Positions 1 to 50,379 of a DNA stretch of 50,379 nt are shown here, one piece after another. Numbering within the stretch: position 1 is the first letter of the stretch; each line of letters begins with the position of its first letter. Below the pieces are notes generated by a model. It saw only the letters and a program-made list of their open reading frames with translations, had not been told where the DNA came from and did no database searches. The stretch spans positions 1 to 50,379 of the forward strand of contig CAMDJH010000007.1 in the NCBI GenBank assembly GCA_945900455.1, given 5' to 3'. The DNA is from Akkermansia muciniphila. GTDB lineage: Bacteria; Verrucomicrobiota; Verrucomicrobiia; Limisphaerales; UBA9464. A program made the translations under genes and the position numbers.

Positions 1-306
1 CTGCTCGTGGAATATGTGGTGAAGCGGGGCGGGTCCGCGATCGTGCGGGGGTTGCGCGCGGTGAGCGATTTCGAGTTTGAATTTCAGTTGGCCTTGATGA
101 ACCGGAAACTCAACGATCAAGTCGAGACGATCTTTATGATGCCGAAGGATACATATACTTTTGTCAGTTCCCGCCTCGTCAAGGAGATCGCGCGTCTGGG
201 CGGGGACATCCGCCCGTTTGTTCCGCCGAATATTGAAGCCGCCCTCCGGAAACGCCTGGCACCGGTCAAATCCGCTCGAAGTACCGCTGTTTCTCCCAAT
301 CGGTGA
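1..306 (+). CDS. coaD: Phosphopantetheine adenylyltransferase CoaD, C-terminal part
   Basis: The open frame runs in from the left edge, so the N-terminus is outside the window. CoaD transfers AMP from ATP to 4'-phosphopantetheine, the penultimate step of coenzyme A synthesis, in the cytosol. The visible 100 or so residues carry the strongly conserved core [18 protein letters not shown] followed by MNRKL, then a METIFMMP-like strand and the helix with [14 protein letters not shown], which matches the usual ISSxLVKE segment of the family. After a normal family end (near [15 protein letters not shown]) there are about 15 extra residues, and the 3' end overlaps the convergent glutamine-synthetase-like gene by 41 bases. 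The ATG/GTG codons inside the window are internal to the gene and not its start. Confidence 0.93.
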
Positions 307-1630
307 CGGCGTTTGCAAACGCTTCCTGCTCCAAGCGGGCATGATGCACGTAGAAATCGACCACCGCGTCCCCGAAGGCAGAGCGGGCCAGGTGTGAAGC
401 GTGAAACAGATTCGCCGCATCGCGAAGACTTGAGGGAAGACGGGGCAGAGTGGGATCAATATAAGCGTTTCCCACATAGGCGGGACCGCAGTCCAGGTCT
501 TCCTCAATGCCCGCAAATCCGGCCGCTAGCATCGCTGCGAACGTCAAGTACGGGTTCGCATCCGCCCCGGGCATCCGGTTTTCCGGCCGGTACGAATTGC
601 CCTGTCCGACAATTCGGAACCCGCACGTCCGATTGTCGGTCGACCAAGCCATGCGCGTCGGCGCCCAACTGCCCGGCTGATACCGCTTGTAGCTATTGAT
701 CGTCGGTCCGTAAAACAGGCAAAGCTCCGGCGAGTACTTCATCAGGCCGCCGAGAAACTGCCGAAAAAGTTTCGAGCCCCCTCCCGGTTTGGCGGCACCC
801 GCCGCCTTCGGATCCCAAAACAGATTCTTCCCCGCCTTCCACAGGCTCATGTGGACGTGACAAGAACTGCCTGCTTCCCCCGGCGCGTACTTGGCCATGA
901 AGGTCACCGATTTCCCGAACGGCTCAACGATTTCCTTCACTCCCTGCTTGAACACGACGTGCATGTCGGCCATCGGCAAGGGTTCCGCATAGGTGAAATT
1001 CACCTCGTGCTGACCTCGGCTCCATTCGCCCTTGCTGCTCTCAACGGGCACTCGTGCCGCCGTCATTCCGTTGCGCACCGCTCGCATCAGAGGCTCATCC
1101 CGCGTGGGCTGCATCAGGTGGTAATCGATCCGGTAATCACTCGACGGTTGCAGGTCGCGATACCCTCGCGTGAATGCATCGTGATAGGTCTGATTGAAGA
1201 GGTAAAATTCAAGCTCACTCGCGCAAAAGCAGGTCATGCCCGCCGTGCGCAGGCGATCCAACTGCCGGCGCAGCACAGAGCGGGGTGCCTCGTTCACCAG
1301 GGAGCCATCCGGACGGAGAAAATCACAGAGCACGAGGACGGCACCCGGCTGCCAGGGCAGAGCCCGCAGCGTGTCCAGGTCGGGGCGCATCTCAAAATCA
1401 CCGAAACCCGCATCCCAGTTCGCCACCTGGAACCCGTCGAGTGGATCCATCTCCAGGTTGACCGTCAGAAGATAGTTGCACCCGTGGGTGCCGTGAGCGG
1501 CGACGGACTCGAGGAAGTAATCGGCACGAAATCGTTTGCCGACCAGCCGACCGAAAGGATCCGGGATGCCGACGACGACCGTGTCGATCTCGCCGGACCG
1601 AACCCGGGCTTTGAGTTGGGCGAGCGTCAT
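266..1630 (-). CDS. Glutamine synthetase family ligase (possible gamma-glutamyl polyamine/amine ligase)
   Basis: A 454-residue glutamine-synthetase fold enzyme that should ligate glutamate to an amine using ATP. Visible hallmarks are the metal/glutamate-binding ASELEFYLF (around residue 130), the glycine-rich segment [18 protein letters not shown], and the C-terminal [15 protein letters not shown] that binds ATP and glutamate. There is no adenylylation-loop tyrosine motif of the GlnA type I kind that I can recognise, and the length and PGADANPYL signature fit the PuuA/GlnT-like group better than the nitrogen-assimilatory enzyme. It lies 42 bases downstream of an aldehyde dehydrogenase on the same strand, the partner expected for gamma-glutamylated polyamine or ethanolamine catabolism (PuuA/PuuC logic). 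The exact substrate is inference. The ATG at 1630 gives a normal family N-terminus. Confidence 0.85.
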
Positions 1631-1672
1631 AAGGGGAAGAAGCGATCGGTTGAGCGGAAGTGATCGCCTGAG

Positions 1673-3112
1673 TTACGATTCTGCCACGTATACATTTTTC
1701 AATTCCGTATAACCTTCCATCGCTGCCATCCCCAAGTCGCGGCCTAGACCGCTGGACTTGAAGCCGCCGAACGGGGCCTCCACATGGACACTGCTGTGGG
1801 AATTCACGCTCAGCACCCCGGCTTGCACGGCGCGACATACCCGTAGCGCCCGTCGAAGATCGTTCGTCCACAAGGAGCCACTCAACCCATAGGGCGACGC
1901 GTTCACCGCCCGGAGCAGAGTCGCTTCGTCGTCAAACGGAGTGATCGCCACCACCGGCCCAAATATTTCCTCCTGCCAGCACCGGTCCTCGAAACCAACA
2001 CCCAGTAACACCGTCGGTTCGAGAAAGTATCCGCGCGATTCGGTTTTTGGGCGCCCGCCCCCGCAGGCAAACTGGCTGCCTCGCGCTCGGGCGTCCTGGA
2101 TAAACTCTTCCACAACCGCCCGCTGGCCAGCAGAAACGAGGGGTCCGAGTTGGGTCGCCTCGCGGGCGGGATCACCCACCACAAGCTCGCGAGTGGCGGC
2201 GACGAACCGGTCCACGAATGGCTCGAACACACTCCGTTCGACGAACACCCGGCTCCGCGCACAGCAGTCTTGTCCGGTGTTCGCAAACACGCTCATCGGT
2301 GAGGTCTCTGCGGCCTTCTGCCAGTCGCCATCGGCGAAGACAATGTTTGGGGATTTGCCACCCAACTCGAGCGAGACGCGCTTGAGATCGCGCGCGGCAA
2401 GTTCCATGACGCGGCGGCCGACGGCGGTGGAACCGGTGAAGGACACCTTCCGGATGAGGGGATGGGTGACGAGCGCGTCGCCAACAACGGCACCGGACCC
2501 CGGCAGAACCTGAAGTACGCCGGGCGGCAATCCCGCGGCGTGCGCGATCTCGCCCAGCGCCAGGGCGGTTAGCGGCGAAAGGGAGGCGGGTTTCAGTATC
2601 ACACAGTTTCCCGCGGCGAGAGCCGGTGCCGCTTTCCAGCAGGCAATGGGAAATGGAAAATTCCACGGCACCACCGCGGCTACCACTCCCATGGATTCGC
2701 GCAACGTGAAGTCGAACCCCCCGCGAGCGACCGGAATTGTCTGACCGCAAAACTGGGTCACGGCCCCGGCATAGTACTCGAAAACGCGAGCCCCGAGGCT
2801 CACTTCATCCCGAGCGTCCGAAATCGGCTTGCCAATCTGAAGCGTTTCCAATTGTGCGATCGACTCCCGTTGCTCCCGAAGTTTGCGGGCAACGCTGAAT
2901 AGTATCTCGGTCCTTTTGCCCGGGGTCATGTCACGCCAGCCGGACTCCCAGGCGACCTGGGCAGAATCGACCGCCCGCGCGACATCGCGAATACTGGCCG
3001 ATTCGACGTCCACAAAGGCCTCCGCGGTGGTCGGATTGATGAGCCGCATTGGGGAACTTCCCGTGGCACCCTGCCAACCGCCGTCCACAAAAAGTTGGGT
3101 GGGAATCGTCAT
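1673..3112 (-). CDS. NAD(P)-dependent aldehyde dehydrogenase
   Basis: A 479-residue ALDH-superfamily enzyme that oxidises an aldehyde to an acid in the cytosol. Seen in the translation: the cofactor-binding PWNFPFPIACWKAAPAL with later KPASLSPLTAL, the SFTGSTAVGRRV turn, the general-base glutamate in LELGGKSPNIV, the catalytic cysteine in NTGQDCCARSRVFVE, and the EEIFGPVV motif near the C-terminus. Length is typical of the family. It stands between apgM (59 bases upstream, excluding stop) and the glutamine-synthetase-like ligase (42 bases downstream), all on the minus strand, so the three are probably co-transcribed. The pairing with the ligase suggests action on a gamma-glutamylated aminoaldehyde (PuuC-like), but BADH-like or general substrates cannot be excluded. 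Confidence 0.9.
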   Translation of the reverse strand: MTIPTQLFVDGGWQGATGSSPMRLINPTTAEAFVDVESASIRDVARAVDSAQVAWESGWRDMTPGKRTEILFSVARKLREQRESIAQLETLQIGKPISDARDEVSLGARVFEYYAGAVTQFCGQTIPVARGGFDFTLRESMGVVAAVVPWNFPFPIACWKAAPALAAGNCVILKPASLSPLTALALGEIAHAAGLPPGVLQVLPGSGAVVGDALVTHPLIRKVSFTGSTAVGRRVMELAARDLKRVSLELGGKSPNIVFADGDWQKAAETSPMSVFANTGQDCCARSRVFVERSVFEPFVDRFVAATRELVVGDPAREATQLGPLVSAGQRAVVEEFIQDARARGSQFACGGGRPKTESRGYFLEPTVLLGVGFEDRCWQEEIFGPVVAITPFDDEATLLRAVNASPYGLSGSLWTNDLRRALRVCRAVQAGVLSVNSHSSVHVEAPFGGFKSSGLGRDLGMAAMEGYTELKNVYVAES

Positions 3113-3171
3113 GCCGTGATAAGACTGGGGGGCGAAATCGATGGCGAACGCGGAACCGAAGATGCCCGGGT

Positions 3172-4401
3172 TCAGGCCCCAAACTTATCGAACATTTTCC
3201 CGTGTGCCTGCATTAGACGGATCAGGTACTTGGCTTCGAAAATCCCCAGCGATCCGTGGTTCGCCCCCGTCTCGGTGAACCGGGATAGTTTGTCTGACCC
3301 ACTCGCGGCGGAATGCAGAAGGACCGGCTGCGGATGCCATGAGTGCCCTTTCAGCGAACAGGGGGTCGAATGATCCCCGGTGATCGCCAACACGTCCGGC
3401 TTGCGCGCGAGCAAAATGGGCAACGCCGCATCAAATTCCTCAATCGCCCTTTTCTTAGCCTCAAAATTCCCGTCCTCACCCGCCTTGTCGGTATACTTGA
3501 AGTGAATAAAAAAGTAGTCGTAGTTCGAGTACTCCTTTGCGTACCGCTCGAACTGCTCTCGAATCGTCGTCGGCCCCTCGATCTTGACCATCCCGACCAA
3601 CTGGCTCAGACCCTTGTACATCGGATACACCGCGAGCGCCGCGGCTTTCAATCCATAGCGCTGCTCAAACGTTGGGATCTCCGGTTGATGGGCTACACCG
3701 CGCATCAGGAAGCCGTTCGCAGTCTTCTCGGCCTGGAGCAGGGGCAATGCCGCCTTGTAGAAATCCGCGATCAGTTTCGCCATTTTCTTTTGCGCTGCGC
3801 TCTTCGGGTTGATCGGCTTGGCGACCGCGATTGGAAAGCCCTCCCGATTGGGATCCGTATCACTTAAGGGGCCCTCCAATCCCGTCCCGCGAAACACCAC
3901 CACGAATCGATGTTCCTTGCCCGGCACAATCTGGACTTCCGTTGTGCCAATTTTTTTGATCTTCGCCGAAAGGATGCCGCACAACCGCTCGCAGACCTCG
4001 GTGGCAATGCGGCCCGCACGGCGGTCGGTGACGATGCCCTGATCGTTCAGGGTGCAGAAATTCGCACGGGCAGCGACCTCGCCCTTTTTCAATTCGATTC
4101 CCAAGCCGAGGGTTTCAATCACGCCACGGCCCACCTCAAACTCGATCGGATCATAGCCAAATAAGGCGAGATGACCGGGGCCGCTTCCCGGCGTGATGCC
4201 CGGTGCGACCGGAATCATTCGGCCCTGGGCGCAACCCTGAGACACCAGACCGTCCAGATGCGGTGTCGTGGCCGCCTCCAGCGGGGTCATCCACCCCTGC
4301 TCGCGTGTTGCCACGTCGCCCAGTCCATCCAGGACGACCAGAACGAGTTTTGCCCCGGTTTTGATCTGCAATTTTGCGTAGATGTCATCGATTCGACTCA
4401 T
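3172..4401 (-). CDS. apgM: 2,3-bisphosphoglycerate-independent phosphoglycerate mutase, archaeal (ApgM) type
   Basis: Interconverts 3- and 2-phosphoglycerate in glycolysis and gluconeogenesis; alkaline-phosphatase superfamily, metal dependent. The start at the ATG at 4401 (MSRIDDIYAKLQ) gives 409 residues, the normal ApgM length. Visible motifs: metal-binding LVLVVLDGLGD near residue 20, the phosphoserine loop ITPGSGPGHLALFGYDP around residue 70, HFKYTDKAGEDGN, and the metal-binding ITGDHSTPCSLKGHS followed by HP near the C-terminus. The frame stays open upstream to 4842, but that extension translates the intergenic tandem repeats into a TCPFIS-rich peptide and is not protein. No good Shine-Dalgarno is visible before the ATG. 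First gene of a likely apgM - aldehyde dehydrogenase - ligase transcript. Confidence 0.92.
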   Translation of the reverse strand: MSRIDDIYAKLQIKTGAKLVLVVLDGLGDVATREQGWMTPLEAATTPHLDGLVSQGCAQGRMIPVAPGITPGSGPGHLALFGYDPIEFEVGRGVIETLGLGIELKKGEVAARANFCTLNDQGIVTDRRAGRIATEVCERLCGILSAKIKKIGTTEVQIVPGKEHRFVVVFRGTGLEGPLSDTDPNREGFPIAVAKPINPKSAAQKKMAKLIADFYKAALPLLQAEKTANGFLMRGVAHQPEIPTFEQRYGLKAAALAVYPMYKGLSQLVGMVKIEGPTTIREQFERYAKEYSNYDYFFIHFKYTDKAGEDGNFEAKKRAIEEFDAALPILLARKPDVLAITGDHSTPCSLKGHSWHPQPVLLHSAASGSDKLSRFTETGANHGSLGIFEAKYLIRLMQAHGKMFDKFGA

Positions 4402-4573
4402 AAAAAAGAGGCCGTATCTTGCGGTGACATACGGGAATTCCAAGTGAAGATTTTGTGACGAACGGCGGGGGGCGTGAGACAGAAACCTTCTGGCTAGCCT
4501 CGCCCCGGATGGCGCGCAGGTTGGTAACTTGCGATAGAACCCGTTTTCCCGGGAATCGCTGCTTTCGTGGCGC

Positions 4574-4634
4574 AGACAGCCTTGTCTGCGGACCAGCATA
4601 CTCGCGCGAAGTCGCGAAGCCGCGAAGGAAGCAG
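4574..4634 (+). repeat. Palindrome plus dispersed intergenic repeat, copy 1
   Basis: GCAGACA-GCCT-TGTCTGC forms a perfect 7-bp stem, immediately followed by a segment containing CTGCGGACCAG, CTCGCGCGAAG and iterated CGCGAAG units. By eye, 43 of 50 positions match the reverse complement of 28561-28610, so this is one of at least two copies in the window, in opposite orientation. Both copies are intergenic. It looks like a REP/MITE-type dispersed element with no coding capacity. Confidence 0.65.
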
Positions 4635-4734
4635 TGGGACATCTGTATCGTCGGAGGGGCAGTGTCGGCACGCTGCGGCGGCGCCCGTTGGTCCAACGCA
4701 TTAATGCCTGTTTCTGATTCACGCTGGTCTGATC

Positions 4735-4850
4735 GTGGGAGATAAAGGGACAGGTCAATTGTTGGTTGAGATAAAGGGAGATAACGTGGGAGATAAAGGG
4801 ACAGGTCAATTGTTGGTTGTAAGAGATAAAGGGACAGGTCAATTGTGGTT
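4735..4850 (-). repeat. Tandem intergenic repeat, three copies
   Basis: Three near-identical copies at 4735-4767, 4786-4818 and 4822-4850 share a GAGATAAAGGGACAGGTCAA core followed by TTGTTGGTT; the last copy is truncated to TTGTGGTT. A short extra GAGATAAAGG piece lies at 4768-4780 between copies one and two. On the minus strand the core reads TTGACCTGTCCCTTTATC. Such tracts resemble the intergenic repeats often found near REP-associated (Y1) transposases, but no transposase is present in this window. A degenerate relative lies at 18631-18656. Confidence 0.8.
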
Positions 4851-4940
4851 ATTGTGATTTATTTTGCTCCCTATCCCGCAGTGAACTTTTTGTGACGGGC
4901 GACTTGCGACTCGCCCCCGGACTTCTTAACAATCCGTAAT

Positions 4941-5840
4941 ATGCCCGCCCTCACCGCCTTCTCTCTGCCCTCCTGGATCGAAAGCCGGACCCGAGCGGTG
5001 GACCGTGCCCTGGATCATTTTCTCCCGAAGAAGACGGTGAAGCCAGTCACGATCCACAAGGCGATGCGCTATTCGCTCTTCGCCGGGGGAAAGCGCATGC
5101 GACCTGCCCTCGTGCTCGCTGCCGCCGAAGCGTGCGGCGGCTCCACCCAAGCCGCCATGCCGCTGGCTTGTGCGGTCGAATGCCTCCACACGTACTCGCT
5201 CATTCATGACGATTTGCCCTCGATGGATAATGATGATTTTCGGCGAGGCAGGCCGACCAGCCACAAGGTTTTTGGCGAAGGAATGGCGGTACTCGCCGGG
5301 GATGCTCTGCTCACGCAATCCTTCGAAATCGCAGCTCAGGCAATGGGGTGGCCGCGCTATTCGCATCAGGATCTGATCTTCGAACTCGCCCGGGCCGGAG
5401 GATCTCTCCAACTCATTGCCGGTCAGGTTGCGGATCTTGAGGGCGAGGGTCACCGAGTCTCCCTAAACCAGCTCCGGTACATCCACGAGCGTAAGACGAG
5501 TGCCCTCCTCTGCTGCTCCGTCCGATTCGGTGGGATGAGCGCAAACTGTTCCGCGACCCAGCTCAAGGCCCTCACCGATTTCGGGTATCATGTCGGGCTC
5601 GCCTTTCAGGTGATCGACGACATTCTTGATGTTACCCAATCTTCGGAAACGCTGGGTAAAACTGCGGGCAAGGACGTTGCGTCCCAGAAGGCCACTTATC
5701 CGTCCATCGTCGGTCTCGAACAATCCAAGCGCATCGCCGCCGCCCTCACGGCGAAGGCCTACGCCGCTCTCAAGCCTTTTCGGGGAAGAGCCGTCGCCCT
5801 CGAAGCCCTCGCGAAGTACCTCCTCGAACGGGATCGCTAG
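4941..5840 (+). CDS. ispA: Short-chain polyprenyl diphosphate synthase (IspA-like farnesyl/geranylgeranyl synthase)
   Basis: Condenses isopentenyl diphosphate with an allylic diphosphate to give C15/C20 precursors for quinones, undecaprenol or hopanoids; soluble cytosolic enzyme. The 299 residues show the family pattern: FAGGKRMRPALVLAAAE near residue 50, the first aspartate-rich motif in SLIHDDLPSMDNDDFRRG (around residue 90), the GDALLTQSFE helix, and the second aspartate-rich motif FQVIDDILDVT followed by LGKTAGKDVASQKATYP. The DDxxxxD first motif and length are typical of bacterial IspA. It is monocistronic, with the DUF1501 gene converging 36 bases downstream. Product chain length cannot be read with certainty. 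Confidence 0.92.
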   Translation: MPALTAFSLPSWIESRTRAVDRALDHFLPKKTVKPVTIHKAMRYSLFAGGKRMRPALVLAAAEACGGSTQAAMPLACAVECLHTYSLIHDDLPSMDNDDFRRGRPTSHKVFGEGMAVLAGDALLTQSFEIAAQAMGWPRYSHQDLIFELARAGGSLQLIAGQVADLEGEGHRVSLNQLRYIHERKTSALLCCSVRFGGMSANCSATQLKALTDFGYHVGLAFQVIDDILDVTQSSETLGKTAGKDVASQKATYPSIVGLEQSKRIAAALTAKAYAALKPFRGRAVALEALAKYLLERDR

Positions 5841-5876
5841 CGGACGGAGGGCCCGCGTGTCATACCTTTCGCACCT

Positions 5877-7274
5877 TCAAATCAAACCCCGGATCGGGGT
5901 GCCCCGGGTGACGGCTTCGAGCAAATTCCTCGGTAACCCGTCGGTCACCCGCACTTCGCCGATGTCCAGCAAGGTGTGCATGATCGTGGCCATCAAATCC
6001 TGCATGCCGATCCCGTCCGAAGCCGGCTCCCCTCCGTCCCGTGTGGACTGCCCGATCACTTGGCCCATTTTCAATCCGCCGCCGTACAGCAGCAACGGCG
6101 CAAGGTTGCCCCAGTGATCGCGCCCCCCGTTGCTGTTGATCGCCGGGGTCCGGCCCATCTCTCCACAACAGACGAGGAGAATCTTCTCGCTCAACCCGCG
6201 GGCCTCGACGTCGTCAATGAACGCGGACACGGCGTGGTCGAACGGCACACCCACATAGCCCATCCCGTCGGTCATGGGGGCATTGTTGACGTCGGCGTGC
6301 ATATCCCAGACAAAACTGGTTGTCACAGTCACGAAGCCGCAACCCCGCTCGCAGAGACGCCGCGCCAGCAGGAGCAGTTTCCCGAGAGTGGCCGCGTTGT
6401 CTGCGTAGTGCGCACGATTATTCCACCGGGTGCTGATCCGCTCCTTGGGAACCAGCGGGGCCGTGTCGTAGCGCGCGATGAGCTTCGGATCCTCCTTCGA
6501 CAAATCAAATGCCGCGGACACGCCGCGCAAGAGCGTGTCAAATGCCTGCTGTTGAAAGGTGCCGAAGCCTTCCACCACCCCGCTCGTGTCCGCCCACCGC
6601 TTCCACCGGTCCAGGTCGGCCAGCAAACCGCGCCGATCGTTTAGGCGCTCACGCGGCAGATTCAAGAGCATGTCCTTCTGCAAGTTGCCCCCCGCTCCCG
6701 GAACAAACGGCGCATAGGCCGTCCCTAGATCGCCGGCCGCGTTGAAATTCCCAAATTCCGTGATGGCCGGCCCGGCCTCGGGCATCACTGCCCGCGGAAA
6801 CAACGCCACATTTGTTGGCAGCCCCGTCGCCCCCTGCATCGGCCCGACAATCCGCGAATACAAGGACCCCATGTTTGCTCCCAGTGTATCGCGGCCAACG
6901 ACGGGTTTGATGTCGTGATTGGCATCCCCGGTGTAAAAGGAACGGATCACCGCCAATTTGTCCGCCCGGCGTGCCAGCTTTTCGAACGTCCCGCCGAACG
7001 TAACCCCGGGCAGGGTGGTCTTGACCTCCCCGGTGGTACTCCGGATCCCCGAAGGTGCCTCCATCTTGGGATCGAAGGTTTCAAACTGCGAAGGGCCCCC
7101 GTGCATGAAGAGGAAGATGACCGATTTGTCCCGCGCCGCCCGCGACTGGCCCTTGGCTAACGCCCGTGCCGCGCAGAGGTCGCTCAGGCTCAGACCGCCC
7201 AACCCCAGACTGCCCACCCGTAAGAACTGGCGCCGGTCCATCCCACCGCCAGCCGCGTCTTGAAAGGTCAACAT
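5877..7274 (-). CDS. DUF1501 protein, Tat-exported, standing alone
   Basis: A 465-residue protein of the DUF1501 family, a sulfatase/alkaline-phosphatase-like fold abundant in Planctomycetota and Verrucomicrobiota. The N-terminus carries a Tat-like leader, MDRRQFLRVGSLGLGGLSLS. Seen in the body: VIFLFMHGGPSQFETFDPK (nucleophile/metal region), the CERGCGFVTVTTSFVWDMH segment, and the C-terminal CCGEMGRTPAINSNGGRDHW with LLYGGGLKMGQVIGQS. The usual DUF1549/DUF1553 partner is absent here; the upstream neighbour on the same strand is dinB, 98 bases away. That gap has a 6-bp hairpin, CCCCTC-CT-GAGGGG (7294-7307). Biochemical function of the family is unknown. Confidence 0.88.
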   Translation of the reverse strand: MLTFQDAAGGGMDRRQFLRVGSLGLGGLSLSDLCAARALAKGQSRAARDKSVIFLFMHGGPSQFETFDPKMEAPSGIRSTTGEVKTTLPGVTFGGTFEKLARRADKLAVIRSFYTGDANHDIKPVVGRDTLGANMGSLYSRIVGPMQGATGLPTNVALFPRAVMPEAGPAITEFGNFNAAGDLGTAYAPFVPGAGGNLQKDMLLNLPRERLNDRRGLLADLDRWKRWADTSGVVEGFGTFQQQAFDTLLRGVSAAFDLSKEDPKLIARYDTAPLVPKERISTRWNNRAHYADNAATLGKLLLLARRLCERGCGFVTVTTSFVWDMHADVNNAPMTDGMGYVGVPFDHAVSAFIDDVEARGLSEKILLVCCGEMGRTPAINSNGGRDHWGNLAPLLLYGGGLKMGQVIGQSTRDGGEPASDGIGMQDLMATIMHTLLDIGEVRVTDGLPRNLLEAVTRGTPIRGLI

Positions 7275-7372
7275 GAATGATTCCCGATGCTAACCCCTCC
7301 TGAGGGGGCGTGTCTCTCCTGTATGCCCGGCGTCGCGCGGCCCGGCAATGTTAATGTTAAAGTCAAAGCGCA

Positions 7373-8557
7373 TTACGAATGACGTCGGCGCGGCGGCTCT
7401 CCTCCTTTGGCATGGAGCGGGAGCTCCAATTGCCGAAGTCGATCCTCGACCAAGGAACTGACACCCAATCCCAGCAGGCGCAGCGGGCGGTGGACGAGAT
7501 GCTCGCGCCCCAGAAGCCAACACCCCAACCGAAACACAACGTTTGCCTCGGTTATCGGTTCTTCCATTGAGAACTGCCGGGTCAGGGTCGTGAAGTCGCC
7601 ATAACGGACCTTTACGACCACGGTGTGCGCCGCCAGGCGTCGTCGGGCGAGTTTTCCAACAATCTCATCGGCGGCCTCCCGCAGGCACTTCCGGAGGACA
7701 GACCTGTCATCGGTGTCGCGCAGAAACGTGGTCTCGCTGCTGATGCTCTTGACGTCGTCGCCAAGTTCCAAAGGTCGGTGGTCTTCACCCATCGCAAACC
7801 GCTTCAACTCGGCGGCCCACGATCCGACGAAGGGGTGTAGGTCGCCCGGGTAATCCTGCAGGTCGCCTACGGTCCGAATCCCCGCCCGGAGCAGGTTCTC
7901 CGCCGTAACGTGGCCGACGCCGTGGAGAGCTTGAACCTTGAGCGGACGGAGGAACGCCACTTTTTCGCTCTCGCGAATAAGGGTGAGCCCGCCGGGCTTT
8001 TGATAATCACTGGCCAGTTTGGCCAGCAGCTTGTTCGGTGCGACCCCGACCGACGCGGAGAGGTCTCGCCGGGAGAGAATTTCAGCCTGAAGTTTTTGAG
8101 CCAGCGGAAGAGCTGCCTCCAGGTGGCCGTCGGGAGAGCCGGCATACGGTCCATCGGACGCAACCTCGATATAGGCCTCGTCGACGGACATCCGCTGGAT
8201 TCGACCACCCGCCAGTTCGCGAACAATCGCCATGACCTCATGGGATTCTCGTTGATACACGTCCATGCGAGGTCGAACGAAAATACCGTCCGGACATAAC
8301 CGGCCGGCCGTAACGCTGGGCATGGCCGATCGAACGCCGAACCGCCGCGCTTCGTAGCTCGCCGCACAAACGACACCACGTTGGGTGGGGGGCGACCCCA
8401 CGATGACCGGCCGCCCTCGAAACTCGGGTCGATCACGCTGCTCGACCGAAGCATAAAATGCGTCCATGTCCAAATGGAGAATCACGCGGCTCAACCGGCA
8501 CAATCTAGGAAGCCAAGCATCGAGTTCGCGAAACAAAAGTTTGTCGTCCACGCCCAT
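7373..8557 (-). CDS. dinB: DNA polymerase IV (Y-family translesion polymerase)
   Basis: Error-prone polymerase that extends DNA past lesions. Catalytic motifs are clear: HLDMDAFYASVEQRD at the N-terminus and MSVDEAYIEVASD about 110 residues later, with the PVIVGSPPTQRGVVCAASYEARR finger segment between. The helix-hairpin-helix LHGVGHVTAENLLRAGI and little-finger ETTFLRDTDD follow, and the C-terminal RQLELPLH looks like a beta-clamp-binding motif. The frame is open to 8620. I chose the ATG at 8557, but the conserved sequence begins only about 30 residues later, and TTG at 8494 or GTG at 8485 are serious alternatives. It is divergent from the P450 gene. Confidence 0.92.
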   Translation of the reverse strand: MGVDDKLLFRELDAWLPRLCRLSRVILHLDMDAFYASVEQRDRPEFRGRPVIVGSPPTQRGVVCAASYEARRFGVRSAMPSVTAGRLCPDGIFVRPRMDVYQRESHEVMAIVRELAGGRIQRMSVDEAYIEVASDGPYAGSPDGHLEAALPLAQKLQAEILSRRDLSASVGVAPNKLLAKLASDYQKPGGLTLIRESEKVAFLRPLKVQALHGVGHVTAENLLRAGIRTVGDLQDYPGDLHPFVGSWAAELKRFAMGEDHRPLELGDDVKSISSETTFLRDTDDRSVLRKCLREAADEIVGKLARRRLAAHTVVVKVRYGDFTTLTRQFSMEEPITEANVVFRLGCWLLGREHLVHRPLRLLGLGVSSLVEDRLRQLELPLHAKGGEPPRRRHS

Positions 8558-8646
8558 CCACTCGGCGCGCGGACGCCGGGCGGGCATGGAACTCCACCCA
8601 TGTAGACTTGTTCCGCGCACGTCTTCCGCAGAGACGTGTGCTGAAT

Positions 8647-8665
8647 GATGCTTTCAAGCAGCATC
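8647..8665. promoter_or_regulatory. Inverted repeat between divergent dinB and P450 genes
   Basis: GATGCT-TTCAAGC-AGCATC is a perfect 6-bp dyad with a 7-base spacer, centred about 30 bases before the P450 start codon and within the short divergent gap. It could be an operator for the P450/2OG-oxygenase operon or dinB, or a small hairpin in the leader. There is no experimental or family support. Confidence 0.25.
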
Positions 8666-8687
8666 TAAACGCGGGACACTCGCTTCG

Positions 8688-10040
8688 ATGCTTCCGATCG
8701 CACCATGGATTTCGCGAGCGAAGTCGAGATTTTTTGACCGACTCAAGCGGCACCCGGTCGCTTGGGCGCGCGCCCATGCCGCGCTGTCACGGTATCCGTT
8801 GCCGCCGGGTGACTTCGTGACGCTCGACCTCCTCGAGAAGACAGATCGGGATGCGATCCGTCGGCGGGCCGACGCGCTGGGACCCGTGTTCAAGGGAATC
8901 GCCTGGAATGAGTTGTGCATCTGTATTGTCGGGCTCGACCGTTGCCGGCTGTTCACGGAGGCGCACCGCGCGGACCTGCGGGTCCTCTCGCTGCAACTCG
9001 ATCATCTCATCCCGAAGGGCTTCTTCTGCGCGATGGAGGGAGCCGACCATCGGGACATCCGCCGCGCCACCCATCGAGCTCTGCGCGGCTGCCCGGTCGC
9101 GCCACAGGATTCATTCCCGAACGAAACCGTGCTCGAAGCCATTGCCACCGGGGCACTGCGCAACTACGCCGACCGGGCCGCCGAACATGCCAATCCCGCG
9201 GCTGCTTACACCGCCGCGATGTCGTCCATCGCGACGTCGATGTTGACCTGGATGTTTTTCGGAGCCGAGCCGGGAACAGCCGAGCATCAACGGTTCCTTG
9301 CCTACTTCCACGAGCTCGGTCCGAACGGCCTCGTTTGGAACCCCCAGAAACGGGAGGAGAATGCCTTCCGGGCGTTCCGTGATGATTTGTGGTGCGAGGT
9401 CGAGGCCCTGCGGGCGGGCACAGGAAAGCTGTCGAGCGAGGGAATGTTGGCGCGAATGGTCAAGGATGGAACCTTAGATGAATCGATGCTCGGCAATCTC
9501 ATCTATCAGGTCGAGATGGCACGTTCCGATCTGGAGAGCTTCTTCCGCTGGTTGACGCGCCACGCCAGCGATGACTCGATGCTGCTCGAGCGGATTGCCG
9601 CTGAAAACATGACGGATGGCGGCGCGTGCCCTCTGACGGAGGCCTTTGTGCTGGAGACATTGCGCACCGACCAGAGCGAGCGGGCGATGCGTCGCGCGGA
9701 ACGCGACATCGTGTTCGAGGGTTTCTTGATCCCACGGCACGCGATGATCCGGTTGTGCCTGTGGGAGTCTCACCATGCGGCAAGCTCTTTCGCGGATCCC
9801 CACCGCTTCGCCCCGCAACGGTTCCTGGCCGAGATGCCGGGGACCGACCGCTTCGCCCCATTCGGGGTCGATCATCACAAGTGCCCGTATGGCGGGGTCG
9901 CCACCCGGATCGGCGTGGTGTTCCTGCGGTCGCTGGCCCGCGGGTATCGAGTGACTGCTCTAACGAAGGGTCCCGCGGTGCGGGGTCCCAATCTCTGGGG
10001 TCCAGCTCCCGAATTCGCCGTGCAGCTCAGGCCCCGATGA
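8688..10040 (+). CDS. Cytochrome P450-like monooxygenase with atypical I-helix
   Basis: A 450-residue soluble P450. The K-helix ExxR is in FVLETLRTDQSER (about residue 322). The haem loop is FAPFGVDHHKCPYGGVATR with the proximal cysteine at about residue 399, and the meander has ADPHRFAPQRFL. The I-helix (about 272-291), YQVEMARSDLESFFRWLTRH, lacks the normal (A/G)Gx(D/E)T acid-alcohol pair, so oxygen activation may differ (peroxygenase-like or non-oxygenase chemistry); this is inference. No ferredoxin or reductase gene is nearby. The stop codon overlaps the start of a 2OG oxygenase gene (ATGA), so the two products are probably made together and act in one tailoring pathway. Confidence 0.85.
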   Translation: MLPIAPWISRAKSRFFDRLKRHPVAWARAHAALSRYPLPPGDFVTLDLLEKTDRDAIRRRADALGPVFKGIAWNELCICIVGLDRCRLFTEAHRADLRVLSLQLDHLIPKGFFCAMEGADHRDIRRATHRALRGCPVAPQDSFPNETVLEAIATGALRNYADRAAEHANPAAAYTAAMSSIATSMLTWMFFGAEPGTAEHQRFLAYFHELGPNGLVWNPQKREENAFRAFRDDLWCEVEALRAGTGKLSSEGMLARMVKDGTLDESMLGNLIYQVEMARSDLESFFRWLTRHASDDSMLLERIAAENMTDGGACPLTEAFVLETLRTDQSERAMRRAERDIVFEGFLIPRHAMIRLCLWESHHAASSFADPHRFAPQRFLAEMPGTDRFAPFGVDHHKCPYGGVATRIGVVFLRSLARGYRVTALTKGPAVRGPNLWGPAPEFAVQLRPR

Positions 10041-10921
10041 CGTTGGATGGTTTAGAATCGGCAGGACCCTTCACATCGATGAAACCACTTCCCGCACAGG
10101 CTGCATTGTACCAACCCCGCCAACTGGGCATTCGCCTCCAGCTCGACCCAAGAATTCCCGACTTGGGAGACGAGGATATTTCGTTATTACTGAAGCTGCT
10201 GGTTCAGCACGGCGTCCTCTGCATCGTCAACCAACCTTTGAACCCTCGTGAATTGCACGAGTTCACATCCCGATGGGGAGCGGTCGTCGAACTCCCGGCG
10301 GGACTGGCTCTCGCAAATCAGGAACCCGGCCTGCCCAGCATCACGCGCGTGGGCAACATCTGTCCCGACGCCAGCATTATCCCGTCCATGCGGTTCGCCG
10401 AATACTGGCATCACGACGGCGATTTCTGGCCGTCCGGTCAGAATTTCATCGTGAACTTTCTGAGCAGCGTTCGAGTACCGATCGTAGGAGGGCACACGGG
10501 ATTCCTGGATTCCAGACTGGCGTACGAGAGGCTCGAGGAGCCTCACCGATCGGGGTTGGAAGGGGCGACGATAACGGTCCGGGCATCGCAAATCAGCGAC
10601 TTCAAGAAGGCCGCTCCCCACGAGCTGCCACCCGATGTTCAGCATCCGGTCCTATTTCCGCACCCCTTGACCCAGCAACTCGCCCTGTATTTACCCGATT
10701 CTTCCACAGGGATTCAGAAGAAGGACGGGCAGTTTTGGGGGACCGTTGAATCGCTCGTCGAATCGTCGCAGCAAAAGGTGGGTATTGTCGAACACGCATG
10801 GGCGGAAGGTGATTTGGTGGTCATGGATAACCTGCAGGTCATGCACCGCGGCATGGGTGGATATGGTGATCACCCTCGACTGCTGTACCGCTGCCAGGCC
10901 CGAATTCAGGGCCCTCGGTAG
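10037..10921 (+). CDS. TauD/TfdA-family Fe(II)/2-oxoglutarate-dependent oxygenase
   Basis: A 294-residue oxygenase starting at an ATG that shares ATGA with the P450 stop codon. The iron facial triad is visible: HxD at His125-Asp127 in [13 protein letters not shown], and a distal histidine in [13 protein letters not shown] near residue 265, followed by the 2-oxoglutarate-binding arginine in RLLYRCQ. The central [13 protein letters not shown] and [14 protein letters not shown] are the TauD core strands. The compact pattern resembles PvcB/IsnB-type enzymes of isonitrile pathways as well as general TauD proteins, but no isonitrile synthase (PvcA/IsnA) is in the window. The frame is open far upstream inside the P450 gene, which is not coding in that frame. 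Confidence 0.88.
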
Positions 10922-11034
10922 TGTTCGAAGCGGGGGTGATGGATGGACACATCCGGCCAATCAAGTCTCGCTATAAACTCATATCGACGCCCGCTCCGAT
11001 TCCGCTTGCAGCGGGAAATCATGGAAAATACTGT

Positions 11035-11048
11035 CTCGCGAGCGCGAG
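11035..11048. promoter_or_regulatory. GC-rich palindrome upstream of prepilin gene
   Basis: CTCGCG-AG-CGCGAG, a perfect 6-bp inverted repeat 41 bases before the prepilin start. A smaller hairpin, CCGCT-TGC-AGCGG, lies at 11002-11014. Either could be an operator or part of a weak terminator for the P450/2OG pair, though there is no T-run. Confidence 0.2.
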
Positions 11049-11088
11049 AATCCGCGGGGGATCGTTAAACTCCAGGCCTTCTATATTC

Positions 11089-11901
11089 ATGCAAGCTTTC
11101 TCAAGATTTTTCCGGGGCCGCGACGCCCGCGCATTCACCCTCATCGAACTCCTCGTTGTGATTGCGATCATCGCCATTCTTGCGGGCATGCTCTTGCCGG
11201 CGTTGGCAAAAGCCAAGGGGAACGCCCAGGGGATCAAGTGCCTCTCCAATATGCGCAACTGGGGTCTGGCGACGCAGATGTACGCCGATGACAGCGGGGA
11301 TCGTATCCCGTTGTTCGGTGACCTTTCGTCTGATTATACGGCACCGTTCTGGCACTCGAAGCTTGCGCCCTACGTCTCCAAGCAGGCGAACACTGGAAAG
11401 GTGAGCTTTGACAAGACCGCCATCTACAATGATGAGCTGCGGAAATGTCCGGGCGGAAGCACCGGGCCCATTCCCTTCGGCCGATCGACGTCAACCGGTC
11501 CTTCGACAAACTGGAACTGCTGGATCGGCGCGAACTTCGGCGCCTTCGGATCGCCTTTGAGCGGCCCATTCTACTATGGCGACACCACACCGCCCCTGAA
11601 GATTGCACGCATTCGCCGCCCCTCGGATGCAATGATGTTCATGGATACGGTATCGCACTACGTCTATTCACCCGTGGATGCCAACTACCACTTTACGGTG
11701 GATGCAAACAAAGACGGCGTCGTCGATACCATGCCGCAGTATCCAGACACGCCTTTTAATTATGGCCGGCCTACGGTGCACAACAACGGAGCCAACGTGA
11801 CACTGCTCGACGGGCACATCGAGCGCGTGGCGTTCAAGGTGCTCTGGGCCGTGGACTCAAAGAAGAATGTCACGCATTCGTTCTGGTACATGGAGGATTG
11901 A
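11089..11901 (+). CDS. Prepilin-type protein with N-terminal methylation site and H-X9-DG motif
   Basis: The start at 11089 gives [20 protein letters not shown], a short basic leader followed by the type IV prepilin cleavage/methylation site (cleavage before FTLIE) and a hydrophobic helix [18 protein letters not shown]. Total is 270 residues. The C-terminal [13 protein letters not shown] fits the H-X9-DG signature common in large paralogous families of Planctomycetota and Verrucomicrobiota. It should be a pseudopilin-like secreted or envelope protein processed by a prepilin peptidase, but no secretion genes are next to it, so it is an orphan. The frame extends upstream to 10921, but that extension has no prepilin logic. 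It converges on the DUF1015 gene. Confidence 0.88.
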
Positions 11902-11934
11902 GACACTCCCACCGGCCTCCGCCACCCGCTCCTT

Positions 11935-13149
11935 TCAGAGCAGATGGCAAAACATCCCATCGCGCAGCTTCGGCTCAAACCACGTGCTCTTGGGGGGCAT
12001 GATCCCGCCCCCGTCCGCGATGGCCATCAAGTCTTCAATCCCCGTCGGGAACATTGAGAAGGCGCAGGCATATTCGCCCTCATTCACGAGCCTCTCCAAC
12101 TCGCGGGGACCACGAATACCTCCGACAAAATTGATCCGCTTGCTCGTCCGCGGATCCGCAATGCCAAAGAGCGGCTCCAGGACGAGTTTCTGAAGCAAGG
12201 TCACGTCCAGCCCTTCGATCGGATCCGACACCTGGGTAACCGTTTCGCGAAACACCAGCGCCTGCCAGCGCCCTTCCATGTAGAGGCCGATTTGATGCTT
12301 GCGCCGGGGCCGGGAGCCATCTCCGGATTCGGATTGAAATATGCCTTCCAGGGCCGCGAACAATCCAGCTGCCGTCTGCCCATTGAAATCCTTCAAAACC
12401 CGGTTGTAGGGCAGGATCTGCATCTGACGATGGGGGAAAATCACCGAGAGAAACCGGCCGCTCTGCCCCGCGCCAGCTCGCGTCTGGAAGACCCGGGCTG
12501 CGGCAGCACTGCGGTGGTGGCCGTCGGCGATATACAAAAAAGGAATCTTCGCAAACTCGGTCTCGATGAACCGGATATCTCCCTGATCGGTGACGTTCCA
12601 CGAAGTGTGCCGGACACCATCCGCCGCCGTAAAATCCACCGCCGGAGTTTTCGTCACCGTCCGGTCCACAAAATCATCGATTGCCTGAATGGCCCGATAC
12701 GTAAGAAACACGGGACCCGTTTGTGAATCAAGAGCTTCGATATGACGAACCCGATCGTCTTCCTTGTCCGGCCGAGTCAGTTCATGCTTCTTGACCCCCC
12801 CCGCCAAGTACTCCTGGCAACTGGCGGTGGCCACCAACCCTACCTGCACGTGCGACCCCATGATCTGGCGGTACAGATAGAAGGCAGATTGCACATCCTG
12901 CCGGAGACAGTCATCGCGAATCAGACGGGTAAAGTTTTCACGGCCTTTCGCGTAGACCGCAGGCGAATAGAGATCAGCGCCCGGCGGAAGATCAATCTCG
13001 GGTTTGCTAACGTGGAGGAAACTCAGGGGGTTTTCGCGAGCGAGCACGCGCGCCTCATCCGATGACATGACGTCGTACGGGAGCTCGCAAATGCTGCGCG
13101 CAAGATCTGCGCGCGGACGGAGGGCGGCAAACGGCCGGACCGAAGCCAT
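11935..13149 (-). CDS. DUF1015 family protein
   Basis: A 404-residue cytosolic protein of the DUF1015 family. Recognised from the N-terminal VRPFAALRPRADLARSICELPYDVMSS, the NPLSFLHVSKPEID segment, the KKHELTRPDKEDDRVRHIEA stretch, the IADGHHRSAAAARV motif with paired histidines, and FPHRQMQILPYNRVLKD. The biochemical activity is unknown. The family is often encoded near serine or amino-acid metabolism genes, which is not the case here. It begins 2 bases after the stop codon of the FKBP gene on the same strand, so the two are almost certainly co-transcribed. Confidence 0.88.
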   Translation of the reverse strand: MASVRPFAALRPRADLARSICELPYDVMSSDEARVLARENPLSFLHVSKPEIDLPPGADLYSPAVYAKGRENFTRLIRDDCLRQDVQSAFYLYRQIMGSHVQVGLVATASCQEYLAGGVKKHELTRPDKEDDRVRHIEALDSQTGPVFLTYRAIQAIDDFVDRTVTKTPAVDFTAADGVRHTSWNVTDQGDIRFIETEFAKIPFLYIADGHHRSAAAARVFQTRAGAGQSGRFLSVIFPHRQMQILPYNRVLKDFNGQTAAGLFAALEGIFQSESGDGSRPRRKHQIGLYMEGRWQALVFRETVTQVSDPIEGLDVTLLQKLVLEPLFGIADPRTSKRINFVGGIRGPRELERLVNEGEYACAFSMFPTGIEDLMAIADGGGIMPPKSTWFEPKLRDGMFCHLL

Positions 13150-13151
13150 TG

Positions 13152-14036
13152 TTACTTCTTCCCCTTCGCGGCCTCCGCTTCTTTCTGCAGCTTTTCAACA
13201 TCCGACGCTTTGATCACTTCGATCTTGGCTCCCTTCTTGAGCTCCTCCGCGCTCGGAACCTTGATGATGTCACTCGTGACAGCCCCCTGCGCTCCCTGGG
13301 CGACCTCGGCTACCGGCTTGGCCTTGATCTCGAGCAACTCGATGTCGAAGATCAAGGTGGCGTTGGGACCGATATCCGCACCGGCACCCCGTTCGCCGTA
13401 GGCGAGCTCGGAAGGTATGAACAACTGCCACTTGGAACCTTTCTTCATCAGTTGCAACGCTTCCGTCCAGCCTTTGATCACCCCATTAACAGGGAATTCA
13501 GCGGGCTTGCCACGCTTGACCGAGCTATCGAATTCCGTACCACTGATCAATGTGCCACGGTAATGGGTGACGACTGTGTCATCGGCCTTCGGCATCGCTC
13601 CCGATCCTTCGGTGAGAACTTTGTATTGAAGACCGGAAGCCGTGGTCTTGACGCCCTCCTTGCCTTTGTTCTCTCCGAGGAATTTCTGGCCTTCGACTTT
13701 GTTCTTTTCGCCCAGTTCCTTTTTCTTGACCTCGCCCTTCGCCCGGAGGTCCTGCTGATAGGTGGTCATCACCTGCCGGGCCTCCGTCTCGTTCAGCAAC
13801 GGGGTTTTCCCGGCTGCCAAATCGTCAATAGCCCGCTTCAGCATGTCGGCATTCATCTCGGCACCCTGCCGCTTCATCATGGTGGCGATGTTCAAGCCAT
13901 AGGCGTAACCCACGCGGTCCTTCGTATCCTTGAGTATTTTAGCGGCTTCAGGGTTGGAAGGCGGCGCAGGATCTTCTGCGTGCAAGAATGCGGACAAGAG
14001 TCCGGCGGCGACGAGTGCGGAAACAGCGAGTTTCAT
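13152..14036 (-). CDS. Exported FKBP-type peptidyl-prolyl cis-trans isomerase
   Basis: The start at 14036 gives MKLAVSALVAAGLLSAFLHA, a Sec signal peptide, then a Mip/FkpA-like helical dimerisation domain (about residues 25-135; SYAYGLN-type start, here VGYAYGLNIATMMKRQG). The FKBP catalytic domain spans about 150-240: GLQYKVLTEGSG, VVTHYRGTLISGTEFDSS, VIKGWTEALQLMKKGSKW and IPSELAYGERG. The enzyme assists folding of periplasmic proteins. A charged tail of about 50 residues after the domain (ending EKLQKEAEAAKGKK) is unusual. Total is 294 residues. The frame is open to 14213, but only the 14036 start places the signal peptide correctly. The DUF1015 gene follows after 2 bases. Confidence 0.92.
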   Translation of the reverse strand: MKLAVSALVAAGLLSAFLHAEDPAPPSNPEAAKILKDTKDRVGYAYGLNIATMMKRQGAEMNADMLKRAIDDLAAGKTPLLNETEARQVMTTYQQDLRAKGEVKKKELGEKNKVEGQKFLGENKGKEGVKTTASGLQYKVLTEGSGAMPKADDTVVTHYRGTLISGTEFDSSVKRGKPAEFPVNGVIKGWTEALQLMKKGSKWQLFIPSELAYGERGAGADIGPNATLIFDIELLEIKAKPVAEVAQGAQGAVTSDIIKVPSAEELKKGAKIEVIKASDVEKLQKEAEAAKGKK

Positions 14037-14281
14037 AGTGTTCAAGCCGCCTCCGGTTTCATTACCGGGCGGCGAGCACGGGTTGTGTAGCAGGGGAAGC
14101 GGGTGAAGTCTAGAGTCTCTGAAAGGGAAAAGACTCCCTCCCCGGCCGTTGGATCGGCGAGATCCCCCGCCATTGGATTCAATACCACCCGGTGGATATC
14201 CGCCCGAGGCCACCCAACTACCGTCCGATCGCCGCCATTTCCTCTTTGGTTTTTGCCGAAGGTCATTAAATCTCTTGCCGG

Positions 14282-16879
14282 ATGTCCTCTGAATCGCCCC
14301 TCACACCCATGATGGCTCAGTATCGGCGCATCAAGGGCGAATTGCCCAAGGATACGCTCCTGCTCTTCCGCCTGGGCGACTTCTACGAAATGTTTTTTGA
14401 GGACGCACAGGAAGGCGCTCAACTCCTGAACGTCGCTCTTACCAAACGCGGCGCCATTCCCATGTGCGGCATCCCACACCATGCCGCCAATGGATACATT
14501 ACCCGCATTCTGAAGGCCGGCAAAAAGGTCGCAATTTGCGACCAGATGGAAGATGCCCGGCCTGGAAAACTGGTGCAACGGGAGGTGACCGCGATTCTGA
14601 GCCCGGGAACCCACTTTGACGACCGCCTGCTCATCGCGGACCGGAACAACTTCCTCGCCTCCATCTGCACCGCGGGTAAAACCTTTGGCCTCGCGGTCGT
14701 GGACCTCACCACCGGTGATTTTCGGGCCACCGAACTGGAAGACTCCAAGGGACTCCTCGGTGAACTCGAACGACTCCGACCCGCAGAATTGATTTACCCG
14801 TCCGGGGACAATTCATTGCGCGACCTTTTGGCCGAAGTGCGCGGACACTCCAATGGTCACGATGACTGGACGTTTCTAGCGGATACCGCCGTGTTCACCC
14901 TCCACGAACACTTTAAGGTTGCCACCCTGGACGGGTTCGGTTTGCGCAATCGCCCCGCAGCCGTCGGAGCCGCCGGTGCCGTCCTGCATTATCTCGTCCA
15001 GCACTTGAGACGAGACGTTACGCACCTCACCCGGCTCCTGAGCTATCAGGTCACCGACCATCTGGTGCTGGACGGCATTTCCCTGCGCAATCTGGAAATT
15101 CTTGAGCCGCTGCATCGCGATTCAGCCCGCAACACCACGCTGTTCAGCACATTAAATAAAACGATCACCCCGATGGGAGCCCGGCGGCTCCGCGACTGGC
15201 TGACTCAGCCACTTTCGGCAGAAGCCCCGATCCATTCTCGTCAGGAGGCCGTCCAGACCTGGTTGGATCACCCTGGCCCGATGGAGGCATTTCGCACAAA
15301 AGTCGCGGGTGTTCGCGACCTCGAAAGAACTCTGGGGCGATTGAGTCTCGGCAGTGGCAACGGCCGCGATCTGCAGGCCCTTCGCATGGCGCTGGACCAG
15401 GTGCCACCGATTCGCGGGATACTTCTTCAGCTGGAGGGAACCCCCTCCGTAGCCTCTCAGGAATCCCTGCGAGATCTCATAAGGGAAGAGACGGCAATCC
15501 AACCCGACAGCCTCCTGGCCGATCTCACCTCGCAGTTATGCGAGCTGCCCGCCCTCGTTGAACTCCTCGCCCGCGCCATCGCGGAGGAACCCCCCCTGGC
15601 GGTTAAGGAAGGTGGCCTCATCCGCGAGGGATTCAGCGACGAACTCGACACCTTGCGGTCCGCCTCACGCGACGGCCGAGAATGGCTTGCGCGACTGCAA
15701 CAGGACGAGATTGCACGCACCGGCATTCCGTCCCTGAAAGTCGGGTTTAATTCCGTGTTCGGATACTTTATCGAAATCACCAAGGCCAATTTGCCCAAGG
15801 TTCCCCCGGAATACACGCGAAAGCAGACCATCGCCAATGGGGAACGGTTCATCACGCCCGAATTAAAGGCGATGGAGTCGAAGATTCTCGGTGCGCAGGA
15901 AAGGGCCGAGAAACTTGAATACGAACTCTTCCTGAAAGTCCGCGAAGAGGTACTCGCTCAGCTCCGGCCCATCCAGCAGACAGCGGCAGCGGTCGCTCAA
16001 CTCGATGTCCTCGCAGCCTTTGCCGAAAACGCCCGGTTGCAGAACTGGATCCGGCCCCACGTCGGCGATCAGGGAATCCTACACATCGAAGCAGGCCGTC
16101 ACCCAGTCCTTGATCAGGTTCTGGCCGCCACCGGCGGCGAACGGTTCGTTCCCAACGACACCCAACTCGGCACAACCATGGCCGATGCACCCGTCGTTCA
16201 ATTGGCGCTCATCACGGGTCCCAACATGGCCGGCAAGAGTACTTATATCCGCCAGGTGGCGTTGATCGCCCTGCTCGCCCATACCGGATGTTTTGTCCCA
16301 GCCACCCGCGCTCGGATCGATCTGCTCGACCGCATCTTTACTCGCATCGGCGCCAGTGACGATCTGTCGCGCGGGCAAAGCACGTTCATGGTCGAAATGA
16401 GCGAGGCCGCCAATATTCTCAATAATGCGACCCGCCGAAGCTTGGTGATCCTCGACGAAATCGGACGCGGGACAAGCACCTTTGATGGCTTGAGCCTAGC
16501 CTGGAGCATCGTCGAGCACCTGCACCATCAGGTTGGAGCCAAAACCCTCTTCGCCACTCACTACCACGAATTGACCGAGTTGGCCCGCAAGCTGCCCCGG
16601 GTGCGAAACTACAATGTGGCAGTCCGTGAATGGAACGATCAGATCGTCTTCCTGCACCAGATCGTGGAAGGTGCCGCCGACAAAAGCTACGGCATCCAAG
16701 TGGCCCGTCTTGCCGGTGTGCCGAAATCCGTGATCGACCGCGCCAAAGAGATTCTCCGCAATCTCGAAGAGTCTGAGCTTACCCCGGAAGGTCAACCGCG
16801 TCGCGGCCAGCGGCATCGAGCTGAGCGAAACAAACTCCAGGAACTAACCCCTCCTCCACAGCTGGATCTGTTTTCTTAG
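14282..16879 (+). CDS. mutS: DNA mismatch repair protein MutS
   Basis: An 865-residue MutS. The mismatch-reading phenylalanine/glutamate are in LGDFYEMFFEDA near residue 37. The connector and lever domains follow, then the ATPase: Walker A GPNMAGKSTYIRQ (about 645), the MSEAANIL signature, Walker B LVILDEIGRGTSTFDG, and the switch histidine in FATHYHELTEL. The C-terminus ends PPQLDLFS, a good beta-clamp-binding sequence. MutS recognises replication errors and recruits MutL; no mutL is in the window. The ATG at 14282 gives a normal start. The last four bases overlap the convergent hpnA-like gene. Confidence 0.97.
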   Translation: MSSESPLTPMMAQYRRIKGELPKDTLLLFRLGDFYEMFFEDAQEGAQLLNVALTKRGAIPMCGIPHHAANGYITRILKAGKKVAICDQMEDARPGKLVQREVTAILSPGTHFDDRLLIADRNNFLASICTAGKTFGLAVVDLTTGDFRATELEDSKGLLGELERLRPAELIYPSGDNSLRDLLAEVRGHSNGHDDWTFLADTAVFTLHEHFKVATLDGFGLRNRPAAVGAAGAVLHYLVQHLRRDVTHLTRLLSYQVTDHLVLDGISLRNLEILEPLHRDSARNTTLFSTLNKTITPMGARRLRDWLTQPLSAEAPIHSRQEAVQTWLDHPGPMEAFRTKVAGVRDLERTLGRLSLGSGNGRDLQALRMALDQVPPIRGILLQLEGTPSVASQESLRDLIREETAIQPDSLLADLTSQLCELPALVELLARAIAEEPPLAVKEGGLIREGFSDELDTLRSASRDGREWLARLQQDEIARTGIPSLKVGFNSVFGYFIEITKANLPKVPPEYTRKQTIANGERFITPELKAMESKILGAQERAEKLEYELFLKVREEVLAQLRPIQQTAAAVAQLDVLAAFAENARLQNWIRPHVGDQGILHIEAGRHPVLDQVLAATGGERFVPNDTQLGTTMADAPVVQLALITGPNMAGKSTYIRQVALIALLAHTGCFVPATRARIDLLDRIFTRIGASDDLSRGQSTFMVEMSEAANILNNATRRSLVILDEIGRGTSTFDGLSLAWSIVEHLHHQVGAKTLFATHYHELTELARKLPRVRNYNVAVREWNDQIVFLHQIVEGAADKSYGIQVARLAGVPKSVIDRAKEILRNLEESELTPEGQPRRGQRHRAERNKLQELTPPPQLDLFS

Positions 16880-17901
16880 GCATCCGATTTTTTTCCCACG
16901 TAGCCGTGGAGCCGAAACCAGTCGACAGCCTCCCGCAAGGCTTGCTGTGGAGGCGTCTGGGGTAGTCCAAGTTCCTGAACCGCTTTGCTCGGATTATACC
17001 ACATTCTGTGCCGCGCCATACGAACCCCGGCGAGCGGGGCTCGCGGGGGACGGTGCGTCAGCCGCGAGATCCATTCATCCGCGTGGGCGGCACCCAATGC
17101 GAGAGCGAATGGAAGCTGAAACCGAGGAGCGGGAACTCCGGAGATTTCCGACAGCACCTGAAACCCCTGCTGCAGGGTCCAGTTGCCGGATTCGTTTCCG
17201 AGGATATACCTCTCGCCCACCCGGCCCCTCTCTGCCGCCAGAATGTGCCCCACGGCGACGTCTCGAACAGATACCCAATTTAGACCCGTGTCCAGATAGG
17301 CCGGCATCGCTCGATTCAGAAAGTCAACGATCACCTGGCCCGTTGGCGTCGGCTTCACGTCGCGGGGTCCAACCGGGGCACTCGGGTTCACGATCACAAC
17401 CGGTGCCCCTTCTGCCGCGAGTTGACGCACGGCCACTTCGGCCTGCCACTTGGAACGTTTGTAGTGACTCGACATCTGTGACTCGCCCACCCGGGTCTGC
17501 TCGTCCGTCGGTATGAAATTTCCCGATGCATCCCGTTTGGGGAGCCCGATGCACCCCGTCGTGCTGGTGTAAACGATGCGTGAACACCGTGCCTTCACGG
17601 CTGCGCGTATCACCTTCTGCGTCCCCACCACATTCGCTTTGTACATGGGACCGTAGTCGGGCAGCCACAGCGCGTATCGAGCCGCCAAGTGGAAACACCA
17701 ATCGCACCCCTGCATGAGCGCGGCCAAGTCATCGGAACGGTCGGTGATATCCCCTGTCACCCGTTCATATTCGATCCCCTCAATTCCGCGAAGATCGGCC
17801 CCTGGCCGCAACAAGGCCCGCACTCGGTGGCCGCGAGCCACGAGTTCATGAAGAAGATTGGCGCCGATAAACCCAGAGCCGCCCGTAAGAAAACACGTCA
17901 C
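16876..17901 (-). CDS. hpnA: NAD-dependent epimerase/dehydratase, HpnA-like
   Basis: A 341-residue extended short-chain dehydrogenase. Rossmann motif TGGSGFIGANLLHEL at the N-terminus; catalytic YxxxK in SSHYKRSKWQAEV; and the stretches VVIVNPSAPVGPRDVKPTPT and MPAYLDTGLNWVSVRDVAVGH, which match the hopanoid-associated sugar epimerase HpnA closely. HpnA is usually found with squalene/hopene cyclase genes and linked to hopanoid side-chain sugar chemistry, but no other hpn gene is in this window, so a general dihydroflavonol-reductase-like role is possible. It converges on mutS with a 4-base overlap. The lipoprotein gene is 67 bases upstream on the same strand. Confidence 0.8.
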   Translation of the reverse strand: MTCFLTGGSGFIGANLLHELVARGHRVRALLRPGADLRGIEGIEYERVTGDITDRSDDLAALMQGCDWCFHLAARYALWLPDYGPMYKANVVGTQKVIRAAVKARCSRIVYTSTTGCIGLPKRDASGNFIPTDEQTRVGESQMSSHYKRSKWQAEVAVRQLAAEGAPVVIVNPSAPVGPRDVKPTPTGQVIVDFLNRAMPAYLDTGLNWVSVRDVAVGHILAAERGRVGERYILGNESGNWTLQQGFQVLSEISGVPAPRFQLPFALALGAAHADEWISRLTHRPPRAPLAGVRMARHRMWYNPSKAVQELGLPQTPPQQALREAVDWFRLHGYVGKKSDA

Positions 17902-17968
17902 GGTATCCTGAATGCACGCCCGTCTCCGTTGATGAGGGCGGGCGAATTGCAGCCGGGACTATACGTTC

Positions 17969-18520
17969 TCAGCGGTGGATTTTGACATCCTTGAGCACCG
18001 CATTCACGGCTTCTTTAATCCGCTCCGCCCGAACTTCGGCGGATGGGTCGCGCAATATCGGCCGGGTCACGTAGGTCCGTTTGAGAAGCTTAAAAGACTT
18101 TGCATCAATAAAATCGACCAACAGAGTGCCCGCCTCGAAGGATTCCGGGTTCTTGCTGCGGCCGTAAGCCTCATGCGCCTTCTCCTGCAGTGTGTTGGCG
18201 TCGCGACCGTAGCCAAAATACTTGTTGATGGCCGTGGTGCTCACCCCGTTGCCGACGAGCACGAGATACGCCACAATCACATCGCCGCCGGTCGCCACTT
18301 TGTTGAGGCCTCTGCCCGCCAGGTTCTGGCTGATGGCATCCTGGATCACCACATGAACAGCTTCGCGGCCCTCGGCAAAAGACGGGGCCTTGGAGCCACC
18401 GTCAATGAAGCTGAAAGTCGCTGCGGAGATCGCGCCGCTGTCTACCTTGGTGGGGGTAGAACTGCAACCGGCCATTAGCAGCGCGGCCAGATTCAGGGTG
18501 ACGAAGAATGAGGATTTCAT
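17969..18520 (-). CDS. DUF4136-like outer-envelope lipoprotein
   Basis: A 183-residue lipoprotein: the signal peptide MKSSFFVTLNLAALLMAGC ends in a lipobox (LMAGC) with acylated cysteine at residue 19. The mature part has the DUF4136/DUF4410-like pattern of an AATFSFIDGG strand, paired helices around VVIQDAISQNLAGRGLNKV, GGDVIVAYLVLVGN, a GTLLVDFIDAKSFKLLKR strand pair, and a C-terminal RIKEAVNAVLKDVKIHR helix. Function is unknown; family members sit in the periplasm, anchored to a membrane. Possibly co-transcribed with the downstream hpnA-like gene. Confidence 0.75.
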   Translation of the reverse strand: MKSSFFVTLNLAALLMAGCSSTPTKVDSGAISAATFSFIDGGSKAPSFAEGREAVHVVIQDAISQNLAGRGLNKVATGGDVIVAYLVLVGNGVSTTAINKYFGYGRDANTLQEKAHEAYGRSKNPESFEAGTLLVDFIDAKSFKLLKRTYVTRPILRDPSAEVRAERIKEAVNAVLKDVKIHR

Positions 18521-18630
18521 GCAGTTGATGCTTCTGTTGGGATAATGTGTTCTGTTCGTGAATCGTTTCTCCCCGAGTGTTCACTTTAAGCCGGCTGGGA
18601 TTCAAGCTCCGGGTTTTTTTGCGTTGGAAT

Positions 18631-18656
18631 GGGAAAGTGACAGGTTCAATTGATTT
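18631..18656 (-). repeat. Degenerate relative of the 4735-4850 repeat
   Basis: GGGAAAGTGACAGGTTCAAT continues into TGATTT and resembles the ATAAAGGGACAGGTCAATTG core of the tandem repeats 14 kb away, with a few substitutions and insertions. It lies in the 206-base gap between the lipoprotein gene and the DUF1501 gene, where no gene or terminator was otherwise seen. Confidence 0.4.
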
Positions 18657-18726
18657 ATGACCTGCTCTGTCGCAGCCACCCGGGTCGTTCTGATCACTCC
18701 GGGTTGACCTTGCCCTTCCATTCGGA

Positions 18727-20190
18727 TCAAGCGAGGATGGGCCGGACAACATTTCCGTAAACATCGGTCAGGCGGAAATCACGCCCGCTATAGTTGTACG
18801 TGAGTTTTTCGTGATCAATACCCATCAGATGGAGGATGGTAGCATGAAGATCATGGACATGAACCTTATCATCCACGGAGTACCAGCCAAACTCATCGGT
18901 AGCGCCGTAAGTCATACCGCCCTTGATCCCACCTCCCGCCAGCCACATCGTAAATCCGAACGGATGATGACCCCGCCCGTCCACTCCTTCGAGGGTCGGG
19001 GTGCGCCCGAACTCCCCTCCCCAAATTACCAGGGTGTCCTTGAGCAAATCACGTGATTTCAAATCTCTGAGCAGCCCTGCAATCGGCCAGTCGGTGGCCG
19101 CGGTATTGTCGATCAACCCCTTGCGAACCCCGCCGTGATGATCCCAAAGCTGACAACCCGAGGCAGTCGATGATTTCGTGTGGAACACCTGCACCATGCG
19201 AACGCCCCGCTCGACCAGTCGGCGAGCCAGCAAACATTGCTTCCCGAAATGGTCTGTGACCGGGTTGCCAACGCCGTAAAGACGCTTCGTCGCGTCACTT
19301 TCCAGTTCGATATCAAACGCTTCGGGAGCTTCAGCCTGCATCCGGAAAGCCAATTCGAACGCCGCAATTCTGGCATTCAGCTGGCTCTCTTCCGGATGCT
19401 GTTCGCGATGCAGTTCGTTGAGTCGCTTCGCCAGGTCGAGCTGCTCCCGTTGCGTCGTCGGCGGGAACTTCGAGTTCTTCATGTTGCTAATCGGATTACT
19501 AACATCCGACACATAAGTTCCCTGGTAGGAAGCGGGGAGGAAGCTGGATCCCCAAAGCGGGGCGCCTTGCGCCGGTTGATTCGGGCTAATGGCGACAAAT
19601 CCGGGCAGATTTTGGTTTTCTGTGCCCAAGCCATAGAGCAGCCAAGCACCAAGACTCGGACGGCAAAAGGCTTGTTCGCCCGTACACATTTCGAGGCAGG
19701 CACCATTGTGATTGATGTTATCGGTCAGCATCGATCGAACAACACACAGATCATCCACACATTGGGCAACATTCGGAAACAACTCACTGACGTCGGTGCC
19801 AGATTGGCCATATTTCTTAAACTTGAAGGGGGATTGGAGCAGGTTTCCGGTCGGCGAATGCATCAATTTCGGCTTTTCAAAGGCGATTGGCTTGCCGTCA
19901 TACTGGGCCAACTTGGGCTTGGGGTCAAAGAGGTCCACATGGGACGGACCTCCCGGCATGAAGAGGAATATTACCCGCTTGGCCTTCGGGGCATGATGCG
20001 GGGACTTGGGCATCAGTGGGTTCATGAGGGTCTCCCCCGCCGAGCTCGTCCCGTGAGCGTCACTCGCCAACAGGTTGGCCAGAGCCAGCAAGCCAAAGCC
20101 GTTGGTTGAGTTCTTAAGCATCCGGCGACGACTGATCATCCCTGTGTTGAAAAGTTGTCCCGCGGATCTTGGAAACATTTTAGCGTTCAT
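18727..20190 (-). CDS. DUF1501 protein partnered with PSCyt1-DUF1549-DUF1553 protein
   Basis: A 487-residue DUF1501 protein with a Tat-like leader (MISRRRMLKNSTNGFGLLAL). Core motifs: VIFLFMPGGPSHVDLFDPK, VSELFPNVAQCVDDLCVVRS, LEMCTGEQAFCRPSLGAWL, VERGVRMVQVFH, IWGGEFGRTPTLEG followed by GRGHHP, and HVHDLHATILHLMGIDH near the C-terminus. It starts 23 bases after the stop of the 1171-residue PSCyt1 protein gene and is surely its operon partner. Products are exported; families with this pairing are very abundant in Planctomycetota and Verrucomicrobiota, with unproven links to polysaccharide degradation and surface metabolism. Confidence 0.92.
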   Translation of the reverse strand: MNAKMFPRSAGQLFNTGMISRRRMLKNSTNGFGLLALANLLASDAHGTSSAGETLMNPLMPKSPHHAPKAKRVIFLFMPGGPSHVDLFDPKPKLAQYDGKPIAFEKPKLMHSPTGNLLQSPFKFKKYGQSGTDVSELFPNVAQCVDDLCVVRSMLTDNINHNGACLEMCTGEQAFCRPSLGAWLLYGLGTENQNLPGFVAISPNQPAQGAPLWGSSFLPASYQGTYVSDVSNPISNMKNSKFPPTTQREQLDLAKRLNELHREQHPEESQLNARIAAFELAFRMQAEAPEAFDIELESDATKRLYGVGNPVTDHFGKQCLLARRLVERGVRMVQVFHTKSSTASGCQLWDHHGGVRKGLIDNTAATDWPIAGLLRDLKSRDLLKDTLVIWGGEFGRTPTLEGVDGRGHHPFGFTMWLAGGGIKGGMTYGATDEFGWYSVDDKVHVHDLHATILHLMGIDHEKLTYNYSGRDFRLTDVYGNVVRPILA

Positions 20191-20213
20191 GACTGTCCTA
20201 TTGAATCGGGTGC

Positions 20214-23729
<3,516 letters not shown>

Positions 23730-23870
23730 GGATGTTGTCGACTTCTACCCGCGAACCACCGGAAGCCATAAGCGGGTTCTCTGTGACTATCAATCGCTCG
23801 CCAGGGGCAGTCAACCGGCGAAAGCAACCCGACCTCGTACGCCATGGATCCCGAAGTTGTGGCGTTCTGA

Positions 23871-24014
23871 TTACCGATCCGCCGGGGCGGGACTCGGACC
23901 CGCGCCGCAAAGCGAGGCCAGCATCTGCTCCAGATACCCCCGGTTCGCTCTGGCGAATTCATTCACGGCTTCGGGGGTTGCACCCGCTCGGATGCCCTCG
24001 ACGTGAAGCCTCAA
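23871..24014 (-). CDS. Candidate small ORF (47 residues) overlapping the CBM9-like gene stop
   Basis: A TTG codon at 24014 overlaps the TGA of the upstream lipoprotein gene as TTGA, an arrangement that permits translational coupling. The predicted peptide contains HVEGIRAGATPEAVNEFARA followed by NRGYLEQMLASLCGAGPSPA, and GC3 counted over 35 codons is about 77 percent, which is gene-like. I do not recognise a family. It could instead be the tail of a decayed gene. The remainder of the gap up to 23730 holds nothing I can support. Confidence 0.3.
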   Translation of the reverse strand: MRLHVEGIRAGATPEAVNEFARANRGYLEQMLASLCGAGPSPAPADR

Positions 24015-24667
24015 CGAAGTCTGAGCTCGGCAAACGCCGAGGGCACGTGGAAGTCAGGCGTCCTAGGCTCAGGCTTCACCCAACTGATCCAGTTATCGTC
24101 CGCGGCACCCCGCGTTCGCTCTTCGTGACCGTAGAATTCTGCACGGAAAAGCCCCGCGAGCACGGTGTCGCCCCGGTGCACCGGCTTCCCAACCATCCCG
24201 TCGAGTGACGCGAGCGGAAGGTTTCCCTCGACCCGGTAGCCATTGGACGTACGGCGTGCCGACGTCTTGAGGCCGGGGCAATTCCACGTACCGTCGAATT
24301 TTCGATAGTGGCTCGCCGCGTAGTCATGCACGCGGCCGAGCGAGTCAATCTCGATGCAGAAGTAGTGCTCAAGGGCCGTGTCGCGAGCGAAGAATATTTC
24401 CACGCGGTCTTCACCATCCAAAGTGGATTCGCCCCGCCATTCCGGCGCGACGACAATGTCGTGGTCCTCGGCGTCGAAACTAAAGTGCCAACGGTCGCCG
24501 ACGATTGCAGCGCGAAATTCCGTCCGCGGCGCGGGGCTTGCCGACCACGGAAAGGAAAAATTCCGAATGACCACCGCATCGTTTCCAGGGCCGACGGGTT
24601 GGGTGGAGCACGCGGCGACGACGATTGCGAGGGCGGCGGCCGATGCGATGAATCGGAGAAACTTCAT
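24011..24667 (-). CDS. CBM9-like (carbohydrate-binding) lipoprotein
   Basis: A 218-residue lipoprotein: MKFLRFIASAAALAIVVAAC carries a lipobox (VAAC). The body has the family-9 carbohydrate-binding-like beta-sandwich pattern: RWHFSFDAEDHDIVV, DGEDRVEIFFA, YFCIEIDSLGRVHDYAA, a GYRVEGNLPLASLDG strand pair, DNWISWVKPEP and the closing DFHVPSAFAELRL. Similar modules bind glycan ends or serve as surface accessory proteins. Its ATG overlaps the stop of the upstream DUF4838 gene (ATGA), so the two are coupled. Expected location is the inner or outer membrane facing the periplasm or exterior. Confidence 0.8.
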   Translation of the reverse strand: MKFLRFIASAAALAIVVAACSTQPVGPGNDAVVIRNFSFPWSASPAPRTEFRAAIVGDRWHFSFDAEDHDIVVAPEWRGESTLDGEDRVEIFFARDTALEHYFCIEIDSLGRVHDYAASHYRKFDGTWNCPGLKTSARRTSNGYRVEGNLPLASLDGMVGKPVHRGDTVLAGLFRAEFYGHEERTRGAADDNWISWVKPEPRTPDFHVPSAFAELRLR

Positions 24668-25716
24668 GGCTGCTGGAAGGCGGCACCGTATTCGTCAATT
24701 GCAGACTGCGGGTCGCCGAAGCGTGTCACATAGTCGGCATCGATGTATGTGGCAAAGGTCGTGAAGTGTCGCACACCGAGCTTGCGATAGGCAGCGATAT
24801 CCGCACGGCAGACGGACCCATTGAATGGCAGTTTCACGGCGGGCCGCGTCCATTTCGAGAACATTGAAACGTCGAGCCAATATTCGAGCACCTGGGTGTG
24901 CTCCGCGCCGAAGACGGCGATATTCGCGGCAAGAATGTCGAGGTAACCCCCATTCGTCAGCGGGTCGGGCTGACCGGTGCTGTGCGTCTTTGCATCCCGG
25001 TCGGCGATGGAATGCGCGTAGTCGCGGGTGATGGGGGCGAACTCGAGGAAGACGCCCGGGTCGGGTTTTACGCGGTGTGGCGCGGCGAGCGTATGGCTGT
25101 AGGAAATATGCGCGAGGGCGGCCTTCGGATCGCGGCGACGGAGAGCGCGGAGAACGTGGTTCTCGACTAGAAGAGCCTGCTCGCTCGCGGAAAACTCACG
25201 GCACTTCGGACAGCGGCACCACTGCGCACCATCGTCAGGCCAGTAAAAGTAGCGATGCGTCGTGGGCGCGAGGAGTTTCGCCCACTCGACCGCCTTCTCG
25301 GCGATGATATCGAGAGCTGCGGCGGAGTGCGGGCAACAGTTGGCATCCGCATTTCGGCGTCCCTGTTCGTCCATGCGGAAGAGGGTGGGATCTTTGTGAT
25401 AAAGCTCGCGCGACAGCAGCTCGCCCATGGCATGAAGCTCGTATTCAACCGCGAGGCCTAGTTCGGCGGACCGCGCGAGAAAGCGCCGCCCGTCCGCACC
25501 GGCAATAAAATCCCGCAGCACATCCAACCGCCGCGCCGCGTGAAGGGCGATCGTCGTCATCCCCGCCCTGCGGGCACGGTCGGGCCAGTCGGTGAGCGAC
25601 AGATCAAATGGATATAGGACGACGCCGCGTGTGGGCGGAGCGGCACGATTCTCCGCCGCAAACCCGATCGCAGGCAGAGTGGCAAGGGTTGTTGATAGGA
25701 ACTCGCGTCGGTTCAT
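24664..25716 (-). CDS. DUF4838 family exported protein
   Basis: The start at 25716 gives MNRREFLSTTLATLPAIGFA, a Tat-type signal, for a 350-residue protein. It has the DUF4838 look of a (beta/alpha)-barrel glycosidase-like protein: RELYHKDPTLFRMDEQGRR, NCCPHSAAALDIIAEKAVEW, YFYWPDDGAQWCRCPKCREF (a WPDDG loop with a possible CxCxxC metal site), and LEFAPITRDYAHSI. Chemistry of the family is unsettled; members occur in polysaccharide-utilisation settings. Encoded between a GH32/43-like propeller (49 bases upstream) and a CBM9-like lipoprotein (overlapping ATGA), so the three probably process or sense one glycan. Confidence 0.78.
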   Translation of the reverse strand: MNRREFLSTTLATLPAIGFAAENRAAPPTRGVVLYPFDLSLTDWPDRARRAGMTTIALHAARRLDVLRDFIAGADGRRFLARSAELGLAVEYELHAMGELLSRELYHKDPTLFRMDEQGRRNADANCCPHSAAALDIIAEKAVEWAKLLAPTTHRYFYWPDDGAQWCRCPKCREFSASEQALLVENHVLRALRRRDPKAALAHISYSHTLAAPHRVKPDPGVFLEFAPITRDYAHSIADRDAKTHSTGQPDPLTNGGYLDILAANIAVFGAEHTQVLEYWLDVSMFSKWTRPAVKLPFNGSVCRADIAAYRKLGVRHFTTFATYIDADYVTRFGDPQSAIDEYGAAFQQP

Positions 25717-25765
25717 ACGATGGGGAGATGGATGAGCGTTAATCGTAGGGGGGACATGGACCACT

Positions 25766-27346
25766 TCAGTCAAACCAGTATGAGAATAAAGCCGCGCGCC
25801 GCGCGGTCAGCCGGAGGCGAACCTCCGAATTCGTGCCGGGCAGCGGAGTGGTCCAGGTCACCCTGCCCCGCAGATAATCCCCCGTCATCGATGAGGTTTC
25901 ACATCGAACGTGGCCGCTCGCATCGAGTAGTGCGGCTTGAACAAATCCGCGGGACGTATCCGCATTCAAATGCAACTCCCCAGCCGGAAGTTTGAAGAGT
26001 TGGGTCGTGACGCTGCCCGGCTTGTCGCCCGCGTCCAATGAGACGAATCCATCACGCCGCAGCACGGCGAGGCAGATGGCTCCTTGATCCCGTTCCACCC
26101 CGCGCTGCGGGGTCGGCCCGCCATACTTCTTGAGGCCCGTATAATAGAACCAGAGCTCGTCGCCCCGCACGACAGGAGAAGAGGGGCCGATAATCGTAGA
26201 AAGATCATACGCGCCCGAACCCATCGGCGAAAGATCGAGGAAGGGTCGGCGATCGCCAAGGCGCTTCCATTCGTGGAGATCGCGGCTGCACGTCAATTGG
26301 ACGTGATGAAAACCGGCCCAATCGCCGCTCTGCCGATAGGCCACTCGTTGCTCCGCCGAAACGTCCCAGTCCACGAACCCGGCCCAATCACCCGGTACCT
26401 GCCCCGTCTTGTGATAAACGGACGGTAGTCCTATATAAATTCCCTCGTAGCGAAACACGCCCATGTTGTAGATATCCACGTGGTAATCCGCGGGAATATT
26501 GAAGATCGGCGGATCGAGTCCGGGGCTGGTGTAATGCCGCGAAATGTTCCCCCGCCCCAGCATCTGATCCAGGTCGTCCGCGTGGAACATTAACGCCTGT
26601 GCAGTCCAGTGTTCGAAATCCGTGCTGGTCGAGAGAAAGACCGAGCGTCCATTCGGTCCATTGTGCTTGAGAGTCGCGATAAAAGTCCGCGTCTGCCGGT
26701 CGTAGCTCAAGTTGGATTCGTCGCTGCTGGCGAGAGCTGGCACGTTCAGTTTCCGCCAATGGATGCCGTCCGGACTGACGATCGGCTCCCGCATAAAGCA
26801 ATGGGAAAAGCCCTTGAAACGACGTGAGGGATCCACATCGTCCGGGTCGTAAACGACATTTTCCATGGCGTTCGCGGGCCATTCGAGTGCGGGATCCCAT
26901 GTGACGGTATTATTCTCGAGGGAACCGTTCACGACGCGCTGACGCAAGGACGGTTTGCGCCAATGCAGCCCGTCTTCGCTCTCGGCGTAGGTCGTCCCCG
27001 AATGAGTGGCGGACGTTATCATCCACAACTTATAGACGCCGGTGGCTGGATCCCAAGCGGGTGCGCTGCGGGTCTGGAGAGCCGTCTCTCCCCGCTCCCA
27101 GTTGGGACGAATGACCGCTCCTTTTTTCGCCGGCGAATGCAGGGTCCGGGTCAACTTATCGATGCGCTCGATGCCGAAATCGTCGAGGAACAATTGCCGC
27201 TGCCCGACTGGAATCTCCAACCTGGCGGGTGGGTTGGTGACGGTACTGGGTTGCGCCGAGACGCCCACCAGGCTAATCAACAAAATACCCACCGCCAAGA
27301 TGGCAAGATAACGGCTGGCGATTTCACCGGGCTGGTCGGGGTTCAT
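25766..27346 (-). CDS. Exported GH32/GH43-like beta-propeller protein
   Basis: The start at 27346 (MNPDQPGEIASRYLAILAVG) places a Sec-type signal peptide at the N-terminus of 526 residues; the frame extends to 27463 without good reason. Repeated blade motifs fit a five-bladed glycosidase-like propeller: QLFLDDFGIERIDKL, WDPATGVYKLWMI, YAESEDGLHWRKPSL, REPIVSPDGIHWRKLN, LSTSTDFEHWTAQ, TCSRDLHEWKRLGDR and DELWFYYTGLKKYGG. A beta-sandwich tail follows (LPAGELHLNADTSRG onwards). Similar sequences are often annotated as family 32/43 glycosyl hydrolases or left hypothetical. Catalytic acids cannot be assigned by eye. First gene of a three-gene minus-strand operon. Confidence 0.7.
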   Translation of the reverse strand: MNPDQPGEIASRYLAILAVGILLISLVGVSAQPSTVTNPPARLEIPVGQRQLFLDDFGIERIDKLTRTLHSPAKKGAVIRPNWERGETALQTRSAPAWDPATGVYKLWMITSATHSGTTYAESEDGLHWRKPSLRQRVVNGSLENNTVTWDPALEWPANAMENVVYDPDDVDPSRRFKGFSHCFMREPIVSPDGIHWRKLNVPALASSDESNLSYDRQTRTFIATLKHNGPNGRSVFLSTSTDFEHWTAQALMFHADDLDQMLGRGNISRHYTSPGLDPPIFNIPADYHVDIYNMGVFRYEGIYIGLPSVYHKTGQVPGDWAGFVDWDVSAEQRVAYRQSGDWAGFHHVQLTCSRDLHEWKRLGDRRPFLDLSPMGSGAYDLSTIIGPSSPVVRGDELWFYYTGLKKYGGPTPQRGVERDQGAICLAVLRRDGFVSLDAGDKPGSVTTQLFKLPAGELHLNADTSRGFVQAALLDASGHVRCETSSMTGDYLRGRVTWTTPLPGTNSEVRLRLTARRAALFSYWFD

Positions 27347-27492
27347 ACTGGCAATCCAATCACGGGCACACTCACGCAAATGGCGATTCTTACATCGCTC
27401 ACTCTGAGAAACAACCGCAGCGACGCCCTGAGCGACGGTAGCAAGGAATTGCTCATGGGGCATCGCGATAAAACGAACCGGTCGATGGATAC

Positions 27493-28251
27493 CTACCGAG
27501 CCAAGTCAACCCCCGACAATCCGTCGACGGTGGCATCGAAGCCCCCAGGTCCAAGTTGAGCGAACGGGAGAAACTGAGCGTGTCCGTCCACGAACAACAC
27601 CGACTGGCCCTTTGGCCCGTGTCCAAGAGCATCGGCGTTATTGGGCGCGCTGGAATAGCAGATCAAGATTCCCTTTTGGCTCGGAAACTGGACTTCCGGG
27701 ACCTTTCGGACCTTGAGAGCGCCAAAGGCGTTGTCCGAGTAGAACGGATAGCAATAATAGTAGGAACACGGAAACAGCAATTGATTGGTTGTGACGCCGT
27801 TGCCGAACTTGGCGCCATTGCGAACGATCCATTCAATGTTCCATCCCCTACCGCGTTCGGTGGGACAGCGGAAAAACGCGCGATTATTCGTGCTGATGTA
27901 GGGGTCGAGCAACTTCAAAAGGTCTACGAGCGGCATCTGGGGAAATCCGCGACCGGAATAAGGGAACTTCTCTCCATTATCGCCGGTGTACAGGATCATC
28001 GTAAGCCCCAACTGCTTTAAGTTCGAGAGGCAGTTGGCAAGTTGCGCCTTCTGTTTTGCCTTGGCCAGGGCGGGCAGCAACATTCCCGCGAGAATCGCGA
28101 TAATCGCAATCACCACGAGCAGTTCAATGAGAGTGAACCCGATCGTTTTGCCGGCCCGTAAGCACGGCCCTCCTTTCAAGGCATCCACCCACACTCGCTT
28201 TCGTAGGCGAGGAGCGAATGATCGTTGGATCCATGACGTGAACAGTTCCAT
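27493..28251 (-). CDS. Prepilin-type protein with N-terminal methylation site
   Basis: A second orphan pseudopilin-like protein. After a basic leader, the processing site and helix [19 protein letters not shown] are the same as in the protein encoded at 11089-11901, followed by [20 protein letters not shown] and [20 protein letters not shown], a standard start of this Verrucomicrobial/Planctomycete family. Near the C-terminus [14 protein letters not shown] is an H-x10-DG variant of the signature. The start may be ATG at 28251 or at 28278. It lies 146 bases upstream of the GH-like operon on the same strand and could be part of it, though the gap is long. Confidence 0.85.
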
Positions 28252-28278
28252 GACGGCTTCCGTTGCTCTGCTTTTCAC

Positions 28279-28898
28279 GACGGGCTTGATAGGTCACGAT
28301 CCTCTGGGGGCGCACTGAATGCAATGCGGTAGTTCTGGCGCTCCCGGTGGGGGTGTAAGACAAAAATCTTCACGAGTTGCAGAATCCCCCCGTTACGGCT
28401 GCAAACGGGTCGACCGTGATAGGGCTCTCCTCGACTGAAACCACGAGACAGGATTCGCACCCGAAGCAAAGCAACGCCGGCTCGGGGGGGGACAAATACT
28501 TCCGCATGGATCGGACGCTCCGCTCCTAAGGGCCCTCCCGCCGCCGGATTTTCAGTTCCTGCTCTCTTCGCGGCTTCGCGGCTTCGCGCGAGAATTCTGG
28601 TCCGCAGTGAAAGACTCGAATCTGGCAATTTGGGGGCGGCGAGACGAGCGGTTGAACCGCCATCGCCGAGACGAGCGATCCAGAGGATGTCACCCGAGTC
28701 CGTCGAGCGCAGGCGAATCCAAGTCCTGGCAACCGCGTGGTGCAGGATCCAGTGACGGGTTAAATGTCTCGGTCGGGACATTGGATGTGTAGCAATGGCC
28801 AAACTCCAGCGGCCCGTTGGGCCTGAGGATTGGCGTCGGGACAAATCAAGAGTTGCAGCACAGAATGGTTCTCCAACGCCACTCCGGAAGTCGCAGTG
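28279..28898. other. Intergenic stretch with dispersed repeat, no supported gene
   Basis: About 620 bases between the unknown 209-residue gene and the prepilin gene. One long minus-strand frame (28275-28844) crosses it but has an arginine/serine-rich shuffled composition and reads straight through the dispersed repeat at 28561-28610, so I do not accept it as a gene. No terminator with a T-run was seen downstream of the toxin/immunity operon. Confidence 0.6.
28561..28610 (-). repeat. Dispersed intergenic repeat, copy 2
   Basis: The reverse complement matches 4582-4631 at 43 of 50 positions by eye, including CTGCGGACCAG, TCTCGCGCGAAG and two CGCGAAG units. It is in opposite orientation to copy 1 and lacks the preceding 7-bp palindrome. 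Confidence 0.65.
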
Positions 28899-29528
28899 CT
28901 AGGGAATGACGCAGGGCGTCATCAATTCTCCGTTCTGCCAGTAACCCACTCCTATCACGTCGCCGCCGTCGAAGCCAACGGCGAGCCCCACCGGCACTTT
29001 CATGTCCAGCACCCGTTCCATCCATACTTGCCGCGTCATGTTCATCACCGCGAGTCCGGCGAAGGCTAGGCAAACCGGATACTCGGCATCATTGCCCAAA
29101 CCACCCTCTTCATTCGCAATCGCATAGACCTCGGCCAACACATTTGATCGCAGATACCCTTTCGGTGGGAAATACCGTTCTCTTCCAAAGATCCACTGAC
29201 ACCCCTCGTCTGCCGGATCACACTCGGCCATTGCGCCGAGAAATAGGTCCATCGACATCGGATCGTCCCCGTAGGTCACGTTGCAAAGGCCGAACCACAG
29301 GCCGCGAATTGGAAACGGTGCCGGATCCTGAACCAGCGTCACGACCAGACAGGCCGCGATTCGGGCAACCTCTTTCTCCCAGGCGATCGCACGAAGCCGA
29401 TCCCAATCCTTATGCGGCAGGGTGCGGGACACTTGCTCGATCACCGCATCCATACCCGTCCGCATCGGTACACGCTCGCGGATCAATCGATTCAGCAGCG
29501 ATAGGAACTCATCGGCATCGAAATTCAT
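28899..29528 (-). CDS. Unknown cytosolic protein in toxin operon; candidate second immunity protein
   Basis: I do not recognise this 209-residue protein. It has no signal peptide or membrane helix. The sequence starts MNFDADEFLSLLNRLIRERV and has a helical N-terminal half with AWEKEVARIAACLVVTLVQD. Then come SMDLFLGAMAECDPADEGCQ, GRERYFPPKGYLRSNVLAEV, an acidic NEEGGLGNDAEYPVCLAFAG and a short beta-rich end (VPVGLAVGFDGGDVIGVGYW). It starts 15 bases after the Imm11-like gene in the toxin operon and is acidic, as many immunity proteins are, so an accessory immunity or leftover immunity gene from an earlier toxin tip is a reasonable inference. Its base composition is closer to the chromosome than that of the Imm11 gene. 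Confidence 0.7.
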   Translation of the reverse strand: MNFDADEFLSLLNRLIRERVPMRTGMDAVIEQVSRTLPHKDWDRLRAIAWEKEVARIAACLVVTLVQDPAPFPIRGLWFGLCNVTYGDDPMSMDLFLGAMAECDPADEGCQWIFGRERYFPPKGYLRSNVLAEVYAIANEEGGLGNDAEYPVCLAFAGLAVMNMTRQVWMERVLDMKVPVGLAVGFDGGDVIGVGYWQNGELMTPCVIP

Positions 29529-29543
29529 GGCAATTGATTTTGT

Positions 29544-30110
29544 TCAAAATGCTGGATCAAATCCGGCTCCCGTCAGCTTCGCTGCCACCATCGCGTCATG
29601 GAGCGGCTCGGAGACGAAGATCATGACGCCAAAGCCGAACAGTCGAAAGATGTGAACGCCTTCAGGAACTTTTGAAGGATCGATGATTGGGTTACTAACC
29701 CACCGATAGCAGCCGGTCTGATCCAGTCCAAACATCTTCTCTCCATCTGCAAATTTCTCGAAATGAGATTTACTCTCATCAAGCGCATTCAGTATCCGAA
29801 GAATGTTTACCACATAAAACCCACGAATAGCTTCTCCTACTATCCCGGGAACCACTTGAGTATGCCCGGCGCAGAACGAGTTAAATATTTTACACGCCTT
29901 GTTAGATAACACAGGAATCGCACCACCTGCATGTGAATAATCGGAATCCCTCCCACTGCGGACACATTTCACGTGAATCATGACACCCTCTTCCCATCTT
30001 TTTCCATTGAAAAGATTTGGATTGGCATTTTTTCGATTCCAGTAATTCGGGTAGTCTAAACTCCAACTCTCAGGGGAAGACACAAAGTCATGAAGTCGAT
30101 AGTATTTCAT
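29544..30110 (-). CDS. Imm11 (DUF1629)-like immunity protein
   Basis: A 188-residue soluble protein whose ATG overlaps the stop codon of the giant toxin gene (ATGA). The N-terminal MKYYRLHDFVSSPESWSLDY and the order of later elements fit the Imm11/DUF1629 family, which accompanies AHH-type nucleases in polymorphic toxin loci: GAIPVLSNKACKIFNSF, the FYVVNILRILNALDESKSHF segment, VHIFRLFGFGVMIFVSEPLH and the closing LTGAGF. It should bind and block the nuclease in the producing cell. The gene is noticeably AT-richer than the surroundings (counted 60-base lines give 33-57 percent GC). Family assignment is by pattern, not by a search. Confidence 0.72.
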   Translation of the reverse strand: MKYYRLHDFVSSPESWSLDYPNYWNRKNANPNLFNGKRWEEGVMIHVKCVRSGRDSDYSHAGGAIPVLSNKACKIFNSFCAGHTQVVPGIVGEAIRGFYVVNILRILNALDESKSHFEKFADGEKMFGLDQTGCYRWVSNPIIDPSKVPEGVHIFRLFGFGVMIFVSEPLHDAMVAAKLTGAGFDPAF

Positions 30111-33100
30111 TTCGTCACAGATTTAAAGAGCTCCGATAGAGGATTGGTCAATTCGGTCCTTATTCTAATAAGTTCTCCATGCAATGCTGGTGCTAGCAAT
30201 GACTTAAATGCCAACGATGTCCGTTCTATAGCTTGACCTTGATTTTGTAATGAAGCCGCCAATTTGTCTTCAACTGACTTGAGCCTATCATAGACCAACT
30301 TATTATAATCTGGATGTGGGCCTCGGTGGCCGGGGACCTGAATAATCCATTCATCGGCATAGGGATTAATGCCCGTCCCACGGAACAGATCATTAAACTT
30401 ATCCGTAAACGGTCCCGCGCCATTGGGTGCCTTGGAGTTCCGATTCTTGTTGGTGCAAATGTGATGTTTGGGTAGCTTGTCCCCCGCACGCTCCACCGCC
30501 GCATAGTATGCTTCGAGGCTTTCCACGACCGCAATCTTGTCGCCCTTGAATCGTGTTGCCCAGTTGGCGAAATCATCCACATTGCCTTCTTTGGCAATGA
30601 ACAAGTGGTACAGCTTTTGAAAGCCAGCTATAGCTTCTTCGGATGCCTCTTCGCCGAGATACAGGATTAGTTCCGCCTGGCGCTTGAGGAACCACTTGGC
30701 CTTGCCCTGCGTTCCAAACCCGCCCAATTCTTCCGCGACCATCATGTCTTCGACAAGGTGGTCAATGTTGACCTTGTTTCGCCCCTTCTTCCGCACGAAC
30801 TCGGACACGATCTCAATCACCTGCGCGCAGCCCGTGAGGGATGCGAGCGCAGCCCGCCGGTGGTTCATCACCGTGAAAGCACCATTCGGACACGCGAGAT
30901 CCGTCATCCGCATCAGGGCCTGCAAGCCCCGCATTTCAGCTTCATTCTTGCAGAAACGCGCTCCCACGCGCGTGAAACCGTTTCGGAATATCTGCGTTGA
31001 ACTTTCAATCAACAGTTGCAGCGGTCCACCACGGGCCTTTTCGATGATAAGCGACAGATACCGTCCGGCCCGGCCCGCCACCCCGATCTTCGCCAGTCCG
31101 GCGGTCCCAACCGTCACAACAATTTGCTCGGAAATCATTCCCCCTACATAACCCTCGATATAGGCCGCGAGTGCTCCGTTTGCGACGGGATCCTCGGCGT
31201 CGTAGCCGAACGGAACAGCGGCTTCGGCAGCGTCCATCATGGCGTGAAACATGTTGGCTCCGGTTTGCTTCACTTGGACCCACGTCATCTTTGTCAGTGA
31301 TTCAAAGCTCGACTTGATCTCGCCTGCCACGTGAAAGGGATTCCGAAACAGGTTGTAGATCCCCACGGCTCCATCGATGTCGCCTCTGAATCCATCGCGA
31401 ACGCCGAACACAAAACCTTTGCCCAGGCTGGCCGGAATTTGGACTCCCTTTTGGACCCAGGGAATCATCGCTTTCGTGGTTAAAGTTCGTTCATCAAGGG
31501 GCCGCGGGCCCAATTCGGCAAGTCGTCGCGCGGATCCCTTCCGTGGCGGTCGCTTGCTCAGCGGCGACGCGTCCACCCGACTGACGCCTATTGTCTCGTC
31601 CGGCAGGGTATGACCCGAGACCGCAGCCCACTCCAAGGGCGGGGTGTGGATCGTTTCATCGACGGTATCGATCAACGACGCGAACTCCTCATCCCGGATC
31701 AGTTGCCTCTTGACCGTTTCCACTCGGTTCCCGGAGGCGTCGATCACCTGAGCTTCGATTTCTCCATACCCATCGAAGATTGCATAAAACTGCAGCGGTT
31801 GGTCATGCCCGGAGTTAATGAAAATGACCCTGGGATTGGGAAAGGGCTCGACTGCGGAAGGATTCGTCGCGGCCTCGATCTCCTCGCTCGAAAGAACATT
31901 CGTGATAGAATCATAAATCGTGTGTGTTGGACGGCTTCCAAAGAGGCTGTCGTAAGTGCCGAGGTCCTCGCCCGTGCCGGGATTGACGAATCGAACACTC
32001 TTGTCCCGCCAGTATTCCTCGTCATTGATCAATTCACCCCACGCCATTCGGTCGCGGGAATTCAATGTGGTTCCGGCAAATACCAGGGTAACTGCACCCT
32101 GGCCCTGTCCGGCCATTGTGCTCGGATCCACGACGTAGGTATCCGTGGTCGTACCACTTCCCCGCCAAGATCGCTTCGTGTAGATGGGCGTGCGATTATG
32201 TCCATCGACGGAATCCGGCACAAATTTCTCCCACCACACATGCTGAGCGTCCGTCTTGGGAGAACCAAATTTGATCCGATACTGCGCGGCGCGGAACTCT
32301 CCGTATCGTCCATCGGATGAAAGGTGCTGCATGCCGAGGATCTCATCATCCGGGTACGCGCTGAAATTGCCCTGAAAGGACGCCGGGCACTGGCTTTTCG
32401 CCGCAAGCATGAAATCGTGGTCGCTGTTTTCGTTCTGATAGTCTTGAAACCAGGAGAAGTTGAATGCAACCGGCAGAATTATAAACACGGCAGCCTCCGT
32501 GTAAATATATGCCGGATCAAACCTGCCTTGAAAAAAGGTTAACGTGCCGGAGGAGCCTGAAGAATACGTAATCAATCGCTCCCCATGAGGGGCTCGAGGC
32601 AAGGGATGCCACCAACCGGTCTCCGACCGGGACAACATTCCGGTTTGCGGATCGAAGTCTTGGGTGATCGTTCCTACTCCATAGCCTGTAACGTGGGCCT
32701 CCCGAGTTTCGCTAAACCCGGTTGCCCCAAAGCCATGAAATGTCGTGCGCGTGTACAGTTTGCCGTTCGGCGCTCGCATTGAATCAGGAGGACGCACAAT
32801 TCCGAGATCTCGAGAATTACATTCTATAATTTCTGCTGAGATTACGTAATCCTCGCCATCCAAGATTCCATCTCCATCCGAGTCTGGATTCAAAGGATCC
32901 GTCCCGATGGCAACTTCCCTGCCATCCAACGATCCATCGCCGTCGGTGTCCGGAAGGAGTGGATTTGTTCGGGCCAAAAACTCTCCTAGATTGTCCAGTC
33001 CATCGTGATCCGCGTCACCGTGGGCACCACCCAACTCGACTGGATCAACCGCTAGGCGGGCCTGTCGGCGATTGGCCGGAATTGGGGCCGTTTTCGCCTT

Positions 33101-36100
33101 AACAAAACCGAACTTTACTTCCCACCCATCCGGCAGGCCATCTTCGTTGGAGTCGGTTGATAAAGGATTTGTGCCATAAAGCCGCACTTCATCTGAATCC
33201 GATAACCCATCCCCATCCGTGTCCGCCAAGAAGGGAGATGTACCGTACAGGCGGAACTCGTCTCCATCCGACAATCCATCTTCGTCGGCATCGGGATTCT
33301 GTGGGTTGGTCGCCAGATAGATTTCATCGAGATTCGACAGCCCATCGTGATCGGGATCAGCCAATCCCGGGTCGGTATTTTGATGCAACGCAAGGCCATA
33401 TTTTTGAGCGAGGTACGACAGAACACTATCCCGTTCAACAACGCCGAGCGAGCGATCATAGATCAGGCACTCTGCGATATCACCGTCAAAGTACGGTCGG
33501 TCGGACCAGTCATAAGAGGTTCCCAGAGTAATCGGATTTGGAAAAACGAATCCGCCTTCGTTCGGAACGTTCAGTAGATCGGCACCATTCATGCTACAAG
33601 ACCACAACTCGTAGCTGCTGGCAGCGGCGAACAGGTGGGGCTGCGAAAGTCGTTCCGTTGACATCAAGCCTTCGAAACGATTATAGGAGCCGAATCCCTC
33701 GGTAATGGATCCCTCCGGAGATACGTAGCTGCCTCCAAACGACGCAAACCAGAAGCCACCCCCTTGCCGCACTCGCCGGACCACGAACGCTTCCGCTCCG
33801 AGTCCGTAATTCAGTTCCACGGGGATATCAATGGTATCGTTCGTTCCGTCAAAATGGATCCATTTGACACCGGTCGTGCGATCGATTTCCAGGGTCGGAC
33901 GCCGATCGAGGAATGGTTGACGTCCATGGGTGGCATTGCCGGAGTTGTCAGGCCAGAGGCCTGAATCGGCCACGGCCTCGCCCCCAAACGCGGCACTGAG
34001 CCAAACCCTGGGACTGGCCGGAGGGGACTTAGAGCCGGAGGAAGTCTTGAGTTTGGCAACGGGTGAATACGCAGAAAGTCCCGTGGAGGTGACGCTTCGA
34101 ACTCGATAAGACATCGTCAATCCAGGGGCAACGGTTCGGTCTGAAAACAAGACGATGTTGGTGACCGTCGCGAGCGGGAGCCAGGCGTTCGTGCCCAGTT
34201 TCCGTTCGACGGAATAGATACCACTCAACTGAGCATTCGGCGAATTCCACACCAAGTGCACCGAGCCAGAATCCAGCGAATACGCCCAGAGGTTGGTTGG
34301 ACCGACGGGTCGGTTCGGAATCCCGTATCGATTGTTGAAATAGCGATCAATCTCGGAACGTTGGACATCGCTCAAAGCGTGATTGAACACCAGCATCTCG
34401 GCAATTGCGCCCTGGAAAAAGCTTTCGGGCTCACCTGATGCAAAATTTCGAAATCCATTCCAACCGAGCTTGGGATCCGTCGGGGCGACAAACTGGTTGC
34501 TAGGGTCTTCGGAGAGCAGCACGCCATTTTCCCACAGACTCCATTTGTCGGACAGACTGGCCACGTGCAGAGCGCGGTGATTGGTTGCGCCAACCGCCGA
34601 TGGAATCCCACCTCGAGCCCAAGCGGACGCGAAATCGTCATAAAGCAGCCCGTCCCCCCAATGAGGCATGAAGGATTGTCCCTCCTGACCCATCTGCCAG
34701 AGACCGCCGCCCACAATCGGCTGGTACACGATCCACGATTCCGCCGCCGCTGCTCCACTGAGAACCGGCGGAAGGTGGAGGAATTCACCGTTGCCGGAAA
34801 ATTGAACAGCCTTTCTTCCGTGAATCGCATTGGTGACTGCGATCGGTCGGAGCAAGCGGTTCGCCTGGATTGCGTGGTTCTCGTGTCCGGACAAGTCCAA
34901 CCATACGCCGTAAAGCAGGGAGCGTGCATTCTCACCATTCAGCCATAGGATTGGATCACCCGGTGGACCCACCGGGATCGCGGCCAGTGATTTGCAGGAC
35001 ACAACACTGGAATAGGGAGAGATGCCAAACCCGTTATCACAACGGATCCGGTAGCTATAATTTGTATAAAGACTAATGGACCGATCGAGGAATTCCGAAC
35101 CGTTCGTGACGAATCCCGCGAGTTTCCATGGGGTACCGGGGATCTTCCGTTCGATTTGGTACACGCACGTATTATTGATCGTCACCTCATTCCAAAACAC
35201 GTGGAGTTGGTTGGTGGTTGTCGCAAGGGCCAGAACATTGGTAGGGGCGGATGCCGGGGCAATGAAGCCGTAGCGCCGGTTCAAATAGCTTGTCACGGCA
35301 CGGTGCTCTTCGGCAGATAAGAGCCGGTCAAAAAAGAGCATCTCAGCGATTTCACCTCGAAAATGGAAGTCGCGAGGGCCCCACGGATCGTTCGGAACGG
35401 TACTGACACCCAATTCGGGTCTGGCCGACCAAACGACCCGATTGGAGGCGAGCGCCTCGATCTCAATCCCATTGACCCAGGAGTGATACCCGGCCGAACT
35501 GGCCGTCACATGATGCCAATGGAATTCATCGATTGAAATAGGCGGTGGAATCGGTAGTGCGGCGGCCGGCCTCCCGAAAGATTCAACAATCTGCCCCTGC
35601 GGATCCGGGTAAAGTGTCATTCCTCCACCGAGTTTCCAGAGACCTCCTGGCTGGGTTGCTCGCATTACGGCCCACACCTCGCCCTCGGTGGCATTGGTCA
35701 GACTCGGGGTCAGAATAAATCGACCATCACCGGTGAAGCGATAGACGGATTGGTGCAGGTTGGTCGAGTAAACCAGCGCAGGACGCTGCCACGGATCCGT
35801 CTGCATGGCATGCCAATTGTTCCCAGAGCGGTCAAACCAGAATTCTGGCTCCAACGCGTCGCTCGCCTCGGCACGCAACCACATCTTCGGATTACAGACC
35901 GCGGCAACTTCGCCGGGACTTATCAACGCAACGGCCTCAGAGGTTGCATAGGCGGAGGCGCCAATCCAATTCGTCGCGGCCACTCGATAGCGGACAAGAG
36001 TACCGGGGGCCGCTGAAACCGTGTCTTCGACCGGCTGAACTCCGTCGTAACTCCCCACCCATGTCCAGGAGTTTGATCCCAGCTGCCGTTCAAGCCGGTA

Positions 36101-39100
36101 GCCGATTTTCGTCAGCGACTCGACCGGACTCCAGCGGATCCGAACGTGATTTGTACCGACGGGCAAACCGGATATCGAGGCAGGTATCTCCGGCCACTTG
36201 AACAAAAAGTGTCGAGCATTGAGATAGTGCTGGAGCCTCGCCCTCTCAGCCCCATCCAGTGTTCGATCGTAGACTAGGACCTCGGCAACATCCATGAGTC
36301 CACCGATGGACCGGCTGCCGACAATCCCTTGAAACGAACCCGGTCCATGCGCCACGGGACTCCCGTTGAAGAGGATCCCGGATTCAAGCGTCGACGAATG
36401 CACCCCGTAGATTCCCCACTGATTAAATGCGGGATTGGGAGGAAGAGCGGCCCAACGGGTGCTCGATCCAAAATCTTCAAGAACGCCGGTAGCGGCATCG
36501 TAGTGAGACCCGGCCCGCGAGGAACCAAATTGCCATGCGAGTCCGTGTTGCGTTGTTCTTATACCGGGACCTCGAAGTACCATCCAAGCCTCGGCCTGCA
36601 ATAAACCAAGGTTTAGGTCTGGGACGATAATTCCCAACCAGTCGAATCCAGGCGCGGGCGGCCTCTCTCCAGAGAATGTATTCCAACGGGGCTCGACATA
36701 TTGCCGATCAAATCGAGCATGCCGTTCATTGCCTGAAACATCGATCCACCGGGCACTGGCACTCCGGAGCGATCCGGCGGATTCACCCACCAGCCAAAGT
36801 TTAGGCGCCGCTGGGGGCAGATATTCGGTCGAAACCGGAACTGCTACGGAAGACTCGACGCTTGGGCTCCCGATGCCAACATCGGTCGCGAACCGGACCC
36901 GATACCGATACCTGCGGCCGGCCTCGACGGACGTGTCGACGTACCGACCTTCATCCGTAACCATCGCCAGGTCCGCATAAGGCCGATCATCGACAGATCG
37001 CTCCACGAGGGTTTGAACCCTTCCGCTGACCGGCCATTCTGTCCAGAACAGTTGAACTTCGCTGGTCTTCGTGGCGATCGACATGACATTTTGAGGCGCG
37101 GGAACATCCGGCACGATTTGATGCTTTGCCATCAAGTGACGCGCCAGGGTCAAACGCTCCGCATCGGAGAAGCTTCTGGAGAAAACCAACACCTCCAGAA
37201 TTCTGCCACGGAATGGAAATGGATCTCCGCGCGATCCATGACCGAGTGCGAGACCGGTCTCACCCCACACTCTTGCGGCCGTAGTGAAGTACTGCGACAC
37301 ACCGTTCAACCAGATTCCATAACTGTTCCAACCGCAGGAAACATTATAGATATGCCGCTGAGTAATATCCGTGATTTGGGACGTCGCAAAGACGGGTCTT
37401 TCGATTCCAAAGCTTTCCTGAATCCTCGAGTTGCCAATTGGCTGCTGGTAAAGGGGAGGCACCGATCGACTGCCCATTCGCCATTCATTTTGTCCGGAAT
37501 CGCTTTCGAGAATCACGAAGGCTTCAGCGACACTCATCGGTTCTCGAAGTGGAACCTGCATCAGATTGGTTCCCAAGAATGCCACGGCGCGTGAAGCGTC
37601 ACCCAGATCAACGATTGGAAAGCTCCCACTCGCCGACTCGGCGGCAGCGTGGTTGCGTCGGCCCGATTGATCAAGCCAAGCCCCCAAACGGATGGAATCA
37701 CTCCGCTGAGAATCGAACCATACGGTTGGATCGTACCGTTGGATGACGGGATCGAGTGTCGACACCGTCGCGTGTGCAACCGGTGAAGGGTCCGAGAAAC
37801 CCGCCCCGTTGATTGCCCGAAGACGATAGTCATAGCTTTGGCCTGCGACCACGTTTGTATCGCGCCACACCCGTTGATTCGTGACCACAATGACACACTC
37901 ATATCCTCCGTCTCCCGTCCGTCTCTGAATTTCGAAGATCATGCTTCGCTGGGATTCCGCCGGTTTCCAGCGAACTTCAACGGCGTCCCCACCCGCCTGC
38001 TCCGCCACCGTGTCCGCCGGCGGATTCGGTGGTTTCAGATCTATCCCGGATCGTTGAAGAAAAAATTGTTCAACGAGTTCCCGTTCGACGGGTTGAAGCG
38101 CGGGGGCGAAGACGCAGAAATCGGCGACCCGTCCGCGAAACGGCAGCGTCCCAAGGCCATTGTCTCCCAAGACTAGCGGGTTGGGAAATGTGGTCGTCGG
38201 ATTAGCATCGGAAAAGATCAGTTGACCGTTGATCCAGGCGGTCCACTCGCCATTCCGAGCCAGAATGTGATACAGGTGAAATTCGCTCAAATCCACATCG
38301 GTCGGGTACACCGTGTCTGGGCGCCCGGTGTTTTCAGCCAAGGGAAGCCCAACGAAGTGGAAATTGTGAAGACCGATACCCAAGTGCCAGAGCGAGCCGC
38401 CCGGCTCGCTTTTAACGAGCGCAAACACTTCCATAGCGGCACCGTTCGTGAGGAATCCCGGGATCTCAATCCGGTCGTCGAGTCCATCGAACAGAGCGGA
38501 TGGAATGCCGTCGTGGATTGCAACGGCCGGCGTGGGCGTTCGATTGGACGCCGCCTGAAAACCGTGATGGCCGTTTCCCGATAGGTCCGGCCAAACCCCC
38601 GTCGAGAGGCCATCCGCGGTTTCTCCCGTCAGCCAGATCGCCGGATGGACGGGGACGTTCGCCCACATCGCGGGAAACGTCGTCGCGCTGACCACCGGAG
38701 AAGGCGGCCCGTCACCCGCGATGCTGCATGGAACAACCCGGTAATGGTATCCGGTGACGGGAAGCAAATTGCGGTCCGTGAAGGAAACCTCATTGGTGAC
38801 AATCGCAATCGCGCGCCATAGGCCGTCGGATATCAGACGTTCTATACGAAACGCTCCGGGAAGGCCCGAGACGGATTCAGGCGGACGCCAGGACACCACG
38901 ATGTCGCTTGATCCGATGGCAACCGCTGAGGCAACGGCAACGGCATCCGGCTTTGGGGCGATGCGTGCCTCCGTGTTCAGATAATCATATACGACTTGAT
39001 TCTCTAATAATGAAAGCTTTCTATTGTAGACAATTATCTCCCCAATGTCCCCGATAAATGGCGAACGGTAGCGTGCTTGTCCAACCCAGACAAAGGGAAC

Positions 39101-40876
39101 ACTGCCCGGGATGTGATTGGAGGCAAGATGCGTCAACGAAAGGCCATTGAACCAGTCTTCCCAGGCGGTTTCGAATGCCCTGACATGATAAATTGACCAC
39201 TGTTTTGAGTAGCCTGATCGGAGAGGGTGGACCTTTCCCACATCCGTCAGCAGCATACTTAGTAGCGATGCGTCCGAAAGCTCCGGCCCGAGCTGCTGCG
39301 AACCGAATCCAAGGACACTTCCACCGCGATCACTCCTGACCACCAGAAACACTTCCCCCCCGGCCTCGAGGGGAAGTCCCTGGGAAGTGCTCAATATTTC
39401 ATTGCCCCGAAACCGTGCCACCTTTTGCCCAAGCGCAAGATCGAAGACGGCCAACGGTTGGTTGGGGATCGACAATTGCACGGCGTTGCGATGATTCCCC
39501 GACTGGTCCACCCACTCGGCGATACCGGCTCCAGCCTCCGCTCGAATGCCGTCAGCCCCGAGCCAGAGTTGCAATCCGTCCGTCGGGATTAAACTCACGT
39601 CGACCGTGGTCGAGTCCCGACATAGGAGTTCACCCGAACGGGCAAGTCCGCGGACGATCAGGGAGTGGGTGCCGCCCGTTCGCGGCGTCCAGGGCAACAC
39701 TCGGGCCGACCCCGGCCAAATCGCCGACCGTGATCCGTCAACCAAAAGCTCCATCGAAGCGATTTGGCGATATCGATCTTCCAGGCTGATCGCAATGGGG
39801 TTGTCGCGGCCGGGCGCGAGCCCCGTTGCGCCTTGGGGCGAGAGTAAGCGGAGGATGGGCGGCGGCAGATTGCTCGCGACAAGTACAAAGGTGCGCTGTA
39901 CAGCTTGAAACTCGCCCGATCCCACAATATCACCGGCATCATTGATGGCCCTGGCTTCCCGCAGAATCCAGCCGCTCTGGGGATCCACTCGCGTGTTTAG
40001 GTCGATTGCCTCCGCCCCCTGCCAAAGAACAGCTCTCGAGGAACCATCGCCCATCGTCACACTTCCAACGACTTGATGGGAACGATTCAGGGCCGATGCC
40101 CGAGCATTCGTACCGCCGTCGATCGGCGCAAGCCAATGAACGTTCGTCCCGACAAGCTGGAACGGTTGCTCCGCAGTGGAGCTCCGCGCATTTCCCAAAA
40201 CGACGCCCGATTCGTTGATCGCGACCGCCTCGAATAATTCCCATCCGGAGGGGGCGAAGGCATTGAGATCTGTTGCAATCTTGTTCACCCATCGGACGGC
40301 GCGAGCCGTTCCCCCGTCGGCAAGTGTGGCCGTGCCGACGACGACGCCGGAAGAGTTGATTGCGAGGCCGACGCCATCCGTTCCGCCCAACCCCGGCAAG
40401 GTCGACATCACCTCACCCGATATGACAACCGCCTGCGCACCGTCGGTACCGTCGACCGCCCCGACGAGGACTCCGCTCTCATTGAGCCCGAAGCAAGACG
40501 TGCCGCTGGTTCCAATGGGGCGCAACTCCAAGCCCGGCCCGCCGGATAGGGCGATTCGCATTCCATTTTGAACGAAAGTACCGACGAACCTGCCCAGGTC
40601 ATTGATGGCTATAGATATAGGCTGAGCTCCGGGTGGCACCTCGATAAGAGTCACGGAGGCATCTGAGAGGTTAAATAAGAAGATATTTGTGGCCGAATCT
40701 CCGGCCGACACGCCCACGAGGATGCCCTGATTGTTTAAATTTCCCGGACGGGTGGAGAGCCCCGTGACGGCATCGAGATCAATTAAAGCGGTGGCGACGG
40801 CGGCGTTATTAAATAAAATGCTTACATATATCATCCATGCGAGAGTTCTCGCTAGGCAACGCACGCCGGGAAGCAT
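30107..40876 (-). CDS. Giant secreted multidomain polymorphic toxin with C-terminal AHH-type nuclease
   Basis: A single 3589-residue frame with no interruption. Seen in order: a signal peptide (about 1-30); seven HAF-type repeats of the form xINxxGxxVG (about 45-330, e.g. AINDLGRFVG, AINSSGVVVG, AINDAGDIVG); an Ig-like segment (to about 430); seven LamG/ConA-like modules alternating with six fibronectin-III modules (about 433-2500, period about 309 residues); seven thrombospondin-type-3 DxDxDG repeats (about 2502-2677); an unfamiliar region (about 2680-3100); a pre-toxin segment with a hydrophobic GMISEQIVVTVGTAGLAKIG stretch; and an HNH/EndoVII nuclease core at 3468-3537, followed by a helical tail. 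The protein should be exported, bind glycans or other surfaces, and deliver a DNA- or RNA-cleaving domain. No RHS/YD, haemagglutinin, PAAR or T9SS domain is present. The Imm11-like gene overlaps the stop codon. A dyad precedes the gene, but no Shine-Dalgarno is clear. Confidence 0.88.
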   Translation of the reverse strand: MLPGVRCLARTLAWMIYVSILFNNAAVATALIDLDAVTGLSTRPGNLNNQGILVGVSAGDSATNIFLFNLSDASVTLIEVPPGAQPISIAINDLGRFVGTFVQNGMRIALSGGPGLELRPIGTSGTSCFGLNESGVLVGAVDGTDGAQAVVISGEVMSTLPGLGGTDGVGLAINSSGVVVGTATLADGGTARAVRWVNKIATDLNAFAPSGWELFEAVAINESGVVLGNARSSTAEQPFQLVGTNVHWLAPIDGGTNARASALNRSHQVVGSVTMGDGSSRAVLWQGAEAIDLNTRVDPQSGWILREARAINDAGDIVGSGEFQAVQRTFVLVASNLPPPILRLLSPQGATGLAPGRDNPIAISLEDRYRQIASMELLVDGSRSAIWPGSARVLPWTPRTGGTHSLIVRGLARSGELLCRDSTTVDVSLIPTDGLQLWLGADGIRAEAGAGIAEWVDQSGNHRNAVQLSIPNQPLAVFDLALGQKVARFRGNEILSTSQGLPLEAGGEVFLVVRSDRGGSVLGFGSQQLGPELSDASLLSMLLTDVGKVHPLRSGYSKQWSIYHVRAFETAWEDWFNGLSLTHLASNHIPGSVPFVWVGQARYRSPFIGDIGEIIVYNRKLSLLENQVVYDYLNTEARIAPKPDAVAVASAVAIGSSDIVVSWRPPESVSGLPGAFRIERLISDGLWRAIAIVTNEVSFTDRNLLPVTGYHYRVVPCSIAGDGPPSPVVSATTFPAMWANVPVHPAIWLTGETADGLSTGVWPDLSGNGHHGFQAASNRTPTPAVAIHDGIPSALFDGLDDRIEIPGFLTNGAAMEVFALVKSEPGGSLWHLGIGLHNFHFVGLPLAENTGRPDTVYPTDVDLSEFHLYHILARNGEWTAWINGQLIFSDANPTTTFPNPLVLGDNGLGTLPFRGRVADFCVFAPALQPVERELVEQFFLQRSGIDLKPPNPPADTVAEQAGGDAVEVRWKPAESQRSMIFEIQRRTGDGGYECVIVVTNQRVWRDTNVVAGQSYDYRLRAINGAGFSDPSPVAHATVSTLDPVIQRYDPTVWFDSQRSDSIRLGAWLDQSGRRNHAAAESASGSFPIVDLGDASRAVAFLGTNLMQVPLREPMSVAEAFVILESDSGQNEWRMGSRSVPPLYQQPIGNSRIQESFGIERPVFATSQITDITQRHIYNVSCGWNSYGIWLNGVSQYFTTAARVWGETGLALGHGSRGDPFPFRGRILEVLVFSRSFSDAERLTLARHLMAKHQIVPDVPAPQNVMSIATKTSEVQLFWTEWPVSGRVQTLVERSVDDRPYADLAMVTDEGRYVDTSVEAGRRYRYRVRFATDVGIGSPSVESSVAVPVSTEYLPPAAPKLWLVGESAGSLRSASARWIDVSGNERHARFDRQYVEPRWNTFSGERPPAPGFDWLGIIVPDLNLGLLQAEAWMVLRGPGIRTTQHGLAWQFGSSRAGSHYDAATGVLEDFGSSTRWAALPPNPAFNQWGIYGVHSSTLESGILFNGSPVAHGPGSFQGIVGSRSIGGLMDVAEVLVYDRTLDGAERARLQHYLNARHFLFKWPEIPASISGLPVGTNHVRIRWSPVESLTKIGYRLERQLGSNSWTWVGSYDGVQPVEDTVSAAPGTLVRYRVAATNWIGASAYATSEAVALISPGEVAAVCNPKMWLRAEASDALEPEFWFDRSGNNWHAMQTDPWQRPALVYSTNLHQSVYRFTGDGRFILTPSLTNATEGEVWAVMRATQPGGLWKLGGGMTLYPDPQGQIVESFGRPAAALPIPPPISIDEFHWHHVTASSAGYHSWVNGIEIEALASNRVVWSARPELGVSTVPNDPWGPRDFHFRGEIAEMLFFDRLLSAEEHRAVTSYLNRRYGFIAPASAPTNVLALATTTNQLHVFWNEVTINNTCVYQIERKIPGTPWKLAGFVTNGSEFLDRSISLYTNYSYRIRCDNGFGISPYSSVVSCKSLAAIPVGPPGDPILWLNGENARSLLYGVWLDLSGHENHAIQANRLLRPIAVTNAIHGRKAVQFSGNGEFLHLPPVLSGAAAAESWIVYQPIVGGGLWQMGQEGQSFMPHWGDGLLYDDFASAWARGGIPSAVGATNHRALHVASLSDKWSLWENGVLLSEDPSNQFVAPTDPKLGWNGFRNFASGEPESFFQGAIAEMLVFNHALSDVQRSEIDRYFNNRYGIPNRPVGPTNLWAYSLDSGSVHLVWNSPNAQLSGIYSVERKLGTNAWLPLATVTNIVLFSDRTVAPGLTMSYRVRSVTSTGLSAYSPVAKLKTSSGSKSPPASPRVWLSAAFGGEAVADSGLWPDNSGNATHGRQPFLDRRPTLEIDRTTGVKWIHFDGTNDTIDIPVELNYGLGAEAFVVRRVRQGGGFWFASFGGSYVSPEGSITEGFGSYNRFEGLMSTERLSQPHLFAAASSYELWSCSMNGADLLNVPNEGGFVFPNPITLGTSYDWSDRPYFDGDIAECLIYDRSLGVVERDSVLSYLAQKYGLALHQNTDPGLADPDHDGLSNLDEIYLATNPQNPDADEDGLSDGDEFRLYGTSPFLADTDGDGLSDSDEVRLYGTNPLSTDSNEDGLPDGWEVKFGFVKAKTAPIPANRRQARLAVDPVELGGAHGDADHDGLDNLGEFLARTNPLLPDTDGDGSLDGREVAIGTDPLNPDSDGDGILDGEDYVISAEIIECNSRDLGIVRPPDSMRAPNGKLYTRTTFHGFGATGFSETREAHVTGYGVGTITQDFDPQTGMLSRSETGWWHPLPRAPHGERLITYSSGSSGTLTFFQGRFDPAYIYTEAAVFIILPVAFNFSWFQDYQNENSDHDFMLAAKSQCPASFQGNFSAYPDDEILGMQHLSSDGRYGEFRAAQYRIKFGSPKTDAQHVWWEKFVPDSVDGHNRTPIYTKRSWRGSGTTTDTYVVDPSTMAGQGQGAVTLVFAGTTLNSRDRMAWGELINDEEYWRDKSVRFVNPGTGEDLGTYDSLFGSRPTHTIYDSITNVLSSEEIEAATNPSAVEPFPNPRVIFINSGHDQPLQFYAIFDGYGEIEAQVIDASGNRVETVKRQLIRDEEFASLIDTVDETIHTPPLEWAAVSGHTLPDETIGVSRVDASPLSKRPPRKGSARRLAELGPRPLDERTLTTKAMIPWVQKGVQIPASLGKGFVFGVRDGFRGDIDGAVGIYNLFRNPFHVAGEIKSSFESLTKMTWVQVKQTGANMFHAMMDAAEAAVPFGYDAEDPVANGALAAYIEGYVGGMISEQIVVTVGTAGLAKIGVAGRAGRYLSLIIEKARGGPLQLLIESSTQIFRNGFTRVGARFCKNEAEMRGLQALMRMTDLACPNGAFTVMNHRRAALASLTGCAQVIEIVSEFVRKKGRNKVNIDHLVEDMMVAEELGGFGTQGKAKWFLKRQAELILYLGEEASEEAIAGFQKLYHLFIAKEGNVDDFANWATRFKGDKIAVVESLEAYYAAVERAGDKLPKHHICTNKNRNSKAPNGAGPFTDKFNDLFRGTGINPYADEWIIQVPGHRGPHPDYNKLVYDRLKSVEDKLAASLQNQGQAIERTSLAFKSLLAPALHGELIRIRTELTNPLSELFKSVTK
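30266..30475 (-). other. AHH-type HNH/EndoVII nuclease domain at toxin tip
   Basis: Encodes residues 3468-3537 of the giant protein. The paired histidines in LPKHHICTNKNRNSK, the GPFTDKFNDLFRGTGI helix and the VPGHRGPHPDYNKLVYDRL segment have the order and spacing of AHH/WHH-type nucleases of the HNH/EndoVII superfamily found at polymorphic toxin C-termini. His3471/3472 and the later histidines are the expected catalytic and metal residues; this assignment is from family knowledge. Confidence 0.75.
32840..33373 (-). repeat. Thrombospondin type-3 calcium-binding repeats in giant toxin
   Basis: Residues about 2502-2677 contain seven DxDxDG(L/I)xD units such as DPDHDGLSNLDE, DADEDGLSDGDE, DTDGDGLSDSDE, DSNEDGLPDGWE, DADHDGLDNLGE, DTDGDGSLDGRE and DSDGDGILDGED. 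Units four and five are separated by an insert of about 30 residues rich in Ala, Arg and Pro. The repeats should bind calcium and form a rigid stalk between the lectin-like array and the toxin half. Confidence 0.85.
33374..39580 (-). repeat. Protein-level tandem array of seven LamG/ConA-like and six Fn3 modules
   Basis: Module starts share a W(L/F) core followed by a D-(Q/L/R/V/N)-SGN-x-x-H motif, for example LWLGADG with WVDQSGNHRNA, IWLTGET with WPDLSGNGHHG, and VWLSAAF with WPDNSGNATHG; core tryptophans are at residues 438, 748 and 2292 for modules 1, 2 and 7. Each module ends in a DIAE(C/M)L(I/V)(Y/F)xRxL-type strand and Y-LNxRYG helix. Fn3 modules with PPxxVxVxW-type starts fill the gaps. 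DNA copies are diverged, so this is an old array. Confidence 0.75.
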
Positions 40877-40945
40877 GACGCTACGATTGCGCGACGACTT
40901 AAGGGTCCGTCAAGAGCAATGTGATCAGGCACCGGAATATTTATT

Positions 40946-40960
40946 TTGCATGCGATGCAA
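40946..40960. promoter_or_regulatory. Dyad operator-like site upstream of giant toxin gene
   Basis: TTGCAT-GCG-ATGCAA is a perfect 6-bp inverted repeat with a 3-base spacer, 70 bases upstream of the toxin start in a locally AT-rich stretch. It is a plausible binding site for a repressor or activator; no regulator gene is next to it. Confidence 0.35.
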
Positions 40961-41118
40961 TGGATGTGAAGTTGCTATAAGGCCCTCGCCGAGACCGATG
41001 GTTATTTATAAGGAGAACCACGGGCGGGAGGTACTCACTTTTGACGATGCCAGTCGGTGCCTAAAATGTCTGCGAGCGATTCGACGAATGCCTTCGCTGA
41101 CGCTTCAGCCTGAAAGTG

Positions 41119-41279
41119 TTATTGGCGGTTCGGCTTGGCGCGCTCGGCCAGACAGGCGCGGGTCATGCGCTCGCGCAGGCCACCCTGTTTCACAAAGGCC
41201 TCTTCCAATTGGCGGAGCAGTTGGTCAAGGAGAGCAGGTTCTCGTAGCCGCCGTGGGGAGGTCTGAATCGCTCAGGCAT
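41119..41279 (-). pseudogene. Internally deleted four-helix-bundle protein gene remnant
   Basis: An ATG at 41279 opens MPERFRPPHGGYENLLSL, like the start of four-helix-bundle (23S rRNA IVS-type) suffix-domain proteins, but the frame then breaks. In another frame, LLDQLLRQLEEAFVKQGGLR followed by ERMTRACLAERAKPNRQ and TAA (41119-41121) matches the usual C-terminal end of the same family. The roughly 150-200 residues that should separate these ends are missing, so the gene looks deleted inside and frameshifted. Family recall is by eye. The rest of the 540-base gap between the toxin gene and 41420 holds no other gene; a short minus-strand frame ending at 41302 is unassigned. Confidence 0.5.
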
Positions 41280-41419
41280 GGGCGAATTGGTCACATTAGA
41301 CTTACGAGACCCGTTCTGGGTCGCGGATTTCCTCGATCAAGTCAACAAGCTCCGCCTCGATCGCCTGGACTTCACATCGGCCCTTGGCCTCGGCGTGGTG
41401 GCTTGGTAAACAATTGCCC

Positions 41420-42820
41420 ATGACAGCCCGCCGTTCCCTCCGTACGGACCGCCGCCACTTCCTCCGTCTCGCCGCAGGCGCAGCTGCGTCGGCCAGCTTG
41501 AGCGGAAGAAACCTCCTCCGCGCCCAGGTGGCGGGCGACCGTCCGAGCCGCACCACCGAAGTCACCGTGCTCAATCCGCGCACGCGGGTTCCCGTCGGCC
41601 TCATTATTGATGATTCGACGTGCCTGGTGAACCTGAACCGCTTTGCGATGCCCCAATTTAACGAGGCGTTTGTCGGCGCGACCGAGACGTATCACCGGCC
41701 ATGGCGCGATTGGCCGGTCGAGATCCCCGACACGTTTGTCCGCAAGTTTGGCGAGTGGTGCGCCGGCGCGGGTGTGAAGGGAAAATATAGCATCGTGCCG
41801 TATCCGGCATGTGTCGGCCGGCTGGACCGCATGTTGCCGGGTTGGACACCGCGCGAGTTGAAGGAATCATTGGATATCGTGCGCACGGTGATGATGCCAA
41901 ACTGGGACATCCATCCCGAGATGGTCACGCATACACGGGTGATCGATCTCAAGACGGGCCATCCTTTCACCGAATTATCGCCGAAGTTCATGGAAAACTG
42001 GGAGTGGACCACGGGCCGCAGCGTCGACGAAATCGCCGCGTACCTGGCGTACGCGCTGCGGATTCTCAAGGAAGTCGGCCTGCCGTGCGAAGGCATCACG
42101 ACTCCGGGCGGATTCGGCAACCGCGCCCTACCGCAATTGGCGCAGGCGACGTTTCAATCGGTGCGGGAGGTCTTCGGCGCGGAGATCCCACACTATTTCC
42201 GCCATGCGTACAGCGAAGGCAACCAGAGCGTCGTGCCCCGTGTCGAGTATGCGAGCGGGTTGGACGGACCGGACCCCCGCTGTGTAGTGAGCATTATCGG
42301 CTGCACGGGCGATTGGACCGGCGGTTGGGATTGCATCAATCCCGGTGGTGCGGACAAGTTCATCAGCGAGGATGGTCAGCATGGGCGCATGGTGGACGTG
42401 ATTGCACGGGGGGAGCCGGCGCTGATGCTGGCGCACTGGACCGGCGTCTGGTTCAACGGTTACGAAGTTGGCTTCAACATCTTCAAGCAAGTGGTGAAGC
42501 GGTTGCACGCGCGTTATGACCACCTGTTGTGGATGAAGCTGAGTGAGGTATCGCGGTACTGGGCGGCGCGTGAACTGACCCAGATTGAGCGTAACGGAAC
42601 CGCGGTGCAATTCCGGGCACCCTTTGCGTGTCCCGACTTCACGGTGCGTTTGGGCGTATCCGCAGGCCAACCGCCTCGGCTTCGGTTGAATTCAGAGTTT
42701 ACGGAACTGAAGGAAGTCGCATCGGCACTCAAACTCACGTCCAACAGCTGGTTCCGTGAAGGGGAGAGCGCGATCGTCTGCTTCACTTTGCCGAAGGGAA
42801 CCTCACAGCTCCTCGTGTGA
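41420..42820 (+). CDS. Tat-exported polysaccharide-deacetylase-like protein
   Basis: The ATG at 41420 gives MTARRSLRTDRRHFLRLAAG, a twin-arginine signal, and 466 residues in all. The mature start VPVGLIIDDSTCLVNLNRFA has a strand ending in paired aspartates, as in NodB-like deacetylases. Later KGKYSIVPYPACVGRLDRML, HPEMVTHTRVIDLKTGHPF, GLPCEGITTPGGFGNRALPQ and LMLAHWTGVWFNGYEVGF fit a barrel with conserved His/Trp/Gly positions. I cannot assign a firm family; homologues are often hypothetical in Planctomycetota. A weak 5-bp hairpin follows the stop (42823-42836). It stands alone between the four-helix remnant and gapA. Confidence 0.7.
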   Translation: MTARRSLRTDRRHFLRLAAGAAASASLSGRNLLRAQVAGDRPSRTTEVTVLNPRTRVPVGLIIDDSTCLVNLNRFAMPQFNEAFVGATETYHRPWRDWPVEIPDTFVRKFGEWCAGAGVKGKYSIVPYPACVGRLDRMLPGWTPRELKESLDIVRTVMMPNWDIHPEMVTHTRVIDLKTGHPFTELSPKFMENWEWTTGRSVDEIAAYLAYALRILKEVGLPCEGITTPGGFGNRALPQLAQATFQSVREVFGAEIPHYFRHAYSEGNQSVVPRVEYASGLDGPDPRCVVSIIGCTGDWTGGWDCINPGGADKFISEDGQHGRMVDVIARGEPALMLAHWTGVWFNGYEVGFNIFKQVVKRLHARYDHLLWMKLSEVSRYWAARELTQIERNGTAVQFRAPFACPDFTVRLGVSAGQPPRLRLNSEFTELKEVASALKLTSNSWFREGESAIVCFTLPKGTSQLLV

Positions 42821-42933
42821 AAGACCCATTGGGGTCAGTCAATAGTAATGTGCTTTTTTGCTTTCCTCTCCGGCGGCAAGAAGCGATTGGCTTACGGATC
42901 GGTGTGCGAGGGTATTCCTTCAAAAAAACGCCG

Positions 42934-42961
42934 TTGACCGACCTTCCCGGGGGGCTATTTT
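42934..42961 (+). promoter_or_regulatory. Possible sigma70-type promoter for gapA
   Basis: TTGACC at 42934-42939 and TATTTT at 42956-42961 are separated by 16 bases, leaving about 45 bases to the gapA ATG. A second TTGACC at 42960 has only a weak -10 (CTGAAT). No transcription start is known, so this is only a motif match. Confidence 0.3.
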
Positions 42962-42963
42962 GA

Positions 42964-44067
<1,104 letters not shown>

Positions 44068-44101
44068 GAGAGCCGGGCGCGAAATCTCCGGCCATGCAAC
44101 G

Positions 44102-44133
44102 CGGCGGTCCCGAACAGGACCGCCGTTTTATTT
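44102..44133 (+). terminator. Rho-independent terminator after gapA
   Basis: CGGCGGTCC-CGAACA-GGACCGCCG is a perfect 9-bp stem with a 6-base loop, followed directly by TTTTATTT. It lies 35 bases after the gapA stop codon and faces the convergent bioB gene. On the minus strand there is no T-run, so it serves gapA only. Confidence 0.92.
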
Positions 44134-44188
44134 GTGTCAGCGAAGAGCCGGCCGGCCGAAGATCGGGTTGCAGTCGCTTGTAACCGGG

Positions 44189-45190
44189 TTACGCCGCGAC
44201 CACGGTGTCTCGCGGCTTGAACGGCTCCCGCATGCGCAAACCCAGCGTTTTCAATAACGCGGCGTCGGCATCGTAACTCGGCGATGGAACGGCTTTGGTC
44301 AGCATGAACTCGGTCTCACTGGAGAAGATGGAGTTCGCGCCTGCCAGGAAACACAGGGCCTGTTCCGTTTCTTCAAGGCGCGCCCGGCCCGCGGTCAGCC
44401 GGATGTCGGATCGCGGGAAAACGATTCGGGCCGTGGCGATCATTCGCACCACATCCCAGATGGGCACATCCAGGTTCTCAGCGAGCGGAGTGCCCGGAAC
44501 CCTGGAGAGAATGTTGATCGGCACCGATTCAGGATGCGGGCGAATCTGCGCCAGCGCTTGCAGCATTTTCATCCGGTCATCGACCGTCTCGCCAAGGCCG
44601 ATGATGCCCCCGGAACATACAGTTACCGATGTCTTGCGAACCGTCTGCAGCGTATTCAACCGGTCTTCGTACCGGCGCGAGGTAATGATCGTTTCGTAAA
44701 ACTCGGCGGACGAGTCGACGTTGTGATTGTAGGCGTGCAAGCCAGCGAGCTCGAGCTTGTGTGCCTGATCCTCGGTCAGCATGCCCAGCGTGCAGCAAAC
44801 CTCCATTCCCATGCCGGTGACATCCTTCACCATGTCGAGGACGCGATCGAACTGGGCATTGTCCTTGACCTCGCGCCAAGCGGCGCCGAGACACACTCGG
44901 GAGACTCCGGACGCTTTCGCTCGCGCGGCGATCTCGATCACCTGCTCCTTTTCCATCAATCGCTCGGGCGTCACCCCGGTGGTATAGCGAGACGACTGCG
45001 CGCAGTAAGCGCAGTCCTCAGGGCAGGCCCCGGTCTTGATGGAAATCAGTTTGCAGACCTGCATTTCGAGCGGGTCGTGGTTGGCGCGATGCACGGCGGC
45101 CGCCTGAAAAACGAGGTCCAGCACGGGCGTGTCGTGGATAGACCGCAATTCGGGTAGTGACCAATCGTGACGGATAACGGCGGAATTCAT
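44189..45190 (-). CDS. bioB: Biotin synthase
   Basis: Radical-SAM enzyme that inserts sulfur into dethiobiotin, the last step of biotin synthesis. The radical-SAM cluster motif CxxxCxxC is in [18 protein letters not shown] near residue 55. Other conserved stretches are [64 protein letters not shown] and the [2Fe-2S]-ligating arginine region [13 protein letters not shown], with [12 protein letters not shown] near the end. 333 residues is a normal length. No other bio genes are nearby. It starts 118 bases after the esterase gene stop on the same strand. Confidence 0.96.
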
Positions 45191-45308
45191 ACTGAACTAC
45201 CGGCTGCAAGGCCAGCGGGGGCACACAATGCCGGACCCCTGCCCTCATTGTAAACTCTGGAAGCGGCAACTCTTGACGGAGGGGTGTATCTCGATGTTGT
45301 CGGAATAA

Positions 45309-45953
45309 CTACAGAAGCGAAGGTTTGTCCGCGAGACACGCCCGGAGGAATTCATTGAGATCCGGGAGTTCCCGAGAAAAATCCACGGTGTGCTGTTTGG
45401 GGTACTCACGCCATTTTACGTTAAGGCCGGCTTGCTGAAGAAACCCGATTTGCTTCCGAGTCGGCTCGATGTTGAGCAGGGGATCCTGTGTTCCGTGCGT
45501 GACCAGAATCGGAAGGGAGGGCGCGTGAGGCTTCCATTCCTTGACGAGAGACTCAGGATCATAAACGTAGCCGCTGATACCCACCAAGCCCGCGAGGGGA
45601 CGGACGTACCGCAATCCGGCATCCAGGGTCATCACACATCCCTGGGAAAAACCCAGGAGCACCGTCTGCTCGGACGGAAATCCCGAAGCCCTGGTCTGAT
45701 CGAGCAATTCGTGGAGGAGGGCACGACTGCGGCGGATTCCAACTCCCTGGTCGCCCTCCAAGTCATACCACGAAAAGCCACCGTGATAGTCGTCTGGAGC
45801 ATTCACCAGCAGGGTGTTAAGCCACGGCAACCGGAGTTCAGCCGGCAGCCAATCCCACCCATGCAGGCTATCCCCGAGGCCATGGAGGACGACGACGAGG
45901 CGACGCGACGCGGGGTCTGCGGCAGGCACGAGAAGCGAATGGAGAGTCGGCAT
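45309..45953 (-). CDS. Alpha/beta-hydrolase esterase (phospholipase/carboxylesterase family)
   Basis: A 214-residue cytosolic esterase-like protein without signal peptide. Oxyanion region LVVVLHGLGDSLHGW; nucleophile elbow LLGFSQGCVMTLDAGL (Ser in GFSQG, about residue 120); the acid in ILVTHGTQDPLLNIEP; and the histidine in YPKQHTVDF complete a normal catalytic triad. The family includes YpfH-like and acyl-protein thioesterase-like enzymes. It follows the DUF1501 gene by 13 bases and is likely part of its operon, so it may work on the same unknown substrate. Confidence 0.88.
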   Translation of the reverse strand: MPTLHSLLVPAADPASRRLVVVLHGLGDSLHGWDWLPAELRLPWLNTLLVNAPDDYHGGFSWYDLEGDQGVGIRRSRALLHELLDQTRASGFPSEQTVLLGFSQGCVMTLDAGLRYVRPLAGLVGISGYVYDPESLVKEWKPHAPSLPILVTHGTQDPLLNIEPTRKQIGFLQQAGLNVKWREYPKQHTVDFSRELPDLNEFLRACLADKPSLL

Positions 45954-45966
45954 GGAGAAATCTAAT

Positions 45967-47436
45967 TTACAGGAGAATTCCGTTGATCACTTTGGATTCT
46001 TCCACACCGCTCAACCGCGCATCGAGTCCTTGGAATTTGTGGGTGAAACGGGCGTGATCAATGCCCAACAAATGGAGCATGGTGGCGTGAACATCATGAA
46101 CGGAGACGACGCTTTCCACGGCGGCGTAACCGAACTCATCGGTTGCGCCGTAACGGATGCCAGGCTTGATTCCACCGCCGGCCAGCCAGATGGAGAAACC
46201 CTTGTTGTGATGGTCGCGACCGGGCGCGCCTTTATTGGTTTGGGCCATCGGCGTGCGCCCGAATTCTCCGGCCCACACGACCAGTGTCTCATCGAGCATG
46301 CCGCGCTCGCGGAGGTCGGTCACCAGTGCGGCGCAGGCGCGATCGGTTTCGCGAGCTTTCTCCGGGAAGAATTCCCGCAAGCCGTTGTGATGGTCCCAAT
46401 CCCGGTGATAAAGCTGGATGAAGCGGACGCCTCGCTCGGCCAGTCGCCGGGCGAGGAGACAGTTCGAAGCGAAGGACCCATCGCCGGGCGTGCAGCCATA
46501 ACGGTCGCGGATATTTTGAGGTTCGGCGGTCGTGTCCATCAAACCCGGCACGCTGGTCTGCATTTGGAAGGCCATCTCGTACTGAGCGATGCGCGTGGCA
46601 ATTTCCGGATCGTCGACGGTTTCATCGTGACGCCGGTTGAGCGCATTCACGGTTTGCACGACATCGCCCTCCTGCTCGCGCGTGACGCCCGGGGGGTTGG
46701 TGAGATAAAGGACCGGGTCGCCCTGGCTGCGAAGCTGAACGCCTTGGAAACGACTCGGCAGAAAGCCGGCGGACCATTGGCGGGTAGCGATCGGTTGCGG
46801 GGACCGTCCGCCCCCCTGCGAAACCAACACCAGAAAGCCCGGCAAATCCGCCGCGTCACTCCCCAGACCGTAGGTGATCCACGAACCCATCGAGGGCCAG
46901 CCAACGATTTGTGAGCCGGTGTTCATGAAGGTATGCGCCGGGTCATGATTGATGGCGTCGGTAGTCATCGAGCGGATGATGCAAAGCTCGTCCGCGATGC
47001 CGCCCACGTGCGGGAATAATTCAGTAATCTCCGCGCCACAACAGCCGAATCGCTTGAAGGGCGTCTGGGGTCCCCAGCAAACCAATTTTTGACCTTGGAG
47101 CTGCGCGAGTTGCTGCCCCGTCGTAAAGCTTTCCGGCATCGGCTGTCCGTCCATCTCCGCCAGCTTGGGTTTAAAGTCAAACGATTCGAGGTGTGACGGT
47201 CCGCCTGCCATCGTCAGCCAGATCACCCGCTTCACCTTGGCTCGATGATGGGGCGGTTGAATCGCACCGGACGAGAAATTGCCGGCGTTGGCCGCGGCCG
47301 CGGAGGTCCGGAAAAAGTCTGGATTCAACAAGGACGCCAGTGCCGCGGAACCGAGTGACCGACCGGCGCGACCGAGGAATACGCGACGGGTCTGCTGTTG
47401 GAGTGAGAGTTGGCGCAATTCACCGGCGATATTCAT
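45967..47436 (-). CDS. DUF1501 protein, operon partner of DUF1549/DUF1553 protein
   Basis: A 489-residue DUF1501 protein with a Tat-like leader around TRRVFLGRAGRSLGSAALA. Core motifs: VKRVIWLTMAGGPSHLESFD, ITELFPHVGGIADELCIIRS, HTFMNTGSQIVGWPSMGSWI, RGVRFIQLYHRDWDHHNGLR, VWAGEFGRTPMAQ with GRDHHNKGF, and SVHDVHATMLHLLGIDH near the end. It starts 3 bases after the stop codon of the DUF1549/DUF1553 gene, indicating tight coupling. Function of the family is not established; it is exported. Confidence 0.93.
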   Translation of the reverse strand: MNIAGELRQLSLQQQTRRVFLGRAGRSLGSAALASLLNPDFFRTSAAAANAGNFSSGAIQPPHHRAKVKRVIWLTMAGGPSHLESFDFKPKLAEMDGQPMPESFTTGQQLAQLQGQKLVCWGPQTPFKRFGCCGAEITELFPHVGGIADELCIIRSMTTDAINHDPAHTFMNTGSQIVGWPSMGSWITYGLGSDAADLPGFLVLVSQGGGRSPQPIATRQWSAGFLPSRFQGVQLRSQGDPVLYLTNPPGVTREQEGDVVQTVNALNRRHDETVDDPEIATRIAQYEMAFQMQTSVPGLMDTTAEPQNIRDRYGCTPGDGSFASNCLLARRLAERGVRFIQLYHRDWDHHNGLREFFPEKARETDRACAALVTDLRERGMLDETLVVWAGEFGRTPMAQTNKGAPGRDHHNKGFSIWLAGGGIKPGIRYGATDEFGYAAVESVVSVHDVHATMLHLLGIDHARFTHKFQGLDARLSGVEESKVINGILL

Positions 47437-47439
47437 GGC

Positions 47440-49581
47440 TCAGGAACGCGTGATCGTTTCATGAAGATTCAACAGGGCGCGAGCCACGTTGGTCCAGGCA
47501 GCAAGTTCGGCGGCATCGAGGTCGGCGGGGGGCGGGGTCTCGCCCACTTTCAAATAAGCCGCCGCCGCGAATCGATCCTGCTGATATTGCCCGCGGTGTT
47601 TGTCGAGTAACCGGCGGAGCGTGGCGATCTCGTCCGGCTGCGCCGCGCGGGAGAGGGCCTGCCGCCACGCCCAAGTGATGCGGGCGGCGTCGTCACCGCT
47701 GCACTCGCGCAAAATGCGCATGGCAAACGCGCGGGCCGCCTCCACATAGGTTGGGTCGTGAAGCAGAGCGAGGGCCTGCTGAGGAATATTCGACCGGCCT
47801 CGGTCCGCAGCGCATTCCTCACGGCTGGGCGCATCGAAGGCGACCATGCTCGGATGTAGAAACGTGCGCTGCCACCAGGTGTAGAGTCCACGACGATACT
47901 GATTCGCCCCCGTACTCCTTTCGTACTTGCGCGTCGGGAAATTCAGATTCTCCCAATAGCCGTCCGGCTGATACGGTTTGGCGCTCGGTCCACCGATGGT
48001 CGAATCCAGCAAGCCGGCAAGCGACAGCGCGTTGTCGCGGACAAGTTCAGCCTCGAATCTCCAGCGACCCTGCCGAGCCACCAGGCGGTTGTCCAAATCC
48101 AGTTCGAGCAACTCACGTGTGGGGATCGAAGTTTGGCGGTAGGTGGCACTGGTGACGAGGAGGCGGACCATGTGCTTCATGTCCCAGCCGCTGTCCATGA
48201 ATTCGCAGGCTAGCCAGTCGAGGAGCGGCTGGTTCGGCGGTACTTCACCCTGCGCTCCGAGATCGTCCAGCACCTTCGACAGGCCGATGCCGAAAAACTG
48301 TTTCCACAACCGATTCATCACAACGCGGGCCGTCAGTGGATTGTCACGGGACACCAGCCAATTGGCGAGGTCGAGACGGTTGAGACGCCGGGAGGACGCG
48401 TTACGAGCCGCCGTCACCAAGAACGCCGGCAGCGCTGGATCCACAATATCGCCGGTCTCAATCATCCAATTCCCTCGCGGCAAGATGCGAACCGTGCGCG
48501 GCTCACCGGCTCGTTCGGTGATCAGCGTTCGGGGCACGGTAGCCTCGAAATCGGTGCGAGCTTTCTTGGCGTCGGCCAGGCGTTTCCGCCGATCGACCCG
48601 CTCCGGTGATGGTTCCTTGAACTCAGTCAGGAGAACCTCCTGCTGGCGTCGCGCAACCTCCTGCTCGTGCCGGGCGAGTTCGGACGCCTGCGCTTCGTTG
48701 GGGACAAACATGCCCTCTTCGCGCCGACCGATAGACGCCTCCTTCACATCGGCAAAGATCGCGCCGAGCGAATAGAAGTCGCGCATTGTGATCGGATCGA
48801 ACTTGTGATCGTGGCATTGCGCGCAACCCAGCGTTTGACCCAACCAAACCGCGCCGACGGCGCGGACACGATCCGTTAGCTGGCGGGCCTCGTAGTCTTT
48901 CGGCTGGGCGCCGCCTTCCTCGGTGGTCCGGAGCAGCCGGTTGAAGCCCGACGCCACTTTTTGCCCAATCGCCGGGTCCGGCAACAGATCGCCGGCGAGT
49001 TGCTCCCGTGTGAAGCGATCAAACGGCATGTTCTGATTGAACGATCGAATGACGTAGTCGCGATACGGCCAGATGTTGCGGGGCGTGTCGGAATGATAGC
49101 CAATGGTGTCCGCGAACCGCACGACATCCAACCATCCAATGGCCATCCGCTCTCCATAGTTGGGTGATGCCATCAAGCGATCAACTCTTCGATCGTACCC
49201 GGCGGGAAAACTCACTCGCTCGAACTCGGCGACTTCCTCCGGCTTGGGCGGCAGCCCAACGAGATCGAAATGCAACCGTCGGGCGAGAACGAACCGGTCC
49301 GCCTCCGGGGACGGTTCCAGGCTGTGCTCGATCAATCGGCTTCGCACCAGGTAATCAATCGGATTCCTGCCCGGGGGAACGGCGCCTTTCCTGGGCGGCA
49401 AATAGGCCCAATGTCCGCGAAACTCTACGGCCTTGGCAATCGAGCGTTTCTCAAAGTCCGCCGTGGGTGCCGCGAATGCGACCGAAGGCAACGCCGTGGC
49501 GCAGTACCGCAGCAGGAGCAGCAGCAGCCAGGGCTGGTGATATCGGAAACGGCACACTTTCATTCGAGGGTACTTCGCCAT
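47440..49581 (-). CDS. DUF1549-DUF1553 exported protein without PSCyt1 domain
   Basis: The start at 49581 gives 713 residues with a signal anchor PWLLLLLLRYCATALPSVAF; ATG at 49563 and 49629 are alternatives. DUF1549 is recognised by ARRLHFDLVGLPPKPEEVAE, SPNYGERMAIGWLDVVRFAD, RDYVIRSFNQNMPFDRFTRE and the haem-like CAQCHDHKFDP. DUF1553 is recognised by LANWLVSRDNPLTARVVMNR, LWKQFFGIGLSKVLDDLG, LLVTSATYRQTS and RRGLYTWWQRTFLHPSMVAF. The N-terminal cytochrome domain found in the 20214-23729 paralogue is missing, so it is a short version. DUF1501 follows after 3 bases. Confidence 0.92.
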   Translation of the reverse strand: MAKYPRMKVCRFRYHQPWLLLLLLRYCATALPSVAFAAPTADFEKRSIAKAVEFRGHWAYLPPRKGAVPPGRNPIDYLVRSRLIEHSLEPSPEADRFVLARRLHFDLVGLPPKPEEVAEFERVSFPAGYDRRVDRLMASPNYGERMAIGWLDVVRFADTIGYHSDTPRNIWPYRDYVIRSFNQNMPFDRFTREQLAGDLLPDPAIGQKVASGFNRLLRTTEEGGAQPKDYEARQLTDRVRAVGAVWLGQTLGCAQCHDHKFDPITMRDFYSLGAIFADVKEASIGRREEGMFVPNEAQASELARHEQEVARRQQEVLLTEFKEPSPERVDRRKRLADAKKARTDFEATVPRTLITERAGEPRTVRILPRGNWMIETGDIVDPALPAFLVTAARNASSRRLNRLDLANWLVSRDNPLTARVVMNRLWKQFFGIGLSKVLDDLGAQGEVPPNQPLLDWLACEFMDSGWDMKHMVRLLVTSATYRQTSIPTRELLELDLDNRLVARQGRWRFEAELVRDNALSLAGLLDSTIGGPSAKPYQPDGYWENLNFPTRKYERSTGANQYRRGLYTWWQRTFLHPSMVAFDAPSREECAADRGRSNIPQQALALLHDPTYVEAARAFAMRILRECSGDDAARITWAWRQALSRAAQPDEIATLRRLLDKHRGQYQQDRFAAAAYLKVGETPPPADLDAAELAAWTNVARALLNLHETITRS

Positions 49582-49625
49582 GGTGGACTCATCGGGGATC
49601 GAAATCCACCACCGCGTTCTTGGCA

Positions 49626-50379
49626 TCACGGCTTTCTGCGAAGCTCTGGGAGAATTACGTCCTCAATCGCATGATGCGAAATCATGTGGCTCGGCGCGGT
49701 TTCGTCGATTTCCAGGCGGAACGAGCCGCGATCGAACTCCTTGAGTGCGACTTTCACGCGTTGTTCGTACTCTCGCATCGCCTCCGCGTACGCCATACCG
49801 GTTGCCTTCGTTTCGTGCTGTAGCTCACCAAAACAACAATCATCCCGGCGCACGAGAATTTGCACCTGCCTGCGGCCGCGACCCTGAGCCCCCAGGATAT
49901 AAAGGTCTGGATAACCGGCGATACGATAAAAGGAATCTTCAAACTGTTCGCGATCACCGATGGAACCCCCTGTCCGCAGAAACAACGGGATCGATCCCGC
50001 CACCGGAAAACTGGTGCGAATCCTCGGGTCAATCGCGGCGTAAATGGTTGTCGTCCACCCGCCGCCCGAAAGCCCGGTCATGTGAAACGCGCGATACTTG
50101 GGGAACCGACCGGAGCGGTGGTTTGACTTGAGGTAATTCAGGCTGAGCGCCGTCGGTTCCAAAAAGTACTTCATCGGACTCCCTGGAGTTTTCAATTGGA
50201 ACAGTGCGTCGTGACCGCCCGTGCAATCGCCCGGCCGCATGTGCGGCATGAAGACACCCAGCACGCCATACCCTTCGCGCAACAGCGCCTGAATGGTTCG
50301 TTGCAGCCCATAGCCGACATTGTTTGGCGATGGATCGTCGTCCAAGGTGCAGGCATGCCCGTGATGAACGATCACCAAT
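49626..50379 (-). CDS. Alpha/beta hydrolase (acetyl-xylan-esterase-like), N-terminus beyond window
   Basis: The frame enters from the right edge, so the start is not visible. About 250 residues remain. The segment VIVHHGHACTLDDD looks like the oxyanion loop after the first core strands. The nucleophile elbow is in HMTGLSGGGWTTTIYAAIDP, and SHHAIEDVILPEL near the C-terminus supplies a likely catalytic histidine. The middle shows AGYPDLYILGAQGRGRRQVQ. It may act on acetylated or esterified sugars. It lies 44 bases upstream of the DUF1549/DUF1553 gene on the same strand and may head that operon. Confidence 0.75.
   Translation of the reverse strand, partial: LVIVHHGHACTLDDDPSPNNVGYGLQRTIQALLREGYGVLGVFMPHMRPGDCTGGHDALFQLKTPGSPMKYFLEPTALSLNYLKSNHRSGRFPKYRAFHMTGLSGGGWTTTIYAAIDPRIRTSFPVAGSIPLFLRTGGSIGDREQFEDSFYRIAGYPDLYILGAQGRGRRQVQILVRRDDCCFGELQHETKATGMAYAEAMREYEQRVKVALKEFDRGSFRLEIDETAPSHMISHHAIEDVILPELRRKP

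Follow-up and report, generated by a model that had tools for sequence, protein, structure and literature searches.

The locus raises the question of what a cytochrome P450 and an Fe(II)/2-oxoglutarate (2OG) oxygenase, encoded side by side with no scaffold enzyme next to them, act on, and how the pair arose. Both genes lie on the forward strand of the window, by which we mean the whole stretch of DNA analysed (50,379 nt; Akkermansia muciniphila GCA_945900455.1, contig CAMDJH010000007.1, positions 1-50,379, forward strand): the P450 gene, encoding 450 amino acids, at 8688..10040 and the 2OG oxygenase gene at 10079..10921. We compared the window genome (G000) with its nearest relative, from the same genus (G002); with three relatives that bear orthologues of the pair (G012, G029 and G242, from two other genera, G242 belonging to another family of the order); with a genome of another class (G357); and with two genomes whose P450 of this family is linked to xanthine dehydrogenase (XDH; G020 and G031). 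G000 and G002 are draft MAGs of 260-420 contigs, with completeness of 90% and 93%. The closest relative, L019 (CAMAUY010000039.1), is deposited as Akkermansia muciniphila, a label that is probably wrong, and appears to correspond to G002, whose genome spans 5.9 Mb and has many NRPS matches. The comparison indicates that the pair is probably the carrier-less remnant of a tailoring cassette, in which a P450, an NRPS-like A-T-TE enzyme and a 2OG oxygenase were encoded in that order and only the oxygenases were retained.

The preliminary description of the locus had presented the pair as lacking a scaffold enzyme. None is encoded on the window contig and the statement holds for the genus, but the condition appears to be derived, because relatives carry an A-T-TE gene between the two oxygenase genes. 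Homologous P450-2OG pairs were found in G012, G029 and G242, and in each the conserved third gene is the A-T-TE gene, which encodes a single-module NRPS-like enzyme with adenylation, carrier and thioesterase domains. In G012 (L021), a single A-T-TE open reading frame of 896 amino acids lies between orthologues of the P450 and 2OG genes whose products are 64-65% identical to those of the window; G242 has the three genes in the same order (L063), and in G029 the set is distributed over two loci (L022, L031), the contig break falling within the NRPS gene. The adjacency of P450 and A-T-TE extends to other parts of the phylum: it recurs in G357, and in G020 and G031 a xanthine dehydrogenase gene is followed by a P450 of the same family and then by an A-T-TE-containing NRPS. 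The relatives identify the two oxygenases as a reduced form of this cassette and so argue against an origin as a stand-alone pair of primary metabolism. The adenylation-domain code of the relatives' enzyme, read by hand, is DIAQITLVW (one automatic alignment mis-set position 278); it keeps Asp235, which suggests an α-amino acid substrate but points to no particular one. We found no description of a bacterial P450-(A-T-TE)-2OG cassette in the open-access literature, although absence there is weak evidence.

The A-T-TE gene is missing from both assemblies of the window genus. While the NRPS orthologues of G242, on the one hand, and G012 and G029, on the other, are 57% identical, the best matches in G000 and G002 reach 35-38%. 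The cassette loci L021, L063, L064 and L023 share the adenylation-domain signature NLYGPTE..[VI]W; it is matched nowhere in G000, a genome rich in NRPS genes (28 NRPS-type matches). In a tree of the P450s, the window pair of sequences (G000 and G002) falls among the cassette P450s, and two lineages without an NRPS are nested among NRPS-linked ones, so that at least two changes are needed; this tree does not resolve the deepest splits of the cassette clade, and loss of the NRPS is therefore the simplest reading and not proof. It is quite unlikely that the NRPS gene still resides in the organism, unassembled or on a missing contig: both assemblies are fragmented drafts, but they are independent, 90-93% complete and both devoid of the gene, so that each would have had to miss a relocated copy, and the P450-2OG junction is contiguous in each. 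The opposite direction of change, in which relatives gained the NRPS inside an older P450-2OG pair and the window preserves the ancestral arrangement, would fit the unresolved base of the clade and the finding of the 2OG gene in only the five genomes with a window-type P450. We nevertheless regard it as unlikely, as the same type of A-T-TE enzyme adjoins more distant relatives of the P450 (G357, G020 and G031) and as the ATGA that both G000 and G002 retain at the end of the P450 gene resembles an NRPS start. We infer that the change was a loss.

In the window, this ATGA lies at 10037..10040 (+) and consists of the terminal base of the last P450 sense codon followed by the P450 stop codon TGA. 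In G012, G029 and G357, the P450 stop and the NRPS start overlap in an ATGA, and the same kind of overlap joins the NRPS stop to the 2OG start in G012, G029 and G242. The ATGA kept in G000 and G002 thus probably survives from the former P450/NRPS junction, as a putative relic of the start codon of the lost gene. The following 38 nt (10041..10078, +) would be a relic spacer at the position where the relatives (L021, L031 and L063) have the A-T-TE gene of about 2.7 kb; it is rich in indels between G000 and G002. The two oxygenase genes had been described as overlapping in this ATGA and as translationally coupled through it. In G000 its ATG does share the reading frame of the 2OG gene, but an indel places it out of frame in G002, and the homologous 2OG proteins all begin at the position of Met15, that is, at ATG 10079, which is likewise followed by A. 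The true 2OG start is thus most likely 10079, 38 nt past the P450 stop, giving a protein of 280 amino acids. The coupling is not conserved and is best read as a relic, and the present arrangement is probably a 38-nt gap.

Both oxygenase genes are under purifying selection. Between G000 and G002, the P450 gene has a dN/dS of 0.158 and the 2OG gene one of 0.126, and neutrality is rejected at about 1e-20 and 1e-17, respectively; values for neighbouring genes lie between 0.05 and 0.18. This indicates that both genes still work. The block conserved between the two genomes corresponds to window positions 8570-10935, and its surroundings are rearranged in G002. The flanks described for the window, dinB upstream (7373-8620, -) and an orphan prepilin-like gene downstream (11089-11898, +), are confirmed, but the arrangement in G002 shows that neither is diagnostic. 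There, dinB is reduced to an 82-bp remnant between a DUF1501 gene and the P450 (window 8028-8109, equivalent to L027:10097-10178), so it was probably lost after the pair was in place. The prepilin-like gene is strongly conserved (dN/dS 0.054) and linked to DUF1015-FKBP-mutS in both genomes, and in G002 the prepilin, DUF1015 and mutS genes lie on another contig, not beside the oxygenase pair. The pair is absent from G001. The window also contains a DUF1501-type gene at 5877-7274 (-), a type that has undergone a large expansion in the genus, with more than 100 matches per genome (116 in G001 and 147 in G002). Further downstream, an open reading frame of 3589 amino acids (30107-40876, -) combines fn3, laminin-G-like and TSP3 repeats with a C-terminal AHH nuclease domain, the make-up of a polymorphic-toxin-like surface protein.

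The P450 belongs to a divergent family that is linked to A-T-TE NRPSs in relatives; it is 92% identical to its counterpart in G002 and 64%, 57% and 58% identical to those in G012, G029 and G242. The Pfam p450 profile matches with an E-value of 1.3e-15 (57.6 bits against a cut-off of 22.8), over residues 308-421 and hence the C-terminal third only. Together with this match, the ExxR motif E323-T-L-R326 (9654..9665, +; sequence and alignment) and the aligned haem ligand Cys399 (9882..9884, +) place the protein in the P450 superfamily. Cys399 lies in the loop F-G-V-D395-H-H-K-C, where an aspartate replaces the canonical glycine at position -4; across the family the loop reads F-G-x-D-H-H-x-C, and this aspartate is invariant. 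In the I-helix, M277-A278-R279-S280-D281 (9516..9530, +) takes the place of A-G-x-[D/E]-T, according to a gap-free hhalign alignment of the family profile with three canonical P450s; PDB hmmsearch alignments give the same register against CYP46A1 and one that is off by one residue against CYP90B1. Asp281 is invariant in 13 of 13 homologues, including distant alphaproteobacterial ones, at a position that nearly all P450s fill with threonine. The preliminary description was therefore right that the acid-threonine pair of monooxygenases is missing while ExxR and the haem cysteine are kept. The pair is missing under either register, as a one-residue slip changes S280-D281 to D281-L282, still without a threonine, and yields no normal oxygen-activation motif. 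The XDH-linked paralogues mostly read Y-D-T, and the same slip produces a normal D-T pair there. An invariant Asp281 may leave a proton relay possible. AlphaFold models were discarded, having mean pLDDT values of 38 (P450) and 31 (2OG oxygenase) from alignments of three and two rows.

Profile comparisons set the family apart from characterised P450s. ApyO, a P450 that crosslinks biaryls in RiPPs, is the best NCBIfam profile for all members tested (1.7e-12 to 2.5e-16) and likely a distant relative. Identity with ApyO was rejected, because NF050147 scores 46.7 bits in the window P450 (46.7-59.4 in the members tested), whereas its cut-off lies at 525. Inspection of the genes around the P450, short of a dedicated search, showed neither a RiPP precursor nor an MNIO gene. 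A search of plasmids for relatives of the P450 returned only distant full-length proteins (29% identical) from Mesorhizobium, encoded beside a glycosyltransferase gene. On a plasmid of Mesorhizobium jarvisii (L062:15007-17297), the P450 gene overlaps that gene, of glycosyltransferase family A, by 4 bases; the annotation shows no NRPS in the vicinity, and the equivalents of Asp281 and of the aspartate in the cysteine loop are conserved.

The second enzyme is a TauD/TfdA-type oxygenase (Pfam TauD, 4.9e-31; 109 bits against a cut-off of 27) with the metal-binding motif H111-x-D113...H256 and Arg267 or Arg271 as the 2OG-binding arginine, all read from the alignment. Its best profile and PDB matches are generic members of this group, namely taurine dioxygenase, aryloxyalkanoate dioxygenases and ScoE (PDB, 1e-12 to 1e-16). 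It shares the Pfam domain, the H-x-D...H motif and the arginine with ScoE, TauD and TfdA but differs from their equivalogs in scoring about 40-53 bits against cut-offs of 313-400; the earlier label of a PvcB-like enzyme is therefore too specific. As a candidate, the isonitrile-forming ScoE was rejected at 50 bits against a cut-off of 400 (NF049937). In the local neighbourhoods of the window pair and of its orthologues (L021, L027, L031 and L063), no isonitrile synthase PvcA/IsnA was recognised.

The closest characterised parallels to the relatives' cassette are Qui18/Qui15, NovH/NovI and NikP1/NikQ, in which an adenylation-carrier NRPS-like protein likewise adjoins a P450, with a releasing thioesterase (PMC3578932). 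In echinomycin biosynthesis, Qui15 β-hydroxylates tryptophan only when it is loaded on Qui18 (PMC3578932). The window pair departs from these systems in having neither an NRPS-like gene nor the I-helix pair, and in having the 2OG oxygenase as a third member. A cognate adenylation-carrier gene is absent from G000 and G002 and present in G012, G029, G242 and G357. The 60 best PDB matches included no P450 recognised as belonging to these three systems. On the model of A-T/P450 systems that have been characterised, the adenylation domain in the relatives would most likely load an α-amino acid onto the carrier domain, and the P450 would oxidise the tethered amino acid, as the Qui18/Qui15 analogy suggests. 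The thioesterase would then release the oxidised product, which the 2OG oxygenase would modify again. In the window genus, a deletion running from one junction of the NRPS gene to the other would have removed it, so that the ATGA at the end of the P450 gene and about 38 nt were left. The retained pair would then most likely act in trans, its target being the aminoacyl or peptidyl carrier of one of the several other NRPSs in this genome or the product that such an NRPS releases. That the pair may modify what a distant cluster produces, as suggested earlier, is the mechanism we prefer, although we regard the step on a carrier in trans, taken alone, as possible rather than probable.

A second P450 of the same family occurs in G000 (L025:6602-12540, G000:C160) and G002 (L026, G002:C29). 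It is 44% identical to the first, is preceded by xdhC and a fused xanthine dehydrogenase gene and has a dN/dS of 0.19; the A-T-TE-containing NRPS that continues the same XDH-P450 order in G020 and G031 is missing.

Instead of borrowing a carrier, the pair might act on a free small molecule such as an amino acid, a diketopiperazine or a primary metabolite, the loss of the A-T-TE gene marking a switch of substrate. The missing carrier in both G000 and G002, the second NRPS-less P450 kept by the genus and a change of the conserved C-terminal YHWEP to NLWGP in the window clade only would all agree with such a switch. A leave-one-out test, however, detected no shift of selection on the P450 at conserved sites after NRPS loss: it is changed at 6 of the 95 sites conserved in relatives, compared with 3-7 in most other members, and so not more often than NRPS-linked relatives. 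As the closest characterised carrier-linked system is also inactive on the free amino acid (PMC3578932), we consider action on a free molecule rather unlikely. Use of peroxide by the P450, which the missing acid-threonine pair had suggested, is not supported. Natural peroxygenases also lack the canonical pair (PMC10988616), and the best single-sequence PDB matches of the window P450 are fatty acid α-hydroxylases, but the similarity is confined to a portion of the C-terminal third and scores about 31 bits. The NCBIfam profile for CYP152 (CypC) scores 12 bits against a cut-off of 600. The CYP152 I-helix carries Arg-Pro where the window P450 has Ser-Asp, and its Asp281 is invariant in the family; a CYP152-like, H2O2-using enzyme is thus very improbable.

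In P450s that partner small NRPS-like carriers, dependence on a tethered substrate has been found. Under the remnant cassette that we favour, a set of close genomes has the oxygenase pair in two states, one accompanied by its carrier gene and one not, at divergences small enough for the proteins to be expressed and compared. Whether carrier dependence is lost, or a carrier borrowed, as a pathway decays is therefore directly testable in these genomes. The invariant aspartate at the threonine position and the aspartate in the haem-cysteine loop bear on the mode of oxygen activation. More tentatively, a P450 family with a Ser-Asp or Tyr-Asp motif may have evolved together with a dedicated A-T-TE enzyme, and one genus may have lost the carrier at both of its P450 loci while the oxygenases stayed functional and the P450 became trans-acting or carrier-free. 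If the carrier was lost at both loci, the genus would allow carrier dependence to be compared in nature before and after such a loss, and it might hold new oxygen-activation chemistry.
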